The notes under the pieces: model-generated
Seen by the model: only the letters and a program-made list of their open reading frames with translations
What the model was told of the DNA's origin: nothing
Database searches by the model: none
Assembly: GCA_032027045.1 (NCBI GenBank)
Contig: JAVSMU010000001.1
Coordinates: forward strand, 1,323,579 to 1,387,578
Direction of reading: 5' to 3'
DNA: 64,000 bases
Origin: Truepera sp.
GTDB taxonomy: Bacteria > Deinococcota > Deinococci > Deinococcales > Trueperaceae
In this document: piece after piece, positions 1-64,000 of the stretch
Layout of the letters: every line of letters starts with the position of its first letter
How positions within the stretch are numbered: the stretch's first letter is position 1
Made by a program: the position numbers and the translations under genes

Positions 1-39
1 GAGCAGTTCCTCGTCCACAGTGATCGTCAGGTTCGCCAT
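1..39 (-). CDS. Start of a VapB-like antitoxin (partial)
   Basis: Only the first 13 codons lie in the window; they read MANLTITVDEELL. This opening beta strand is typical of ribbon-helix-helix antitoxins that pair with PIN-domain toxins. A GGAAG sequence sits just before the ATG and a possible -10 box (TACACT) lies at 71-76 on the same strand. The rest of the gene runs off the left edge, so neither the family nor a partner toxin can be confirmed. Confidence 0.5.
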   Translation of the reverse strand, partial: MANLTITVDEELL

Positions 40-141
40 CTTCCAACCGCTCCTCGTGTAACCCGGGTTCAGTGTAGCACGAGATAGTGCGGCCTCCAGG
101 AGTGCGACCTCGCGGCCAATCAACCAGGCGTCCGAGCCGGT

Positions 142-1614
142 TCAATCGGGCGAGGCTGCGCCGGTGTAGGCCACGCCGAGTCTGAACACGGCCCACAGCA
201 CACCGGTGATGGCGGAGGCAACGAAGGCCAGACCGAAATCGGGCTGGAAGTAGACCAGGGTCCGGATCGGGGTACCGAACAGGCTCGGCACCAGAACGAG
301 GAGAACCCACGCCGCGGCGCTGGTGGTGAGCAGCGGGAACCAGAGGCTGAACAGGCCGAAAGCGCCGGCCTTGGCGCGGCGCTTGGCGCGAACCTTGGCG
401 CGGCCGACCCACGCCTTGAACATGCCGAAGACGTAGATGAACGGCAGGATCACAAGACTGATGAACAGAACCTTTCGGGACCAGCCGGACCCGTAACTGT
501 CGTAGCTGAGACCGAGTGCCCTATCGGAGATGCCCACGCGCAGGTGCCCCGTCTCTCCGAAGCCCATACCACTGCCGCCGTTGACGAGCACTACGACCGC
601 CCTCCGTTGGTCAGGGAGCATCGTCGCGAGCGTTTCGACGCCGGGGCTGACCCCGTCGTGCCACACCACCCCGTCATCGGGATACACGTTCCAGCCAAAG
701 CCGTACCCCGGCGATACGGCGCTGGCGGGTCGCATCATCAGCGCCTTGCCGGCGGCGCTCAGCACATCGTCCTCGCCGTTCATCATCATTGCGAGATAGC
801 GCGCCAGATCGTTCGCGCTCGCCACGATTCCGCCTTGCGGAGCCGTCGCGCGGCCTGTCGTGTTGTCGGCGAGCGGCTTTTTCCTGCCGAACCACGGTCG
901 GTGCCCGGTCGCCATCGACGCATGGACCTTACCGTCAGAAACGAAGCTGTGGTCCATGCCGACAGGCTCCAGGATGTTGGTGGCTACGTAGGTCTGGTAT
1001 TCCTGGCCGCTCACGACTTCGACAAGTCGACCAAGGATCTCGTAGTTCGCGTTCGAGTAGTCCCACTTCTCGCCGGGCCTGTAGGCAGGCGTCACCCCTG
1101 CCAGCCGTTCTACCCCGCGTGCAAGGTCATCCTTCCCACCGGTGGCCTCCGGATGGCCCGCGTTCCCCTGCACCGTGGAGAAGCCGCTCGTGTGACTGAG
1201 CAACTGCCGGACCGTGATCGCGCCTGCAGGTCGGCCCGAGAACTCGTCAAGGTAGAGCGAGAGCTCGCTGTCCAGGCCGACCTTGCCCGCCTCGACCAGT
1301 TGCATGATGGCGAGCGCCGTGAAGCTCTTGGAGATCGAGCCGATCACGAACGGCGTGTCCGGCGTGACGGCCGTGTCGCCTCCGAGCTTGGCAACCCCGC
1401 GCGCACCGGCCGTCGTGATCTGACCGTCGGCCACCACGGCGTAGGCCACGCCGGGAACGCCGGAAGCAGGCATGGCGTCATCGATGAAGTCCTCTATCGG
1501 TCCTGAGGAGTTACCGGTAGCAGTAGCACTAGGAGCAGGGCCACCAGCGGCAGTGGCACTCGTAGGCAAGGCGGCGCTGAAGCAAAGCGCCAGTAGCATC
1601 AGAATTCGCTGCAC
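142..1614 (-). CDS. Serine beta-lactamase-like protein with C-terminal membrane helices
   Basis: This is a 490-residue member of the class C beta-lactamase / PBP4*-like serine hydrolase family. A signal-like hydrophobic stretch covers about residues 4-23. The catalytic SxxK is S93-I-S-K96, the YxN motif is Y186-S-N, and an HDG triad (319-321) takes the place of KTG. About residues 381-485 contain three or four hydrophobic helices, so the enzyme domain is probably anchored on the outer face of the membrane. I chose the GTG at 1614 because AGGAGG lies 8 nt upstream; the open frame continues further 5' but without signal-peptide character. It follows an ABC-2 exporter on the same strand after a 224-nt gap that shows nothing clear. 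The substrate is unknown: peptidase, esterase and transpeptidase are all possible. Confidence 0.85.
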   Translation of the reverse strand: MQRILMLLALCFSAALPTSATAAGGPAPSATATGNSSGPIEDFIDDAMPASGVPGVAYAVVADGQITTAGARGVAKLGGDTAVTPDTPFVIGSISKSFTALAIMQLVEAGKVGLDSELSLYLDEFSGRPAGAITVRQLLSHTSGFSTVQGNAGHPEATGGKDDLARGVERLAGVTPAYRPGEKWDYSNANYEILGRLVEVVSGQEYQTYVATNILEPVGMDHSFVSDGKVHASMATGHRPWFGRKKPLADNTTGRATAPQGGIVASANDLARYLAMMMNGEDDVLSAAGKALMMRPASAVSPGYGFGWNVYPDDGVVWHDGVSPGVETLATMLPDQRRAVVVLVNGGSGMGFGETGHLRVGISDRALGLSYDSYGSGWSRKVLFISLVILPFIYVFGMFKAWVGRAKVRAKRRAKAGAFGLFSLWFPLLTTSAAAWVLLVLVPSLFGTPIRTLVYFQPDFGLAFVASAITGVLWAVFRLGVAYTGAASPD

Positions 1615-1838
1615 CAGATCGGCCTCCTTCTGCCCAAGGACCTGCAGGCCATCAGAAAGTCCTTGCGCAATCTCGCAACCACGACCATGTCGGCTCGAGC
1701 GCCGCCCTGTCTGTCGCCAATGGCCCAATCGTGTCCTTCTCAAGTTTGTCCGTGCTTCAAGCTTTTCGGTCCCAATGGTCACGATAAGCGCTCACGAGGC
1801 CAAGCCGGGCAGGTGGCGTGGCCGCGGCAACGCGCCGG

Positions 1839-2693
1839 TCAGCCACGAAGGTCCTTGCGACGCGGGAAAATGGTGAAGGCAATCGCTCCAATGCCCACCG
1901 CGAGGCCGGCCATGATGGCGGCGTTGCCCCAGTCGAGACCTTCGGCCAGGGCCGGACTGGCCATGTACGGATACCAGAAGTTGATCTTGGACAACCACAC
2001 CAACGAATCGACGAGGCCCAGGAAGCTCGCGGCGATGAACGACACGCCCAGCAACGCTCCGGTGATCGACAGGGTGAGGCGCCTGTCGGCGGTTGTCGCG
2101 CCCAGCGTAAGGGCGATGGCGCCGTAGACCAAGGCGATGAGGATCATGTTGACCGTGGCTGCGAGCGAGTCGAGAACCGGGATGCCGAGGCCACCGACCC
2201 GCCCGGCGATCAACATGCCGACGAACAACGCGGCGGCAACGATGAGCACGTGCGTGACCATGGCCGCGGCCTTTGCGAAGAGGAAGGTGGTTCGCGTGAC
2301 GCCGGTAGACAGCACCAGCCCCAGGGTGCGGTCCTGTTCCTCGCCGGCGGTGGCCGACACCGCAGACATCATGGCCATGGCGATGAGGAAACCAGGACCC
2401 ATCAGCGACATCAGCTCGGCGTGCATCCAGCCCGCTGGCGTGGCGATGGACAGGCCGCCCAGAAGGGCGTCGAAGGCGGCCGGGAACTTCCCGGCTATGG
2501 CCGCGAAAGTCTCTTGTAGCGGCGGCCATAGCGCACCGACGCCCACGGCCATCGCAAGGCCGTAGAACGCCAAGACGCTGACCAGGACGGTCTTGTCTGC
2601 CACGGCCCGGGTGTAGATGGTGCGCCACTTCGACGCGGTGGTGGCTGGCGCGGCGCGCGCCGGAGTCAGTGAAACGGAACTGGGGGTAGTCAT
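1839..2693 (-). CDS. ABC-2 type transporter permease
   Basis: This is a 284-residue membrane protein with about six hydrophobic segments. It carries the conserved cytoplasmic stretch GEEQDRTLGLVLSTGVTRT, which is typical of ABC-2 permeases of the bacitracin/NatB-like exporter group. AGGGG before the ATG comes from the end of the preceding permease gene, and only 3 nt separate the two genes. Both permeases end in nearly the same tail (RRKDLRG and RRDLRG), which suggests duplication of an ancestral gene. It is predicted to form a heterodimeric exporter with the next gene and the ATPase. The substrate is unknown. Confidence 0.85.
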   Translation of the reverse strand: MTTPSSVSLTPARAAPATTASKWRTIYTRAVADKTVLVSVLAFYGLAMAVGVGALWPPLQETFAAIAGKFPAAFDALLGGLSIATPAGWMHAELMSLMGPGFLIAMAMMSAVSATAGEEQDRTLGLVLSTGVTRTTFLFAKAAAMVTHVLIVAAALFVGMLIAGRVGGLGIPVLDSLAATVNMILIALVYGAIALTLGATTADRRLTLSITGALLGVSFIAASFLGLVDSLVWLSKINFWYPYMASPALAEGLDWGNAAIMAGLAVGIGAIAFTIFPRRKDLRG

Positions 2694-2696
2694 GGT

Positions 2697-3476
2697 TCAG
2701 CCCCTCAGGTCGCGCCGGGGAAAGGCGCCGGCCGCGACAGCCATCACGACCGCCGCGATGGCGGTGAAGATGCCTAGGTCAGCCAGGTTGATGCCGTACC
2801 TCAGCGGGTCGGAGTCGGCAAGGTAGTAGTACCAGGGGCTCACCTTCGCCCAAGCCTCGAGGCCGGCGAGTGGCAGCATGGTGGCCGCCAGGTAGGCGGC
2901 CACCGCGATCCCGCCGGCGACAGCCGAGCCAAGCGCGGGTAGGCCGGTTGCCGCGGCGCCCGCGAAGGCTACGGCACCGAACGCCAGGCCGAGGAACAGC
3001 AGGTGGATCGTGCCGCCGGTGAGGCCGACCAGCGTCAACTCGGTGGCGTCGGCCGCGATGAAGGTCGCCATCACCACCCAGTTCACGCTCACCACCACGA
3101 CCAATGCCAGGGCGACTCCGGCGGCCTTGGTCCAGAGCAGCCTGGCGCGAGTAACGGGTTGGGCCGAGAGGATCGCCATGGTGCCGTCTCGCTCCTCCCC
3201 CGCCAGGGCGCCCGCCCCGCCGATGATGGCGAAGACCACCACGGCGATCGGGAAGACCAGGTTGAACATCTCACCTACGACGTAACCGCCCGGTACGTTG
3301 CTACCCACGAGGGCCGTGAGCACGTCCGGGAAGTTGGCGGTCATCTCCTCGATGAAGCCACCGAGCGCTTCGGCGATCGCCAGCGCCAGGGCACCGAAGG
3401 CGCCAAGTATGACGGCGAGGACGCCTGCCCCGACCGCGCGCCGGCGCACCTCGTGGCGTAGTAGTTCAGCGATCAT
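2697..3476 (-). CDS. ABC-2 type transporter permease
   Basis: This 259-residue protein has about six transmembrane segments and the ABC-2 signature GEERDGTMAILSAQPVTRARL. I chose the ATG at 3476 (MIAELLRHEV), which overlaps the end of the ATPase gene by 11 nt and is preceded by AAGGGG. A longer frame exists but starts inside the ATPase tail with a non-homologous sequence. It is translationally coupled to the ATPase upstream and followed at 3 nt by the second permease. Confidence 0.85.
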   Translation of the reverse strand: MIAELLRHEVRRRAVGAGVLAVILGAFGALALAIAEALGGFIEEMTANFPDVLTALVGSNVPGGYVVGEMFNLVFPIAVVVFAIIGGAGALAGEERDGTMAILSAQPVTRARLLWTKAAGVALALVVVVSVNWVVMATFIAADATELTLVGLTGGTIHLLFLGLAFGAVAFAGAAATGLPALGSAVAGGIAVAAYLAATMLPLAGLEAWAKVSPWYYYLADSDPLRYGINLADLGIFTAIAAVVMAVAAGAFPRRDLRG

Positions 3477-4440
3477 GACCTGCCCCTTGGTCCCGCTGGA
3501 CCGAGTTGCCAGACGGCGCACTCTCGTCGATGAACGTGGTGTCGTCGGGGCTATCGCGGTAGTAGGCCAGGAAGATCTCCTCTAGGTCCGCATCGCGCGA
3601 ACGCAGGTTGACCACGTCGTACGCCATGGCGGCCTTCAGGACCGGGTTGACCGAACCCTCGTAAGTGATGCGGGCGTGGGCGCCGTCGACCTCGACGTCG
3701 TGCACCAGGTCGACGTGGCTGAAGACGTCCGGCGGCACCGGCGTGGCGAACTCGAACTCCAGGCGGCGGATGGCCTTGCGCTTCAGCTCGTCGATCCGCT
3801 CGACCACCACGAGCTTGCCGTGACGGATGATGCCCACCCGATCGGCGACCCGCTCCACCTCCGAGAGGGTGTGAGACGACAGGAACACCGTGCGCCCCTC
3901 CTCGCGCACCTCACGTAGCATCGTCTGGAACGTTCGCTGCACCAGCGGGTCTAGCCCTGCGTTCGGCTCGTCCAGGATGAGCAGTTCGGGCTGGTGCATG
4001 AAAGCCTGGATGAGGCCGATCTTCTGCCGGTTGCCGGTGGAGTACTCACCGACCTTCCGGGACAGGTCGGCGTCCAGCCGCTCGGCAAGATCGCCTACGA
4101 AGGCCATGTCGACCCCGCCGCGGATGCCCGCGAAGTAGTCGATGGTCTGGCGGCCCGTCAGTTTCGGGTACAGGGCGAGGTCGCCGGGCACGTAACCGAT
4201 GCGTCGCCGGATCTCGAGTGACTCCTCGCGTATGTCATGACCGAGCACCGTTGCGCTGCCGGACGTGGCGCGTAACTGGTTCAGCAACATCCGGATGGTG
4301 GTCGATTTGCCTGCGCCGTTGGGGCCGAGGAACCCGAAGATCTCCCCGGCGTGTACCTGCAGGTCCAGATCGTCGACGGCCACGAGGCTGCCGAACTTCT
4401 TGGTCAACCCTACGGTCCGGATCGCATCGGTCTTACTCAT
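3466..4440 (-). CDS. ABC transporter ATP-binding protein of the exporter
   Basis: This 324-residue ATPase carries Walker A GPNGAGKST (about residues 39-47), an ABC signature in the form YSTGNRQKIGL, and Walker B LLILDEPNAGLDP. A C-terminal regulatory extension of about 90 residues is typical of DrrA/CcmA-type drug or lipid exporters. The ATG overlaps the stop codon of a decayed GbsR-type regulator, so the gene was once translationally coupled to its own repressor. It belongs to an operon of ATPase, permease and permease; a beta-lactamase-like gene lies further downstream. Confidence 0.9.
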   Translation of the reverse strand: MSKTDAIRTVGLTKKFGSLVAVDDLDLQVHAGEIFGFLGPNGAGKSTTIRMLLNQLRATSGSATVLGHDIREESLEIRRRIGYVPGDLALYPKLTGRQTIDYFAGIRGGVDMAFVGDLAERLDADLSRKVGEYSTGNRQKIGLIQAFMHQPELLILDEPNAGLDPLVQRTFQTMLREVREEGRTVFLSSHTLSEVERVADRVGIIRHGKLVVVERIDELKRKAIRRLEFEFATPVPPDVFSHVDLVHDVEVDGAHARITYEGSVNPVLKAAMAYDVVNLRSRDADLEEIFLAYYRDSPDDTTFIDESAPSGNSVQRDQGAGHDR

Positions 4441-4752
4441 GGTTTGCGTTCCTCTCGTCGTGGAACGGCCGCATCAGGGCCGGTAGTTCGCATTCCAGCA
4501 ACGCGCAGAAGTCCGTCATCTCACTCAGCCGCTCCCGGCGGGCCGCAGCGTTGGCGCCCGATAGGGTCACCCTTCTCTCCCACCTCCCGCAGGCGGATCA
4601 TATTGTCAAGTTCCCGGACCATCGCGGTGTCTCTGTCGGGCGGGTAACCCCGCCGTCGCCAGGGCGGGGCCCATCTCGACCACGAAGCCCACGAGGGCCC
4701 GGTCCGTCGGCGCCGCGCCGGACGGTTTCCCAACCCTGCCTTGGGATTTCAT
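4433..4752 (-). pseudogene. Decayed GbsR/MarR-type transcriptional regulator
   Basis: From the ATG at 4752 the frame reads like the first helix of GbsR/MarR regulators (DRALVGFVVEMGPALATAGL, then PAR) and hits a stop after about 42 codons. Near 4570-4433 another frame gives the typical C-terminus (GANAAARRERLSEMTDF, then ALLECELPALMRPF), ending in a TAA four bases into the ABC ATPase gene. Intact relatives have about 170-180 residues. Here only about 320 nt remain, and the winged-helix DNA-binding part is missing. I infer an internal deletion plus frameshift, which would leave the exporter without its local regulator. Confidence 0.7.
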
Positions 4753-4867
4753 AGGGTTCAGGATAGAGGAATTCTCTGAATACATGCAGATGTGGGCCCG
4801 TGCGGGAGTCGCCGCACGCTCCGGTTTGACCTGGCACGTAGCTAGGCTGAATGACCGACCGTGCGGG

Positions 4868-5245
4868 TCAGTAAGGTGCCTTGAGTCCCTTTAGCATCGG
4901 GAAGTGCCCGACGTTCGTGGTCAACAGGTCGGCGTCCAAGAGCGCTGCGGTGGCCGCGATGACATAGTCAACCGTGTCGATACCCGCGTGCGCCGGTCGA
5001 TGCTTCCGCGCGAGGGCACCGGCGGCCCGCACGACAACCTCGTCAACGGGAATCCACTTGAGCACAGTGAAGAACGCCTCGAGCGCGCCTGCCTCGGTAG
5101 CGCGGGCGCCAGCCAGCAACTCGAAGCGCACGAGTTCGCTGGCCGCGATCACCTCACCGGCGGCCACCAAGCCCGACAGCAGATCCGTCGCTTCGTGCCT
5201 GCCTCTCAGATGGTCGATCGCAACGGAGCTGTCGATGATCTTCAC
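4868..5245 (-). CDS. vapC: VapC-family PIN-domain ribonuclease toxin
   Basis: The 125-residue length is normal for VapC. The acidic PIN residues are visible as D5 (MKIIDSS), E42 (RFELLAG), D90 and D93 (GIDTVDY), followed by the TTNVGHF region that positions the last ligand. The family cleaves tRNA or rRNA when not bound by its antitoxin. It starts with GTG 27 nt after the RHH antitoxin gene, with a GGGGGAG sequence upstream. The product is predicted to be cytoplasmic and to form a VapBC complex. Confidence 0.88.
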   Translation of the reverse strand: MKIIDSSVAIDHLRGRHEATDLLSGLVAAGEVIAASELVRFELLAGARATEAGALEAFFTVLKWIPVDEVVVRAAGALARKHRPAHAGIDTVDYVIAATAALLDADLLTTNVGHFPMLKGLKAPY

Positions 5246-5272
5246 GGGTTTGGCATCTCCCCCAGACGGCTA

Positions 5273-5536
5273 TTAGTCAACCAGCCCTTGACGCCTCAGG
5301 CGTTCCGTCAACCCGCCCCTTACCTCATCTACATACTCAGCGCCAGTGAAGCGTCGGTCCTGCCACGACCCGGCACTGAGCCGCAATGCCGCCAGCCTCT
5401 CGTCGAGACTCGGTTCGCCATACGTATTGCGCACGGCCCGACGGATCAACTCAGAACGCGAGGCTCCGGTCTCGCGTGTTGCTCGCTCGAGGAGCTCGAC
5501 ATCCTCCTTTTCCAGTAGAATCTGCGTGCGTAACAT
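5273..5536 (-). CDS. vapB: Ribbon-helix-helix antitoxin of the VapBC pair
   Basis: This 87-residue protein starts [19 protein letters not shown] with an RHH strand-helix-helix ([11 protein letters not shown]). Its basic C-terminus is suited to binding VapC. I prefer the ATG at 5536 over the one 15 nt upstream because a perfect TATACT -10 box (5543-5548) ends exactly 6 nt before it, giving a leaderless transcript. It overlaps its own putative operator and lies directly upstream of vapC. Confidence 0.85.
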
Positions 5537-5561
5537 GATGTAAGTATACATCTCATGATGT
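5534..5561 (-). promoter_or_regulatory. vapBC promoter and putative operator
   Basis: Two copies of CATGATGT (5534-5541 and 5554-5561, + strand) lie 20 bp apart, two helical turns, and flank a GTATAC palindrome. That palindrome contains the minus-strand -10 box TATACT (5543-5548). The start codon of vapB lies inside the first copy. The layout fits autorepression by VapB or VapBC complexes on one DNA face. The repeats are seen directly; the regulation is inferred. Confidence 0.55.
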
Positions 5562-5646
5562 GCGTGCCGGTGGCACGGCTCGGCGACCCGGCGTGAGAGC
5601 CGACCGGGCTTCGTGACGTGCGCGCTCCTATCATGGCGGCGGAGGT

Positions 5647-7008
5647 TTGCGCACGACCAAGTCGACCGTCGAGCCCTGGTTCGTCGCCTATGCGCTGGTT
5701 GGCGCGGTAGCGGCCGGGCTGGCGCCGCTGCTGCTGCCCCTGTGGGTGAGCCGCGGCAGCACGGCGGCCCACGTCGGGTTGGTCATGGCCGCCCTCAGTT
5801 TCGGGCAGTTGAGCGCCCCCCTGTGGGGGCAACTCGCCGACAAGTGGCGTGCACACGCGCAGCTCTTCGTCGGCGGCCTCGCCCTAACGGGCCTGGCGCT
5901 GGCGAGCGTGTCCCTAACTCACGACCCCTACCTGTTGGTGGCCGAGAGCCTCGTGCTCGGGCTGGGCATCGCGGCAACCACTACGGTGGCGAACCTCTTC
6001 ATCGTCGAGCGCTACCCGCGCGAGAGTTGGAGCGTCCGGCTCGGCTCGCTGCAGACCGCGTACGCCCTCGGACAGGTCGGTGGCTTCGTGGTGGCGGGCC
6101 TGTTCAGCGGCCTGGGGCTCGGCCTCGCCATCGGCATCACGGCGTTGCTGCCGTTCATCGCCATGGCTTTCGGCCGAAGCCTGCCCCGGGTGCCGGGCTC
6201 GGGGAGCCGACCCCGGTTCCACTTGGCGCTACACCTGAACGTCGAGCCGCTCTTCGGCTCACTGGCGCACGCCTATCACCTCGTACACGTTGGCAAGGCG
6301 ATACGTGCCCTTAGGCGCGCACCGGCGGCACTGCTGCGTTTCCAGCTGCTCTGGTTCGTGATCAACACGGGTTCGTCGTTCATCTTCTCGTTCTACCCGC
6401 TACTCCTCGCCCGTCTGTACGGTGTCCCGACCGAACGTATCGCTTGGGCCTACGCCGCCGCGGCCGGAGTGGGGCTCCTGCTTTACGGCCCCGCCGGCGC
6501 CTGGGTCGAGAAAAGCGGCTGCGCTTTAGTGCTGCGCGCAGGCATCGCCTTCAGAGTGATCATGCTCGCCGGTCTCGCAGGAGTAGCGCTGCTTCCCCTG
6601 GCGGACCGGGGGCTCTTGGCACTGGCGCTCTTCGGGGGCATCGTGCTGGCGTGGTCGCTCATCAGCGTGGCGGGTACCACGCTCGCAGCCGACTCGGCGC
6701 TGTCGGAAGGCGAGGCCATGGGCCTCTTCAGCGCCAACGGCGCCTTGGCCGGCGTCAGCGGCGCGCTGTTGGGCGGCGTGCTGGTGCGTTACTTCGGCTA
6801 CGTCTCGCTCCCACTGGCGGCCTTGGCACTCCTCATCGTCGGCATGGCCATCAGTCGGGCGGTGCCAGAGCCGTCGCCGCCAGAGGGTAGATCGGAAGGA
6901 GAGAGCGTGCACCTCGACCCGACCAAGCAGGGCGACCCCATAGCGGGCACCACGGTGGTGAGCGACGTCGCCATGGCCGCTCTCCCAAACCCGAAGCAAG
7001 GAGGTTGA
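5647..7008 (+). CDS. Major facilitator superfamily transporter
   Basis: This protein of about 453 residues has roughly twelve hydrophobic segments. The loop [15 protein letters not shown] matches the MFS loop 2-3 signature, and the C-terminal tail is soluble. No substrate-specific motif is recognised. The start is uncertain: TTG at 5647 is the only in-frame choice before an upstream stop, and the GGAGG before it is very close. A TATCAT box at 5629-5634 could be the -10 of a transcript with an almost absent leader. The glucoamylase gene begins 1 nt after its stop, with its ribosome binding site inside this gene's last codons, so sugar or oligosaccharide transport is a reasonable guess. Confidence 0.8.
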
Positions 7009-7009
7009 C

Positions 7010-9316
7010 ATGAACGCACCTGGCCAGCCGGGAATCGCGCCTACTTGGTCCTCGAGCGCTAAGGACCTCGTCACCACCTCACTGGGTCCGGCCCGCCTGT
7101 GGGCGACGCTCGGCCACGGGATCGTGAACGAGGTCTACTACCCCACGACCGGTCGGCCCCAGATCCGCGACCTCGGCTTCATCGTGGCGAAACCAGGTGC
7201 CTGGTTCGAGGTCAAGCGCGTGAACCGCTACACGCTCACGTTGCCCGAGCCGTACGTGCCTTTGCCCACGGTCGTTCACGAGGGCGACGACTACCGGCTC
7301 ACGCTAGAGGTCCTGTGCGACCCGTTGAGGGAGACCCTTCTCGTCAGGTACGCCCTGGAAGGCGCCGACTTCACGCTCTATCCGCTCCTGGCGCCACACC
7401 TCGGACCGAAGAGCGGGGACGACACCGCCTGGAGCGAGGAGGGCGCCCTGCTTGCCGCGGGCGGTTCCGACTTCCTCTGCCTGCTGGCCAGCGCGGGCTT
7501 CGCGCGTAGCAGCGTGGGCTACGTGGGCGTATCGGATGGCTGGCAGGACTTCTCGCGCAACGGTGCCATGACCTGGACGTACGGCCGCGCGGAGCACGGC
7601 AACGTCGCCCTCATGGGTGAGCTGAACGCGGCCGAGGGCGTTATCGCCCTGGGTTTCGCGGAGAGCCCGCAGGGCGCGAGGACCCGAGCGGTCTCCAGCC
7701 TCGTCGAAGGGTTCGGGCCTATCAGCAAGACGTTCATAGCAGGCTGGAAGGCTTGGGGCCAGGCGCTCAAGTTGCCCACCCGGAAGCCCGAGCTCAAACG
7801 CGAGGCCTACCTCTCCGCCATGACCCTCAAGGTGCACGAGGACAAGAGCTACCCTGGCGCGGTGGTAGCGAGCATGAGCATCCCGTGGGGCAGCAGCCAC
7901 GACGACCTGGGCGGCTACCACCTCGTGTGGGCGCGCGACGCCGTCGAGGCCGGCCTCGGCCTCCTCGCCACGGGGCAGGTCGAAGACGCTCGCCGGATGC
8001 TCGCCTACCTCTGCGCCGTGCAGCAGCCCGACGGCCACTGGTACCAGAACAACTATCCGGACGGAGCGCCTTACTGGACCGGGATCCAGCTCGACGAGGT
8101 CGGCTTCCCCATCCTGCTGGCCGAGAAGCTGCGGGAACGAGGCGTACTGACGGACCTGCCGAGCGTGAAGGCGATGGTGAGGCGCGCAGCGGCGTACCTC
8201 GCCCAGCATGGGCCCATCAGTCCCGAGGACCGCTGGGAGGAGAACGCCGGCGCCAGCCCGTTCACGCTAGCGGTCGAGGTCGCTGCCCTCGTGGCGGCCG
8301 CCGGCTTCCTCGAACCCGGCGACGCCGCCTACGCCCTGTCGCTGGCCGATCATTGGAACGCGCGCATAGAGGCCTGGACGTACGCCCGTGGCACCGACCT
8401 GGCCGCCCAGGCCGGAGTCGACGGCTACTACGTCCGCATCGTCCCGCCGCCCGCAGCCGGCGGCCTACGGGGGCGCATCGAGGTGCGCAACCGCGTGAAC
8501 GACAGCGTCGAGGCCAAAGAGCTGGTGAGCATCGATTTCTTGTACCTGAGCCGGCTCGGGCTGCGGGCAGCGGACGAGCCCAAGATGCGCGCCAGCCTGA
8601 AGGTGGCGGAGCACGTCCTGCGGGTCGACACCCCAAGCGGCGTCAGTTTCCACCGTTACAACGGGGACGGTTACGGCGAGCACCCCGACGGTAGCCCCTT
8701 CGACGGCACCGGCGTGGGGCGCGCCTGGCCCCTTCTCACCGGCGAACGCGGTCACATGGCCCTGCAGCAGGGTGAGGACCCCACGCCCTACCTGATGGCG
8801 ATGACCAAGATGACCGGCCCCGGCGGCCTGATCCCGGAGCAAGTGTGGGACACCGACCCGCTGCCCGAGAAGCTCCTCTTCCCCGGCAAACCATCGGGAA
8901 GCGCCATGCCGCTAGTGTGGGCGCATGCGGAGTTCCTCAAGCTCCTCCAGGCCACCAGCGACCGTCGCCCACTGGAACTGCTCGATGCGGTGGAGAAACG
9001 GTACGGCTTCAAGGCGCCGAAACCCAGGACCTGGCACTGGCGCCCGGACACCCCCTTCGGCACTATCCCAAAAGGCAAGGAGCTGGTCGTAGAGGCGCCA
9101 AGGATGTTCGAACTCGAATATCAACTCGACGGGGAAACACCGCAACGTCAAGCCGCCACGTTGCAGGGGCTCGGCGTGTACGGGGTCCGCTTCGCTCACG
9201 AGCTGCTCGCGGGTCACGCGCTATTGACGTTCACGTACCATTTTCAGGCCGGCCAGAGTACGGACGCTGGTCGCATCGAGCTGAACATGAAGCCGGCCCT
9301 CACAGTCCGGAGGTAG
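7010..9316 (+). CDS. GH15 glucoamylase / glucodextranase-like glycosidase
   Basis: At 768 residues it matches bacterial glucan 1,4-alpha-glucosidases: an N-terminal beta-sandwich (about 10-260) followed by an (alpha/alpha)6 barrel. The barrel shows GGYHLVWARDAVEAGLGLLA, the WEENAGASPFTLAVEVAAL region holding the likely general acid, and GLIPEQVWD holding the likely general base. A C-terminal segment (about 680-768) resembles the glucodextranase C-domain. No signal peptide is evident, so it probably acts inside the cell on alpha-glucans such as glycogen or imported dextrins, releasing glucose. GGAGG precedes the ATG. It lies in an operon between the MFS gene and a potassium channel gene. Confidence 0.9.
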   Translation: MNAPGQPGIAPTWSSSAKDLVTTSLGPARLWATLGHGIVNEVYYPTTGRPQIRDLGFIVAKPGAWFEVKRVNRYTLTLPEPYVPLPTVVHEGDDYRLTLEVLCDPLRETLLVRYALEGADFTLYPLLAPHLGPKSGDDTAWSEEGALLAAGGSDFLCLLASAGFARSSVGYVGVSDGWQDFSRNGAMTWTYGRAEHGNVALMGELNAAEGVIALGFAESPQGARTRAVSSLVEGFGPISKTFIAGWKAWGQALKLPTRKPELKREAYLSAMTLKVHEDKSYPGAVVASMSIPWGSSHDDLGGYHLVWARDAVEAGLGLLATGQVEDARRMLAYLCAVQQPDGHWYQNNYPDGAPYWTGIQLDEVGFPILLAEKLRERGVLTDLPSVKAMVRRAAAYLAQHGPISPEDRWEENAGASPFTLAVEVAALVAAAGFLEPGDAAYALSLADHWNARIEAWTYARGTDLAAQAGVDGYYVRIVPPPAAGGLRGRIEVRNRVNDSVEAKELVSIDFLYLSRLGLRAADEPKMRASLKVAEHVLRVDTPSGVSFHRYNGDGYGEHPDGSPFDGTGVGRAWPLLTGERGHMALQQGEDPTPYLMAMTKMTGPGGLIPEQVWDTDPLPEKLLFPGKPSGSAMPLVWAHAEFLKLLQATSDRRPLELLDAVEKRYGFKAPKPRTWHWRPDTPFGTIPKGKELVVEAPRMFELEYQLDGETPQRQAATLQGLGVYGVRFAHELLAGHALLTFTYHFQAGQSTDAGRIELNMKPALTVRR

Positions 9317-9318
9317 CA

Positions 9319-10467
9319 GTGCGACACATACGAGCGCTTCGCCGCCACGCCCATCTGCTGCTCGCCGCGCTGATTCTGGCCGTCGGAGGCGTGAACATCC
9401 TGTTCGGCCTGAACGTGTTGGGCGGCGGCCTGGTGGATGGGCCCCTCGCACAGTTCGACGAGGGTCTCACCGAGGGCTTCGCGGCCTTCGGGCGCAGTGG
9501 CCAGTTGGGCTTCGGGGTGGCGCTCGTGCTGCTGGCGGGTGGGCTGGCGTTACGCTTACGAAGCGCCTGGGCTTTCAGCACCTTGTGCCTCATCGCGCTG
9601 CTGGCCGCGAACCTACTGCGAGGCGACCGCCACGAGGCCCTGGTCCTCGGCGCCCCCGTGCTGCTCATCTTGGCGGTCCTGGTGCTGTTCCGGAACGCCT
9701 TCGACCGCCAGGAGATCGGCGCCAACATCATCATCGCCGCAATCAGCCTTGCGGCGGTCCTGGGCTTCGCTACCCTGGGCACGTACCTGTTGGGCCAGGG
9801 TTTCACTCCGGTCGTCGCCGACCTGCCGACGGCCCTCTACTTCTCGGTCATGACGTTGGCAACCGTGGGCTACGGCGACATCGTGCCAGTCACCCCGACT
9901 ACCCGCATGTTCACCGTGACGTTCCTCGTGTTCGGACTGGGCATCTTCGCCACCGCCCTCACTACTCTGTTCTCCAGCACCGTCGAGCCCAGATTGCAGC
10001 GAGTCCTGGCGCCCAAGTCGAGCGGCGCGGCGCGGCATGGCCGCGTGATCCTGGTGGGCCAAGGCCCACTCGCGAACAGCACCGCCGCCGAGTTCGAGCG
10101 CCGCAAGCAGGAGTTCGTGAGGCTCTCGGCCGTCGGCCCTGGGGGGCCCGCGCCGGATGCAGCCTCGGGCCGCCCTTCGGAGGTGAGTGACCTACAACGC
10201 GCCGGCGTCGCGCGGGCGCGGCTGGTCATACTCGCGGGTGACGATGTTGCCGACAACGAGCGCGCCGTTGCGGCAGTCAAGCTCCTGGCCCCCGATGTAC
10301 GGGTGTTGGCGCTGGCGGCGCCAGAGCACTTCGCGCGGCTGAGGCGGGCCAAGGCCGACCTGCTTTTCGCGCCAACCGCGGCGGCCGGGCGTCTGGTGGC
10401 GCAATTGGCCGAGGGCGAGCCGCTCGAGCCAAGTATGCGAGACCTGGTGGTGGGAGAGCTGCCGTGA
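9319..10467 (+). CDS. Kch-type potassium channel with RCK-like domain
   Basis: The 382-residue protein has about six membrane helices and a textbook K+ selectivity filter, TVGYGD (residues 182-187). It is followed by the pore-lining helix and a cytoplasmic TrkA-N/RCK-like domain beginning RVILVGQGPLANSTAA. The dinucleotide loop is GxGxxA rather than GxGxxG and the domain is short, so ligand gating may be altered. I chose the GTG at 9319, 2 nt after the glycosidase stop, because GGAGG lies 5 nt before it; the much longer open frame upstream is antisense-type noise over the glycosidase. It is probably a homotetrameric channel in the cytoplasmic membrane. Confidence 0.88.
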   Translation: MRHIRALRRHAHLLLAALILAVGGVNILFGLNVLGGGLVDGPLAQFDEGLTEGFAAFGRSGQLGFGVALVLLAGGLALRLRSAWAFSTLCLIALLAANLLRGDRHEALVLGAPVLLILAVLVLFRNAFDRQEIGANIIIAAISLAAVLGFATLGTYLLGQGFTPVVADLPTALYFSVMTLATVGYGDIVPVTPTTRMFTVTFLVFGLGIFATALTTLFSSTVEPRLQRVLAPKSSGAARHGRVILVGQGPLANSTAAEFERRKQEFVRLSAVGPGGPAPDAASGRPSEVSDLQRAGVARARLVILAGDDVADNERAVAAVKLLAPDVRVLALAAPEHFARLRRAKADLLFAPTAAAGRLVAQLAEGEPLEPSMRDLVVGELP

Positions 10468-10494
10468 CCGCTGCGCGCACGTCGCCCGAACGCG

Positions 10495-10524
10495 TTGAGG
10501 GCGCGCGGTTCAGCGTGCTAGATT
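10495..10524 (+). promoter_or_regulatory. Likely promoter of the phosphonate-type ABC operon
   Basis: TTGAGG (10495-10500) and TAGATT (10519-10524) are separated by 18 bp. They lie about 50 bp upstream of the phnD-like GTG start, which has its own GGAGG. No operator repeat is evident. Confidence 0.4.
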
Positions 10525-10574
10525 CCCTCCCAAGGTCCTTTCGACCCCACTTCGTGGTTGCCTGGAGGCGTACC

Positions 10575-11471
10575 GTGATCAAGTCCATCCGCAGCTTCTC
10601 GTTGTCCATCCTGGCGGCAGCCGCCCTGCTTCCGGTCGCCGCGGCGCAGGCCCCGATCACCGTGAGCATCGGTTTCAACCCCACGCAGAACTCAGACCTC
10701 CTTACCTCCGCCGCCAACGGCATCGCCAGCTACATCGAGGCGCAGTTGGGCGGCGCCGTCGAGGTGAAGGTGTACATACCCACCGACTACCGTGGGCTCA
10801 TCGAGGCCATGGGTTCGGGCAACCTCGACTTCGCGTTCTTCCCGCCCGACGGCTTCGTGGTGGCCAACCAAGAGGTCGGCGCCATGGTGCTCCTCAAGTC
10901 GGTGCGTAACGGCAACCCGTTCTACTGGTCGGCCATCGTGGTGCGCAAGGACAGCGGCATCACCGACATAGGCGACCTCGAGGGCAAGTCGATCGCCTGG
11001 GTCGACCCCAACTCCGCCGCCGGTTACACCTTCCCGCGCGCCGAGCTGATCTCGGCCGGCATCAACCCTGACGACTTCTTCAGCAAGCAGGTGTTCGCCG
11101 GCGGCCACGACGCCGCCGTGCTGGCCGTGTTGAACGGCTCCGTCGATGCCGCTGCCACGTTCGCCAACGACGACCAGAACATCTCGGGCGCCTGGACGCA
11201 GTTCCTCGATCCCGACCAGGCCAAGCAGCTCACGGCCATCTTCTACTCGCGGCCAATCCCGGGCGACACCTTCAGCGTCTCGAGGACGTTCGCCGACGAG
11301 CACCCGGCCCTCACGTACCAGATCGCGGCCGCCATCGCCACCATCAAGGCGCCCGAGAACAACTTGCTCGTGGACCTCTACCGCATCGATTACATGATCC
11401 CGGCCGACAGCTCCGACTACGCCGTGGTTCGAGACACCCGCCGGATCCTCGGACTCGACAAGGGTCAGTGA
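10575..11471 (+). CDS. phnD: Phosphate/phosphonate-type ABC substrate-binding protein
   Basis: This is a 298-residue exported protein with a signal peptide over about residues 1-23 (cleavage likely after AAAQ). The body is a PhnD/periplasmic-binding fold: TVSIGFNPTQNSDLL opens the domain, and the GNLDFAFFPPDGFVVA and WVDPNSAAGYTFPRAEL segments match the family. I placed the start at GTG 10575 because GGAGG lies 6 nt before it and the signal peptide follows; the frame extends 37 codons further without good sense. It is the first gene of a phnD-phnC-phnE importer. Phosphonate, phosphite or phosphate could be bound; no phosphonate-degrading enzymes are nearby. Confidence 0.85.
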   Translation: MIKSIRSFSLSILAAAALLPVAAAQAPITVSIGFNPTQNSDLLTSAANGIASYIEAQLGGAVEVKVYIPTDYRGLIEAMGSGNLDFAFFPPDGFVVANQEVGAMVLLKSVRNGNPFYWSAIVVRKDSGITDIGDLEGKSIAWVDPNSAAGYTFPRAELISAGINPDDFFSKQVFAGGHDAAVLAVLNGSVDAAATFANDDQNISGAWTQFLDPDQAKQLTAIFYSRPIPGDTFSVSRTFADEHPALTYQIAAAIATIKAPENNLLVDLYRIDYMIPADSSDYAVVRDTRRILGLDKGQ

Positions 11472-11478
11472 GGCAACT

Positions 11479-11520
11479 GGTGTGCGCCGTGCGCAAGCAA
11501 ATGAGCGCGCGGCGCACACC
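11479..11520 (+). promoter_or_regulatory. Intergenic hairpin between phnD and phnC
   Basis: Perfect 11-bp arms GGTGTGCGCCG (11479-11489) and CGGCGCACACC (11510-11520) enclose a 20-nt loop and lie 8 nt after the phnD stop. No T-run follows, so it is more likely an mRNA-stabilising or partial termination element than a full terminator. It would favour binding protein over ATPase and permease. A similar hairpin follows the peptide-binding-protein gene at 26684. Confidence 0.6.
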
Positions 11521-11540
11521 TCGGTGCACACGACAGCTCG

Positions 11541-12290
11541 ATGATCGAAGTCTCGAACCTCGGCAAGGTCTTCCCCGACGGCACCCGAGCCCTGTCGGAC
11601 GTCAACGTGAGCGTTCCGGACGGCGACTTCATCGCCGTTCTCGGCCTCTCGGGCGCAGGGAAGTCGACCTTCCTGCGCTGCCTCAACCGCCTGGTCGACC
11701 CGACCGAGGGCTCCATCTTAGTGGGCGACCGCGACGTCGCCAAGCTGCACGGGCGCGGACTGCAGCACTACCGCCGCACCGTCGGCTTCATCTTCCAGCA
11801 GTTCAACCTGGTTCAGCGCCTGAGCGTGCTCGACAACGTCCTGACCGGCCGGCTCGGCTACCATCCCACGTGGCGCGGGCTGCTCGGCCTCTTCACCGAG
11901 ACTGACCGCGCCCTGGCGCTGTCCGCCATCCACGACGTTGGCCTGGCAGGCAGGGAGGACGCCCGCGTCGACCAACTGTCCGGCGGGCAGCAGCAGCGTG
12001 TCGCCATCGCGCGCGCCATGGCACAGGAGCCGCAGCTGATCCTCGCGGACGAGCCCATGGCCAGCCTCGATCCGCGCCTGTCCGACGTGATCCTGGGCAT
12101 CTTGCGTGATTACAACGAGGCCAAGGGCGTAACCGTGCTCGTCAATATCCACGTCATCGACCTTGCCAAGCGCTACGCGAGAAGGGTGCTTGCCTTCAAC
12201 AAGGGCAGGCTCATCTTCGACGGCCCCGTCAGCAGCCTCGACGACGAGCTGGAGACCCGGATCTACGCCGGTTCCCTCGAGGCGCTCTGA
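11541..12290 (+). CDS. phnC: Phosphonate-type ABC transporter ATPase
   Basis: The 249-residue ATPase carries Walker [10 protein letters not shown] (about residues 34-42), [10 protein letters not shown] (Q-loop), signature [14 protein letters not shown] and Walker [14 protein letters not shown], all in the PhnC pattern. The usual switch histidine is present in [12 protein letters not shown]. No clear ribosome binding site precedes the ATG, so translation may depend on readthrough structure after the intergenic hairpin. The stop overlaps the start of phnE (TGATG). Confidence 0.9.
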
Positions 12291-13921
12291 TGTGGGCCAG
12301 TGTCGTCATCGGCGCCGGCGTTTCGGTGCTGATCGGCCTCGCACGAGCCTCCATGCGGCGCCTGGTCATCACGGCCGGGCTGGCGCTGCTGGTCGCGTAC
12401 CTCGCCTTCCCGTTCTCGACGGCCGTGGGCTTCGTAAGCCGCAACTCGGTCAGGCCGACGCTGCTCGGCATGACGCCCTTCCAACCGCTGCTCGCGGTGG
12501 TGCTCATCGCCGCCCTTGCCGCCATCATCGTGCCTCTGTTGAACGCCCGCATCGGCGGTTTGGTGGCCGTGCTCGGCGCCGCGGGCAGTCTGGTGACCGT
12601 GCTGACGTGGCACTCCCAGGCCCCGGCGCTGGTGAAGCTCCTCCCCCTGAACGGGCTCATGGAGGTGCTCACCGGTGCCGTGCTGTTCGTGGCCATCGCC
12701 TTCGCCGGTTGGGGCTCGGGCCGCCTGCGTTGGCCCGTACTCGGGCTCGCCGCCGTGGCCGGCGTCCTCACCGCCGCGCTGCTGCTGTCGCCAGGTGGCC
12801 AACGCGTCTTCCCCAACGCCGTCGGCTACTACCGCCTGACCACGCCGGCCAGTGCCGAGAAGCAGCACGAGATCGTCGAGGAGTACAACGCCAACCTGGA
12901 AACCACGAACTCGCAGCGCCAGAAGATCGGCCTCAAGCCCCTCCCGGCCATAGAGAGCGCCGCGGGGCTCGCCACTGAGCGCCTGCCCGAAGCGGCAGCG
13001 AACGCCGGCTACCGCATGTTGCGGCCGGCCGAGTCGGGCTACGGCGTGGGCGTCGTCCTCCTGTTGTGCGGTGTGCTCCTCGGCAGCGGCCTGATGTTGC
13101 TCGCCAAGCCCGCCTTGAAGAACTCGAACGATCTCGCCACCGCGGCGCTCTACGCCGGGGCGCTCGTCGTCCTGGCCCCGGCCTTCGCCTCCACCGAGTT
13201 CGGTTTCCGCAAACTCGTGGAGGGCTGGCCGTTCCTCCTCAACTTCCTAGACCGCGCCTGGCCGCCCCTCCTCGCCGACCCGACTTTCGGGCAGTTCGGC
13301 ATCTTCCCGCTGCAGGAAGTCGCCAGCCAGATGCTCATCACGCTCGAGATCGCCCTCGTGGGCACGTTCCTCGGCGCGTTGTTCGCGGTGCCGTTGAGCT
13401 TCCCCGCCGCCCGCAACCTCACCGCCCGCAACCCGCTCATGCGCGCCGCTTTCGTGCTTACGCGGGGCTTCTTCAACCTCGACCGCGGCATCGACACGCT
13501 CATCCTCGCCCTCATCTTCGTCGCCACCGTCGGGCTCGGGCCGCTCGCGGGGGTCCTCGCCATGGCCATCCACTCCATCGCGGACCTGGGCAAGCTCTAC
13601 TCCGAGTCCATCGAGAACGTCGACAAGGGCCCCATCGAGGCCCTCGAGGCGGTCGGCGGGTCGGGCAGCAACGTGGTGCGGTGGGCCATTTTGCCGCAGG
13701 TGTCGCCCCTGTTCCTCGGCTGGACCCTCTACCGCTTCGAGATCAACTTCCGCGTCTCCATCGTGCTCGGGCTGGTGGGCGCGGGCGGCATCGGCTTCTT
13801 CATCCAAGACAAGATGGCGTCCGGCAAGTACGACCAGATGATCCTCGCCATCATCGCGATCGTCATCGTCGTCAACATCATCGACTTCGTGTCTTCGTGG
13901 TTACGCGGCAAACTCGTCTGA
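12290..13921 (+). CDS. phnE: Enlarged PhnE-type ABC permease with extra N-terminal membrane domain
   Basis: The C-terminal part, about residues 330-543, is a normal PhnE permease with the coupling (EAA-like) loop EALEAVGGSGSNVVRWAILP. The N-terminal part of roughly 300 residues has five or six further hydrophobic helices and a long polar loop (about 190-250, rich in E, N, Q and K). Standard PhnE proteins are about 260-280 residues, so this one is roughly doubled. The extra half lacks a recognisable coupling loop. It may be a fused partner or an added periplasmic or membrane sensor domain. Start is ATG overlapping the phnC stop. Confidence 0.85.
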   Translation: MWASVVIGAGVSVLIGLARASMRRLVITAGLALLVAYLAFPFSTAVGFVSRNSVRPTLLGMTPFQPLLAVVLIAALAAIIVPLLNARIGGLVAVLGAAGSLVTVLTWHSQAPALVKLLPLNGLMEVLTGAVLFVAIAFAGWGSGRLRWPVLGLAAVAGVLTAALLLSPGGQRVFPNAVGYYRLTTPASAEKQHEIVEEYNANLETTNSQRQKIGLKPLPAIESAAGLATERLPEAAANAGYRMLRPAESGYGVGVVLLLCGVLLGSGLMLLAKPALKNSNDLATAALYAGALVVLAPAFASTEFGFRKLVEGWPFLLNFLDRAWPPLLADPTFGQFGIFPLQEVASQMLITLEIALVGTFLGALFAVPLSFPAARNLTARNPLMRAAFVLTRGFFNLDRGIDTLILALIFVATVGLGPLAGVLAMAIHSIADLGKLYSESIENVDKGPIEALEAVGGSGSNVVRWAILPQVSPLFLGWTLYRFEINFRVSIVLGLVGAGGIGFFIQDKMASGKYDQMILAIIAIVIVVNIIDFVSSWLRGKLV

Positions 13922-13954
13922 ATGGTGGTGCGGGGGGCCGCCCCCAAGCGGAGA

Positions 13955-13962
13955 TATACACT
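13955..13962 (+). promoter_or_regulatory. Possible -10 region of the iron-type ABC operon
   Basis: The sequence TATACACT provides overlapping -10 choices (TATACA or TACACT) about 60 nt before the substrate-binding-protein ATG. A short GC-rich inverted repeat (GGGGGCCGCCCCC, near 13933) lies between it and the phnE stop and could end the upstream transcript. No clear -35 is visible. Confidence 0.3.
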
Positions 13963-14020
13963 GCCCTGACGGGAGAACCGTTCCCTCGCCGCGGAAAGTT
14001 GCGAGGCCGGGAGTTGAGTC

Positions 14021-15055
14021 ATGCACCAGACGATCAGACGACCTTCGGGAGCGTGGTGGCGTAACCGGATAGCCCTGCTGGCCCTGGCGATGAGCTTGGG
14101 CCTGCTCGCAACCGGACGGGCGACCGCCCAGGACGAAGTGCGCGTTTATGCCGTCATCAACGAGGACGACGTGCGCATGTTGGCCGACATGTTCACGGCG
14201 GAAACGGGTATCAAGGTCAGTTACCTGCGGGCCTCCACCGGTGAGCTGGTCAGCCGCGTGATCGCGGAGGCCGGCGCGCCGCAGGCCGACGTGCTGTTGG
14301 GCGGCCCGAGCGCGCAGCACATCGCCATCGAGGAGACCGGTGCCCTGGCCGTCTACCACCCCGCGGCCGCCGCTGCCCTGCCCGCCTATGCAGTCAGCCC
14401 CGAGGGTTACTGGACGGGCTTCTACCTCACGGCCCTCGGGATAGGCGTCAACCTGGAGCGCTTCCACCAGCTCTTCCCCGACACGCCGCTCCCCGCCACC
14501 TGGGACGACCTCCTCAACCCCGTGTTCAAGGGCGAGATCGTCATGACCGATCCGGTCTCTTCCTCGACTGCCTACCTCTTCTTACAGGACCAGTTGCAGA
14601 GGCTGGGCTGGGACGCCGGGTGGGCTTACCTCGAGAAGCTCGCGCCGTTGGTGGGCCAGTTCCCCGCCAGTGGCGGAGCGCCGCCGCAGTTGGTCGGGAC
14701 GGGTGAGTACGCACTGGGCGTTGCCTACGTGCACGCCCTGATCCGTTACCGTCACGACGGCTTCCCGATTACCACCATCGTGCCGCCCGGCACCGCCGGC
14801 GAAGTTGGGGCCGTATCGATAATCAAGGGCGGCCCGAACCCCGACAACGCGCGGCGCTTCGTCGACTTCGTCCTCTCTGCCAAGGCCGAGGAGGCGTTCG
14901 CGGCGCAGTCGTTCACCACGCCCCTCAACCCCGACGCGCCCCTGCCCGAGGGGGCCACGAGCTTCGCCGACTACGACTACATCGACTACGACGCGGAGCT
15001 GGCGGGCGAGCAGCGCGACGAGGTGCTGCTCCGCTGGCAGCAAGTGGTCGATTGA
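14021..15055 (+). CDS. Iron(III)-type ABC substrate-binding protein
   Basis: This 344-residue secreted binding protein has a signal peptide over about residues 1-36 (cleavage near ATAQ). It belongs to the FbpA / bacterial solute-binding group: YAVINEDDVRMLADMFTAETG, QADVLLGGPSAQHIA, GYWTGFYLTALGIGVN and PATWDDLLNPVFKGEI all match. Close relatives bind ferric iron or 2-aminoethylphosphonate, so substrate assignment from sequence is not secure. The neighbouring two-domain permease and ATPase fit the Fbp layout. The stop overlaps the permease start. Confidence 0.85.
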   Translation: MHQTIRRPSGAWWRNRIALLALAMSLGLLATGRATAQDEVRVYAVINEDDVRMLADMFTAETGIKVSYLRASTGELVSRVIAEAGAPQADVLLGGPSAQHIAIEETGALAVYHPAAAAALPAYAVSPEGYWTGFYLTALGIGVNLERFHQLFPDTPLPATWDDLLNPVFKGEIVMTDPVSSSTAYLFLQDQLQRLGWDAGWAYLEKLAPLVGQFPASGGAPPQLVGTGEYALGVAYVHALIRYRHDGFPITTIVPPGTAGEVGAVSIIKGGPNPDNARRFVDFVLSAKAEEAFAAQSFTTPLNPDAPLPEGATSFADYDYIDYDAELAGEQRDEVLLRWQQVVD

Positions 15056-16806
15056 CGGCCGAAGACCGCCCCGCCATGGGCCTAGCGAGTGAAGGGGGGC
15101 GAGCGCCGGCCGGGACCTCGGCAAGGCGTACGCGGCCGCCGCCGGGTGGCTTCACCATGGGGTTGAGGTCATTCGGCCGTCTGTGGCGCTTCGACCGGGG
15201 TCTGCTGCTGGCTTACGGGCTGGTGGCGCTCTTCTTGCTGACGTTCGTGGTGGGGCCACTCGTGAGGGTGGCGCTCGAACCGACCCTCGCCGACTGGCGC
15301 TTGGTGATGACCACGCCCCGTTGGCAACGGGCGGCCCTCAACACCCTCATAACCCTCGGCCTGTCGACCGTATCGTCGCTGCTGCTCGGAACCGTCTACG
15401 CCTACGCCGTCACGCGGGCGCGCGTGCCCGGCGCGCGCTTCTTCGGCGTCGTGCCCCTCTTCCTGCTCCTCACCCCGCCGTTCGTGGCGGGGCTGGCCTT
15501 CATCCTCCTGTTGGGGCGCCGCGGGCTGCTCACCTACCAGTTGCTGGGCCTCGAGACGAGCATCTACGGCCTGCACGGCCTCTGGCTGGCACAGACGTTG
15601 TCGTTCTTCCCCGTGGCGTACCTGGTGCTGCGCAGCGCCTTCCTGGCCGTCGACCCGGGCCTGGAGCAGGCGGCCAGGGGCCTGGGCGCCGGCCGGGGCC
15701 AGGTGCTTCGGACCGTCACCTTGCCCCTCGTCACGCCCGGCCTGCTTGCCGCGGCGCTGTTCATCTCGATCGGGGTTCTCGGCGACTTCGGTAACCCGAT
15801 GCTGGTGGGTGGTCGCTTCCAGGTCCTGGCCACCGCCGTCTACACCCAGCTCACCGGCTGGGCGAGCTTCGGCACCAGTGCCGCACTCGGTCTCGTCTTG
15901 TTGGTGCCGGCCGTCGTGCTGTTCGGCGCGCAGCAGTGGGTCCAGGCAGCCACACGACAACGCTTCGCCACGGTAGGCGGGCGCTCCTCGTCCCTGCCCG
16001 CGCCCACCGTGGCGCCGTGGCTCCGCTGGGCACTGTTCACCGTGTGCCTGCTCGTCACGCTCTTCGTTGCCGCGAGCCAAGGCGTGGTCCTCATGGGCGC
16101 CCTCACCAAGCTGTGGGGCGTCGACTTCACCCCCACGTTCGAGCACGCGAAGTACGTGCTTGGGCACGTGGGCGGGCTCGGGAACAGCCTGCGCTTCGCG
16201 GCCACCGCCGCACTCGTCTGCACCGTCTTGTCGCTGCTGGCGGCATACCTCGTGCAGCGCGCCAAGGTGCCCCTAAGACGCGGCCTCGACCTGGCCACCC
16301 TGCTACCCGCCGCCATACCGGGCACCCTCATGGGGGTAGCGTTCGTGCTGGCGTTCAACACCCCGCCCTTCCAGCTCACGGGAACCGCCGCCATCATCGT
16401 CATCGGCATGGCCGTCTCGTACCTACCGGTGGGTTACCGGATCTGCGCCGCCGCCATCGATCAGTTGCGGCCGTCCCTCGACGAGAGCGCGGCGAACCTT
16501 GGAGCCTCGAGGTTGCGGGCCCTCACGAGCATCGTGGCGCCACTCGTGCGGCAGGCCCTGGTAGCCACGTTCGTGTTCTGCTTCGTGCAGTCGGTAGGCA
16601 CGTTGAGCACGGTCATCTTCCTGGTGTCGTTCGACACGCCGCTGGCGTCCGTCACCATCCTCAACCTTGCTGATCAGGGGCGCTGGGGCCGGGCCGCGGC
16701 CCTGGCATCCGCGCTCATCATCGTCACCATGCTGTCGCTCGCGCTTCTCTACCTCATCACCGGCAGGTCGCTCAAGCAACTGGAGTTCTCGCGTGCCGGC
16801 GGTTGA
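15052..16806 (+). CDS. Iron-type ABC permease, two permease domains in one chain
   Basis: The 584-residue chain has about twelve membrane segments and two coupling loops: EQAARGLGAGRGQVLRTVTLP near 205 and DESAANLGASRLRALTSIV near 480. This double arrangement is usual for FbpB/SfuB-type iron and related permeases. The open frame begins with TTG at 15052, overlapping the binding-protein stop; an internal ATG about 35 codons in, just before the first helix, is a possible true start. It pairs with the ATPase that follows. Confidence 0.88.
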   Translation: MTAEDRPAMGLASEGGRAPAGTSARRTRPPPGGFTMGLRSFGRLWRFDRGLLLAYGLVALFLLTFVVGPLVRVALEPTLADWRLVMTTPRWQRAALNTLITLGLSTVSSLLLGTVYAYAVTRARVPGARFFGVVPLFLLLTPPFVAGLAFILLLGRRGLLTYQLLGLETSIYGLHGLWLAQTLSFFPVAYLVLRSAFLAVDPGLEQAARGLGAGRGQVLRTVTLPLVTPGLLAAALFISIGVLGDFGNPMLVGGRFQVLATAVYTQLTGWASFGTSAALGLVLLVPAVVLFGAQQWVQAATRQRFATVGGRSSSLPAPTVAPWLRWALFTVCLLVTLFVAASQGVVLMGALTKLWGVDFTPTFEHAKYVLGHVGGLGNSLRFAATAALVCTVLSLLAAYLVQRAKVPLRRGLDLATLLPAAIPGTLMGVAFVLAFNTPPFQLTGTAAIIVIGMAVSYLPVGYRICAAAIDQLRPSLDESAANLGASRLRALTSIVAPLVRQALVATFVFCFVQSVGTLSTVIFLVSFDTPLASVTILNLADQGRWGRAAALASALIIVTMLSLALLYLITGRSLKQLEFSRAGG

Positions 16807-17923
16807 GGGAGCCGCCCACGTCGAGCTGACCGGGCTGTACAAGGCATTCGGCGCCACCACCGCGGTGGCCGACTTCTCGCTGAGCGTGCCGCGCGGCAGC
16901 TTCACCACTTTGCTTGGCCCTAGCGGGTGCGGCAAGACGACGGTGCTGCGCATCGTGGCCGGGTTCGTGGAGCCGGACGCGGGCAGCGTCGTCATAGCCG
17001 GCGTCGACCAGGTGGGACGGCCGCCCAACCTGCGCGGCGTTGGCCTGGTGTTCCAGGACTACGCCCTCTTCCCTCACATGAACGTGCGGGCCAACGTGGG
17101 CTACGGGCTGCGCATGCGGCGCATGGGGAAGGCCGAGAGGGTCGAGCGCGTGCAGCGAGCGCTGGAACTACTGGGCCTCGACGCCCTCGGCCGGCGCTTC
17201 CCGCACGAGTTGTCGGGCGGCCAACAGCAGCGCGTGGCGCTGGGGCGGGTCATAGTGCTGGAGCCCGAGGTGCTGCTCATGGACGAGCCCCTCTCCAACC
17301 TCGACGCGAAGCTCCGGCTGCGGCTGCGCGCCGAACTCAAGGAGTTGCAACGGCAACTCGGCATAACGACCATCTACGTCACCCACGATCAGGAGGAGGC
17401 GCTGTCGTTGTCGGACCAGGTGGTCGTCATGGACCATGGCCGCGGCCAACAGGTCGGCGCGCCGGAGGTCGTGTATCAGCGGCCCACCAACCGCTTCGTG
17501 GCGGAGTTCGTGGGGCAGGCAAACCTCTTGCCGGTCCAGGCCGTGAGCACCACCACGAACGGTTCCGTTACCGCGACGGCGGTGGGGCAGCCGCTGGTAG
17601 TGTGTCTGCCCGACGAGCGCCAACCCGCTGCCGGCAGCGCCGGCCTCGCCATGGTCCGCCCCGAACACGTACTCGTGGGCCCCGCGGACACCTTCGCCGC
17701 GCCGGGAGCCTGGCAAGTGGAGGCGGAAGTAGTCTCGAGCGGCTTCTACGGCGCATTCCAGCGGTACTGGTTGGCGCTCGAGGGCGTGCCCGAACCGTGG
17801 TTGGTGGACCTGCCGCTCGACCTGGCCGAGTACGTGGCGAGCGGGAGTACGGCCCCCACCTGGCAGCCGGGCGCCACCGTGGCAGTCGGCCTGCGGCCGG
17901 GCGGCGCCTGCTGGCTCTGGTGA
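16793..17923 (+). CDS. Iron-type ABC transporter ATPase
   Basis: The 376-residue ATPase has Walker A GPSGCGKTT, signature [14 protein letters not shown], Walker B LLMDEPLSNLDAKLR and the switch histidine in YVTHDQEEAL. A C-terminal TOBE-like regulatory domain occupies about residues 250-376, as in FbpC/PotA/MalK ATPases. I chose the GTG at 16793, which overlaps the permease gene by 14 nt and has GGAG 7 nt before it. It completes the importer. Confidence 0.9.
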   Translation: MPAVEGAAHVELTGLYKAFGATTAVADFSLSVPRGSFTTLLGPSGCGKTTVLRIVAGFVEPDAGSVVIAGVDQVGRPPNLRGVGLVFQDYALFPHMNVRANVGYGLRMRRMGKAERVERVQRALELLGLDALGRRFPHELSGGQQQRVALGRVIVLEPEVLLMDEPLSNLDAKLRLRLRAELKELQRQLGITTIYVTHDQEEALSLSDQVVVMDHGRGQQVGAPEVVYQRPTNRFVAEFVGQANLLPVQAVSTTTNGSVTATAVGQPLVVCLPDERQPAAGSAGLAMVRPEHVLVGPADTFAAPGAWQVEAEVVSSGFYGAFQRYWLALEGVPEPWLVDLPLDLAEYVASGSTAPTWQPGATVAVGLRPGGACWLW

Positions 17924-17960
17924 GGCTTGCCCCGAACGAGGAACTGGAAACGAGTCGGGG

Positions 17961-18632
17961 TCACTCCGAAGCCCCATGATCGCGCAACACGGGGGTGGCG
18001 TCGGCATGGGTCAGCTGCCCGTAGGAGCTCCAGGCCAGGTACAGGGCCACGACCACGGAGCCGGCCAGGTCGATCACGTGCCCGACGGTGTTGTCGCCGA
18101 AGATCCACAATGAGCCCAACGCCACCAGCACGGCCACGTCGACGAAGGTCTTGGCGCGGTACAGCCGCGCCTGCGCGGTAACGATGGGCGAGCGCTCCTG
18201 GCGCTCGAAGCGCTCGTAGCGTGCCCAGAACCAGGCGTTGACCCCGGCCCCCAGCGCAGCGATCACGAAGCCGAGGACGACGTTGCCGGTCGGAGTGGGC
18301 TTGAGCCACTTGACGACGGCCAGCACCAAGATAGCCAGTGCCGATAACAGCAAGGCAACGCCCACGACCACTCTCACAGACCTCTCGATCTGCCTGCGTT
18401 CGGCGTCAGAAACGCGCTGTACGCGCCGGAAGGCCAACCATGAGCCGAGTACGGCGCCGAACTCGACAGTGCGTCGCACGAAGTCGGCAGCCTGGGTCGT
18501 GGAGCGCCCGAGCAACAGCGCCACGAAGGTCGCGAACGGCGCCCAAACGCTTAGAAGAACGGCAGCCCGCAGCGTCTTCTCGCGCGCGCGCGTCTCGCCG
18601 TCCAGCGGTCTCAAGCGCGACCCGCAAACCAC
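17961..18632 (-). CDS. Cation-diffusion-facilitator-like membrane protein
   Basis: This protein of about 223 residues has five or six membrane helices, matching the transmembrane part of CDF transporters (QAADFVRRTVEFGAVLGSWLAFR and RLYRAKTFVDVAVLVALGS). Canonical CDF metal sites place His or Asp pairs in helices 2 and 5. Here the corresponding spots read D..RR..E and K-T-F-V-D, so metal binding may be altered, and the C-terminal metallochaperone domain is absent. The start is uncertain: GTG 18632, or TTG 18614 overlapping the upstream stop. It is coupled to the dolichol-kinase-like gene. Confidence 0.6.
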   Translation of the reverse strand: MVCGSRLRPLDGETRAREKTLRAAVLLSVWAPFATFVALLLGRSTTQAADFVRRTVEFGAVLGSWLAFRRVQRVSDAERRQIERSVRVVVGVALLLSALAILVLAVVKWLKPTPTGNVVLGFVIAALGAGVNAWFWARYERFERQERSPIVTAQARLYRAKTFVDVAVLVALGSLWIFGDNTVGHVIDLAGSVVVALYLAWSSYGQLTHADATPVLRDHGASE

Positions 18633-19360
18633 TCGAGCAGATTCAGGAGTGGATACAGCGCCGCGGCGCTCACGAGGGGCACCGTCACGGTGTCGGTGCC
18701 TGCCGGAGAGATCGCCTCGATACCGGTAGCCAACGGCGCCACCACGAGCGCCGCCACGCCGGAGGCCCACCAGGGCACGCCGCCGTAAAGCCAGAGTGTC
18801 AGGAAGATTGCAACGAAGGCGAAAGCAGTCATCGACGCGCTGCCCTCGTGGGTCTTGCCCTCATCGACCAGTTGGTGTTCGATCCTGTTCTTACCGAAGG
18901 CCTTCCCGAACAGCGCCGCGGCCGCGTCGCCGAAGGTCCAAGCCATTACCGCCGCCGCCGCCAGGTAGCGGAACTCGGGCCCGAGAACACCCCAAGTCAA
19001 GGCCAGCAGCAGCGCGAAGGTGAGCTGCACGTGCACCATCTGCCGCCGGAAATCGCCCGGGTCACCCTTGCGATGCGCGAAGCTGCCCTCGAAGAACGGT
19101 TGCCGCTCGAGAACCCGCAGCACCGGGTACGCCACGACGATCAAGGTGCCGGCCGCGAGGACCGCCAGGTACCAGGTCCCGAAACCCTCGAGCAGGATGA
19201 AGATCGAGAACCCGTAGAAGACGTGGTGCAGCTTGCGGGCAAGCTCACGGGGAATAGACGTCAACGACAACAACAAGACGGGCACCAGCCCGACCATCAG
19301 CAGGTAGTAGCCGAACAAGACGCCGGTGCCGGCGAGGAATGCCACCACTGGATTCGACAT
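18611..19360 (-). CDS. Dolichol-kinase / phosphatidate cytidylyltransferase-like membrane protein
   Basis: This 249-residue polytopic protein has about seven helices. It contains RELARKLHHVFYGF, a central MAWTFGDAAAALFGKAFGKNRI segment and HEGSASM. These match the SEC59/DGK1 and CDP-alcohol-related kinase family, in which GDxxAxxxG and the following HEG mark the CTP-binding site. In bacteria such proteins may be lipid or phytol kinases. The substrate cannot be read from the sequence. ATG start, first gene of a two-gene unit. Confidence 0.65.
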   Translation of the reverse strand: MSNPVVAFLAGTGVLFGYYLLMVGLVPVLLLSLTSIPRELARKLHHVFYGFSIFILLEGFGTWYLAVLAAGTLIVVAYPVLRVLERQPFFEGSFAHRKGDPGDFRRQMVHVQLTFALLLALTWGVLGPEFRYLAAAAVMAWTFGDAAAALFGKAFGKNRIEHQLVDEGKTHEGSASMTAFAFVAIFLTLWLYGGVPWWASGVAALVVAPLATGIEAISPAGTDTVTVPLVSAAALYPLLNLLEWFAGRA

Positions 19361-19551
19361 GCAGCCCTTTCTCGTAACGGCGCTCTGCCGCGTCGCACCT
19401 TAGGGAGCCTGACGCCCCGATGGCTACCCCGGCAGCCTACCCGGCAACCGAACCACTTGCCACGGAATAGTGTCCTGGGAGGAGAGATCGCAGTTGCAGG
19501 TTACCCCCGCCAGCGCACTCATCAGACGTCTCCAACCCACCGCCATTTAAG

Positions 19552-19579
19552 TTGCATTTAAACGCCCCGCAGCTACGGT
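19552..19579 (+). promoter_or_regulatory. Putative promoter of the beta-propeller lipoprotein gene
   Basis: TTGCAT (19552-19557) is followed after 16 bp by TACGGT (19574-19579), in the only AT-rich part of a 259-nt intergenic stretch. A GAGGAAAGGTG ribosome binding region precedes the ATG at 19620. Confidence 0.35.
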
Positions 19580-19619
19580 GTGACCCGCAACAACGCAATG
19601 CTCGAGGAAAGGTGAACTG

Positions 19620-20744
19620 ATGTCACGAGAAGAGGATTCACGCTCTATCAAACATATCTGGGCTTGGTGTATGGCCTTCGTCGTCGCCGGAAGCATCGCG
19701 TTAACTTCGTGCGGTGGGGCTGCCCCACAACCGGAGGCTCAGCACCTCTTCGTGCTGGTGGCCAACTCGTCGACCAACCGCGTGGAGGTACTGAGCGCGG
19801 CAGCCGACCCAGCCGATCTGGCTCGTAACACGACTGCCAGCTTCGCCATCGGGGCTGGTGGCTCCATCGGAGCGGCGATTTTCGGCCCTGACGGCCGGAT
19901 CTACGTCTCCGACTGGAGCGGCGGGAAGATCCTCGTCTACGACGCGGGCACCGCACTTGGTTCGGGCAACCCCTCGCCGGCAGCCGTCATCACCAGCCCC
20001 GCGTTGCTGGAGCCGCTGACCATGGCATTCGCGGCCAACGGTGACCTTTGGGTCGTCGACCGCCGCGGTACCATCCCGTCGAGCCCCGTTGCCAACCGCA
20101 TGGTGAAGCTGGCCGGCGTCTCCAGCGCAGTAGGAGATACGGTGCTCGATGCGGCGGCCATCCTGGACTTCCGCTCGTCGACGAGCACCATCTTTCGCTA
20201 TAACTACTTGGACGGCCTCCTGCTGGACAAGCAAGGCAACCTCTGGGTAACGGACCTCTTCGATTGGACGGTCAGCCGCATCGACGACCCCGCCGACCTC
20301 ACGGGTACACATGCGGACTTCGTTCCCGACCAACAGTTCGCTTCCGTCAACTTCGGCGACGGCGACCTCAGCGCCGTGCGTAACCCCGCGAGTCTGGCCA
20401 TGGACGCCGTGGGGCGGCTCTACGTTGGTAACCGCGGGCAGGTCAGCGTTGCGCGATTCGACGACCCGTACGCCATAACCACCGGCGACACCGTCGTCAC
20501 CCCCTCCGCCGCAATCCACGTTGCCGGCGAAGCCATACCCAACACGTCGATGATCGGCTTCGACAGCTCGGGAAGCCTTTGGGTGGCGTCCGCCTCCGTG
20601 TTGGCGAACGTACCCTCCGTGATCGTGCGACTCCCTAACCCCGACGCTGCTGGGCCCGTACTCTCCATCACCCCAACCGCGCGCTTCGCGTGGGCGCAGA
20701 ATGCGGACACCCACGGCGGCTCGCTGACGTTCCACGAGCGCTAG
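19620..20744 (+). CDS. Lipoprotein with NHL/SMP-30-like beta-propeller
   Basis: The 374-residue protein has a lipoprotein signal with lipobox LTSC (cysteine near residue 31). Repeated blade motifs follow: FGPDGRIYVSDWSGGKILVYD, FAANGDLWVVDRRG, LDKQGNLWVTDLFDWTVSRID, MDAVGRLYVGNRGQVSVARFD and FDSSGSLWVASASV. These are typical of six-bladed NHL or SMP-30/gluconolactonase propellers, here probably a surface-exposed binding scaffold rather than an enzyme. It stands alone, with its own promoter and a strong hairpin downstream. Confidence 0.8.
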   Translation: MSREEDSRSIKHIWAWCMAFVVAGSIALTSCGGAAPQPEAQHLFVLVANSSTNRVEVLSAAADPADLARNTTASFAIGAGGSIGAAIFGPDGRIYVSDWSGGKILVYDAGTALGSGNPSPAAVITSPALLEPLTMAFAANGDLWVVDRRGTIPSSPVANRMVKLAGVSSAVGDTVLDAAAILDFRSSTSTIFRYNYLDGLLLDKQGNLWVTDLFDWTVSRIDDPADLTGTHADFVPDQQFASVNFGDGDLSAVRNPASLAMDAVGRLYVGNRGQVSVARFDDPYAITTGDTVVTPSAAIHVAGEAIPNTSMIGFDSSGSLWVASASVLANVPSVIVRLPNPDAAGPVLSITPTARFAWAQNADTHGGSLTFHER

Positions 20745-20771
20745 TAGCTAGAGCCAGCGGACAGATCGATT

Positions 20772-20802
20772 CGAGTTGGCGGCCCTTCCGGCCGCCAACT
20801 CG
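20772..20802 (+). terminator. Strong hairpin, probable terminator
   Basis: A perfect 13-bp stem (CGAGTTGGCGGCC and its complement) with a 5-nt loop CTTCC lies 28 nt after the lipoprotein stop. No T-tract follows, so termination efficiency is uncertain. Confidence 0.65.
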
Positions 20803-20887
20803 CGGGTAGTGGCCGGTCTTGCTTACTTCTGGGGTGGCGTAACACCCAACGCAATCCCCGCTACTCGCCGAATACACCCCCGGGGGA

Positions 20888-20902
20888 TATACTCCGCCCA
20901 TG
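20888..20902 (+). promoter_or_regulatory. Leaderless promoter of thioredoxin
   Basis: A TATACT -10 box (20888-20893) ends 6 nt before the ATG at 20900, which places the expected transcription start on the A of the start codon. A CCCCCGGGGG palindrome directly upstream could be a regulatory site. There is no ribosome binding site, consistent with a leaderless mRNA. Confidence 0.65.
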
Positions 20903-21316
20903 GCTACGCGAGAGATCACAGCAGAGAACTTCAATACCACCATTTCCGAGAGCGACATCGTGTTCCTCGACTTCTGGGCCTCGTGGTGCGGTCCTTGCCG
21001 CATGTTCGAACCCATCTTCGAGAAGGCGTCGGAGAGTTACCCCGACGTCGTGTTCGGCAAAGTCGACACCGAGGCGCAGCAAGAGCTGGCAGGGGCCTTC
21101 CAGATTCGCTCTATCCCGACGCTCATGGCGTTCAGGGAGAACGTGCTGGTTTTCGCCCAACCCGGTGCCTTGAATGCGCGACAGCTGGACGAGGTCATCA
21201 CCGCGGTTCGCGAGCTGGACATGCAGGAAGTGCACGCGGAGGTCGCCGCGCAAGCGGCGGCGGCCGAGGAAGCGGCTGCCAACGAGGCGGCTGCGAACGA
21301 GGCTCAAACGGCCTGA
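20900..21316 (+). CDS. trxA: Thioredoxin with Ala/Glu-rich C-terminal tail
   Basis: The 138-residue protein has the canonical active site WASWCGPCR (about residues 28-36) and the cis-proline segment IRSIPTLMAF, so it is a functional-looking thiol-disulfide reductant of the cytoplasm. Standard thioredoxins have about 105-110 residues. The last 30 or so residues are an added low-complexity helix made of A, E, Q and N (AEVAAQAAAAEEAAANEAA). That tail has no known catalytic role. Confidence 0.92.
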   Translation: MATREITAENFNTTISESDIVFLDFWASWCGPCRMFEPIFEKASESYPDVVFGKVDTEAQQELAGAFQIRSIPTLMAFRENVLVFAQPGALNARQLDEVITAVRELDMQEVHAEVAAQAAAAEEAAANEAAANEAQTA

Positions 21317-21359
21317 TAGTCGCCGGGCCAACGCCAGAACGGCTGGCCACCCTCGGCCT

Positions 21360-21668
21360 CTACAGCAGCACCTTCCTCCAAGCCCTCCCGGCCCGGCGTC
21401 CCGCGGAGATGTCCAGGATGCCGCCGCCTTCCGAGGTAGGCCGCACGAAGCCCACTCGGTAACGCCTGCCCTCGACGGTGAAGTGGACGCCGCCGCCGAA
21501 GTAGTACCAGGGGAAGCGCACCTGCCGCACGGCCTCGAGTGTCGCGTCGAAGAGAACCTCGTCTGCCGACCGGAAAACCAGGCGCCCCCCACGGCTGACC
21601 AGTTCCCCGGCCACGCTGCCGCTCAGCCCCACCAGCAGCCAGGCGGGGGTGAGCAGGTGATCACCCAT
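21360..21668 (-). CDS. Conserved-looking small protein of unknown function
   Basis: This 102-residue protein is rich in beta strands (GRLVFRSADEVLFDA, VRFPWYYFGGGVHFTVEGRRYRVGFV), suggesting a small PH- or GRAM-like barrel, but no family is recognised. It lies 60 nt downstream of the large SARP-type regulator on the same strand and converges on thioredoxin. AGGAG lies some 13 nt before the ATG, so the start could be a little different. Confidence 0.55.
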   Translation of the reverse strand: MGDHLLTPAWLLVGLSGSVAGELVSRGGRLVFRSADEVLFDATLEAVRQVRFPWYYFGGGVHFTVEGRRYRVGFVRPTSEGGGILDISAGRRAGRAWRKVLL

Positions 21669-21728
21669 TCGTGGCCGGCGTGCTCCTGAGCCGCAGTTTG
21701 CTCTCGCGCGGACCTCGCCGCGAGGGCG

Positions 21729-24700
21729 TCACTCCTGGGGCCCCTGCGTCATCAGGGTTCGGTACTGGCGCTCTGTCTCCGCAGTCGGGGCAACACCCAT
21801 CTCTCGTTCCAACAGGTCGCGAAGCCGCCGATACGTCAACTCCGCTTCCACCAGGTCACCAAGCGCGTGTTGAACTCGAACGTTCAACAAGTGAGCGCGT
21901 TCGTCGAAAGGGTCGAGCCGGACGTACCGTTCAGATACGGCCCGAGCTACCTCGAGTTCACCGGCGGCGAGATGGAGTTCGCAGAGGCGCCGGAGGTTGC
22001 GGCTGATTGCGCGGGTGAGGTTGGAGCGAAACGGTGCGGCCCACGAGTAGTCCAACCCTGCCAGCACTTCCCCGCTCACCAACCCGAGGGCCTGGGTCAG
22101 CAGCGCTTTCTGCCTCTCGGGCGGCGATTCACGGGCTTGTGCGCTGAGGCTCTCGAAGCGGTCGATGTCGATATCGAAACGAGCGGCGTCCAGTCGGTAA
22201 CGGCCTGATTCGACGAACACGAAGCGCGTGCGGTCGTCCGAACCACACTTGAGTGCCTTCCTCAGACGGTAGAGCGCCGTGTGGAGCGCGGTCTTCGCCC
22301 TGTTCGGCTCCTCGGGCCACAGGTCCGCCAGGGCGGAATCCAACGTGACCGTCTCACCCCGCCGCACCACCAGGTAGGCAAGCAAGTCACGCGCCTTCGA
22401 GGATTCGAACGCGCGGGCGGGAACTTCTCTACCGTTGACCACCACGCGGAGTTCACCGAGCAACTCCACCTCGACGTCAGCATGCAGCGAGTCCGCTTTG
22501 CTGGCGCGGACCCGCGAGTGAACCGCCGCTGGAGACTGGACAAGACCGATGGCGACGCGCTCGATGAAAGGGTCGGACGGTCTGATGGGCCGCAGGGCCT
22601 CGAGCACCCGCTGCGCGCGCTGCCCTTGGTCGACTATCAACTGCCAAGCGTGGCTGGGAGCAAGCATGTCGAACGCGCGCTCCGCCAGTTCGATCCCGGC
22701 CTGCTCCGTTCCCCGCTCGAGTTCGATGTAGGCGAGCCCAAAGTAGACCATCGCCAGCGGAATCCGGTAATGCCGCTGCTCTCCGAGCACGGCCAGGTCC
22801 ATGAAGATCTGCTTGGCCTCCTGCCAGCGTCCCGCGCCCAGGTGGGTGTCGGCGAGCACGCTGCGGCAGACGTAGGCCTCGTAACAGCCGGGTTCACCTT
22901 CGAACGCCCACAGCGCCTCGGTGGCGATCTGAGCCGCCTCCATGATCCGGCCCTGCAACTCGAGCACGTGCGCGAGGTACCCGGCGGCCATCAGTCGGTC
23001 GTAACTGGCGCCGTCGATCTCATCGGCAAGGGCTATCGCGGAGCGCAGCAAAGCCTCGGCGCGGTCCAGGTCCCCCGCCCTCGTGTAGACGTTCCCGAGC
23101 ACGGCGTAGGCGGCTGGGATCCTCTCTTTGGCTTCGTGGCTCTGATAGGTGCTGAGCGCGAATTCCGCATGCCTTCTAGCAGCGTCGGGGCCGTGGCGAT
23201 ACAGCGTCGGGACCGCAAGCGCGAGCTGCACATCCGCGGCGCGGAGGCCCGAGAGTTCGTCGAGCCCGCCGAGCGCCTCGTTCAGGTACGCGACGGCGGC
23301 CTCCATGTCGCCATGCCACCAGCAGATCTGGCCCAGTTCGCCGAGCATGGTCGCGCGCAGCCGGCTGTCTCCCGGCTGTGAGCGGCCGTTGGACCCGGCC
23401 TCCTCGAACTCTTCGAGCGCACGCTCGGCAACCTGACGGCCCACGCCCATACCCTTTAGGTGGCCCTCGCATTTGGCAAGCTCGATCATCGCTGCCGCCC
23501 TCGAACCCGGAAGGGTGTCGCCACCGGCAGCCGTGGCGGCCTGCCGGGCCCAGTCCGCGGCGCCGCGGTAGTTGCCTTGCGACCTGGCTATGGCGGCGAG
23601 CTCCGTACGCGCGGCGCTCAGCGTTCGAGGATCGGCCTCGTCCCCTACGCCCTTGAGTACCGAACTGGCGGCCTGGGGCCGGCCTAAACGCCTTAGGACA
23701 CGGCCGAGAAGCAGCTGTAACCGCGGGGAAACTGCGACCTCATCACCTAACTGTTGGAGCCAGCGGTGCAGGGCCTCCGCCCGACCTTGGTTGAGTATGG
23801 CCATTCCCTCGTTCTCGAGTAGGTTCGCGGCGGCCACGCGGTCGTCTGCCTCGAGGTAGAAGCCGACCGCCGCCACGAGCTGGCCCCTGGTTTCCGCCAG
23901 GTGGCCCGCAGCGACCCGCAGTTCGGCGGCGCGTTTTCCGGCTTGGCGCGTGAGCCGTCCGAGCAAGAACTCCTGGAACAGCGAGTGGTAGCGGTACCAG
24001 CGCCCCTCGGCATCGAGCGGCTGCAAGAAGGCCTGTTGCCGCTTGAGCTGGTCGATGAGTCGTTCGCAACGGGCGAGCGTGATGCCAAGCAGCTCGCTGC
24101 AGGAGGCGGCATCGAACTGGGGTAGCACCGCGCTCGAAAGCAGGAACTCTTGCAGCTCCTCGCTTTGCCGCACGAAGACTTCGTCCATCAGGTAACCACC
24201 CACCACGGGGTTGGAGCCCGTGAGGCGCTCAGCCAGGCTCTTGCCATCCGTGCCACCCGAGAGCAACCCACTAGCCAGATAAAGCCCGGCACCCCAGCCT
24301 TCCGTGCGCTCGAGTAGCTGCCCTACAGCGTCGTCGCTCAGTCCAGGAAGGTCGCGGCGCAACCAGGCACGGGCCTCTTCGGGTGTGAAACGCAAGTCGT
24401 CGATGTCGAAGAGGCGTATGGCGCCTTGCGCAACCCAGCGGTGGAGTGGGAGTGACGGTTGGATACGCGAGGCGATGAGCAGTGCCAGACCGGGCGGAGG
24501 GAACTCGACGAGCTTGGCGACCAGAGCGAGGGTCCGCGGGTTGGCGATGAGGTGCAGGTCGTCTATCACCATCGTCCAGGCGCCCACACCCACGTCTTCG
24601 AAGACGTTCATCACCATCGCCAGCAGACGCTCTCCATGCCCATTGGTGTCGGTGAAGTCGAGCCTCGCTAAACGCTCGGCAACCTCGGGGAAGCTGCGGC

Positions 24701-24950
24701 GCGTTCCCTCGGAGAGGGCGCTGACGAAGGCGATCGGATCGTTATCGTTCTCGTCCAACTGGAGCCAAACGAGCGGATCCGCGAGTTCCTCGACGACTTC
24801 TGCGAGCAGCACTGTCTTGCCGTACCCCGGCGGCGCGACGAGCAGAACGGCCGAGCGGCGTGCTTCCTTCGAGGCTGCTCGCGACAACCGCGGCCGCGGG
24901 ACGCGGAATGCCGTATAACGAGGCACCCCATACTTGGTGGGCATGGCCAC
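21729..24950 (-). CDS. Large STAND ATPase-TPR-SARP (BTAD) transcriptional regulator
   Basis: The 1073-residue protein has an N-terminal MalT/STAND-type ATPase with P-loop APPGYGKT and Walker B TMVIDDLHLI. A long helical TPR-like middle follows (about 350-800). The C-terminus has an OmpR-type winged helix (about 825-910, SSKARDLLAYLVVRRGETV) followed by a bacterial transcriptional activator domain (about 915-1065). The usual SARP order puts winged helix and BTAD first, so this is the inverted arrangement. A leaderless GTG start is supported by TAGACT ending 6 nt upstream. It is divergent from the peptide-type ABC operon and could control it in response to a ligand bound by the TPR region. Confidence 0.88.
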   Translation of the reverse strand: MAMPTKYGVPRYTAFRVPRPRLSRAASKEARRSAVLLVAPPGYGKTVLLAEVVEELADPLVWLQLDENDNDPIAFVSALSEGTRRSFPEVAERLARLDFTDTNGHGERLLAMVMNVFEDVGVGAWTMVIDDLHLIANPRTLALVAKLVEFPPPGLALLIASRIQPSLPLHRWVAQGAIRLFDIDDLRFTPEEARAWLRRDLPGLSDDAVGQLLERTEGWGAGLYLASGLLSGGTDGKSLAERLTGSNPVVGGYLMDEVFVRQSEELQEFLLSSAVLPQFDAASCSELLGITLARCERLIDQLKRQQAFLQPLDAEGRWYRYHSLFQEFLLGRLTRQAGKRAAELRVAAGHLAETRGQLVAAVGFYLEADDRVAAANLLENEGMAILNQGRAEALHRWLQQLGDEVAVSPRLQLLLGRVLRRLGRPQAASSVLKGVGDEADPRTLSAARTELAAIARSQGNYRGAADWARQAATAAGGDTLPGSRAAAMIELAKCEGHLKGMGVGRQVAERALEEFEEAGSNGRSQPGDSRLRATMLGELGQICWWHGDMEAAVAYLNEALGGLDELSGLRAADVQLALAVPTLYRHGPDAARRHAEFALSTYQSHEAKERIPAAYAVLGNVYTRAGDLDRAEALLRSAIALADEIDGASYDRLMAAGYLAHVLELQGRIMEAAQIATEALWAFEGEPGCYEAYVCRSVLADTHLGAGRWQEAKQIFMDLAVLGEQRHYRIPLAMVYFGLAYIELERGTEQAGIELAERAFDMLAPSHAWQLIVDQGQRAQRVLEALRPIRPSDPFIERVAIGLVQSPAAVHSRVRASKADSLHADVEVELLGELRVVVNGREVPARAFESSKARDLLAYLVVRRGETVTLDSALADLWPEEPNRAKTALHTALYRLRKALKCGSDDRTRFVFVESGRYRLDAARFDIDIDRFESLSAQARESPPERQKALLTQALGLVSGEVLAGLDYSWAAPFRSNLTRAISRNLRRLCELHLAAGELEVARAVSERYVRLDPFDERAHLLNVRVQHALGDLVEAELTYRRLRDLLEREMGVAPTAETERQYRTLMTQGPQE

Positions 24951-25108
24951 GCAGCAAGTCTAACGCGGCCCTCCACGCCAAGCTCAGGCTGCCTTCGCGG
25001 CCCGGTTTGCCAACGGTCTGCCAACGGGATTCTCTAAGGTGCGCTTAGCAGACAACCGAAGTTCGTACGCCAGCTGCCCGCCGACAACGATGTCGCAGGA
25101 GGTTGTAT

Positions 25109-26677
25109 ATGAGGAAGCCGTCAACGCTCGTCCGCCTAGCATTACTGGTCTTCACTGCGGTGGTCGTGGGTGTCGTATCGGCACAGTCGAGCACCGTGCT
25201 CAGAGTCGCGTCTACTGCTGCCGTAACGACTTGGGACCCGAGCCTATCGTTCTCCACCGAGGCCTTCTACATGGCCAACCTCTACGAACCGCTGATCTGG
25301 GCCAACGCTGCCGGTTCTGACGAACAGTTCACGCCGGCGCTCGCTACGTCGTGGGAGCTATCCGACGACGGTCTCTCGTGGACGTTCCACCTGCGTGACG
25401 GCGTGAAGTTCCACGACGGTGAGACCATGGATGCCGACGCGGTAGTCCGTTCGATCGAGCGCCACAAGGCCATCGGGGGCGCCGCGTTCATCTGGGAACC
25501 GGTCGACAAGATAGTGGCCGTCGATGACCTCACGGTCAGGTTCGACCTCAAGTATCCGACGCCCCTCGACCTGGTGGTCGCCTCTTCCAACGGAGCCTGG
25601 ATCGTCAGTCCCGCCGCCCTCGACGCGGCCGAGGAGGACGACTCGTACTTCGAGGCCGGGATCGCGGCGGGAACCGGGCCTTACATGCTCGCCGAGTACC
25701 AGCCGGACGCCGAGGTCGTGCTGCGCGCCTTCCCCGACTACTGGGGCGGGTGGGGCGACGTCGAGCATTTCGAGAACGTCGTCATCCGGATCGTCTCAGA
25801 CGCCGTGCTCCAGGAACAGATGCTGCTGGCGGGTGAGGTAGACCTCGCCCTGAGCCTGCCCGTCACTTCCTACCAGTCCATCTTGGATAACCCCGCCTAC
25901 AACGTGCAGACGGTCGTGACGCCTTACAGCTATCTCGGCTTCCTGAATACGCTTCGCGCTCCCCTGGACGATGTGCGGGTCCGCCAAGCGATCGCCTACG
26001 CCGTGCCCTACCTCGACCTCATCGCCGTCGGTGCGGAGGGCTTCGCCAGTCAAGCCCGCGGTCCGGTACCGCAAGGCATCTTCCCCTGGTCGGAGGAGAT
26101 CCCGCAGTACCACCAAGACCTCGAGAAGGCCAGGGCGCTGCTCGCCGAGGCCGGTCACGAGGGCGGCGGCTTCACGCTGCACCTCACTTACTCCGCCGAG
26201 AACGCCATCGAGCGCGCCTTCGCCCCGGTGCTCGCGGACGGGTTGGCCGAGATCGGCATCAAGGTAGAGATCGAGCCGCTGCTTTGGAACCAGCAGTGGG
26301 CCGTAGCCAAGGACGATCCCGAGAACGCCCAGGACATCTTCCTCGTCCTCTACTGGCCGACCATCTCGGACGCCGGTTCGGATAACCTCTGGACCATGTT
26401 CCACAGCTCCGACGCCCCCTACTTCAACCTCAGTTACTGGAAGAACGACAAGTTCGACGACCTCGTAGACGAGGCCATCAAGCTCACCGGCACGGACCGT
26501 GACGCAGCCCAGGCGCTGTACTTAGACGCCATGGACATCCTCTACGACGAGGCTCCCGGCCTCTTCTTCTTCGACTACGGCGGCTGGTTCGCCATCCCCA
26601 CCTACCTGGCGGGTTACGAGTACAACGTCAACTATCCGTTTGCGACGTTCTTCTACCCGCTGCACCTCGCCAACTGA
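25109..26677 (+). CDS. Peptide/nickel-type ABC substrate-binding protein
   Basis: A 522-residue family 5 extracellular solute-binding protein. The signal peptide covers about residues 1-25 (ending VVSAQ). The conserved opening DGLSWTFHLRDGVKFHDGETM, central LRAPLDDVRVRQAIAYAV and C-terminal tyrosine-rich region all match DppA/OppA-like proteins. AGGAGG lies 6 nt before the ATG. The ligand could be a peptide, opine, glycoside or other small compound. A strong hairpin separates it from the permease genes. Confidence 0.9.
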   Translation: MRKPSTLVRLALLVFTAVVVGVVSAQSSTVLRVASTAAVTTWDPSLSFSTEAFYMANLYEPLIWANAAGSDEQFTPALATSWELSDDGLSWTFHLRDGVKFHDGETMDADAVVRSIERHKAIGGAAFIWEPVDKIVAVDDLTVRFDLKYPTPLDLVVASSNGAWIVSPAALDAAEEDDSYFEAGIAAGTGPYMLAEYQPDAEVVLRAFPDYWGGWGDVEHFENVVIRIVSDAVLQEQMLLAGEVDLALSLPVTSYQSILDNPAYNVQTVVTPYSYLGFLNTLRAPLDDVRVRQAIAYAVPYLDLIAVGAEGFASQARGPVPQGIFPWSEEIPQYHQDLEKARALLAEAGHEGGGFTLHLTYSAENAIERAFAPVLADGLAEIGIKVEIEPLLWNQQWAVAKDDPENAQDIFLVLYWPTISDAGSDNLWTMFHSSDAPYFNLSYWKNDKFDDLVDEAIKLTGTDRDAAQALYLDAMDILYDEAPGLFFFDYGGWFAIPTYLAGYEYNVNYPFATFFYPLHLAN

Positions 26678-26683
26678 GAGGCA

Positions 26684-26731
26684 AAGGCGTGCGTCTCCTC
26701 CTGCAAGGAGCAACAGGGAGACGCACGCCTT
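26684..26731 (+). promoter_or_regulatory. Intergenic hairpin between binding-protein and permease genes
   Basis: Perfect 15-bp arms AAGGCGTGCGTCTCC (26684-26698) and GGAGACGCACGCCTT (26717-26731) enclose an 18-nt loop, starting 7 nt after the stop codon. There is no T-run. The position fits an mRNA-protecting or attenuating element that gives more binding protein than permease. Confidence 0.65.
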
Positions 26732-26745
26732 CCACTGATTAACCG

Positions 26746-27768
26746 ATGGGTCTCCTCCAGTTCATCACGCGGCGCCTGATGTTGTCACTCCTCGTCCTGT
26801 TCGGGGTGGCGACCATCGTCTTCATGCTCACTCGGATCATCCCGTCGAACCCGGCATCCTTGTACCTGGGTCCGCGGGCGCGTCCCGCCGAGATCGCAGA
26901 GATCAACGCAAAGTTCGGGTTCGACAAGCCCCTGATCGAGCAGTACGGCCAGTTCCTCAAGGGTCTGGCACGAGGCGACCTGGGTAACTCGCTCGCGACC
27001 AAGAGGCCCGTGACGAAAGAGCTCGGGTCGCGCCTGGCCGCCACCCTCGAACTGATGAGCGTCGCGATGCTCCTGGCCGTGATCGTCGGCATCCCGCTTG
27101 GGGTGCTCTCTACCCGCATGCGGGGCAGGCTGGGTGAGGCAATCGTGCGGGTGGCAACCGTGGTGGGCGTCTCGCTGCCCCCCTTCTGGCTGGGCCTGCT
27201 TCTTCAACTCGTGTTCGTCCACGCTCTCGGCTGGCTTCCAGCGGCAGGAAGGGTCGACGGGAGCCTGCGGTTCACGGCGCCCATCACCTCCATCACCGGC
27301 CTCAACTTCTTCGACACTCTCGTGACCGGCAATTTCGTCGCCTTCTACGACGCCTTCCGCCACATCGTGCTGCCGGCTCTGACGTTGGCGGCCTACCCGA
27401 TCGGGCTCATCACCCGCATGACGCGCGCGGCCATGATCGAGGTCGTTTCGCAGGACTACATCCGAACCGCGCGAGCTTACGGGGTGGCCGAGAGGCGCGT
27501 CCTCAACCACTTCGCTTTGCGCAACGCCGTGGGCCCGACGCTGACGGTGATCGGCCTGACCCTGGCCTTCATGCTTACGGGCACGTTCTACGTCGAGGTC
27601 ATCTTCGCCTGGCCCGGGCTGGGCTCGTTCACGGTGCGATCGTTCCTGAACGTCGATTACCCGTCGATCCTCGGAATGACGTTGTTCGGGGCCGCTGGAT
27701 ACGTGCTGGCCAACTTGGTGGTCGACGCCTGTCAAGCCCTGATCGACCCGCGGATGCGGTTGGCGTGA
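26746..27768 (+). CDS. DppB-type ABC permease
   Basis: The 340-residue permease has six membrane helices and the family start LLQFITRRLMLSLLVLFGV. The DppB-typical stretches TRIIPSNPASLYLGPRA, RMTRAAMIEVVSQDYIRTARAYGV (coupling loop) and FAWPGLGSFTVRSF follow. The stop overlaps the GTG of the next permease (GTGA). Confidence 0.92.
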   Translation: MGLLQFITRRLMLSLLVLFGVATIVFMLTRIIPSNPASLYLGPRARPAEIAEINAKFGFDKPLIEQYGQFLKGLARGDLGNSLATKRPVTKELGSRLAATLELMSVAMLLAVIVGIPLGVLSTRMRGRLGEAIVRVATVVGVSLPPFWLGLLLQLVFVHALGWLPAAGRVDGSLRFTAPITSITGLNFFDTLVTGNFVAFYDAFRHIVLPALTLAAYPIGLITRMTRAAMIEVVSQDYIRTARAYGVAERRVLNHFALRNAVGPTLTVIGLTLAFMLTGTFYVEVIFAWPGLGSFTVRSFLNVDYPSILGMTLFGAAGYVLANLVVDACQALIDPRMRLA

Positions 27769-28796
27769 GGCGCCGACCGGTAGGCGTCACTGGCGCCTCG
27801 TGGCGCATGTTCGCGGGCAGCCTCGCAAGCGCCGCCACTGAAGCCATGCCCGAAGCGCGGGCGGGCGGAAACGAGTACGCCGGCGGGCCCGACTCCGGCA
27901 ACGAGTACGCCGGTAGGCCCGAGCCCGGCAACGAGCTCGCGCCGCAACGCAGCACCTGGCAACGTGCCTTAGCGATCCTCAAGCGCGACTGGCTAGCCGT
28001 TTTCGGGATTTTCTTCGTGCTCCTTCTCCTGCTGGTCGCCGTTTTCGCGCCGCAGCTGGCCCCGTACCCCACCATGGGTGAAGGCCGCTCGTCCGTCAGC
28101 ACGCGCATGCAGCCTCCATCGGCGGAGTTCGTGATGGGCACGGACCGCCTTGGCCGCGACGTCTTGAGCCGCCTGATCTACGGCGCAAGGCCGGCACTCA
28201 TAGCGCCGCTCATCGTGGTGTTGCTGGCAGTCCTCATCGGAGCACCCCTCGGTGCCATCGCCGGTCTGGCGGGGGGTTGGGTGGACGAAGTGATCATGCG
28301 GATCTGCGACCTCTTCCTCGCCTTCCCGTCACTGCTGCTTGCCATGGCGATCGTCGCCCTTCAGGGCCCAAGCCTCGTGAACGCAGTCATCGCCTTGGCG
28401 GTCTCCTGGTGGCCCTGGTACACGCGCCTGGTTCGTGGTGTGGCCCACTCCCTGAGCCGCCAGGCGTTCGTGGAGGCCGCCCGCGCTCTGGGCGCACGCG
28501 AGCCCAAGATAATGTTCCGGCACATCCTCCCCAATTCGGTAACGCCGATCCTGGTGCAGGCGTCTCTCGACATGGGGACGGTCATCCTCGCGACCACTGG
28601 CCTCGCCTTCATCGGCCTCGGCAGCCAGCCGCCGGCCGCCGACTGGGGTCTGATGATCGAGGACGGTAGGGCCCTCCTGCGCAACGCTTGGTGGACGAGC
28701 ACGTTCCCCGGCATCGCGATCTTCTTGTCCGTGTTGAGCTTCAACCTCGTTGGTGACGCTCTCCGAGACCTGTTCGACCCTAAGGAGTACAGATGA
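27765..28796 (+). CDS. DppC-type ABC permease with repeat-built N-terminus
   Basis: From about residue 65 this 343-residue protein is a standard DppC permease: VMGTDRLGRDVLSRLIYGAR, EAARALGAREPKIMFRHILPN coupling loop and DWGLMIEDGRALL. The first 60 residues are an unusual soluble extension containing near-repeats GNEYAGGPDS, GNEYAGRPEP, GNELA, encoded by a 30-bp DNA repeat at 27867-27940. GTG start, overlapping the DppB-type stop. No ATPase gene follows; the next gene is a nitrilase-family hydrolase. Confidence 0.9.
   Translation: MRRRPVGVTGASWRMFAGSLASAATEAMPEARAGGNEYAGGPDSGNEYAGRPEPGNELAPQRSTWQRALAILKRDWLAVFGIFFVLLLLLVAVFAPQLAPYPTMGEGRSSVSTRMQPPSAEFVMGTDRLGRDVLSRLIYGARPALIAPLIVVLLAVLIGAPLGAIAGLAGGWVDEVIMRICDLFLAFPSLLLAMAIVALQGPSLVNAVIALAVSWWPWYTRLVRGVAHSLSRQAFVEAARALGAREPKIMFRHILPNSVTPILVQASLDMGTVILATTGLAFIGLGSQPPAADWGLMIEDGRALLRNAWWTSTFPGIAIFLSVLSFNLVGDALRDLFDPKEYR
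27867..27940 (+). repeat. 30-bp tandem repeat within the DppC-type gene
   Basis: Two full and one partial copies of a 30-bp unit begin at 27867, 27897 and 27927, each starting GGMAACGAGTACGCC or a close variant. The length keeps the reading frame, so copy-number changes would only lengthen or shorten the cytoplasmic N-terminus. Confidence 0.75.
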
Positions 28797-28821
28797 AAAG
28801 CGTTCTGAACGAGGCAAGTAG

Positions 28822-29715
28822 ATGAGTCGTCCGTTCGGCTTGGCTGCCGTGCAGATGGCCGTCGAGCCCTGGGACCCCAAGGCGACGGCCAAGAAGATGT
28901 CCGTAGTGGCTCACCAGATCGCCTACGCGTTCCCGTGGGTCGACATGATCGTCTACCCCGAACTGACGCTCTCCGCGGCCGCGCAGTTCGGGCGTCCCCC
29001 TACCCCTAGAGAGATGTCAGCGTGCCGGGCCGACATCCCGGGGGCCCTCACGGACGACCTGTGCCAACTGGCCAAGCGGCTCGGCCGCTGGCTGGTGCCG
29101 GGCTCCCTGTACGAGACCGACGGTGACGCCGTCTACAACACGGCCGTGGCCATCTCGCCGGACGGCGAGATCGTGGCTCGTTACCGCAAGATCTTCCCGT
29201 GGTACCCGTACGAGACGGAGTCCACGCCGGGCAACGAGTACACGGTCTTCGACGTGCCGAACGTGGGCCGCTTCGGCCTCTCGATCTGCTACGACATGTG
29301 GTTCCCCGAGACGGTCAGGACACTGGCCTGGATGGGGGCCGAGGTCATCCTCCACCCCACGCTGACCACCACCCAGGACCGCGAGCTAGAGACGGTGCTG
29401 AGCCGGGCCCACGCGATCACCAACCAGGTCTTCTTCCTCGATGTGAACGCCGTGGGTTCATGGGGTGGCGGCAGGTCGTCACTCGTCCACCCGGACGGCC
29501 ACGTGCTCCACCACGCAGGTGAGGGCGAGGCGTTCTTCGTTCAGCACATCGACCTGGACGACGTCAAACGGACGCGAGAGGTAGGCACCCTCGGAGTCAC
29601 GCAGACCTGGAAACAGCTGCGCGACCACGGCATGCGTTTCCCGCCGTACCAGGCGGGGTACGAGCAGGGTGCGGTGTTCGACGAACTTGGGGAGTTGAAG
29701 ATCCCCTCTCGCTGA
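28822..29715 (+). CDS. Carbon-nitrogen hydrolase (nitrilase superfamily)
   Basis: The 297-residue enzyme shows the complete Glu-Lys-Cys triad of the superfamily: E in VYPELTLS (about residue 47), K in RYRKIFPWYP (about 122) and C in SICYDMWFPE (about 155). It resembles aliphatic amidases, formamidases and N-carbamoyl hydrolases more than true nitrilases. GAGG lies 7 nt before the ATG. It is 25 nt after the DppC-type gene, so it is likely cotranscribed and may hydrolyse the amide compound taken up by the importer. Confidence 0.85.
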   Translation: MSRPFGLAAVQMAVEPWDPKATAKKMSVVAHQIAYAFPWVDMIVYPELTLSAAAQFGRPPTPREMSACRADIPGALTDDLCQLAKRLGRWLVPGSLYETDGDAVYNTAVAISPDGEIVARYRKIFPWYPYETESTPGNEYTVFDVPNVGRFGLSICYDMWFPETVRTLAWMGAEVILHPTLTTTQDRELETVLSRAHAITNQVFFLDVNAVGSWGGGRSSLVHPDGHVLHHAGEGEAFFVQHIDLDDVKRTREVGTLGVTQTWKQLRDHGMRFPPYQAGYEQGAVFDELGELKIPSR

Positions 29716-29762
29716 CTAAGCCACTGGCCAGCAAGTGCAGTAGTGCTCCTACAGCGCGTCAG

Positions 29763-29834
29763 CGCGACGGCACGTCGCCATGACGCCGCGACGGCACGTC
29801 GACACGACGACGCGACGGCACGAAGGCGCCAAGG
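29763..29834. repeat. 24-bp intergenic tandem repeat
   Basis: Three copies of a 24-bp unit beginning CGCGACGGCACG start at 29763, 29787 and 29811; the first 12 bases are identical and the rest diverges. They sit between the hydrolase stop and the convergent YihY gene stop. No coding role is evident. Confidence 0.7.
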
Positions 29835-29870
29835 CACGACGGCGACGGTGCGACGGTGAAGCTAGCCCCT

Positions 29871-30863
29871 TCAGCCGCCCCGACCATGGCCCTTGGGCGC
29901 GGGTGGGCCGTCCTCACCGACGCCGACTCCCTCGTCGCGGGCACCAACGGCGATCCAGGAAGCGGCAATCAGGATGATCTGCGAGACGAGGTTGAACCAG
30001 ATCATCAGGCCGACGATGGCTGCGAAAGAGGCGATTAGCGGGTTGCGGCCGGCGCCTATGAACAGGCGTCCGCCGAGGATCTTGAGCACGGCCAGGCCCG
30101 CGGCGCCGATGAGGACACCACCGATCAGACGCCTGGAGGAGATGCGGATGCCGGCTAGGACCCGGAACAGCGTGGCGAGTGCGGCCGCGTCGAAGAGGAA
30201 CATCACCAAGAGGCCGACCACGCGCGCCGCGAATTCGGCGATGGACGAATCGAGGTAATTGCGGAACAGGCCTAGCGCCTGCGTAGCGACCAACGTCAGG
30301 CCGGCCGACACCAGGATCGCCAGGCCGAACCCCACGGCGAGTCCGACGTCTTTCAGCCTCAGGACGAGCGGATTCGCCTGCTGCCTGGGTAGGTTGAAGA
30401 TCGTGCGTATGGCGGCACGGCTTGAGGCCAGCCACCCGAGTGCGGTGAGTAACAGCCCGACCAAGGCAACGGCCCCCGTCCAACTCAGCACTCGCCCCTC
30501 GAGCAGGACGCTGCGCCTGATGACACCAACGCCGGAGCCGGTGTCGATCAGGCCAGGCACGGCGCGGTCGATGAACTGGAACACGGCGTCCCGCAGCGCC
30601 GGTTGGGCCTCGAGAAGTAGGCCGCCGACCGAGAAGCCGATCCATAGGGAAGCGAAGGCCCCGAAGATGGCATGAAACGAGAGCCCTGCAGCCAAGAGTG
30701 GTCCTCTGTTCTGGCTGTAGTTCTGCAGCACGCGCACGGGTTTTAGCCGCCGTGCCTTGGCCAACCAAGGTGCGGCCCAGCCCGTTGTGCCGCCAGACCG
30801 GCCGCCCGCGTCGGCCTCACCCCTGGGCAGATCGGCCTCGTGTTTCCGCGGGTCATGGGCCAT
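29871..30863 (-). CDS. YihY/BrkB-family inner membrane protein
   Basis: A 330-residue protein with about six membrane helices. The family pattern is clear: VRVLQNYSQNRGPLLAAGLSFHAIFG near the N-terminus, then SRAAIRTIFNLPRQ and a final IVGLMIWFNLVSQIILIAASWIAV. Function in bacteria is poorly known; it has been suggested to be a transporter or envelope factor. I prefer the ATG at 30863 because a TACCCT box ends 6 nt before it (leaderless). Confidence 0.85.
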   Translation of the reverse strand: MAHDPRKHEADLPRGEADAGGRSGGTTGWAAPWLAKARRLKPVRVLQNYSQNRGPLLAAGLSFHAIFGAFASLWIGFSVGGLLLEAQPALRDAVFQFIDRAVPGLIDTGSGVGVIRRSVLLEGRVLSWTGAVALVGLLLTALGWLASSRAAIRTIFNLPRQQANPLVLRLKDVGLAVGFGLAILVSAGLTLVATQALGLFRNYLDSSIAEFAARVVGLLVMFLFDAAALATLFRVLAGIRISSRRLIGGVLIGAAGLAVLKILGGRLFIGAGRNPLIASFAAIVGLMIWFNLVSQIILIAASWIAVGARDEGVGVGEDGPPAPKGHGRGG

Positions 30864-30901
30864 GGGCGCAGGGTACACGGCCGGCGGGCGCCGAACTCCT
30901 G

Positions 30902-30984
30902 GCAGCGCGCACGTCGGCGTGTAGGTGTGAGCGCAGTAGTCGACGCCCAGTTGGTTCTCCTTGCAGCGCGCACGTCGGCGTGTA
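30902..30984. repeat. Two 22-bp identical direct repeats upstream of yihY and actC
   Basis: A 22-bp sequence containing GCGCGCACGTCGGCGTGTA occurs at 30902-30923 and again at 30963-30984, 61 bp apart, in the 246-nt divergent region between the YihY gene and the ActC-like gene. Each copy holds a CACG-N4-CGTG inverted element, so a dimeric regulator could bind. The rest of the region shows only the ActC -10 box. Confidence 0.6.
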
Positions 30985-31095
30985 AGGCCTACTGAACATC
31001 GAAGTACGCGGCTTGGTTCGTCGCCCTGCTAAGGACCTTTTGCGGGGCGAGTGGCCCGAATCCCCACCTGCACCTTCTGAACCCGCCGGCGTCAA

Positions 31096-31112
31096 TATCA
31101 TTGAAGACCATG
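31096..31112 (+). promoter_or_regulatory. Leaderless promoter of the ActC-like gene
   Basis: A TATCAT box (31096-31101) lies 8 nt before the ATG at 31110. No ribosome binding site is present. An in-frame TTG at 31101 overlaps the box and is unlikely to be used. Confidence 0.5.
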
Positions 31113-32669
31113 GCGCGGTTGAGCCGGGGGGAAGCTCTCTTAACGGGTAAGGCGACAAGGCTGGGGCAGGAAACGCGGCAGGAATCCGAAGCGCGGCAGG
31201 CATCCGACGCGCGGCGGTGGCCTGAAGGTGCGCAGGCATCTGCCTCGCGGCAGTGGCCTGAAGCAGCGCAGGGATCCCAAGCGCGGCAGCGCCAGCAACT
31301 CACGCCCGTCCTCGAGGCGGGGCCGGTGTTAGGAGCGGAACTCGGCTACCGCGACATAGACGACCTGATCGACGGGCCGGTCCTCGATCCTCGCACCCCA
31401 CGGTGGTGGTTCATCGGCATCGCCATCTCGGGCAGCCTGCTGGTACTCTTCCTGGTCGCCGTCGTCCAGACCATCACGGTCGGCGTCGGCTCCTTCGGCG
31501 ACACCATCCCCTCTGCCTGGGGCTTCCCGATCATCAACCTGGTGTGGTGGATCGGCATCGCGCACGCCGGCACCCTCATCTCGGCCATCTTGCTACTCAC
31601 GCGCCAGGAGTGGCGCAGCTCGATCAACCGCTTCGCGGAGGCGATGACGCTGTTCGCCGTAACGTGTGCGGGCATCTATCCGATCCTCCACATGGGTCGG
31701 CCCTGGGCGTTCTACTGGCTTGCGCCGTACCCGGATACCTTCGGGCTCTTCCCTCAGTTCCGCAGTCCGTTGGCTTGGGACTTCTTCGCCATTCCGACCT
31801 ACGCCATCGTTTCGGCGCTCTTCTGGTACGTCGGCCTATTGCCGGACGTGGCAACGCTGCGCGATAGGGCCAGGTCGAACACCGCCAGGCTTGCCTACGG
31901 TCTCCTGTCGCTCGGTTGGTGCGGCTCGGCGAAACACTGGCAGCGCTACCGGCGCTCTTACCTCCTCTTGGCCGCCATCGGCACGGCCCTGGTGGTGTCG
32001 GTGGAAAGTACCGTCAACTTCGACTTCTCGTTCGCCGGCGTGCCCGGGTGGCACAACACGGCCGGGCCGCTCTACTTCGTTGCGGGCGCGATGTTCACGG
32101 GCTTCGCCATGGTCCTCATCCTCGCCATCCCGATCCGCCGCGCTTTCGGTCTCCAACAGGTCATAACCAGCACCCACCTGAACAACTGCGCCAAGCTGAT
32201 GCTCGCTCTTGGCCTGGTCGTCGTATACGGCCACGCCCTGGAGTTCTTCGACGCGGCTTACAGCGGGAGTGCCGCAGAGCAGTTCGTTGCCGCCAGTCGC
32301 GTGAGTGGGCCGTACGGCTTCGCCTTCTGGCTGGCCCTGCTGGCCTTCGTCGCCATCCAGCCACTCTGGTTCCGCCGCTTCCGGACGCAGCCAGGTGTCC
32401 TCCTCGTCATCTCGATAATCGTGCTCGTGGGTATGTGGTTCGACAGCTTCATGATCATCGTGGGCAGCCTCAGCCGCGACTATCTGCCGTCTTCGTGGCA
32501 CATCTACGTGCCCACGTTCTGGGACTACGCGCTCTTCGCGGGCTCGTTCGGCCTGTTCTTCACGCTGTACCTCGTGTTCCTGCGCTTCTTGCCGGTCGTG
32601 AACCTGAGCGAGGTCAAGTCTTTGCTACACTATCGTCGTAGGTCCGCGGCAGAGCCCGATCGGCTCTAG
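31110..32669 (+). CDS. actC: ActC/NrfD-type quinone-interacting membrane subunit
   Basis: This 519-residue polytopic protein of the NrfD/PsrC family most resembles ActC of alternative complex III. It shows the [16 protein letters not shown] start, [22 protein letters not shown] and [18 protein letters not shown]. It ends with the typical [25 protein letters not shown]. ActC normally works with ActA, B, D, E and F to oxidise menaquinol. None of those genes is in this window, so it is an orphan here. The first 60 residues are a charged, Q/A-rich repeat region foreign to the family. The stop shares CTAG with the convergent sigma-factor gene. Confidence 0.85.
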
Positions 32670-33448
32670 GCTCCAGCTTGCGCGAGCCGGCGGCGTAGCT
32701 CGATGACGGTCTTGACGATGCGGTCGCACCTCTCGCCGTCGAACGCGAATGCGCCGTTCAGGCCGACGTCCAACGTGCCCGCGAGGCTCGTTCGGAGAAG
32801 CTTGCGAGCGCGGAAGGCGCGGGTGCGCACCGTGCCCACCGGTATCCCGAGGGCCTCGGCGACGTCCCTGGCGCTGAGCCCCTCCACCTCCCTCAGCATG
32901 AAGACGGTGCGGAACTCATCGGGTAGTAAGTCGATCTGCTGCTCGATGAGGCCGCGAACCTGGGCTCGCTGGGCCGACTGCTCCGGGCCATCACCGGGTT
33001 CATCGGCCAGCGCCAACTGCATCTTCGGATCCTTTGAAGTCATGACATCTTCCAGGGGGATGGTGCGCACTTTGGCGCGGCGCAGCCGGCCCAAAGCCTC
33101 GTTGGTGACGATCCGCACCAGCCAGGTCGAGAGTTTGCTTTCCGCTCGGAACGAGTCTAGCGCCAACCAGGCGCGCAAGAACGCATCCTGGACAGCCTCC
33201 TCGGCCCCCTCGTCGCTCTTGAGGATGCTGCGGGCCGTGCGGAACAATAGTTGGTTATGGCGGCGCATGATCGTCTCGAACGCTGCCTCATCACCTGAAG
33301 CGGCGCGCGCGACGAGCTCCGCTTCAGGCTCTTCCGTGACGACAGGGGTTCGCAAGGCTTGCGTCTGAGAAACGATGGGCATGGCCTCCATCCGAGCCTT
33401 GTTGCCACTCCAGCCCAGGCTCCGCGGTAGAACGGTACTCGCCCCCAT
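32666..33448 (-). CDS. ECF-type RNA polymerase sigma factor
   Basis: This protein of up to 260 residues has sigma-2 (ETIMRRHNQLLFRTARSIL and AEEAVQDAFLRAWLALDSF) and sigma-4 (LPDEFRTVFMLREVEGLS, then RDVAEALGIPVGTVRTRAFRA) in the RpoE/ECF pattern. A C-terminal tail of about 45 residues contains a single Cys and is longer than usual. The ATG at 33448 lies 2 nt after the stop of the secreted-protein gene, so the two are coupled. A later start (33391 or 33382) is possible. No anti-sigma gene is recognised next to it. Confidence 0.88.
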   Translation of the reverse strand: MGASTVLPRSLGWSGNKARMEAMPIVSQTQALRTPVVTEEPEAELVARAASGDEAAFETIMRRHNQLLFRTARSILKSDEGAEEAVQDAFLRAWLALDSFRAESKLSTWLVRIVTNEALGRLRRAKVRTIPLEDVMTSKDPKMQLALADEPGDGPEQSAQRAQVRGLIEQQIDLLPDEFRTVFMLREVEGLSARDVAEALGIPVGTVRTRAFRARKLLRTSLAGTLDVGLNGAFAFDGERCDRIVKTVIELRRRLAQAGA

Positions 33449-33450
33449 TA

Positions 33451-34140
33451 TCAGCCCAGGAACCTCTCCGGAAACGCCGCGATGAGACCGTTCGTCAACG
33501 CGTCGGCCAGCATCATCATGTGCGCTTCGGCCTTGCCGTACTCGGCGATCCCCTCCGCGTAACGGCCCTCGAGCAGTGCCGTGGCGTAGACGAGTGTGGT
33601 GTCGATATGACCCTTGAGCATCTCACGCACGGTCGCCTGCGGCCAGTACGAGTTCGCTCCCGCCAGGAAGTCCGCGATCTCCTGAGCGTTGGCGTAAGCC
33701 ACGGCGATGGCCGCGTCGGTTGCCGCCGCGTCTCCCGCCTTGGCCGCCTTCACTACTTCGACGGCGGCGCCTATGTGCGCCTGCAGCAGGTCGGTCAGGG
33801 AAGCGCCGGCATCTTCGCCGTAGAACGGCTTTATGGCGTTACCGATATCCACCTGGTTGTTCATCAGCCGCTCCGCCGTGGCCTCGAACGACGGCGACTC
33901 CGTCGCGAACGCAGTAACCGCGGCAAACGTCCACTCCATATGCTGCGCCCACAGTTCTCGCATGGCGTTGTTGAGCGAGAGCGCGCTGGCGCTGCCTATG
34001 ACCGGGCTGGCATCAGCAGGATGATCGTTGTGAGCAAGGGCATGAGGGGCGCCGAACGCAAGAAAGAGGACGGCGACCGCTACGGCCGAGATGGCTAGGA
34101 ACCGAGCGGGGAACCGCTCTAGGGTGAAAGTACGCAACAC
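33451..34140 (-). CDS. Secreted four-helix-bundle-like protein
   Basis: The 229-residue protein has a signal peptide (about 1-36, cleavage near ALAHN). All-helical sequence follows with conserved-looking histidines and aromatic residues ([51 protein letters not shown]). It resembles a family of small exported helical proteins from Firmicutes of unknown function. GTG start with GGAGG 5 nt upstream. Cotranscribed with the sigma factor, so it may be the sensor or product of that stress circuit. A metal-binding bundle is a guess only. Confidence 0.65.
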
Positions 34141-34398
34141 GACAACCTCCAGGGTCTAGGAATGACCAGTGAACGAAACTCCTGCACGAGGCCCTGATGC
34201 CTCGTTGCCGCTCGCTCTATTCCGTTAGATGCACCGAGCGGCCGAAGCGTTCCCGGAGGACGAAGGGGCGGGTGCGGGTAACATTGTCTACCCGCTCAGC
34301 AGCGCACGGTTTGCTCCGTTGAACGTCGGCCAGGTGGGCTGGAGGGGAGGTAACCGGTGCAGCCACGTGAAACGTGAGGCGCCGCATGTTCTCCGGAG

Positions 34399-34426
34399 TT
34401 GACCGGACCTCTATGTCTGATATCTT
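34399..34426 (+). promoter_or_regulatory. Putative promoter in the 430-nt gap before DUF805
   Basis: TTGACC (34399-34404) and TATCTT (34421-34426) are spaced by 16 bp, about 145 nt before the DUF805 start. The gap 34141-34570 is otherwise empty of convincing genes or structured RNA. It is noticeably more AT-rich toward its right end, and the promoter of the sigma operon must lie at its left end. Confidence 0.4.
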
Positions 34427-34570
34427 CGCTTACCACCGTTGTGTGCTCCGAACGCGAAATTGCACCGCCGATCAACGGCAAGATGAACTAACACACATGA
34501 GCAAGCTATGTAAGAAGACCGTCATCATGCTTCGCTACCATGGTCGCAAGATAGCGTTACGGAGGGCACG

Positions 34571-34942
34571 ATGGACACTTTCAATCCTTTCAGGTTCGAT
34601 GGCAGGATCGGGCGGCTTCAGTACTTCGGTTTCGGTGTGATCTGGGGCGTGATCTTCTTCGTCATCTCATTGTTCATTGGTATCGGGGCTGACGATTATG
34701 GGAATGTCGGCGCCGGCGGTTCACTCGCTATCGTTGGACTACTGCTCACCTATTCCATTGCCGTAGTCAGCTACGGCGTCCGGCGGTTGCACGACTTCGA
34801 TAAGAGTGGCTGGTGGTACCTGCTGACGTTCGTGCCGCTCGCGAACGCCGTGATGGCGTTGGTCCTGTTGTTCGCTCCTGGAACCCCGGGGGAGAACCGC
34901 TACGGTTATCGGGACACCGAGCGGGCAGCTTCGACCGTTTGA
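34571..34942 (+). CDS. DUF805 membrane protein
   Basis: This 123-residue protein has three to four membrane helices. The DUF805 signatures are clear: FRFDGRIGRLQYF at the N-terminus, VRRLHDFDKSGWWYLL in the middle and PGTPGENRYG near the end. Function of the family is unknown; some members are linked to phage inhibition. GGAGG lies 5 nt before the ATG. Codon use is slightly less GC-rich than in the neighbours, in keeping with an accessory region. Confidence 0.9.
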   Translation: MDTFNPFRFDGRIGRLQYFGFGVIWGVIFFVISLFIGIGADDYGNVGAGGSLAIVGLLLTYSIAVVSYGVRRLHDFDKSGWWYLLTFVPLANAVMALVLLFAPGTPGENRYGYRDTERAASTV

Positions 34943-35139
34943 CCGGAGATCTGAAGGCCCGCAAGTGCCTGGACGTGAACCGCTTGAAGGGCGAACTCGA
35001 CGACAGCAGTCTTCGGACTCGCCGGCGCCCGCTAGAGCAACTCTTCGACGTCGCCGACCAATAGCAACTCCTCCTCGCCGCGGCTTGCGCTGAGACACTG
35101 CCTAGCACGGATTGTGTCGTCACTTGATACCGTGTTCAC

Positions 35140-35397
35140 ATGGCGAGTTCGTCCGGCCGCGTCAATATCGTCTTGGACGCTGAATACGCTGAGAAACTGC
35201 GCATTCTGGCGGCCAGAACTCACGTCAGCCCGGGCACGTTGGCGCGGGCTCTGCTCTCGTCGGCCCTGGACGAGGCAGATCCGTCGCCGCGAAACGTCTC
35301 CGCGTTGCTGGATGACATCGACGGCGCGTTCGCCAAAGCTCAAGCCGGCTTGGAAGACGTAGCGAAGGGGCGCATGGTCCCGCTCAGTGAGATCTAG
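35140..35397 (+). CDS. Orphan RHH-type antitoxin-like protein
   Basis: An 85-residue protein with an N-terminal RHH-like strand and helices (GRVNIVLDAEYAEKLRILAAR, then VSPGTLARALLSSAL). Its acidic C-terminus ends GRMVPLSEI, the typical tail of antitoxins that cap ParE or Doc-like toxins. No toxin gene follows; the next sequence is a broken RCC1-repeat gene on the other strand. A TACCGT box ends 6 nt before the ATG, so it is probably leaderless. Confidence 0.65.
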   Translation: MASSSGRVNIVLDAEYAEKLRILAARTHVSPGTLARALLSSALDEADPSPRNVSALLDDIDGAFAKAQAGLEDVAKGRMVPLSEI

Positions 35398-35436
35398 GAC
35401 TAGGACCTGTGTCAAACCGGTCTTGAGGCCGGTGGC

Positions 35437-35816
35437 CTAAAGTCCGCTCACTCGTACAGGCTTGGTTTCCCGTGGCGACACAGTGCCGTTCCCAACTTGC
35501 CCAAAGTCGTTTTCTCCCCAGCCCCACAGACTGCCGTCCTCCAGCAAAGCCAACGAATGGCCATAGCTGGTGTCATGCTCACGACGTTCGATATTCCGAT
35601 AATCGGCGCCGGCCGGTACCGATCGGCAAGGTCTTCATCGGCCAACTGCCCCCAGTTGTTCCTTCCACAGGCCTGTACGGTGCCGTCCGTCAGTACCGCC
35701 AAGGCGTGGTACCAACCAGAAGCGACGCTCTTCACATTCGACAACCCTGGAACCGGCTCCGATTCGTGCCCGTACCTTCGCGAGAAGAAGTATGGTCGGC
35801 CTCGACTCAACTCTTA
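35437..35816 (-). pseudogene. Broken RCC1-repeat protein gene fragment
   Basis: One frame gives an RCC1-type repeat (VKSVASGWYHALAVLTDGTV, then QACGRNNWGQL). After about 35580 the match continues in a second frame (DTSYGHSLALLEDGSLWGWG, then ENDFGQVGNG) to a TAG at 35437. Two repeats are recognisable, while functional RCC1-like proteins have seven. It is a frameshifted C-terminal remnant without a normal N-terminus. Confidence 0.75.
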
Positions 35817-35876
35817 AGCATGGCACCGCGAAGGACAGCGGTGGAACCTGAACTATCGCCGGTGAGAGCCACAGCG

Positions 35877-36146
35877 TCATCCATTAGCGGCCTCGCTAAC
35901 GACCTCAGCCAAAGACCGATCTTCCGACCTCACTGGCCGCTGCAGCATGATGTAGAACTGCTCCCTACCGAAGATCGCCTCAGCGTCGAAGTTGACCATG
36001 TTGAACCCCGCGGCCCCAAGCACCTCCAACACGCGGAAGAAGCTCCGCCCACGCTTTATGTCGACCTCATTCACGTACCCATGATCGACCTGAGCATGGC
36101 TCTCGCCCTTCAGGAATCCGATCCGTACCAGAACGAACTCGTTCAC
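35877..36146 (-). CDS. Small hypothetical protein
   Basis: An 89-residue soluble alpha/beta protein (MNEFVLVRIGFLKG, then RSFFRVLEVLGAAGFNMVNFDAEAIFGREQFYIMLQRPV). The pattern vaguely resembles the DUF4177 type, but I cannot assign it. GGAGGAG lies 7 nt before the GTG start, which supports translation. It stands alone between the RCC1 remnant and the repeat-rich secreted protein. Confidence 0.6.
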   Translation of the reverse strand: MNEFVLVRIGFLKGESHAQVDHGYVNEVDIKRGRSFFRVLEVLGAAGFNMVNFDAEAIFGREQFYIMLQRPVRSEDRSLAEVVSEAANG

Positions 36147-36273
36147 TCGACAACTCCTCCTTGACCAAGACTGGCCTTTTCCACCAGGCTACCGGAGTTG
36201 CGGCGATCGGCGGGACTCGTTCAGAAGATGAGCGGGTGCAAAGAGCCCGGCGTCACGATGGACGCCCTGTTCT

Positions 36274-37746
36274 TTACATACCCGCCGGCCCGGCCCGCCG
36301 GTACGCGAGTCGTACCTCTTCACCGCGTGAGTTCTTACCGCTCGTCGTGAACGTATCGGGAGTCTGAAACGTGACTCGGAACGTGCGGATGATGTCCTCC
36401 GGCTTCGCGGGCTGGCAGCTACCCCGCACGCACATCTGGGGCGAGTGGTTCGTCACCTGCAACAGAACCATGCCCTCCGGCGAGACGGTGAAAGTCCCCT
36501 CGTATAACGCCACCGGCTTGCCATCTTGGGAGAAGTCGTGGCGCCACGAGCCGTTCGCTCCGAAGGTAGAGAACACCGTGAACGTCAGGCTGGCATCGAT
36601 CTTCTGTTCGGCCTGCCACACCCCCGTTAGGTTCGAGGCCGACACCGGTGCGGTCGGCGCACCTCCTCCTAGCGGATTTGCCCCCGGCACCGGCGGGAAA
36701 CCACCACCGGCAGGCGGCACCGGCGGGAAACCACCACCAGCTGGCGGCGGCGGGAAACCACCACCGGTAGGCGGCATCGGCGGGAACCCACCACCAGCTG
36801 GCGGCGGCGGGAAGCCGTCCCCAGCTGGCGGCGCCATCGGCGGCACCGCACTCGGAACGCCGAATCCCGGGACCTGCGAGCTGCCGCCGGCAGCCGCGCT
36901 TCGGCGGTACACCGTCTGCTCGCCCGATTGAGTATCCGTGGCCACGATCGTGTCGGCGTCCTGAAAGTACACCTGATCAGCCCCGCTGCTATCGGCCATC
37001 AGGTTGTCCTGGCACTGACCTCTGAAACAGACTTGGGGAGAGCGACTCGTCTCCTGGTACTGCAAGACCCCGTCTTGCGAGAAGGTGTAGGGCCCGCCGA
37101 AGTACGCGAGTGGTTGTCCCTCCGCCACGAAGTCCACCCGCCAAGTGCCGCTGGCGTCTAGCTTGAGTTCGATCGTGAACGGCGTACCGTCATCGAACTG
37201 GTCTTCGGTTCGCCAAGTGCCCGTTATGTCACCCTGCTGTTGCCCAAGCGGCCCGGGCATCGCCTGCTGGGGCGGGGCAGCTGGTTGCGGCAAACCCCCA
37301 CCTCCTCCGGGCATCCCAGGTTGGTTGGCGTCCGGAGGCGCGGGCGGGTAAGGTACCCCGCCTCCCGCCGGAGGAGTTTGTATGCGGTGAGCCTGGTACT
37401 GCTCATACGAGCCTTGTTGCGGCTGACCCGTTGCATCGACCTGGAACAGCCAGATGAGGAGTGTGGTGTCGTCCGGCTGAAGCTGAGCCGCGAAGCCGTG
37501 CACCTCTCCGTCCAGGAAGAATGTGCCCTGGGCGTTCCGCTGGTCGCTGACGATATTGAGCGGCAAGGGCGCGGCCTGACCCTGCAACACTCCCGTAAGC
37601 CGGCCGTCAGCTTGTTGTTCGAAGATCACCCGGAAACCGATCTCCGTCTCCTGCCATGCACCGACGAGCGGATGTTGTGCCGCCGCAGCAAGCGGCAACG
37701 CCAGGATGGCTAGCAATATGAGCGTCCTACCAGGGGTCGTGCGCAT
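36274..37746 (-). CDS. Secreted three-module protein with Pro/Gly repeat linkers
   Basis: A 490-residue exported protein with a signal peptide over residues 1-23. Three related beta-rich modules can be seen. They open with PLVGAWQETEIGFRVIFEQQ (about 26), DITGTWRTEDQFDDGTPFTI (about 172) and LTGVWQAEQKIDASLTFTVF (about 373). The last two each contain SPQ(V/M)C(F/V)RG(Q/S)CQ with two cysteines. Linkers are proline/glycine rich; the second is built from FPPPPAGGG-type repeats. It may be an envelope or extracellular binding protein; no enzyme signature is visible. AGGAGG lies 5 nt before the ATG. Confidence 0.75.
   Translation of the reverse strand: MRTTPGRTLILLAILALPLAAAAQHPLVGAWQETEIGFRVIFEQQADGRLTGVLQGQAAPLPLNIVSDQRNAQGTFFLDGEVHGFAAQLQPDDTTLLIWLFQVDATGQPQQGSYEQYQAHRIQTPPAGGGVPYPPAPPDANQPGMPGGGGGLPQPAAPPQQAMPGPLGQQQGDITGTWRTEDQFDDGTPFTIELKLDASGTWRVDFVAEGQPLAYFGGPYTFSQDGVLQYQETSRSPQVCFRGQCQDNLMADSSGADQVYFQDADTIVATDTQSGEQTVYRRSAAAGGSSQVPGFGVPSAVPPMAPPAGDGFPPPPAGGGFPPMPPTGGGFPPPPAGGGFPPVPPAGGGFPPVPGANPLGGGAPTAPVSASNLTGVWQAEQKIDASLTFTVFSTFGANGSWRHDFSQDGKPVALYEGTFTVSPEGMVLLQVTNHSPQMCVRGSCQPAKPEDIIRTFRVTFQTPDTFTTSGKNSRGEEVRLAYRRAGPAGM
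36688..36838. repeat. Minisatellite encoding the Pro/Gly linker
   Basis: Near-repeats of 27-33 bp built around GGCGGGAAACCACCACC run through this segment and encode PPPAGGGFPP variants on the minus strand. All unit lengths are multiples of three. Copy number is likely to vary between strains. Confidence 0.75.
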
Positions 37747-37895
37747 GGTCGCCTCCTGCCCTACAGATAAGGCGAGAGCCCTTAAACCTGAGTTAAATCA
37801 GGTTTAGCACCATCGCTGGTTGCAGCTTCTACCGGAGCCGCACCCAACTCGCTAATGGCATGCGGTTGGCCGCGTCCGAACACGTGCTCGGACGC

Positions 37896-38275
37896 TTACC
37901 CGAAGCGCAATTCGTCGGCCAACCGCTGCGCGTACCCCGGCTCGATCCACCACGACACCGCCACTTCCCACGCCAAACGTGCCCTCTCGACCCGGATTCG
38001 CTTCACGCGGCCGTCCAGGCCCGAGAGTGGCACCTCATCCAAGAGGGCAACGTCAGCCCGCCCGCTAGCAACTCACCACTCCTGCTAGGCACGAAGCCTG
38101 GCACCACGAAGCCCATCCTCCGGGCGACACCCTGCACCGCTCCAAGCCAGTTGATCGCTTCGCTGCTACGGGGGCCCCGTTTGGCTACTAGCTTCTCACC
38201 GTCGCGCTCGACCAGTAAGGAGCCGTTTCGGTTCCCGCCGACAAGTTGTCTGATGATGCGACAGTCGCCCCATGG
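37896..38275 (-). pseudogene. Remnant of an aminoglycoside-phosphotransferase-like gene
   Basis: The N-terminal part of a kinase lobe is readable (GGNRNGSLLVERDGEKLVAK, then WLGAVQGVARRMGFVVPGFV and GELLAGGLTL). At about 38050 the match continues in another frame with a typical C-terminus (LDEVPLSGLDGRVKRI, then LAWEVAVSWWIEPGYAQRL), ending at 37896. The catalytic HxD loop and Mg2+ site between them are absent, so an internal deletion plus frameshift has inactivated it. Confidence 0.65.
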
Positions 38276-38375
38276 CCGCAGTCGGTGCTCCCAGGAGCCT
38301 GACGGGTTCACGCGCCTCAAGGTACGTGCCTTCTCGAACACCGCCGGCCCAAGCCGGCCCTGACGGCTGTAACAC

Positions 38376-38870
38376 CTATGGCTGACGCCCACCCGTCAAC
38401 CTGGCATCCAGCCGCACCCGCTCCTGCCTGATGACCTCGAGGCGTTCGGCCTTCGGATGTAGCGGGTTTATCAGCACGTTCAAGTCATAAGGCATCACGA
38501 AGCTGGGCGCGAGTAACGCCAGGCTCCGTTTCTCGCGTAACCACGCCGTGCCGTACTCACGCGTGAGAAGCTCGGGGTCGTCACCGGGGGCGTCTTCGCG
38601 AAGCCGCAGGAGCTGTTCCGCCGACACCGTCTCGACGTCGTCCGGCAGATCGATCTCGATAAGCGTGCGCTCGCCGAAGTCGCTGGGCTGAACCAAGTGG
38701 GCAATCGTCTCGAGCGCGGCCAGGCTGGCGTTGGCCGCCGCGTATAGCACGGGGTGGCCCGGTTCGTTCCAGCGGTTGGCGGCAACCCGGCCGCCCGCCC
38801 CGTCGAGCGGATCGAAGCCCGGCGCCCGGGCGTAAGGGGCACTATGCGGGTAAATCCGCCACGCCCGCAA
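38376..38870 (-). CDS. RES-domain toxin
   Basis: The 164-residue protein begins RAWRIYPHSAPYARAPGFDP and continues with RVAANRWNEPGHPVLYAA, the conserved RES core with arginine, glutamate and tyrosine residues. Experimentally studied relatives (MbcT, ParT, Res) degrade or modify with NAD+. TTG start, 1 nt after the stop of its Xre antitoxin gene. It forms a type II toxin-antitoxin module. Confidence 0.88.
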   Translation of the reverse strand: MRAWRIYPHSAPYARAPGFDPLDGAGGRVAANRWNEPGHPVLYAAANASLAALETIAHLVQPSDFGERTLIEIDLPDDVETVSAEQLLRLREDAPGDDPELLTREYGTAWLREKRSLALLAPSFVMPYDLNVLINPLHPKAERLEVIRQERVRLDARLTGGRQP

Positions 38871-38871
38871 G

Positions 38872-39267
38872 CTAGTAGGTTCCGTACTCGATCTGCAGCA
38901 GCTTGTTCTTGACTCGCTCGTAGCCCTTGACGGTCTCGAGCAGGTCGATGGGACGCTCGCCGCCCAGCGAGAGAACGGGCGAGGTGAGCCACTCGCGCGC
39001 CTTGGCTTCGCTGCCGAGCACGCGTTCGCCCAGGTCGAGCAGGGAGTCGAGCATCTCGACCTTGGCCGACTCAGCGTCCTCGAGCCTGCCCCTTTGGGCC
39101 CGGCGCTGGTAGGTGCGGAAGCTGACGCCGATGTACTCGGCCATCTGCTCGTTGGTGGCGCCCAGGCGCTCGCGGACGCTCTCCGAGAACTCGAACGGCC
39201 GCTCGGCGAAGACGGTGGTCGCCCGCTTCGCCGCCGCGCTTCGTTGCCCGCTTGTGATGCTCGTCAT
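38872..39267 (-). CDS. Xre/MbcA/ParS-family antitoxin of the RES toxin
   Basis: This protein of about 131 residues has an N-terminal HTH-like segment (LGATNEQMAEYIGVSFRTYQ) and the C-terminal toxin-binding domain (DLGERVLGSEAKAREWLTSP, then VKGYERVKNKLLQIEYGTY). That layout is the standard partner of RES toxins. I prefer the ATG at 39267 over the upstream TTG at 39294. The promoter upstream is embedded in an inverted repeat. Confidence 0.87.
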   Translation of the reverse strand: MTSITSGQRSAAAKRATTVFAERPFEFSESVRERLGATNEQMAEYIGVSFRTYQRRAQRGRLEDAESAKVEMLDSLLDLGERVLGSEAKAREWLTSPVLSLGGERPIDLLETVKGYERVKNKLLQIEYGTY

Positions 39268-39295
39268 GATCGTCGCCCGCCTCCCTTCCGTCAAT

Positions 39296-39317
39296 GTGAC
39301 GCATCATTATACGTCAC
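39296..39317 (-). promoter_or_regulatory. Operator/promoter of the xre-res module
   Basis: GTGACG (39296-39301) and CGTCAC (39312-39317) form a perfect inverted repeat with a 10-nt spacer. On the minus strand the spacer contains the exact consensus -10 box TATAAT (39306-39311). Binding of the Xre antitoxin would cover the -10 directly. The right arm overlaps the stop codon of the metallo-hydrolase gene. Confidence 0.65.
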
Positions 39318-39991
39318 TCTTGCACCGTAAACTCGGAGCGCCCGTCCAGCAACGCGCTGCCGCCATGGCTCGTCTCCACGCGCGACGGTTCGAGGCGCTC
39401 CAGGATCCGTTCGCTACGCGCCGCCTGGCCACGGTCGACGGAGTACAAGTGCCCCAGGTGATGAAGTTCGCCCTTCCGCGCTTTGAACAGGTCTCCTGCG
39501 AGCAACACGCCGTCCTGCTCGTGCTGGTACACGACGTGACCGGGTGTGTGCCCGGGCGCCAGCCACGGCGTCAGGCCGCCGAGAGGTTCGAGTGTCCCAT
39601 CCGCGCGCTCGAGCAACGCCCGCGCGAGTCCCTTGTGGGAAGGCTGAAATAGGCGGCTTATGCGCGGGTAGGCGCGCTCCCCTTCCAGGAAAGGCAGCTC
39701 GAGGCGGTGCGCGTATACGGGCACGTGCCACTCACGCGCGATCAGCGGTGCGCCGCCGGCATGATCCGGGTGCCCGTGCGTCAGCAGGACGCGCTGCAAA
39801 GGGCCCGCCTCAACCGCCTCGACGGCCGTTAGCAGGTCGTGGGCCATGAACCAGAACCCGCTGTCGACCAGGGTGAGTCCGCCCGCGTCAGCCACGAGCC
39901 ACACGTGCACGGCGGTGAACCGCGACAACCGCACCTGCCAGATGTGCGGCGATATCTTCTCGAGCCTCGTTGGCCACGTCGTCAACGGCAT
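39314..39991 (-). CDS. Metallo-beta-lactamase-fold hydrolase
   Basis: The 225-residue protein has the MBL motif LLTHGHPDHAGG (HxHxDH variant, zinc ligands) and further metal ligands in the LAPGHTPGHVVYQ and LLAGDLF segments. It resembles glyoxalase II-like hydrolases, but the substrate is unknown. ATG start with a TACGCT box ending 7 nt before it, so a leaderless transcript is likely. Confidence 0.88.
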   Translation of the reverse strand: MPLTTWPTRLEKISPHIWQVRLSRFTAVHVWLVADAGGLTLVDSGFWFMAHDLLTAVEAVEAGPLQRVLLTHGHPDHAGGAPLIAREWHVPVYAHRLELPFLEGERAYPRISRLFQPSHKGLARALLERADGTLEPLGGLTPWLAPGHTPGHVVYQHEQDGVLLAGDLFKARKGELHHLGHLYSVDRGQAARSERILERLEPSRVETSHGGSALLDGRSEFTVQE

Positions 39992-40066
39992 TCCCTAGAG
40001 CGTAATCGTCAAACGCGGCTTCGGACGTTCCGAACTGCCTTAAGAAACGCAAGACCGAGGATAGGG

Positions 40067-40462
40067 TCAAGCCGGGCAGGAACAACGCGCCCACGTCGAG
40101 TTGACGCTGGCGGCAGCATCTGACCACGAAAGTTCGAGGTACTCGTCGAGCGCCTCGTTGACGACCTGGTTCAGCGACTTGTCGTGGGTCATGGGGTAGA
40201 CCGACGCGCGTCGATGATGCTCTTGGCCAACGCGAACGTTGAACGTACCCTTGAAGGGCTCGTCGGGCATCGTCCCAAGTTCTCGGCAAGTGGCGAGGTA
40301 ATCGTCTACAGCTTCCTCGAAGGCTCCCTCGAGCGTCGCAACATCCGTACCTTCAAACGTGATCAGGCTGCGCACATGTTCGATCTTCCCGTAGAACAGG
40401 TGATCTTCGGCGCTGTATTGCACCGACCCGAGATAGCCTTTGTGCTCCATCATGTTCCTCAT
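40067..40462 (-). CDS. hicB: HicB-family antitoxin
   Basis: The 131-residue protein shows the HicB partial RNase H-like fold (YLGSVQYSAEDHLFYGKIEH, then LEGAFEEAVDDYLATCRELG) and the C-terminal DNA-binding segment GTFNVRVGQEHHR, then KSLNQVVNEALDEYL. The last 18 residues look unlike the family and may follow a late frameshift. ATG overlaps the hicA stop (ATGA). Confidence 0.85.
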   Translation of the reverse strand: MRNMMEHKGYLGSVQYSAEDHLFYGKIEHVRSLITFEGTDVATLEGAFEEAVDDYLATCRELGTMPDEPFKGTFNVRVGQEHHRRASVYPMTHDKSLNQVVNEALDEYLELSWSDAAASVNSTWARCSCPA

Positions 40463-40647
40463 ATCAATCCCTCCCTCGTAAGCGTGTCGAGTACAAGTTC
40501 GACTTGGTAGGCCTTCAGCTCATTGCCAGGATGTGGCTTGTGACGGCTGATCATCCCGGCGGCCTCGTGCATGAATCGCCACCTCGAGCCCCCTGTCTTG
40601 CCGCGCTTGATTTCGCTGTACCCAAGTCCCTTGAGCAGCGTCTCCAC
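40459..40647 (-). CDS. hicA: HicA-family mRNA interferase toxin
   Basis: A 62-residue dsRBD-like toxin with YSEIKRGKTGGSRWRFMHEA and the catalytic-histidine region ISRHKPHP, then LKAYQVELVLDTL, typical of HicA. GTG start. The same frame remains open upstream and reads like family sequence (GELTWNE), so the true N-terminus may lie further 5' or be damaged. Toxin precedes antitoxin, as usual for hicAB. Confidence 0.82.
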   Translation of the reverse strand: METLLKGLGYSEIKRGKTGGSRWRFMHEAAGMISRHKPHPGNELKAYQVELVLDTLTREGLI

Positions 40648-40780
40648 CTCGTTCCACGTGAGCTCACCACGAGGTTGTCCTTTACCGTTCTTAGCCCAAC
40701 TCGCTTTCTTACTCGTCGACGGGAAACTCGCGCCTGTTCTCGCAAGAGCCAGATACTAACGACCCGATTAGGATTCACGC

Positions 40781-41491
40781 TCACTCGCGCAAGTAAAGGG
40801 CGTTCAACGTGAAGTGGTAGCCGCGCGCCGTCTTCACGTGCACACGTTCGGTCGGGAGAAGCGTCTTCAGGCCGTGGCGCGCGAAGTCCGCGTCCAGATC
40901 TTCGGGTTTGGGCAGCGTCATGCGGCGGTCCTCGGAGCCGTAACCCTGCCACACGTCACGCTCTCCCGGCACGGGCGTCAGCGGACGGCCGGCGGGCTGG
41001 GAACCGGGCCCGAAGTTGGCTACCAGGCAGAGGCCGCCGACCCGGAGCACGCGAGCCGCTTCGGCCAGCGTGGCATGCCACTCCGCGGAATCCTGTGCGT
41101 CCTGGAACACGCCTAGTGCCAGGACCAGGTCGAAACTGGCGTCCGCTTCAGGGCGCAGGTCACGCATCTCGCCGACGCGGACGCGCCGTGTGGCCTCCTG
41201 CGTGCCTAGCACCTCGCTCAAGAGTTCGCGCGTCTTCGCCACCATGGCCGCTGACGCGTCGACGGCCCAGACGTCGGCGCCCCAGCGCGCTAGCCACACT
41301 GTGTTGCGGCCGCCGGCGCAACCGATGTCCAGAACGCGTGGCGAGGCCGGCGGGGCCCACTCCCTAAGGACGTCGGCGTAAGGCCCCTCGCCCGCGAACA
41401 GGGCCAGCAGTCTACGGTCGGGCGGCCGTGCAGCGAAGCGCTCGACGACCTCGGCGCTCTCCCACATGGATGCCGGGTTCATGAGGAACAT
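40781..41491 (-). CDS. SAM-dependent methyltransferase, class I
   Basis: The 236-residue protein has motif I VLDIGCAGGRNTVWLA (about residues 52-67), motif II VWAVDASAAMV and motif IV SFDLVLALGVF. It belongs to the large group of small-molecule methyltransferases. The substrate is not predictable. It is a single gene upstream of hicAB and divergent from the PrpD gene. Confidence 0.82.
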   Translation of the reverse strand: MFLMNPASMWESAEVVERFAARPPDRRLLALFAGEGPYADVLREWAPPASPRVLDIGCAGGRNTVWLARWGADVWAVDASAAMVAKTRELLSEVLGTQEATRRVRVGEMRDLRPEADASFDLVLALGVFQDAQDSAEWHATLAEAARVLRVGGLCLVANFGPGSQPAGRPLTPVPGERDVWQGYGSEDRRMTLPKPEDLDADFARHGLKTLLPTERVHVKTARGYHFTLNALYLRE

Positions 41492-41555
41492 TGTGGCACC
41501 GCCCGTCAGATCGACCCGTGACGGTGCGGGTGTCGAGCGCTTGGGCGACGAGTCA

Positions 41556-41690
41556 AGCGGCGGCCTTCAGCCATCGGCTTACCCCTAACACGATCAGTCC
41601 CTGCCCAACCAGGTAGGTCAGCGTGATGAGCGAGTCCGGCAAGCGGACGACAGGATGGCCCGCCACGACCGGGTCGGTTGCATTCGCTGG
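41556..41690 (-). pseudogene. Truncated tail of a membrane protein gene
   Basis: In the 340-nt gap before the PrpD gene, one minus-strand frame reads coherently for about 43 codons (YPANATDPVVAGHPVVRLPD, then SLITLTYLVGQGLIVLGVSR), ending in TGA at about 41556. It has no start codon and is preceded by a stop. It looks like the last transmembrane helix of a lost gene; the family is unknown. Confidence 0.35.
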
Positions 41691-41831
41691 ATAGCATTAT
41701 CGCGCTTAGGTCGTGCGGACTAGCGCGAGATCGCGTTGCCGGCCGAGCAGGCCGAGGGGTCCTATACCAACGTGAAAGCTGAGCATGCAATTCCTGTAGA
41801 CCGCTCCTACGATGGTCTTGAGGAGGTTTAT

Positions 41832-43241
41832 ATGACTCAAGTTCAGCAGCTAGCAACCTTCGTCGGTAAGGCGAATTACCACATGCTTTCGCCTCAAGCC
41901 GTTGCACAACTAAAAATCCGTGTCCTAGATAGCCTCGCATGTGCGATCGGTGCACTGGATGGACCGCCGGTGCGCGCCATCGCCGAGATGATCGACGAGT
42001 TCGGTGGCAAACCGCTCAGCACACTCATCGGCGGCGGCAAGACCGCCCCCGACCGGGCCGCGCTCTATAACGGCGCCCTGGTGCGCTACCTCGACTTCAA
42101 CGACAGCTTCCTGGCGCCGGGTGAAACGTGCCACCCGAGCGACAACGTCGCGCCGGTGCTGGCGGCCGCCGAGTACGCGGGCGCGAGCAGCAAGCAGTTC
42201 CTGACGGCCCTGGCCGTCGCGTATCAGGTGCAGACCCGCTTGTCCGAAGTGGCGCCGGTGCGCGACAAGGGCTTCGACCATACTGTCCAGGGTTCCTACG
42301 CCGCGGCAGCGGGCGTGGCCAAGGCGCTCGGGTTGGACGACGCCAGGACGGCCAACGCCATCGCCATAGCCGGCACCGCCCTCAACGCCCTGCGCGTAAC
42401 GCGCACCGGGGCGCTGTCGAACTGGAAGGGCCTGGCGTACCCGCACACCGCGTTCGGCGCCACTCACGCGGCCTTCCTGGCGGCCCACGGCATCACCGGC
42501 CCCGCCGAGGTGTTCGAGGGCAACAAGGGCTTCATGGACTCCATCAGTGGGCCGTTCGAGATCGATTGGTCCAAGGAAGACCTCGAGATGGTGACGCGCA
42601 CCATCATCAAGAAGTACAACGCCGAGATCCACTCCCAGGCGGCCATCGAGGGCGCCCTGGAGCTCAAGGAGAAGCACGGCTTCACGGCCGATCAGGTCGA
42701 GCGCATTGACATCGACATCTTCGACGTCGCCTTCAACATCATCGGCGGCGGCGAGGAGGGCGACAAGACCATCGTTCGCAACAAGGAAGAGGCTGACCAC
42801 AGCCTGCAGTACATGGTGGCAGCGGCGCTGCTCGACGATCAGGTGCTGCCACCGCAGTACGCGCCCGAACGCATCGTCGCCGACGACGTGCAGCAGCTCC
42901 TCCACCGCGTGAAGGTGCGGGCGACTGATGAAATGAGCAAGCGCTTCCCCGCCGAACACGCCTGTAAGGTAACGATCCACCTCACGGATGGGCGCCACTT
43001 CGTGGTCGACAAGCACGACTACGAGGGCTTCACCACCAACCCGATGAGTTGGGACACCGTGCGCAACAAGTTCGACTACCTGAGCGCGCCCCACGCCGGC
43101 CAGGAGCTGCGTGACGCCATCGCGGCGGCAGTCTTCGACCTCGAGAACGTGCCGCTTCCCGACCTGATGAAGCTTCTCGCGAGAGTCGGCGCCATCACCA
43201 ACCGTAACGAGCGGCCGGCAGAGCCTGCCGCCGCCCGCTGA
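41832..43241 (+). CDS. MmgE/PrpD-family dehydratase
   Basis: The 469-residue protein matches the MmgE/PrpD fold throughout: RVLDSLACAIGALDGPPVRAI, ALYNGALVRYLDFNDSFLAPGETCHPSDN and GTALNALRVTRTGALSNWKG. Members include 2-methylcitrate dehydratase and aconitate- or itaconate-metabolising enzymes. No other methylcitrate-cycle gene is nearby, so the substrate is open. I chose the ATG at 41832, with AGGAGG 5 nt upstream. A ComA-like gene follows after 28 nt. Confidence 0.9.
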   Translation: MTQVQQLATFVGKANYHMLSPQAVAQLKIRVLDSLACAIGALDGPPVRAIAEMIDEFGGKPLSTLIGGGKTAPDRAALYNGALVRYLDFNDSFLAPGETCHPSDNVAPVLAAAEYAGASSKQFLTALAVAYQVQTRLSEVAPVRDKGFDHTVQGSYAAAAGVAKALGLDDARTANAIAIAGTALNALRVTRTGALSNWKGLAYPHTAFGATHAAFLAAHGITGPAEVFEGNKGFMDSISGPFEIDWSKEDLEMVTRTIIKKYNAEIHSQAAIEGALELKEKHGFTADQVERIDIDIFDVAFNIIGGGEEGDKTIVRNKEEADHSLQYMVAAALLDDQVLPPQYAPERIVADDVQQLLHRVKVRATDEMSKRFPAEHACKVTIHLTDGRHFVVDKHDYEGFTTNPMSWDTVRNKFDYLSAPHAGQELRDAIAAAVFDLENVPLPDLMKLLARVGAITNRNERPAEPAAAR

Positions 43242-43269
43242 GGACGAACGGAAGAACGAGGAGACCAGT

Positions 43270-44085
43270 ATGAACAGCAACTTCGCATTCCTCAACATGA
43301 ACGAGCGCTCCGGCAAGCCACGCACCACCGGCCTCACCGAGATCCGCGGGGCGTACTACAGCCCCATGGGCAAGCGCTACCTGGCCGACGTGCTGGAGAC
43401 CATGCACCCCTACGTCGACTCGCTCAAGTTCGCGGGCGGGTCGTTCACCCTCTACCCCGACCAGGCCCTCGCGGACGTCGTCAAGACCGCCCATGACCAT
43501 GACGTCATGGTCTCGACAGGCGGCTTCATGGAGTACGTGCTAACCCAGGGGAACGACGCGGTGGACGCGTACATCAAGGCGTGCAAGAAGGTGGGCTTCG
43601 ACATCATCGAACTCTCCACCGGCTTCATAACGCTGCCGACCGACGACTGGCTGCGCCTGGTCGAGAAGGTACAGAAGGCCGGGCTCAAGGCCAAGCCGGA
43701 GGTGGGCGTCCTGTTCGGCGCCGGCGGTGACACGCCGGAAGAACAGATGGAGGAGAACCTCCAGGACCCCGAATGGGCCATCAGCCAAGCCGAGCGCTTC
43801 ATCGACGCGGGCGCCTACCTCATCATGATCGAGTCGGAGGGCATCACCGAGAACGTCACCCGGTGGCGCACCGACGTGGTGGCCAAGGTCATCAACCGCC
43901 TGGGCCTCGAGAAGGTGATGTTCGAGGCCGCCGACCCGCAGGTCTTCGCCTGGTACGTGCAGAACTACGGCCCGGAGGTCAACCTGTTCGTCGACCACAG
44001 CCAGATCGTGCAGCTCGAGACGCTGCGGCGCGGCATCTGGGGTACCGACAAGCTGTGGGGGCGGGTCATCACCTACAAGGGTTAG
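43270..44085 (+). CDS. Phosphosulfolactate synthase (ComA)-like protein
   Basis: The 271-residue TIM-barrel protein of the ComA/HSA32 family shows GLTEIRGAYYSPMGKRYLADVL, VDSLKFAGGSFTLYP and FDIIELSTGFITLP. It also has a C-terminal IESEGITENVTRWRTD. ComA joins phosphoenolpyruvate and sulfite in coenzyme M synthesis; bacterial relatives often have other roles. It is cotranscribed with the PrpD-type gene. GAGGAG precedes the ATG. Confidence 0.85.
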   Translation: MNSNFAFLNMNERSGKPRTTGLTEIRGAYYSPMGKRYLADVLETMHPYVDSLKFAGGSFTLYPDQALADVVKTAHDHDVMVSTGGFMEYVLTQGNDAVDAYIKACKKVGFDIIELSTGFITLPTDDWLRLVEKVQKAGLKAKPEVGVLFGAGGDTPEEQMEENLQDPEWAISQAERFIDAGAYLIMIESEGITENVTRWRTDVVAKVINRLGLEKVMFEAADPQVFAWYVQNYGPEVNLFVDHSQIVQLETLRRGIWGTDKLWGRVITYKG

Positions 44086-44155
44086 TGGGAGGTCCGATCG
44101 GCGGGACCAGTACGAGTTTCGGTTCCGCCATCGGTCGAGTTTCGGCCCTACGCTC

Positions 44156-44192
44156 GTGCGCACCCGAGGAACCCTCTCGGGTGCGCACTTTT
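44156..44192 (+). terminator. Rho-independent terminator after the comA-like gene
   Basis: A perfect 13-bp stem (GTGCGCACCCGAG and complement, 44156-44168 and 44176-44188) with a 7-nt loop is followed by TTTT (44189-44192). It ends the prpD-comA unit, and the hairpin also lies just beyond the stop of the convergent methyltransferase gene. Confidence 0.85.
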
Positions 44193-44689
44193 CACTCGCC
44201 CTTCAAAGCAACTGCAGCGTATATGTCTTTACGGCCGTAGCGGGACGGGCGCCTCCCCAGAGCCCGCGGCTCGCCCAGGCCGGCCTTTCGCGCTATCTGC
44301 GAGAAGCGGCCCGGCGGTACCGGGAACGGCACCCACGGCGTGCCCTTGGTTTCGTCGTACTCCACGAGCAGGAACGAGCCACCGGGGCGCAGCCAGCGGG
44401 CTACCTGCCCGACCACTCGCTCCTGGTCGCCAGAGTCCACGAAGTGCAGCGAGTTGGCCATGATGACCCCGTCGAGGTCCGAGAACGGCAGCGGCCGCGT
44501 GAAATCGGCAACGATGGGAACGATCCGAGCCCCTGCCGCCGGCGACGCACCCACGGCCGCCGGTAGCTCGGCGGCGACCCTGTCGACGGCGAAGACAACT
44601 CCGCCTGCCCCAAGTAGCCGGGCCAGTGCACGTGTGAACGTGCCGGAACCGGCACCCAGGTCGGCCCACGTGCCATGCCTACCGGTCAC
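44192..44689 (-). CDS. Class I SAM-dependent methyltransferase (small)
   Basis: A 165-residue protein with motif I TWADLGAGSGTFTRALA, DGVIMANSLHFV and WLRPGGSFLLVEYDE. GTG at 44689 is the only conventional start in frame, but family-like residues (DAAQLIGGG) continue upstream without a usual start codon. The N-terminus may therefore be longer. It is divergent from the DUF1801 gene. Confidence 0.75.
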   Translation of the reverse strand: MTGRHGTWADLGAGSGTFTRALARLLGAGGVVFAVDRVAAELPAAVGASPAAGARIVPIVADFTRPLPFSDLDGVIMANSLHFVDSGDQERVVGQVARWLRPGGSFLLVEYDETKGTPWVPFPVPPGRFSQIARKAGLGEPRALGRRPSRYGRKDIYAAVALKGE

Positions 44690-44770
44690 GCCACCCCCGA
44701 TCAGCTGTGCCGCGTCCGAGATCTCGATGCCGTCAAGCGTACCCGAGAGCCATTGCAGGCCGAAGCGAAC

Positions 44771-44776
44771 TACAAT
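44771..44776 (+). promoter_or_regulatory. Possible -10 box for the DUF1801 gene
   Basis: TACAAT lies about 30 nt upstream of the translation start region of the DUF1801 gene, and GGAGG (44791-44795) follows. No matching -35 is evident. Confidence 0.35.
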
Positions 44777-44807
44777 CGGCCATCTCTACCGGAGGTACGT
44801 GACATTG

Positions 44808-45185
44808 ATGGATGCTTCCCGACTGATCGACGAGCGGATCCAGGCCCTGGCCGATTGGCGAGGGGATGCGTTGGCCACGGTCCGGCGCCTGATCCACGAG
44901 GCCGACGCTGCCATCACGGAGGACGTCAAGTGGGTCAAACCGAGCAACCCCTTGGGGGTGGCGGTCTGGTCGCACGACGGCCTCGTATGTACCGGCGAGG
45001 TCTACAAGGACAAGATCAAGCTGACGTTCGCGCACGGGGCAGCGCTGGCCGACCCACAACGGCTCTTCAACTCCAGCCTCGGCGGTGGCACGCGCCGCGC
45101 CATCGACATCCGGCAAGGTGAGGAGTTGAACGCCGAGGCGTTCAAGGCGCTCGTCGGGGCCGCGGTCGCGTACAACGTCGGCTGA
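44808..45185 (+). CDS. DUF1801 / YdhG-like protein
   Basis: The 125-residue protein matches DUF1801 over its whole length: EDVKWVKPSNPLGVAVWSHD, KDKIKLTFAHGAAL and GGGTRRAIDIRQGEELN. Relatives are small cytoplasmic proteins of unknown biochemical function. GTG at 44799 and TTG at 44805 are alternative starts; the ribosome binding site spacing does not decide between them. Confidence 0.82.
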   Translation: MDASRLIDERIQALADWRGDALATVRRLIHEADAAITEDVKWVKPSNPLGVAVWSHDGLVCTGEVYKDKIKLTFAHGAALADPQRLFNSSLGGGTRRAIDIRQGEELNAEAFKALVGAAVAYNVG

Positions 45186-45283
45186 GCCGGCTGAAGTTCG
45201 ATGACCACCGTTCTGCGCTGGCCGCACTTGACCGGCGGTGGACGACCGCGTCCGAGGCGGACCGGTACTTCGCCCCGGTTCCG

Positions 45284-46483
45284 CTAACCCGCCCGTACCC
45301 TGGCATCCGGCAGGAACACGACGAACAGGCCGAGGATCGGCAACCAGGCGCAGACCCGGTACACGAGTTCTATGCCGTGGGTATCGGCAAGCCCCCCTAG
45401 TAACGCTGCTGCGATCCCGGCTGCGCCGAAGGCCAAGCCGTAAAGCAGGCCCGAGACCATGCCGACGCCGCCCGGCAACAAGTCTTGGGCATAGACCACG
45501 ATAGCGGGGAAAGCCGACGCCATGATGACGCCGATGATGACGCTGAGAACGATCGTCCAAGGGAGGTTCACCCATGGCAGCAGCAGGGTGAACGGCAAAG
45601 CGCCGAGCACGCTGCCCCACAAGACCAGCTTGCGCCCGTAGCGGTCACCGAGCGGCCCGCCGATAACGGTGCCCACGACCACCGCCGCCATGTAGACGAA
45701 GAGCAGTAACTGAGAGTCGCGGATCGTGACGTCGAAGCGCTCGATGAGGAAGAAGGTGTAATAGCTGCCGAGGGCGGCCCCGTATACGGCTTTGGAGAAG
45801 GTCAGAATCACTAGGATCAGGACGGATGCCCGGATGCGGCCGCGGCTGGCGCCGGCGAGGACCGCCCGGCTGCGGTTCAGGAGGTTCGCGAGGTGCCCGC
45901 GGTACCAGTTACCCACCCTGAACAGTACGAACATGGCCAGCACGGCCACCAGCGAGAACAGGCCGATGCTGCGTTGCCCGAACGGCAGGACGATGAACGC
46001 CGCCAACAGCGGGCCCAGTGCGGAACCGAAGTTACCGCCGACCTGGAACACTGATTGGGCCAAGCCCGGCCGCATGCCGGCGGCCATCCTCGCGACCCGT
46101 GAGGCTTCCGGGTGAAAGACGGCGGAGCCCAGGCCCACCAGTGCCGCCGCCGTGACGAGCAGCGCGAAGTTGGTGGCCACGGCGAGCAACAGCAGGCCCG
46201 TCAGGGTCGAGCCCATGCCGATGGCCATGGAGTAGGGCAATGCGCGGCGGTCGGCGACGATACCGACTACTGGCTGGAGCAACGACGCGGTGGACTGGAA
46301 GGTGAGCGTCAGGAGGCCGATCTGCCCGAAGCTGAGCCCGAAGTCGTCTTTCAACATCGGGTAGATGGCAGGCAGCAACGACTGCATGAGGTCGTTCAGG
46401 AAGTGCGAGAAGCTGATCGCCGCTATCACGGTGAAGACCGTGGCGGGTATGGCGCTGGTCCTGATGGCGTTATCGGTTGACAA
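45284..46483 (-). CDS. MFS transporter, fosmidomycin-resistance (Fsr) type
   Basis: This 399-residue 12-helix transporter shows the Fsr pattern HFLNDLMQSLLPAIYPMLK, then FGLSFGQIGLLTLTFQSTAS, and LVGLGSAVFHPEASRVARMA. Fsr proteins export fosmidomycin and related compounds, but the natural substrate here is unknown. TTG start with GGAG 6 nt upstream. Separate from the dehydrogenase gene by a hairpin. Confidence 0.88.
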   Translation of the reverse strand: MSTDNAIRTSAIPATVFTVIAAISFSHFLNDLMQSLLPAIYPMLKDDFGLSFGQIGLLTLTFQSTASLLQPVVGIVADRRALPYSMAIGMGSTLTGLLLLAVATNFALLVTAAALVGLGSAVFHPEASRVARMAAGMRPGLAQSVFQVGGNFGSALGPLLAAFIVLPFGQRSIGLFSLVAVLAMFVLFRVGNWYRGHLANLLNRSRAVLAGASRGRIRASVLILVILTFSKAVYGAALGSYYTFFLIERFDVTIRDSQLLLFVYMAAVVVGTVIGGPLGDRYGRKLVLWGSVLGALPFTLLLPWVNLPWTIVLSVIIGVIMASAFPAIVVYAQDLLPGGVGMVSGLLYGLAFGAAGIAAALLGGLADTHGIELVYRVCAWLPILGLFVVFLPDARVRAG

Positions 46484-46505
46484 CCGGCACTCCAGTCCAA
46501 ACCTC

Positions 46506-46531
46506 GGGGCGCGAGCTTCTCGTCGCGCCCC
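46506..46531 (-). terminator. Hairpin after the 3-hydroxybutyrate dehydrogenase gene
   Basis: GGGGCGCGA (46506-46514) and TCGCGCCCC (46523-46531) form a 9-bp stem with an 8-nt loop between the dehydrogenase stop and the MFS start. A weak T-rich stretch follows on the minus strand. Confidence 0.45.
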
Positions 46532-46548
46532 ACTCTGCTCTCAGGAAT

Positions 46549-47307
46549 CTACCGCGCCGTCCACCCCAGATCGATACTATGAACGCTCCCCGTCACACCC
46601 CACGCGGCTTCCGATACCAGGTAGCTCACGAGGCCCGCAACGTCCTCGGGTTCCAACAGCCGCTTGACCGCCACGTTCTCCAGGAAGACCTTGGCCTCGA
46701 CCTCTTGGGGCGCGATGTTGCGGGTGCGTGCCTGATCGAGAATCTGTGCCTCCACCAGGGGCGTGCGCACGTATGCCGGCGCAACGACGTTGGCGGTTAT
46801 GCCGTGCTGGCCGCCCTCCAATGCCGCCACGCGGGCAAGGCCGACCACGCCGTGCTTGGCGGAAACGTACGCTCCCTTGAAGGGGCTGGCCGTCAGGCTG
46901 TGCGCGCTGCCCATGTACACCAGGCGGCCGTTGCCGCTGCGTTTGAGCGCCTCCCAGGCGTACTTGGTAAGCAGGAAAGGGCCCGTGAGCATGAGGGCGA
47001 GCATGTCGTCCCAGCGGTCCTCCGGAAAGTCGGCAAGGGAGTCGATGTGCTGATACCCGGCGTTGATCACCGCCACGTCCAACGCGCCGGCTGCCTCGAC
47101 CGTGCCGGCAACCGCGGCGGCGCAACCGGCGCGCGTCGCCAGGTCGGCAACGACGTGACGGCAGCCGAGCCTGCCGGCCACTTCCGCGGCAGCGGCCTCG
47201 TTCCGGTCGGCGATCACGACGCTCAGGCCGTCCGCCACCAGCCTCTCGGCACACGCAGCGCCTATGCCGCTCGCCCCGCCCGTCACTAAAGCTGTTCGGT
47301 CGGCCAT
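46549..47307 (-). CDS. bdhA: 3-Hydroxybutyrate dehydrogenase (SDR family)
   Basis: A 252-residue short-chain dehydrogenase with NAD-binding [22 protein letters not shown], and the Ser-Tyr-Lys catalytic set in [20 protein letters not shown]. The HSLTASPFK region and [13 protein letters not shown] match bacterial D-3-hydroxybutyrate dehydrogenases, which interconvert 3-hydroxybutyrate and acetoacetate. ATG start with a TAAAAT box ending 9 nt before it, consistent with an almost leaderless transcript. Confidence 0.85.
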
Positions 47308-47366
47308 GGTGGGTCGATTTTACGTCCGTTCTCGCGGTGGATGCACGAACCGGTTCCTCACGCCCG

Positions 47367-47750
47367 TTACCGCCAGCCGCCTCTCTCCAGCCCTTCTCGC
47401 ACCCCCTTGTGGTCGGCATCGGTGGGTGGCGGGCTCACCACCTGAAAGGTGATCAGGCGCGTAGTCGCCTTGACGCCCCGCGTGTGCCCGGCGGCCATGA
47501 AGGCGATGGCGCCCGGTTTCAGTGCCTTGTCGCCGCTCTCGGTGGCCAGCACTCCCTCCCCCTCCAGCACCACCAGCGCGATGTCGACCCCCGGGGCGTG
47601 CACGGGGATGAACTGGCCGGCCTCGAAGGCCACGACCATGCCTTGCAGGTGAGCGCCCCGGCCGAAAGGTGTGGCGGTGAAGCCCTCGGCACGGAAGTGG
47701 GCGGATTCTGAATAGTGTTGGTGGAAGGTGGCGGCAAGCTCGTTTGTCAT
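47367..47750 (-). CDS. Cupin-domain protein
   Basis: A protein of about 127 residues with the two cupin motifs in reduced form: FIPVHAPGVDIALVVLEGEG and LKPGAIAFMAAGHTRGVKA. The first motif has one histidine, so the metal site may be partial. It could be a small regulator or isomerase. I prefer the ATG at 47750; an upstream in-frame ATG and GTG exist. Separate from the dehydrogenase gene by 59 nt. Confidence 0.75.
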   Translation of the reverse strand: MTNELAATFHQHYSESAHFRAEGFTATPFGRGAHLQGMVVAFEAGQFIPVHAPGVDIALVVLEGEGVLATESGDKALKPGAIAFMAAGHTRGVKATTRLITFQVVSPPPTDADHKGVREGLERGGWR

Positions 47751-47848
47751 GCAGCACGGTAGGCCCACCTCGGGAGCGCCGCAATGACCTGCATCATTTC
47801 GGACCATGGGTGCGGGGGCGCAAGTAATCCACGTCCCGGCCCCTCGCC

Positions 47849-49018
47849 CTACTGCGCCGCGACTTTCGGCGGACCTGCCTGCCCCGCCAACTCCAGCATC
47901 ACTCGCTCCAGCACGTCTACCGCGAGCAGGTACTCCCGCAACACCAGGCGCTCCTCAGGCGTGTGGTCGAGGTTCGAATCACCCGGTCCGTAGGCCACCA
48001 TGGGAGCGTTCCAGTGGGGCGCCACCACGTTCATGTCTGAAGTGCCGGTCTTGAGGCTCGGCCGAGGGCTGCCGCCGACGCTGCGGATGGCGACTCGGAA
48101 GGCCCGGGCGAGTTCGCTGCCGCTATCCGACCGGTAGGCGTCGAGCGGTGCCGTGAGGTCCACGGTGACACCGCTGGGCAGGGGCAGCCCGGCGATGGCG
48201 CCTGCCAACGCTGCTCCGCTCCAGCGAGGCGGCAGCCTCAGGCTGACGCGGGCGCGGCACCACTCCTCGAGACCGTCGCCGCCCGACTCCATGGCTATGA
48301 GCGACACCTGCAGACGCTCGAACAGCCTCTCCACGCCAAGGTTGTCGCGGTTCACCCAGTCGCGCAGACCAGTGAACGCGTCCACGGCGGCCTCGGCGGC
48401 CGTGGTTTCCTCCCGCGAGGAATGCGCGCCCCTGCGCACTGCCGTGTACGTAACCCCGAGCCGCCCCTTGTAACCGAGCGTGTATCGCTCCCAGCCGCTC
48501 GGCTCGCCCACGATCACGAGGTCGGGCACCTGGTAGGCGGCTGTGGCGTAGTGCGCGCCGCGGCTGCTGGGTGCTTCCTCCTCGACCGCCCCGATGAACG
48601 TGAAACTCAAGCGCTCCCACACGCCCACGGGCAGGCGCGTGGCCGCCACGAGCGCGGCGCACAGGCTGCCCTTGGCGTCCACGGACCCGCGGCCGTGAAG
48701 CACGCCGTCCTCCACTCGCACCGGGATCTCGCCGGGCACCGTGTCCATGTGCCCCAAGAAGGTCACGTTGAGAGGCCCCTTACCCCACACGGCCACCGCG
48801 TTGCCGACGGGGTCGACGAACGCGTCGCGGGCCCAGCCGCGGGCGGCCGCCACCAGGAGCTCCGCCACGCCCCGCTCGTGGCCCGAGGGGCTGGGGTTGG
48901 CCACCACCCCGGTGAGCAGCCTCACCGCCTCGTGGTCCGTGAGGCCGCGGCCCGGCTCAAGGCCCGCGGACACGTGACCGCCTTTCGCCACCCCTGGCCG
49001 CGACCGGGTAGTGCTCAC
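47849..49018 (-). CDS. lysK: LysW-lysine hydrolase
   Basis: The 389-residue M20-family zinc hydrolase releases lysine (or ornithine) from the LysW carrier, the last step of the pathway. Metal ligands are seen in LGHMDTVPG (H), GRGSVDAKGSL (D), GAVEEEAPSSRGA (E-E), IVGEPSGW (E) and DSNLDHTPEERL (H). The first 28 residues are an extra N-terminal piece; a second GTG at 48973 is possible, but GTG at 49018 overlaps the lysJ stop as GTGA, like every other junction in the operon. Last gene of the unit. Confidence 0.92.
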   Translation of the reverse strand: MSTTRSRPGVAKGGHVSAGLEPGRGLTDHEAVRLLTGVVANPSPSGHERGVAELLVAAARGWARDAFVDPVGNAVAVWGKGPLNVTFLGHMDTVPGEIPVRVEDGVLHGRGSVDAKGSLCAALVAATRLPVGVWERLSFTFIGAVEEEAPSSRGAHYATAAYQVPDLVIVGEPSGWERYTLGYKGRLGVTYTAVRRGAHSSREETTAAEAAVDAFTGLRDWVNRDNLGVERLFERLQVSLIAMESGGDGLEEWCRARVSLRLPPRWSGAALAGAIAGLPLPSGVTVDLTAPLDAYRSDSGSELARAFRVAIRSVGGSPRPSLKTGTSDMNVVAPHWNAPMVAYGPGDSNLDHTPEERLVLREYLLAVDVLERVMLELAGQAGPPKVAAQ

Positions 49019-50183
49019 GCGGCCAGCTCCTCTGCCACCAACTCGACGGCGCGGTCGACCTCGGCGGCGCTCACGACGAGGGGCGGCAGGAACCTCACCA
49101 CGGTGGCGCCGGCGGCCACAGTCAACAGTCCGCGTTCCCGCAGCCCCGCCACCACCGGCCCTACCCGCTCGCGCAGCTCCATGCCGACCATGAGGCCGCG
49201 GCCGCGCACGTCTCGCACCCTCGGGCTGTTCAACGCCAGCAGGCCCGCCATCAGCCGCTCGCCCATCGCGGTCGCGTTGCGCAGGAGGTCGCGCTCCTCG
49301 ATCTCGTCCAGCACCGTCAACGCGGCAGCGCATGCGAGCGGGTTGCCGCCGAAGGTGGAGCCGTGCCCACCCCGAGGCATGGCGCGAGCCACGGTGTCCG
49401 TCATCAGCGTGGCCCCGATCGGCACCCCGCCGGCCAGCCCCTTGGCCAGAGTGACCAGGTCGGGGACCACCCCCATGCCTTGGGCGGCCAAGAACGTGCC
49501 GGTTCGGCCCACGCCGCACTGCACCTCGTCGAACACGAGCAGCGCGCCGTGTGTCCGCGTGAGGTCGCGGGCCCGCTCGAGGTAGCCCGGGGGTGCCACG
49601 TGGACGCCGCCCTCCCCCTGGATCGGTTCCACGAAGAACGCCGCCGTGGAGCCGTCGATGGCCGACTCCAGCGCCTCCAAGTCGCCGAAGGTCACGAACT
49701 CTGCCTCCCCAGGGAGCGGCTCGAAGGGGCGGCGGTAGCCCGCCTCCCAGGTAAGGGCCAGGGAGCCGAGGGTCCGCCCAGCGAAGCCGCGCTTGGCTGC
49801 GACGACCCGGGTGCGTTGGGTGGCAGCGCGCGCCCACTTGATGGCCGCCTCGTTCGCCTCGCTGCCGGAGTTGGACAAGAAGGCACGCTCGAGCGGCGCG
49901 CCGACGACCCGGAAGAGGCGCTCGAGGAACTCGGCCCGCACGTCGTTCGCCTGGCTCTGCGGGCAGACGATCAGCCGCTCGGCCTGCCTGGCGATGGCGG
50001 CCGCGAGCCGCCGGTTGCCATGCCCGACGCTGGCGATCCCTATCCCGGCCATGAAGTCGAGGTAATCGCGGCCGTCGGCGTCGTAGAGGTACGCGCCCTC
50101 CCCCCTCACGAAGGCCGCCATGGGCGAGTAGAGGGTCGAGGCGTGGCGAGCCTCGCGCTCCATCAGCGCGGCGGTAGCGGCCT

Positions 50184-50187
<4 letters not shown>
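49015..50187 (-). CDS. lysJ: LysW-lysine aminotransferase
   Basis: The 390-residue class III (ArgD/LysJ) PLP aminotransferase shows LSNSGSEANEAAIKWARAA and FFVEPIQGEGGV. It also has LLVFDEVQCGVGRTG (PLP-ring Asp) and the PLP lysine in VTLAKGLAGGVPIGA. It converts LysW-bound aminoadipate semialdehyde to LysW-lysine using glutamate. GTG start overlaps the lysZ stop (GTGA). Confidence 0.93.
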
Positions 50188-52871
<2,684 letters not shown>

Positions 52872-52875
<4 letters not shown>

Positions 52876-53036
52876 TCGCCCCAGTCCTCGGCTTCCTCGG
52901 GCGCCGGCTCGAGCCTCAAGGGATCGAGTCCGACGACCTCCAACTCCGCGCCCTCGTCGGTCACGAGGATCTCGCCGAGCATGAGGCTGGAAGGGTCTAC
53001 GGTCAGGCGTCCCTGGGGCGTGTCGATGAGTTGCAT
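52872..53036 (-). CDS. lysW: LysW amino-group carrier protein, cysteine-free variant
   Basis: This 54-residue protein ends in [20 protein letters not shown] then EDWGE, the universal LysW tail whose last Glu carries the growing amino acid. Typical LysW proteins have a zinc ribbon with two CxxC pairs in the N-terminal half. Here the matching spots read DTPQG and VTDEG and no cysteine is present at all. I chose the ATG at 53036 (GGAGG 5 nt upstream), which gives the usual length. First gene of the lysine operon. Confidence 0.93.
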
Positions 53037-53194
53037 GGTCTCCTCCATCGGCCGTGATCCAGCTAGCGCTGCTGCTGGCGTTGGCTTGTTCACTCAGTGG
53101 CCGGAGCCCGGACAAGCAACCCAGGCGTTCCGCGCTTTCGTTTCGAAGGTGTGACGACTTCCGAAGCCGGCGGCGGCACTGACGAACGAGGGGC

Positions 53195-53224
53195 AGTCTA
53201 GTTCGCCCCGCGGGAGCCTGTCAA
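53195..53224 (-). promoter_or_regulatory. Promoter of the lysW-K operon
   Basis: On the minus strand TTGACA (53224-53219) and TAGACT (53200-53195) are separated by 18 bp, nearly consensus. Transcription would start near 53188, giving a leader of about 150 nt before lysW. The leader contains a possible 29-codon ORF (GTG 53179 to TGA 53090) with a KRKR stretch and some short hairpins. The remaining gap to the MgtE gene (53225-53367) shows nothing recognisable. Confidence 0.75.
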
Positions 53225-53367
53225 CCACACGGATATACGATGCCGATGGGCTCCAGTGACGATTCTAAAGCATTGCGATCAGCAGCCGCGGACATCGTAA
53301 GTTGTGGGTTGAGGATACGAGGGGATGCGGGCAGTATGTCCGCCACGGCTTTCGATTCGAAGGCGGT

Positions 53368-54759
53368 CTACAGTAACGTTCCCGTTAGCACCAGCTTGGC
53401 CAGCGCGAAGAAGATGACGATGCCGGTCACGTCGACGATGGTGGCCACGAACGGCGTGGACGAGGCCGCCGGGTCGGCGCCGAGTCGCTTGAGCGCGATG
53501 GGCAGCAGCGAACCAGTGAGAGAGCCCCACAGCACGACACCGACGAGCGACATGAAGATGGTCAGGCCGATGAGCAACCAGTTGCCGCCGTAGGCGTCGA
53601 AGACCAGGCCCCAGATTGCGACGCGGATGAACCCGAGGGCGCCGAGCATCAGCCCCAGCACGAGGCCGGCGCCGAGTTCGCGGCGCATGATCTGCCACCA
53701 GTCGCGCACGCCCACCTCGCCGAGGGCCATGGCGCGCGTCACGAGTGCGGCCGCCTGCGACCCGGAGTTGCCGCCACTGGAGATGATGAGCGGCAGGAAC
53801 AGCGCCAGCACCACGGCGCTGGCGATCTCGGCCTCGAAGAAACCCATGGCCGTCGCGGTAAGGGTCTGGCCGAGGAACAGCAGCACGAGCCAGAAGGCCC
53901 GCTTGCGGATGACCTTGCCCAGCGAGATGCTCAGGTACGGCTCGTCGAGGGCCTCCACCCCACCGAGCATCTGGATGTCCTCCGTTGCCTCCTCCTCGGC
54001 CACGTCGAAGACGTCGTCGACGGTCACGATGCCGACGATCACCCCCTTGGAGTCGACTACGGGCAACGCCGAGCGGTCGTGCTTGCGGAACACGGCCACG
54101 GCGGTCTCCTGGTCGTCGGAGGCGTGCAGGGCGACGAACGTCTCGTCGATCATGTCGGCGATGCGCGTGCCGGGGTCCACCAGCAGCATCTCACGCATGC
54201 GCAGGTCGTCGATCAGCACCCCTCCAGGACCAGTCACGTAGACCACGTTCAACGTCTCCGAGTCGCTCCCGTACACGCGCACGTGCTCGAGGGCCTCGGC
54301 CACCGTCCAGTGCCGCTTGACCGCCACGTAATCGGGCGTCATGAGGCGCCCGATGGAGTCCTCCGGGTAGTTGAGGAGTCTCGTGGCCACGTCGCGCTCT
54401 TCGGGCGTGAGCAGGTTCATGAGCCGGCGGGTCACCTCGCCCGGGAGTTCCTCGAGCAGCGCCGTGCGGTCGTCGGCCGACATCTCGTTGAGGATCCCCG
54501 CCACTTCGCGGTCGCCAAGGTTCCTTATCAGGCGCTCTTGCGAGGCGAGGCCCAGGTACTCGAAGGTGTCCAGCGCCCGCTCCTTGTCGAGCAGCCTGAA
54601 CACGATGGCCTCCACCTCGTAAGGCAGGCTCTCCAACACCTCGGCAAGGTCGGGCGGCTCGAACGGCCTGAGCCGGTTGTGAAGCGCGTCGAAGTGCCGT
54701 CCGTGGACCAGTTCCGTGAGCTCGGCTAGCAGTTCTTGGCGGGTATCGGTCTCAGACAT
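53368..54759 (-). CDS. mgtE: MgtE magnesium transporter
   Basis: The 463-residue channel has the complete MgtE layout. The N-domain covers about residues 1-130 (PPDLAEVLESLPYEVEAIVF). Two CBS domains span about 130-260 (IGRLMTPDYVAV and ALPVVDSKGVIVGIVTVDDV). The five-helix pore contains PLIISSGGNSGSQAAALVTR and ADPAASSTPFVATIVDVTG. Mg2+ uptake is gated by cytosolic Mg2+. AGGA lies 7 nt before the ATG. The stop is followed by the lysine operon promoter region. Confidence 0.95.
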   Translation of the reverse strand: MSETDTRQELLAELTELVHGRHFDALHNRLRPFEPPDLAEVLESLPYEVEAIVFRLLDKERALDTFEYLGLASQERLIRNLGDREVAGILNEMSADDRTALLEELPGEVTRRLMNLLTPEERDVATRLLNYPEDSIGRLMTPDYVAVKRHWTVAEALEHVRVYGSDSETLNVVYVTGPGGVLIDDLRMREMLLVDPGTRIADMIDETFVALHASDDQETAVAVFRKHDRSALPVVDSKGVIVGIVTVDDVFDVAEEEATEDIQMLGGVEALDEPYLSISLGKVIRKRAFWLVLLFLGQTLTATAMGFFEAEIASAVVLALFLPLIISSGGNSGSQAAALVTRAMALGEVGVRDWWQIMRRELGAGLVLGLMLGALGFIRVAIWGLVFDAYGGNWLLIGLTIFMSLVGVVLWGSLTGSLLPIALKRLGADPAASSTPFVATIVDVTGIVIFFALAKLVLTGTLL

Positions 54760-54804
54760 GGTCTCGTCCTAAAGGTGAGGTGGTCGCGTACCTGGCTTCA
54801 CAAT

Positions 54805-54827
54805 CGCACTAGCGAATTGCTAGTGCG
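54805..54827. repeat. Inverted repeat between the HD and mgtE genes
   Basis: Perfect 9-bp arms CGCACTAGC and GCTAGTGCG flank GAATT. On the minus strand it lies 36 nt after the HD gene stop and 46 nt before mgtE, so it could be a weak terminator or an operator for mgtE. No T-run follows. Confidence 0.5.
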
Positions 54828-54862
54828 GCAAACCACAAGCTAACTGGGAGAGAGCGGGGCCA

Positions 54863-55453
54863 TCAGTTCAGTTCGTCCAGGGTGAGGCTGAACGACGGCA
54901 CGAACTCATCCAGGAAGTACCGCACGGCCGGATCCTCCAGTCCCTGGAGCTCGCGGTGGATGGCCTGCTCCGCCCGCTCGAACTCCTCGTTCCCGGCCTT
55001 GGCTTCCTCGAGGCACTTGAGGTACGCGGAGATCTTGTCGGCGTGCTTAACGAGCCGCCAGCTTGCCGCGTCTTCGGTGGCCGGGAAGAACAGCGGCGTG
55101 TAGTCGGCCCGAAGCTCGGGCGGCAGCATACCCACCAGGCGCTGGCGCGCCACGGTCTCGATGCCGCCGAGTGCCTCCTTGATGCTGGGACTGAAGTACT
55201 TGATGGGCGTCGGCACGTCTCCCGTGATGACCTCCTCCGCGTCGTGGAACACCGCCAGCAACGCCGTGCGATCTGGATCGAAGGCACCACCGAAGAACCG
55301 GTTATGGATGAGCGCCAGCGCGTGCGCGATCATGGCGACCTGCAACGAGTGCTCCTGCGTGTTCTCCGCGCGCGTGTTGCGCATGAGGCCCCAACGGTGG
55401 ATGAACTTGAGTCTGGCGAGGTAGGCGAAGAAATGACTAGTCACGCTCGCCAT
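54863..55453 (-). CDS. HD-domain 5'-deoxynucleotidase, YfbR-like
   Basis: The 196-residue protein aligns with E. coli YfbR: SHFFAYLARLKFIHRWGLMR, ENTQEHSLQVAMIAHALA (first His), AVFHDAEEVITGDVPTPIKY (HD pair) and SLVKHADKISAYLKCLEEA in the form RLVKHADKISAYL. Members hydrolyse deoxynucleoside monophosphates. I chose the ATG at 55453 because homology starts there; the frame runs 18 codons further. Confidence 0.9.
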   Translation of the reverse strand: MASVTSHFFAYLARLKFIHRWGLMRNTRAENTQEHSLQVAMIAHALALIHNRFFGGAFDPDRTALLAVFHDAEEVITGDVPTPIKYFSPSIKEALGGIETVARQRLVGMLPPELRADYTPLFFPATEDAASWRLVKHADKISAYLKCLEEAKAGNEEFERAEQAIHRELQGLEDPAVRYFLDEFVPSFSLTLDELN

Positions 55454-55475
55454 CGTATCCGTATGAAACAATCCA

Positions 55476-55504
55476 TTGACGACGGGGCCGGGCATCATTA
55501 GGCT
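55476..55504 (+). promoter_or_regulatory. Promoter of the small lipoprotein gene
   Basis: TTGACG (55476-55481), 17-bp spacer and TAGGCT (55499-55504) precede AGGAGG (55513-55518) and a GTG start at 55525. The region also holds the divergent start of the YfbR-like gene. Confidence 0.55.
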
Positions 55505-55524
55505 CAATCAGTAGGAGGACATAA

Positions 55525-55887
55525 GTGAAGCGTCTCGCTTTCATTGCCATTGGTCTTATCGCGGTCTTACTGGCCGCCTGTGCGCCCGCGCCATCCGTGG
55601 CCACCAACGTGCCCGTGACCCTCATCTCCGTGTCGGTGCCGGCCACCAAGGGCGACACCGTCGTCCTGCAGGGCCGCTACTTCGGGGACGGTCGCACAGG
55701 TGGCGAGGCCGTCAACTACGTGATCGTCGGCGCCAACGCCGAGGGCAGTGGAGGCCAGAAGGCCAAGGTCCTCAGCTGGACCCCCACCCGCATCGAGTTC
55801 GTTGCGCCGGAAACGGGCGGCAACGGTTGGGTGTTCGTGTTCGCCGGTGGGGTGAAGAGCAACGGCCTTCCGACCAACCTGCCCTGA
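55525..55887 (+). CDS. Small lipoprotein with IPT/TIG-like domain
   Basis: A 120-residue protein with a lipoprotein signal (lipobox LAAC, cysteine near residue 19). A single Ig-like beta-sandwich follows: VPVTLISVSVPATKGDTVVL, YFGDGRTGGEAVNYVIVGA, LSWTPTRIEFVAPETG. It fits the IPT/TIG fold used in surface binding. GTG start with AGGAGG. The sequence after the stop contains three copies of a GCCCTGAA motif. Confidence 0.75.
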   Translation: MKRLAFIAIGLIAVLLAACAPAPSVATNVPVTLISVSVPATKGDTVVLQGRYFGDGRTGGEAVNYVIVGANAEGSGGQKAKVLSWTPTRIEFVAPETGGNGWVFVFAGGVKSNGLPTNLP

Positions 55888-55980
55888 AGCGCTGCACGCA
55901 CGTGCCCTGAACCACGATACGAACCTGCCCTGAACCAGGCACGCTCTCGCAGCAGATCTTTTGTCACCCGCGATGACGCA

Positions 55981-56008
55981 GCCGGGCCGCCCACCTAGGC
56001 GGCCCGGC
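55981..56008 (+). terminator. Terminator-like hairpin before hisS
   Basis: GCCGGGCCGC (55981-55990) and GCGGCCCGGC (55999-56008) form a stem of 10-11 bp followed by ACGTTTC. It separates the lipoprotein gene from hisS. Confidence 0.6.
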
Positions 56009-56036
56009 ACGTTTCTGCCGTTAGCGGGCCCAGGTG

Positions 56037-56053
56037 TAGACTCCTGGGCGATG
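56037..56053 (+). promoter_or_regulatory. Leaderless promoter of hisS
   Basis: TAGACT (56037-56042) ends 8 nt before the ATG at 56051. No ribosome binding site is present. Confidence 0.55.
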
Positions 56054-57325
56054 AAGCTCCAAGCCGTGAAAGGCACGCAAGACATCCTCCCGCGCGACCA
56101 GGCCGCCTGGCACGCCATCACCGCCGCCGCCGAGCAGGTCCTGGGCGGCGCCGGCGCCGGCAAGATCACCCCACCGATATTCGAGTTCACCGAGGTGTTC
56201 GAGAAGTCCGTCGGTGAGTCGGCGGACCTCATGGTCCAGAAGGAGATGTACACCTTCGAGGACCGTGGCGGGCGCAGCCTGACGCTGAGGCCCGAGTTCA
56301 CCGCCGGACTCATGCGTTCTTTCATCGAACACGGCATGCACACGCTCCCCCAGCCCGTGAAGCTCTGGGCCGAGGGTCCCCTGTTCCGCGCCGAGAACGT
56401 GCAGCGCGGCCGCTACAGGCAGTTCCATCAGGTGGACTACGAGTTGGTGGGCAGCGACTCAGCGCTCGCCGACGCCGAGGCCATCGAACTCCTCTACCGG
56501 ACCCTGCAGGCGTGCGGCCTCACGCGCCACCGGATCCGCCTCGGCTCCGTGGGTGACCCGGACGACCGCGCCGCCTACAACGCCTACCTTCGCGAGGAGC
56601 TGGCGCCCCACGCCGAGCGACTCTCGCCCGTCAGCCAAGAACGGCTGCGCCTCAACCCGCTACGTGTCCTCGACAGCAAGGACCAGGGCGACCAGGCGCT
56701 GATCGCTGACCTCCAGCGACCGCTCGAGCGCCTTGGCCCCGCCGCGCGTGGGCACCTGGCGGAGGTGGAGCACTACTTGCGCAGCTGGGACGTACCGTTC
56801 GACCTCGACCCGGCCATCGTCCGCGGCCTCGACTACTACCGCCGCACCGCCTTCGAAGTGCATTACGAGGGCATCGGGGCGCAATCCGCGCTGGGAGGCG
56901 GCGGCCGCTACGACGGCCTGATAGAACTGCTGGGCGGCCCGCCGATACCCGCCACGGGCTGGGCGTTCGGGGTGGAACGCGTGCTCGACGCGCTCGCGCA
57001 GGAAGAAGCGGCGCAGGCGGAAACTCCTGAGCGGCCCGCGCTGTTCGTGATCCCCCTCGACGACGAGGCCGTCGGCGAGGGAGCCGACCTGGCGACCCGC
57101 CTGCGGCGCGAGGCGCTCCGGGTCGAGTTCGCCTACCAACGGCGCAACCCGGGCAAGGGCCTGCGTGACGCCGACCGCAGCGGGGCCCGGTTCGCCGCCC
57201 TGCGCGGCGCCGAAGAACGCACCCGCGGCACTTGGCAACTCAAGGACCTGGCCAGCGGCGAGCAGTCGGAAGTCGCCGACGAGGCGCTGCGCGCCGCCCT
57301 GACCGAACGCCTCGAGAACCTCTGA
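56051..57325 (+). CDS. hisS: Histidyl-tRNA synthetase
   Basis: The 424-residue class II synthetase has AVKGTQDILPRDQAAWHAI, motif 2 LFRAENVQRGRYRQFHQVD and the histidine-binding loop IVRGLDYYRRTAFEV. It also has motif 3 GGGRYDGLIELLGG and GWAFGVERVL. A C-terminal anticodon-binding domain occupies about residues 330-424. Start fixed by homology and the leaderless promoter. Confidence 0.96.
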   Translation: MKLQAVKGTQDILPRDQAAWHAITAAAEQVLGGAGAGKITPPIFEFTEVFEKSVGESADLMVQKEMYTFEDRGGRSLTLRPEFTAGLMRSFIEHGMHTLPQPVKLWAEGPLFRAENVQRGRYRQFHQVDYELVGSDSALADAEAIELLYRTLQACGLTRHRIRLGSVGDPDDRAAYNAYLREELAPHAERLSPVSQERLRLNPLRVLDSKDQGDQALIADLQRPLERLGPAARGHLAEVEHYLRSWDVPFDLDPAIVRGLDYYRRTAFEVHYEGIGAQSALGGGGRYDGLIELLGGPPIPATGWAFGVERVLDALAQEEAAQAETPERPALFVIPLDDEAVGEGADLATRLRREALRVEFAYQRRNPGKGLRDADRSGARFAALRGAEERTRGTWQLKDLASGEQSEVADEALRAALTERLENL

Positions 57326-57338
57326 AAGGCACCCGAGC

Positions 57339-59107
<1,769 letters not shown>

Positions 59108-59111
<4 letters not shown>

Positions 59112-59932
59112 TACCGCTCGTCGTCCTCGACCTCGACGGCACCATCATCGGCTCCAGCGGCCTCGTGCAGGAGTGCATCTGGGAAGCCGCTGAACGAGCC
59201 CGGGAAGCGGGCGTGAAGATCGCGGTGTGCACGGGCCGCCCGGGGTTCGGGGTGGCGCTGCGGGTGGCCCAGCGCCTGGGGCCCGACAACCCGCACGTGT
59301 TCCAAAGCGGCGCCTACCTCGGTTACCCGGACGGCCGCACCATCAAGGCCGTGGCGCTCAAGGGCGGCGACCTCAGCCGCATAATCGAGCTGTCGCGGCA
59401 GCGCGGCGCCATCCTCGAGCTCTACACCCCGAATTGCCTGTACGTCGAACGCAGCACCGACTTGAGCGAGCAGCACGCCAACATGATCGGCGTGACCGCC
59501 ATCGTGAGCGACCTCGAGGAGGTGGCGGCCACCGAGCCCGTCGTGCGCGCGCAGTGGGTGCTGCCGAAGGGAGCGTCCGAGGCGATCGCCGAGCTTGCAC
59601 CAGCGGGCGTCAACCTCTCGCACGCGGGCAGCCCGGCGCTCCCCGGCATCTCCTTCATCTCGATAACCGGCGCCGGAGTGTCCAAGGCCAGCGCCGTCAA
59701 GCAGCTCGCCGAACAGTTGCGGCTCCCGCTCGCGAACGTCATGGCCGTGGGCGACAGCCACGGCGACCTTCCTATGCTCGAGGTCGTCGGCCACCCCCGA
59801 GTCGTCGCCAACGCCTCGCCCGAACTCCTGGAGCGGTTCCCTTCGGTAGGTGACGTCGAGGAGTGCGGCGTGGTGGAGGCGCTCGAAGAGGCCAGCGGTG
59901 CTCGCGGGGGCTTGTTACACTCCCTCGCATGA
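59108..59932 (+). CDS. HAD-family (Cof-like) phosphatase
   Basis: The 274-residue protein has HAD motif [11 protein letters not shown], motif II VCTGRP, motif III lysine near [13 protein letters not shown] and motif [18 protein letters not shown]2-type cap lies between, as in Cof/YbiV sugar-phosphate phosphatases. The substrate is unknown. Its last codons contain the asnS promoter and start. Confidence 0.88.
59916..59931 (+). promoter_or_regulatory. Leaderless promoter of asnS inside the HAD gene
   Basis: TACACT (59916-59921) ends 7 nt before the asnS ATG at 59929, entirely within the last codons of the HAD-phosphatase gene. Confidence 0.6.
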
Positions 59933-61227
59933 AGATCGTCACCATCGATTCGTTGCCGCAGCACATCGGCGAACACGTGCAGCTCCACGGTTGGCTGACC
60001 GGCATCCGGTCGAGCGGCAAGATTGCCTTCTTGCAGTTGCGTGACGGCAGCGGTTTCGTGCAGGGCGTACTGGCCAAGAACGACGTAGACGAGCAGACGT
60101 TCGAGCTCGCGCGCTCGCTGGCGCAGGAGTCCTCGGTCTCCGTCGTGGGCGAGGTGCGCGCCGACGCGCGGGCGCAGGGCGGCGTGGAACTCGGGCTCTC
60201 CGAGGTCAGGCTCATCGGCGCCAGCGGCGACTACCCCATCACGCCGAAGGAACACGGCGTCGACTTCCTGTCGGAGCACCGTCACCTCTACTTGCGCCAC
60301 AAGGTCCCCTGGGCCATCCTTCGGATCCGCGACGAGGTCGAGCGGGCTGTCCACGACTTCTTCAGCCAACGCGGCTTCACACGCTTCGACGCACCGTTCT
60401 TCATGCCCACCGCCGTCGAGGGGACCACGAGCCTCTTCGAGATCTCGCTGTTCGACGAGGACAGCGCCTACCTCTCGCAGTCGGGTCAGCTCTACGCCGA
60501 GGCCGGCGCCATGGCGCTGGGCAAGGTCTACACCTTCGGGCCAACGTTCCGGGCCGAGAAGAGCAAGACGCGCCGGCACCTCCTCGAGTTCTGGATGATC
60601 GAGCCGGAAGTGGCGTTCTTGGATCACGAGGGGAACATGCAGCTCCAGGAGGACATGGTGGCTTACCTCGTGGGCCGCGTGATCGAGAAGCGCCGCCCCG
60701 AGCTCGAGCTGCTGGGCCGCGACGTCAGCCTGCTGGAAGCGAGCGCCCAGGGCGGGTTCCCCCGCATCAGCTACGACGAAGCCCTCGCATTCCTCGCCAC
60801 CAAGGGGGAGAACCTGGAGTTCGGCGACGACCTGGGTGCGGCCCACGAGACGCTCCTAGGCGAACACTACGACCGTCCGGTCTTCGTCGAGCTGTGGCCG
60901 ACCGCCGCCAAGGCCTTCTACATGGAGCCCGTGCCGGGCGACCCCACCCGCGTGCTCGCTGCCGACCTGATCTGCCCCGAGGGCTACGGGGAGCTCATCG
61001 GCGGCTCGCAGCGCATCCACGACCTCGGGCTGCTCGAGCGGCGCATCGCGGAGCACGGTCTCCCCACCGAGGCGTTCGCGTGGTACCTCGACCTGCGGCG
61101 CTTCGGCAGCGTGCCGCACTCGGGCTACGGCATGGGCCTGGAGAGGTTCCTTGCGTGGTTGACCGGGGCCCACCACCTGCGTGAGGTCATCCCCTTCCCG
61201 CGGATGCTCACCCGCATGTACCCCTGA
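59929..61227 (+). CDS. asnS: Asparaginyl-tRNA synthetase
   Basis: The 432-residue class IIb synthetase has an OB-fold ([20 protein letters not shown]) and [20 protein letters not shown]. Motif 2 is [20 protein letters not shown] and motif 3 [18 protein letters not shown]. These match AsnRS. It overlaps the HAD gene by 4 nt. Its presence means Asn-tRNA can be made directly. Confidence 0.95.
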
Positions 61228-61228
61228 G

Positions 61229-61314
61229 GGTCGGGCCTACAGGCAGGAAGGCACGGCTGCCGATCGGCGTTGCCGCCAACACGGTCGGTCGGGCCTACAG
61301 GCTGGAGGGCACGG
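61229..61314. repeat. 58-bp-period duplication covering the 3' end of the GerMN gene
   Basis: A 28-bp sequence containing GGTCGGGCCTACAGGC and GGCACGGC occurs at 61229-61256 and 61287-61314 with two mismatches. The second copy contains the real stop codon of the GerMN gene; the first would encode nearly the same last residues and stop. It looks like a tandem duplication of a gene end. Confidence 0.7.
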
Positions 61315-61870
61315 CCACGTGTTCTAGCAGCGTGCTGGCGGGGAGTCCGTTGCGCAAGAACCTCACGGCCGCCACCCCGTTGGCCTCTGCCGTAGCGGTC
61401 AGCGAGCGCAAGATGGCGAGTTCCTGGGCCACGCTCACGCCGATCGGCGTCACCACCTCCATGTCGACCACGGCCACCTTCCGCCGGTCGAACGTCTCGA
61501 CGAACACTCGGGGCGCCGGCAGTTCGGCCGGCCACACGCCCAGTTGGACGAGCGAGTCGCGCAACGCGGCCATGACCGCGGCTAGGCGCTGCGAGGCTCC
61601 CGCCGGTAGCTGCAGGCGCACGTTACTCGTCCGCTCGAGGCCCGCGGCGTCGACCAGCACCAGCCTCACTTCCTGAGGCGTCAACTGCTCCTGCGCGCGC
61701 GTGACGTCGATATTGGGCGGCGGCGTGGAGGACCGCCGTTGCCGAGGGCCCACGAGTCCTGTGGCGGCGATCAACAGCAGGGCAGCCACCAGCACCTGGG
61801 GGGTGGCGGCAGCCCTCAGAAGCCGGGTCCAGGGCGCCGGCTCCGGCTTCTCGTTGCTCGGTGAGGTCAC
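61295..61870 (-). CDS. GerMN-domain membrane-anchored protein
   Basis: A 191-residue protein with one N-terminal membrane helix (about 24-42) and a GerMN-like domain (RLVLVDAAGLERTSNVRLQL, then VFVETFDRRKVAVVDM and QELAILRSLTATAEANGVAA). GerMN proteins occur in spore formers and, as here, in non-sporulating bacteria next to cell-wall amidases. GTG start overlaps the amidase stop (GTGA). Confidence 0.8.
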   Translation of the reverse strand: MTSPSNEKPEPAPWTRLLRAAATPQVLVAALLLIAATGLVGPRQRRSSTPPPNIDVTRAQEQLTPQEVRLVLVDAAGLERTSNVRLQLPAGASQRLAAVMAALRDSLVQLGVWPAELPAPRVFVETFDRRKVAVVDMEVVTPIGVSVAQELAILRSLTATAEANGVAAVRFLRNGLPASTLLEHVAVPSSL

Positions 61871-63243
61871 CTCGGAAGGCCGATGCTGCCGTCTCGAACG
61901 AGTTGCTCCAAGGCGTCCGCGAAGCGCTCCGGCAGCCCTTCGGAGGCGAGGTCGGCGGCGGCGAACTCGAAGAGCACGCCACGACCGGCCGCGCCGCCCA
62001 AGACCTGCAGGGGCGCGCTGGTGATGCTCTCCGCCCTGTAACCACCCACGGCGAAGAGGCGCTCGGAGATGGCCTCGGCCACGCGCCTGCCGATGTCGAG
62101 GTCGGGCACCAGGCCGAGGAGGATCTTCCGCCTGATGGCGTCCGTCTCGTCCTGTCGGGCGGCCTGCGCGGCGTTCTCGCGCACGGCCATCTCCAACGAC
62201 GTGACGTTGTTGGCGTCGCCCAGGTAGTAAACCCGGAACTCGCCCAGGTCGAGCGCGGCGGAATGGATGCTGATGAACAGATCGGCGCCGATCCCGGCGC
62301 GAGAGCGCTCCGGTACGTCGACCGGGGCGTCGGCCTGGCGCGTGAGCTGCACTTGCATGCCACGCCCCTCGAGGGCGGCCGCGAGTCGTTTCGCGAAGGC
62401 GAGCGTGAGGGTCGATTCGCTGCCGAGGCCGGCGCTGACCACCCCCAGGTCGTCGCCGCCATGCCCCGGGTCCAGGACGACCGAGACCCGTCTCGTCGCC
62501 GGGGCCTCACCGGCCTCGTCGAAGGACAGGTTCAGGCGGAAGCCTCGACCGTCCGGCACCGCGTACACGAGGTAGTTGGTGCCGGGTTCCAGCTGCACGC
62601 GCACCTCGGTGGCGCCGTTCTGCGAGGTGGCGGTGGCGAGCTTGAACGCCTTGCCCTCCAGCGGGTCCAGGCGTGCCTCGACGTCGGTGCGGTCCAAGTA
62701 GACGAAGAGCGTGGACAGGGGTTCGTTGTAGAAGGTGGTGTAGCGCACGGGGGCGCTGAGGCTAAGCTCGATCCGCTCCGTGCCGCTGTCTTGTAACCGC
62801 ATCGCCGACAGGCGCCCGCGCGGTTGCACCACCATCACGGTGTCCTCGGAACTCAAGTAGGTGACGCTGGCGCCCAGCGCCTCGGCCACCGGCTTGACGG
62901 GCAGGAAGATCTCGCCCCCGACGCTCACGGCCGGTCCGCCGGGCACGTCGCGGCCGTCGAGCCACACTGCCGGCGTCGGCGCGGCGCCGGCCTCTTCGAC
63001 CAAGGTCAGCTGAAGCACCCGCCCGCCGGCCTGGAGGGTGACGAGGCCCCTACCGGCGTCGCCGGTCAGGTCCGCCCCTAAGGCCCGCGCAAGGGCGCTG
63101 CCGGGGGCGTAGCTCGTGCCTGACACAAGTGAGGTGGTGTTCCCGGCGATCTCGCGGCCATTCACCAGCAGGCGCGGCTCGGCGCCGGCCACGGCGGCCA
63201 GGAGGGCGAGAAGGACCAGGAGCAGGGTGCGGGCGGGCCTCAT
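61867..63243 (-). CDS. N-acetylmuramoyl-L-alanine amidase
   Basis: This 458-residue exported protein has a signal peptide (about 1-21), a copper-amine-oxidase-N-like domain and an AMIN-like domain (about 140-245). A C-terminal Amidase_3 domain follows, with zinc ligands in VVLDPGHGGDD (H), LGSESTLTLAFAKRL (E) and DLFISIHSAAL (H). The catalytic Glu is in RGVLFEFAAADL. It cleaves the peptide from glycan in peptidoglycan, probably during division. The start overlaps the smpB stop. Confidence 0.9.
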   Translation of the reverse strand: MRPARTLLLVLLALLAAVAGAEPRLLVNGREIAGNTTSLVSGTSYAPGSALARALGADLTGDAGRGLVTLQAGGRVLQLTLVEEAGAAPTPAVWLDGRDVPGGPAVSVGGEIFLPVKPVAEALGASVTYLSSEDTVMVVQPRGRLSAMRLQDSGTERIELSLSAPVRYTTFYNEPLSTLFVYLDRTDVEARLDPLEGKAFKLATATSQNGATEVRVQLEPGTNYLVYAVPDGRGFRLNLSFDEAGEAPATRRVSVVLDPGHGGDDLGVVSAGLGSESTLTLAFAKRLAAALEGRGMQVQLTRQADAPVDVPERSRAGIGADLFISIHSAALDLGEFRVYYLGDANNVTSLEMAVRENAAQAARQDETDAIRRKILLGLVPDLDIGRRVAEAISERLFAVGGYRAESITSAPLQVLGGAAGRGVLFEFAAADLASEGLPERFADALEQLVRDGSIGLPR

Positions 63244-63683
63244 TTGCGGCCCCCGCGGGCGAGTTCGCGTTCCATCTCGCGCTGGGCGTCCTTCTTGGCC
63301 GCGTCGCTGCGCTTGTCGTGGAGCTTCTTGCCGCGCGCCAGGGCCACCTCGAGCTTGGCCCAGCCGCCCTTGAAGTAGAGCTTGAGCGGCACGAGCGTCA
63401 GTCCGCGTCGCTCCAAGCCCTTGGCGATCTCGTCGATCTCGCGCGCGTTCAACAGGAGCCGCCGGGTTCGCGTGGGCTCGTGGTTGTTGTAGCTGGCCTC
63501 CTGGTAGACGGGGATCGTCATGCCCTCCACGAAGACCTGCCCGTTCATCACCTTCGCGTAGGCCTCGGCGATGGACCCCCCGCCCTGACGCAACGACTTG
63601 ACCTCGCTGCCCGTCAGTTCCAGGCCGGCCTCGAAGGTCTCGAGCAGTTCGTAGTCGTGGGTTGCGCGTCTGTTACGTAGCAT
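63240..63683 (-). CDS. smpB: SsrA-binding protein
   Basis: The 147-residue protein matches SmpB: NRRATHDYELLETFEAGLEL, GSEVKSLRQGGGSIAEAYAK and RRLLLNAREIDEIAKGLERRG. It also has VPLKLYFKGGWAKLEVALAR and a basic C-terminal tail. It delivers tmRNA to stalled ribosomes. The start is fixed by homology. Overlaps the amidase start. Confidence 0.97.
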   Translation of the reverse strand: MLRNRRATHDYELLETFEAGLELTGSEVKSLRQGGGSIAEAYAKVMNGQVFVEGMTIPVYQEASYNNHEPTRTRRLLLNAREIDEIAKGLERRGLTLVPLKLYFKGGWAKLEVALARGKKLHDKRSDAAKKDAQREMERELARGGRK

Positions 63684-63729
63684 GGTGATTACCGGGCGCC
63701 ATCTTATCCGCCCCGCGTGAGAGCGCAGT

Positions 63730-64000
63730 TCACTCGAGCAACGCGCCGACGTCGCGGGGGTCGACGTCCACGGCCAGCTTCGCGCCCGGGTATCGCTGAG
63801 GCACGAGGGCGAGGAGGTTCTCGAGCCGCACCTCGTCGGGCGCGCGCAACAGCAGTTGGAACAAGAACCGGCCCTTCAGCCGTTCCACCGGGGCGCTGGC
63901 CGGGCCGAGCACCTCCTCGGCACCGGCACCCCCCGTCAGGAGGGCGTCGGCCGCGTGTTGCGCCGCGGCCAGCGCCCCGCCGCGGTCACGGGCCGAGAAC
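63730..64000 (-). CDS. priA: Primosomal protein N' (PriA), C-terminal end only
   Basis: The last 90 residues visible read AAAQHAADALLTGG, then EEVLGPASAPVERLKGRFLF and KLAVDVDPRDVGALL. This is the PriA C-terminal domain pattern (VLGPxxAPxxRLRGRY and VDVDP). The gene continues beyond the right edge. The family restarts replication forks. Confidence 0.75.
   Translation of the reverse strand, partial: FSARDRGGALAAAQHAADALLTGGAGAEEVLGPASAPVERLKGRFLFQLLLRAPDEVRLENLLALVPQRYPGAKLAVDVDPRDVGALLE

Follow-up and report, generated by a model that had tools for sequence, protein, structure and literature searches.

LysW, a tiny protein that normally carries lysine while it is being made, is encoded without a single cysteine in the window, the whole stretch of 64,000 nucleotides of a Truepera sp. 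genome that we analysed, and probably remains a working carrier in which shorter turns stand in for the knuckles that hold zinc elsewhere. In ordinary LysW, two Cys-x-x-Cys knuckles grip one zinc; in the window form, each knuckle is replaced by a shorter turn (T-x-x-G and [ST]-D-[DE]-G), so that the hairpins would close on themselves and zinc would be a structural staple that lies outside recognition by the enzymes. LysX would join the amino group of the substrate, probably alpha-aminoadipate, to Glu54, LysZ, LysY and LysJ would act on the LysW-bound acid, and LysK would free the product. The protein is a real and conserved variant of a known carrier and is probably independent of zinc; its fold and shorter first turn are predicted from a structure model, and its freedom from metal, its activity and its substrate are likewise predicted. 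The cysteines of the LysW family have been called crucial and conserved (PMC10433800, in excerpt), and the excerpted texts of PMC3356886, PMC10433800 and PMC8305020 do not describe a cysteine-free LysW; a literature search of partial texts, with the main LysW structure papers outside its scope, found no account of cysteine loss in LysW.

The initial annotation had located lysW correctly; its strand is here corrected to minus (53036..52872), the plus-strand reading being meaningless (Table 1). The protein does have the exact LysW length that had been claimed for it, 54 residues as in Thermus LysW (3wwl), together with the EDWGE tail, and both CxxC pairs are indeed replaced, with no cysteine or histidine in the protein. 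It passes the curated cut-off of the LysW model TIGR01206 (59.2 versus 53.2 bits) and that of PF21344, Zn_ribbon_LysW (36.1 versus 27), with alignments that begin only at residue 19 and residue 17, respectively, and by these alignments its divergence from the family models is that of the knuckle half. Because the two CxxC knuckles that mark a zinc ribbon are absent from the protein and from the carrier body of its 53 distinct window-form relatives, we file it as LysW but not as a zinc ribbon. The motif pair N-P-x-[ST]-G and D-x-x-T-G of a second cysteine-free form (see below) is also absent, the corresponding segments being TPQG and TDEG in shorter knuckles. Structure prediction, one of the checks originally proposed, gave an AlphaFold model in which the cysteine-free protein is predicted to retain the LysW fold, and Thermus LysW structures were among the best fold matches. 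Thermus thermophilus LysW (3wwl, 3wwn, 5ein, 5eio), which is also the best PDB sequence match, shares with the window protein its length, a near-identical C-terminal half and its operon partners, whereas it holds zinc with four cysteines (PMC10433800, in excerpt) where the window protein has none and both knuckles have become shorter turns.

Table 1. Features of the lys operon in the window; scores are in bits, given with the model cut-off.
Feature	Coordinates	Strand	Evidence or remark
lysW	52872..53036	minus	54 codons plus TGA; 0 Cys, 0 His
lysW start and stop	ATG at 53036, TGA at 52874-52872	minus	direct sequence reading
Residues 6-9, Thr-Pro-Gln-Gly, replacing the first zinc knuckle	53010..53021	minus	alignment; two-residue hairpin turn predicted in the model
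Residues 26-29, Thr-Asp-Glu-Gly, replacing the second zinc knuckle	52950..52961	minus	alignment, one residue shorter; model
EDWGE C terminus, residues 50-54	52875..52889	minus	direct reading; presumed attachment residue Glu54 (role: PMC10433800, in excerpt)
GGAGGAG, Shine-Dalgarno-like, 3 bases 5' of the lysW ATG	53040..53046	minus	direct reading
Sigma-70-like TTGACA-18-TAGACT upstream of lysW	53195..53224	minus	match to consensus only
lysX	52030..52875	minus	TIGR02144, 348.9 over 275.6; GTG start; GSWGR; RNSI at presumed substrate signature
lysY (ArgC-like reductase)	50993..52033	minus	TIGR01850, 331.1 over 233.6
lysZ ([LysW]-aminoadipate kinase)	50184..50996	minus	NF010659, 428.5 over 223
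lysJ (aminotransferase)	49015..50187	minus	NF042418, 435.9, under cut-off 700; TIGR00707, 413.2 over 410.05
lysK ([LysW]-lysine hydrolase)	47849..48973	minus	NF003367, 413.7 over 363; start picked by eye

Curated-model matches on the same strand bear out the run of lysX-Y-Z-J-K that had been described after lysW. The genes follow in the order lysW-lysX-lysY-lysZ-lysJ-lysK and overlap at the first four junctions, the stop of lysW and the GTG start of lysX sharing GTGA. LysX, LysY, LysZ, LysJ and LysK of the window contain two or three cysteines each, and therefore cysteine as such is not avoided. The gene directly upstream of lysW in the window encodes MgtE; at that position, genomes G051, G006, G007 and G004 encode a protein of two zinc ribbons, the first of them LysW-like.

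The distribution of the cysteines was surveyed in 111 genomes of the phylum Deinococcota, 101 of which have a LysW, all classified by script. This comparison, which the initial annotation had called for, separated 67 proteins with four cysteines (Cys4) from 34 without any: 27 of the window form and 7 of the other cysteine-free form, and none with one to three cysteines. Across these 101 genomes, the four cysteines of LysW are present together or absent together. What had been taken for a single oddity is instead shared by 27 of the 32 Trueperaceae genomes in which LysW occurs, and other cysteine-free forms exist elsewhere. All 27 window-form genomes are Trueperaceae (family f1), and five members of the family retain Cys4 (G074, G095, G096, G097 and G099). 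Among the 32 matching Trueperaceae genomes, 4 scored just under the TIGR01206 cut-off (50.2–51.2 bits). No LysW match was obtained in 7 of 39 Trueperaceae and three other genomes, and a direct search of these ten gave chance-level hits only (best E 0.036), a result that fits absence and draft gaps alike.

The two cysteine-free forms are plainly distinguishable as designs by sequence. In the window form, the short turns T-x-x-G and [ST]-D-[DE]-G replace the knuckles; the other form has N-P-x-[ST]-G and D-x-x-T-G with knuckle spacing unchanged, a motif seen in 47 of 47 distinct sequences. The seven genomes with the latter comprise three of family f3 and four Thermaceae, and the form also occurs in Deinococcus. 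Like the window protein, these Deinococcus and Thermaceae carriers have no cysteine, an EDWGE tail and an adjoining lysX (7/7 genomes), and unlike it they keep the knuckle spacing (NPE[TS]G, DDETG). Their database name is 'lysine biosynthesis protein LysW', and a model of this form lies near the Thermus structure (5eio, r.m.s.d. 0.8 over 46).

Beyond the phylum, a scan of named genomes found 15 cysteine-free carriers among the best 80 of 318 confirmed loci: 13 of the window form, one from Thermaceae and one from Bdellovibrionales. The 13 come largely from genomes already surveyed, 12 being titled Trueperaceae or Truepera and one 'Deinococci'. The Bdellovibrionales form (SPITG and DDPESG) has ten database members, cysteine-free as far as the tail, and lysX adjoins lysW at locus L265. 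In the phylum to which the haloarchaeon Salinarchaeum belongs, the tail pattern occurs in 32 of 196 genomes, and 9 of the 30 loci read there are cysteine-free (DPxxG, DSPxTG; some near-identical to one another), the other 21 having four or five cysteines. Haloarchaeal ArgW proteins resemble the window carrier as EDWGE carriers beside an ATP-grasp ligase and differ from it in belonging to the arginine pathway; ArgW of Natrinema has four cysteines (PMC10433800, in excerpt). Each of the nine archaeal cysteine-free ArgW-like genes (L355, L356 and L358–L364) is followed by a ligase with GSWGR. How many times the cysteines were lost independently is uncertain, since the carriers of Bdellovibrionales and of the archaea are similar to one another and to the Deinococcus form. 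Chloroflexota, the phylum of the Anaerolineales genome G111, was rejected as a source of cysteine-free carriers: the pattern occurs in 144 of 400 genomes, and the 78 LysW from the 70 loci read all have four or five cysteines.

The GSWGR motif of LysX and ArgX recognises EDWGE (PMC10433800, in excerpt). A G[ST][WFY]GR motif follows the carrier in 26 of 27 window-form, 7 of 7 other-form and 66 of 67 Cys4 genomes, the two misses being loci cut short, and the EDWGE tail, the LysX GSWGR motif and a shared ELEVV...P region are all kept. Of the suggestion that the enzymes recognise the carrier by features other than the zinc site, the better supported wording is that recognition is independent of the knuckles; a role of the acidic surface in this is less well supported, the net charge being −12 in the window protein versus −14 to −17 in six others. 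No column of LysX (0/293) separated window-form from Cys4 genomes at an overlap of at most 15%, and 7 did so at most 30%; the corresponding numbers were 2 of 385 and 22 for LysY, and 3 of 274 and 18 for LysZ, with the comparison of LysJ and LysK uninformative on a single Cys4 genome. LysY positions 75 and 250 (window-protein numbering) are mostly small in the window form and bulky in the Cys4 and other cysteine-free forms; they are possible contact sites.

Natural pairings of similar ligases with different carriers provide the strongest evidence on the same question. LysX of the Thermaceae genome G028 (L078), whose carrier is of the other cysteine-free form, is identical at 273 of 276 positions to that of G043 (L139) and at 272 of 276 to that of G035 (L089), both Thermaceae with Cys4 carriers. 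DNA identity between G028 and these two is 49–67% in lysW, 93–99% from 100 to 800 bases past the lysW stop and 86–88% thereafter, versus 87–96% across lysW between G035 and G043. Identity changes in sharp steps near both ends of lysX, which seems to have been exchanged on its own by recombination between Thermaceae. Among 89 genome pairs with LysX more than 93% identical, 75 have the same LysW type (LysW at least 85% identical) and 14 have differing types (LysW 32/54 to 37/54); 12 of the 14 involve G028, and the others are G023/G025 and G024/G026 (LysY 322/340 and 313/340). Since near-identical LysX proteins stand beside a Cys4 carrier in one genome and beside a cysteine-free carrier of the other form in another, LysX probably recognises something other than zinc on the carrier.

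In a tree of concatenated LysX, LysY and LysZ (51 rows), the 25 window-form rows do not form one clade and imply two changes (AU p 0.011), Truepera grouping with Cys4 Trueperaceae; the AU test was chosen after the tree had been viewed, long branches are present and a tree of LysX alone leaves this part unresolved. A constraint that keeps the five Cys4 Trueperaceae together was not rejected (AU p 0.343). The 'outgroup' rows L075, L078 and L087 carry the other cysteine-free form. The mismatch between tree and carrier in Trueperaceae may reflect a swap, a transfer or a regain.

A decaying or inactive relic, with another carrier or acetylation doing the work, would account for the loss of all four zinc ligands and for a family profile that matches residues 19–54 and no longer aligns the knuckle half; several observations make this reading hardly credible. 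The genome, one contig at 98.09% completeness, yielded a single LysW: a second, cysteine-containing copy, which would have undercut the initial annotation, was sought by protein search, by TIGR01206 profile (one real match, the next at 11.9 bits, E 0.69) and by the DNA pattern EDWGE-stop (exactly one site, zero in a backward control), and was rejected on all three. A sequencing error, the other objection raised at the outset, is rejected because the same cysteine-free form occurs in 27 genomes and 53 distinct database sequences. The gene is under purifying selection, with dN/dS of 0.14–0.35 against seven genomes (last 50 codons; dS 0.7–1.7), EDWGE, Thr6, Gly9, Asp14 and Asp27 are invariant in 26 of 26 distinct genome-derived window-form sequences, and the overlap with lysX likewise speaks against a relic. 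Protein search returned 67 relatives, with P0002–P0056 of the window form; among these, 53 distinct sequences extend as far as the first knuckle, and all lack cysteine in the carrier body (P0055, with a later start, was left out, and P0037 has two cysteines in an N-terminal extension). P0057–P0067 are Cys4 (P0066 with five cysteines), and P0068, a rearranged fragment, has a single cysteine. Most rows are nameless, and the window-form relatives with a named organism are Trueperaceae, including Truepera radiovictrix (P0046). It is also quite improbable that the cysteine-free carrier still binds metal through carboxylates or a partner. In favour of such binding, the protein is strongly acidic and Asp14, Asp27 and Asp/Glu28 are conserved; against it, cysteine occurs in 0 and histidine in 7 of the 26 distinct sequences (six of the seven at residue 8), so no conserved set of the usual zinc ligands is left, and the first knuckle is modelled as a two-residue turn.

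A change of job, in which the zinc site was lost as the carrier came to serve glutamate (ornithine/arginine) or another amino acid, seems unlikely. Homocitrate synthase is the first enzyme towards alpha-aminoadipate. None passed the cut-off in the genome of the window (G000:C1), where the two matches are 2-isopropylmalate and citramalate synthases, and for this reason the carried amino acid and the source of alpha-aminoadipate are uncertain. Archaeal ligases point the same way at first sight, as all three examined beside cysteine-free carriers show KAL, the haloarchaeal ArgX signature; KAL is, however, also found beside two of three archaeal Cys4 carriers examined, the third lacking the motif. 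The window LysX has RNSI at the presumed signature, sharing NS with the KNSV of Thermus, where the archaeal ArgX-type ligases have KAL, with the position of the signature deduced from PMC10433800 (in excerpt), and its substrate is probably alpha-aminoadipate. Moreover, Truepera radiovictrix, whose carrier is of the window form, has 9 of 10 listed lysine enzymes including homocitrate synthase, the cell for aminoadipate aminotransferase being empty (PMC3356886, in excerpt). That whole-cell zinc economy in zinc-poor niches drove the loss is doubtful, and a partial economy is possible. The four-Cys motif of ribosomal protein L31 is missing from 10 of 10 genomes with cysteine-free LysW and from 4 of 8 with Cys4 LysW, a contrast drawn from 18 of the 111 genomes (L172–L189) and uncorrected for relatedness; L36 keeps three cysteines in 18 of 18, and in G006 and G007, whose LysW has none, the two-ribbon protein encoded next to lysW retains its cysteines.

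With a working carrier held together by tight turns as the preferred reading, we consider it likely that the zinc site of LysW and ArgW is dispensable, and that two designs served to discard it, in Trueperaceae, in Deinococcus and some Thermaceae, in Bdellovibrionales and among archaea of the haloarchaeal phylum: either CxxCG to [N/D/S]-x-x-[T/S]-G at the same spacing or tight turns, the latter so far in Trueperaceae only; the processing enzymes would be indifferent, and lysX would recombine between zinc and zinc-free genomes. All-or-none loss of cysteine with intact partners would allow what zinc does for the structure to be told apart from recognition, and the natural Cys4 and cysteine-free pairs would form a test set for the features essential to an amino-group carrier protein. 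A carrier scaffold free of metal and safe from oxidation at cysteine would be a further gain, as would the example of a small metabolic protein that has lost zinc repeatedly. Zinc-ribbon ribosomal proteins of the C+ and C− types also lose their cysteines as a set and keep their function; these are often paralogs switched by zinc supply, whereas lysW of the window is single copy and no C+ partner was found.

Second LysW-like matches occur in several genomes with cysteine-free LysW. The translated ones, from G082, G006, G007 and G034, lack EDWGE and are zinc proteins with two ribbons or without a tail; the second matches in G023, G024, G028, G008, G084, G098 and G108 are weak. Short, tail-less LysW-like Cys4 proteins are encoded at L125 (G032), L129 (G038), L133 (G029), L131 (G034) and L126 (G082), that of G082 terminating in DEDDYGES. 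In the phylum of G111, two or three EDWGE-stop sites lie within about 200–400 bases of one another in G164 (C141:6459-6856), as in G350, G230, G318, G246, G386 and G198, and these are probably tandem lysW copies.
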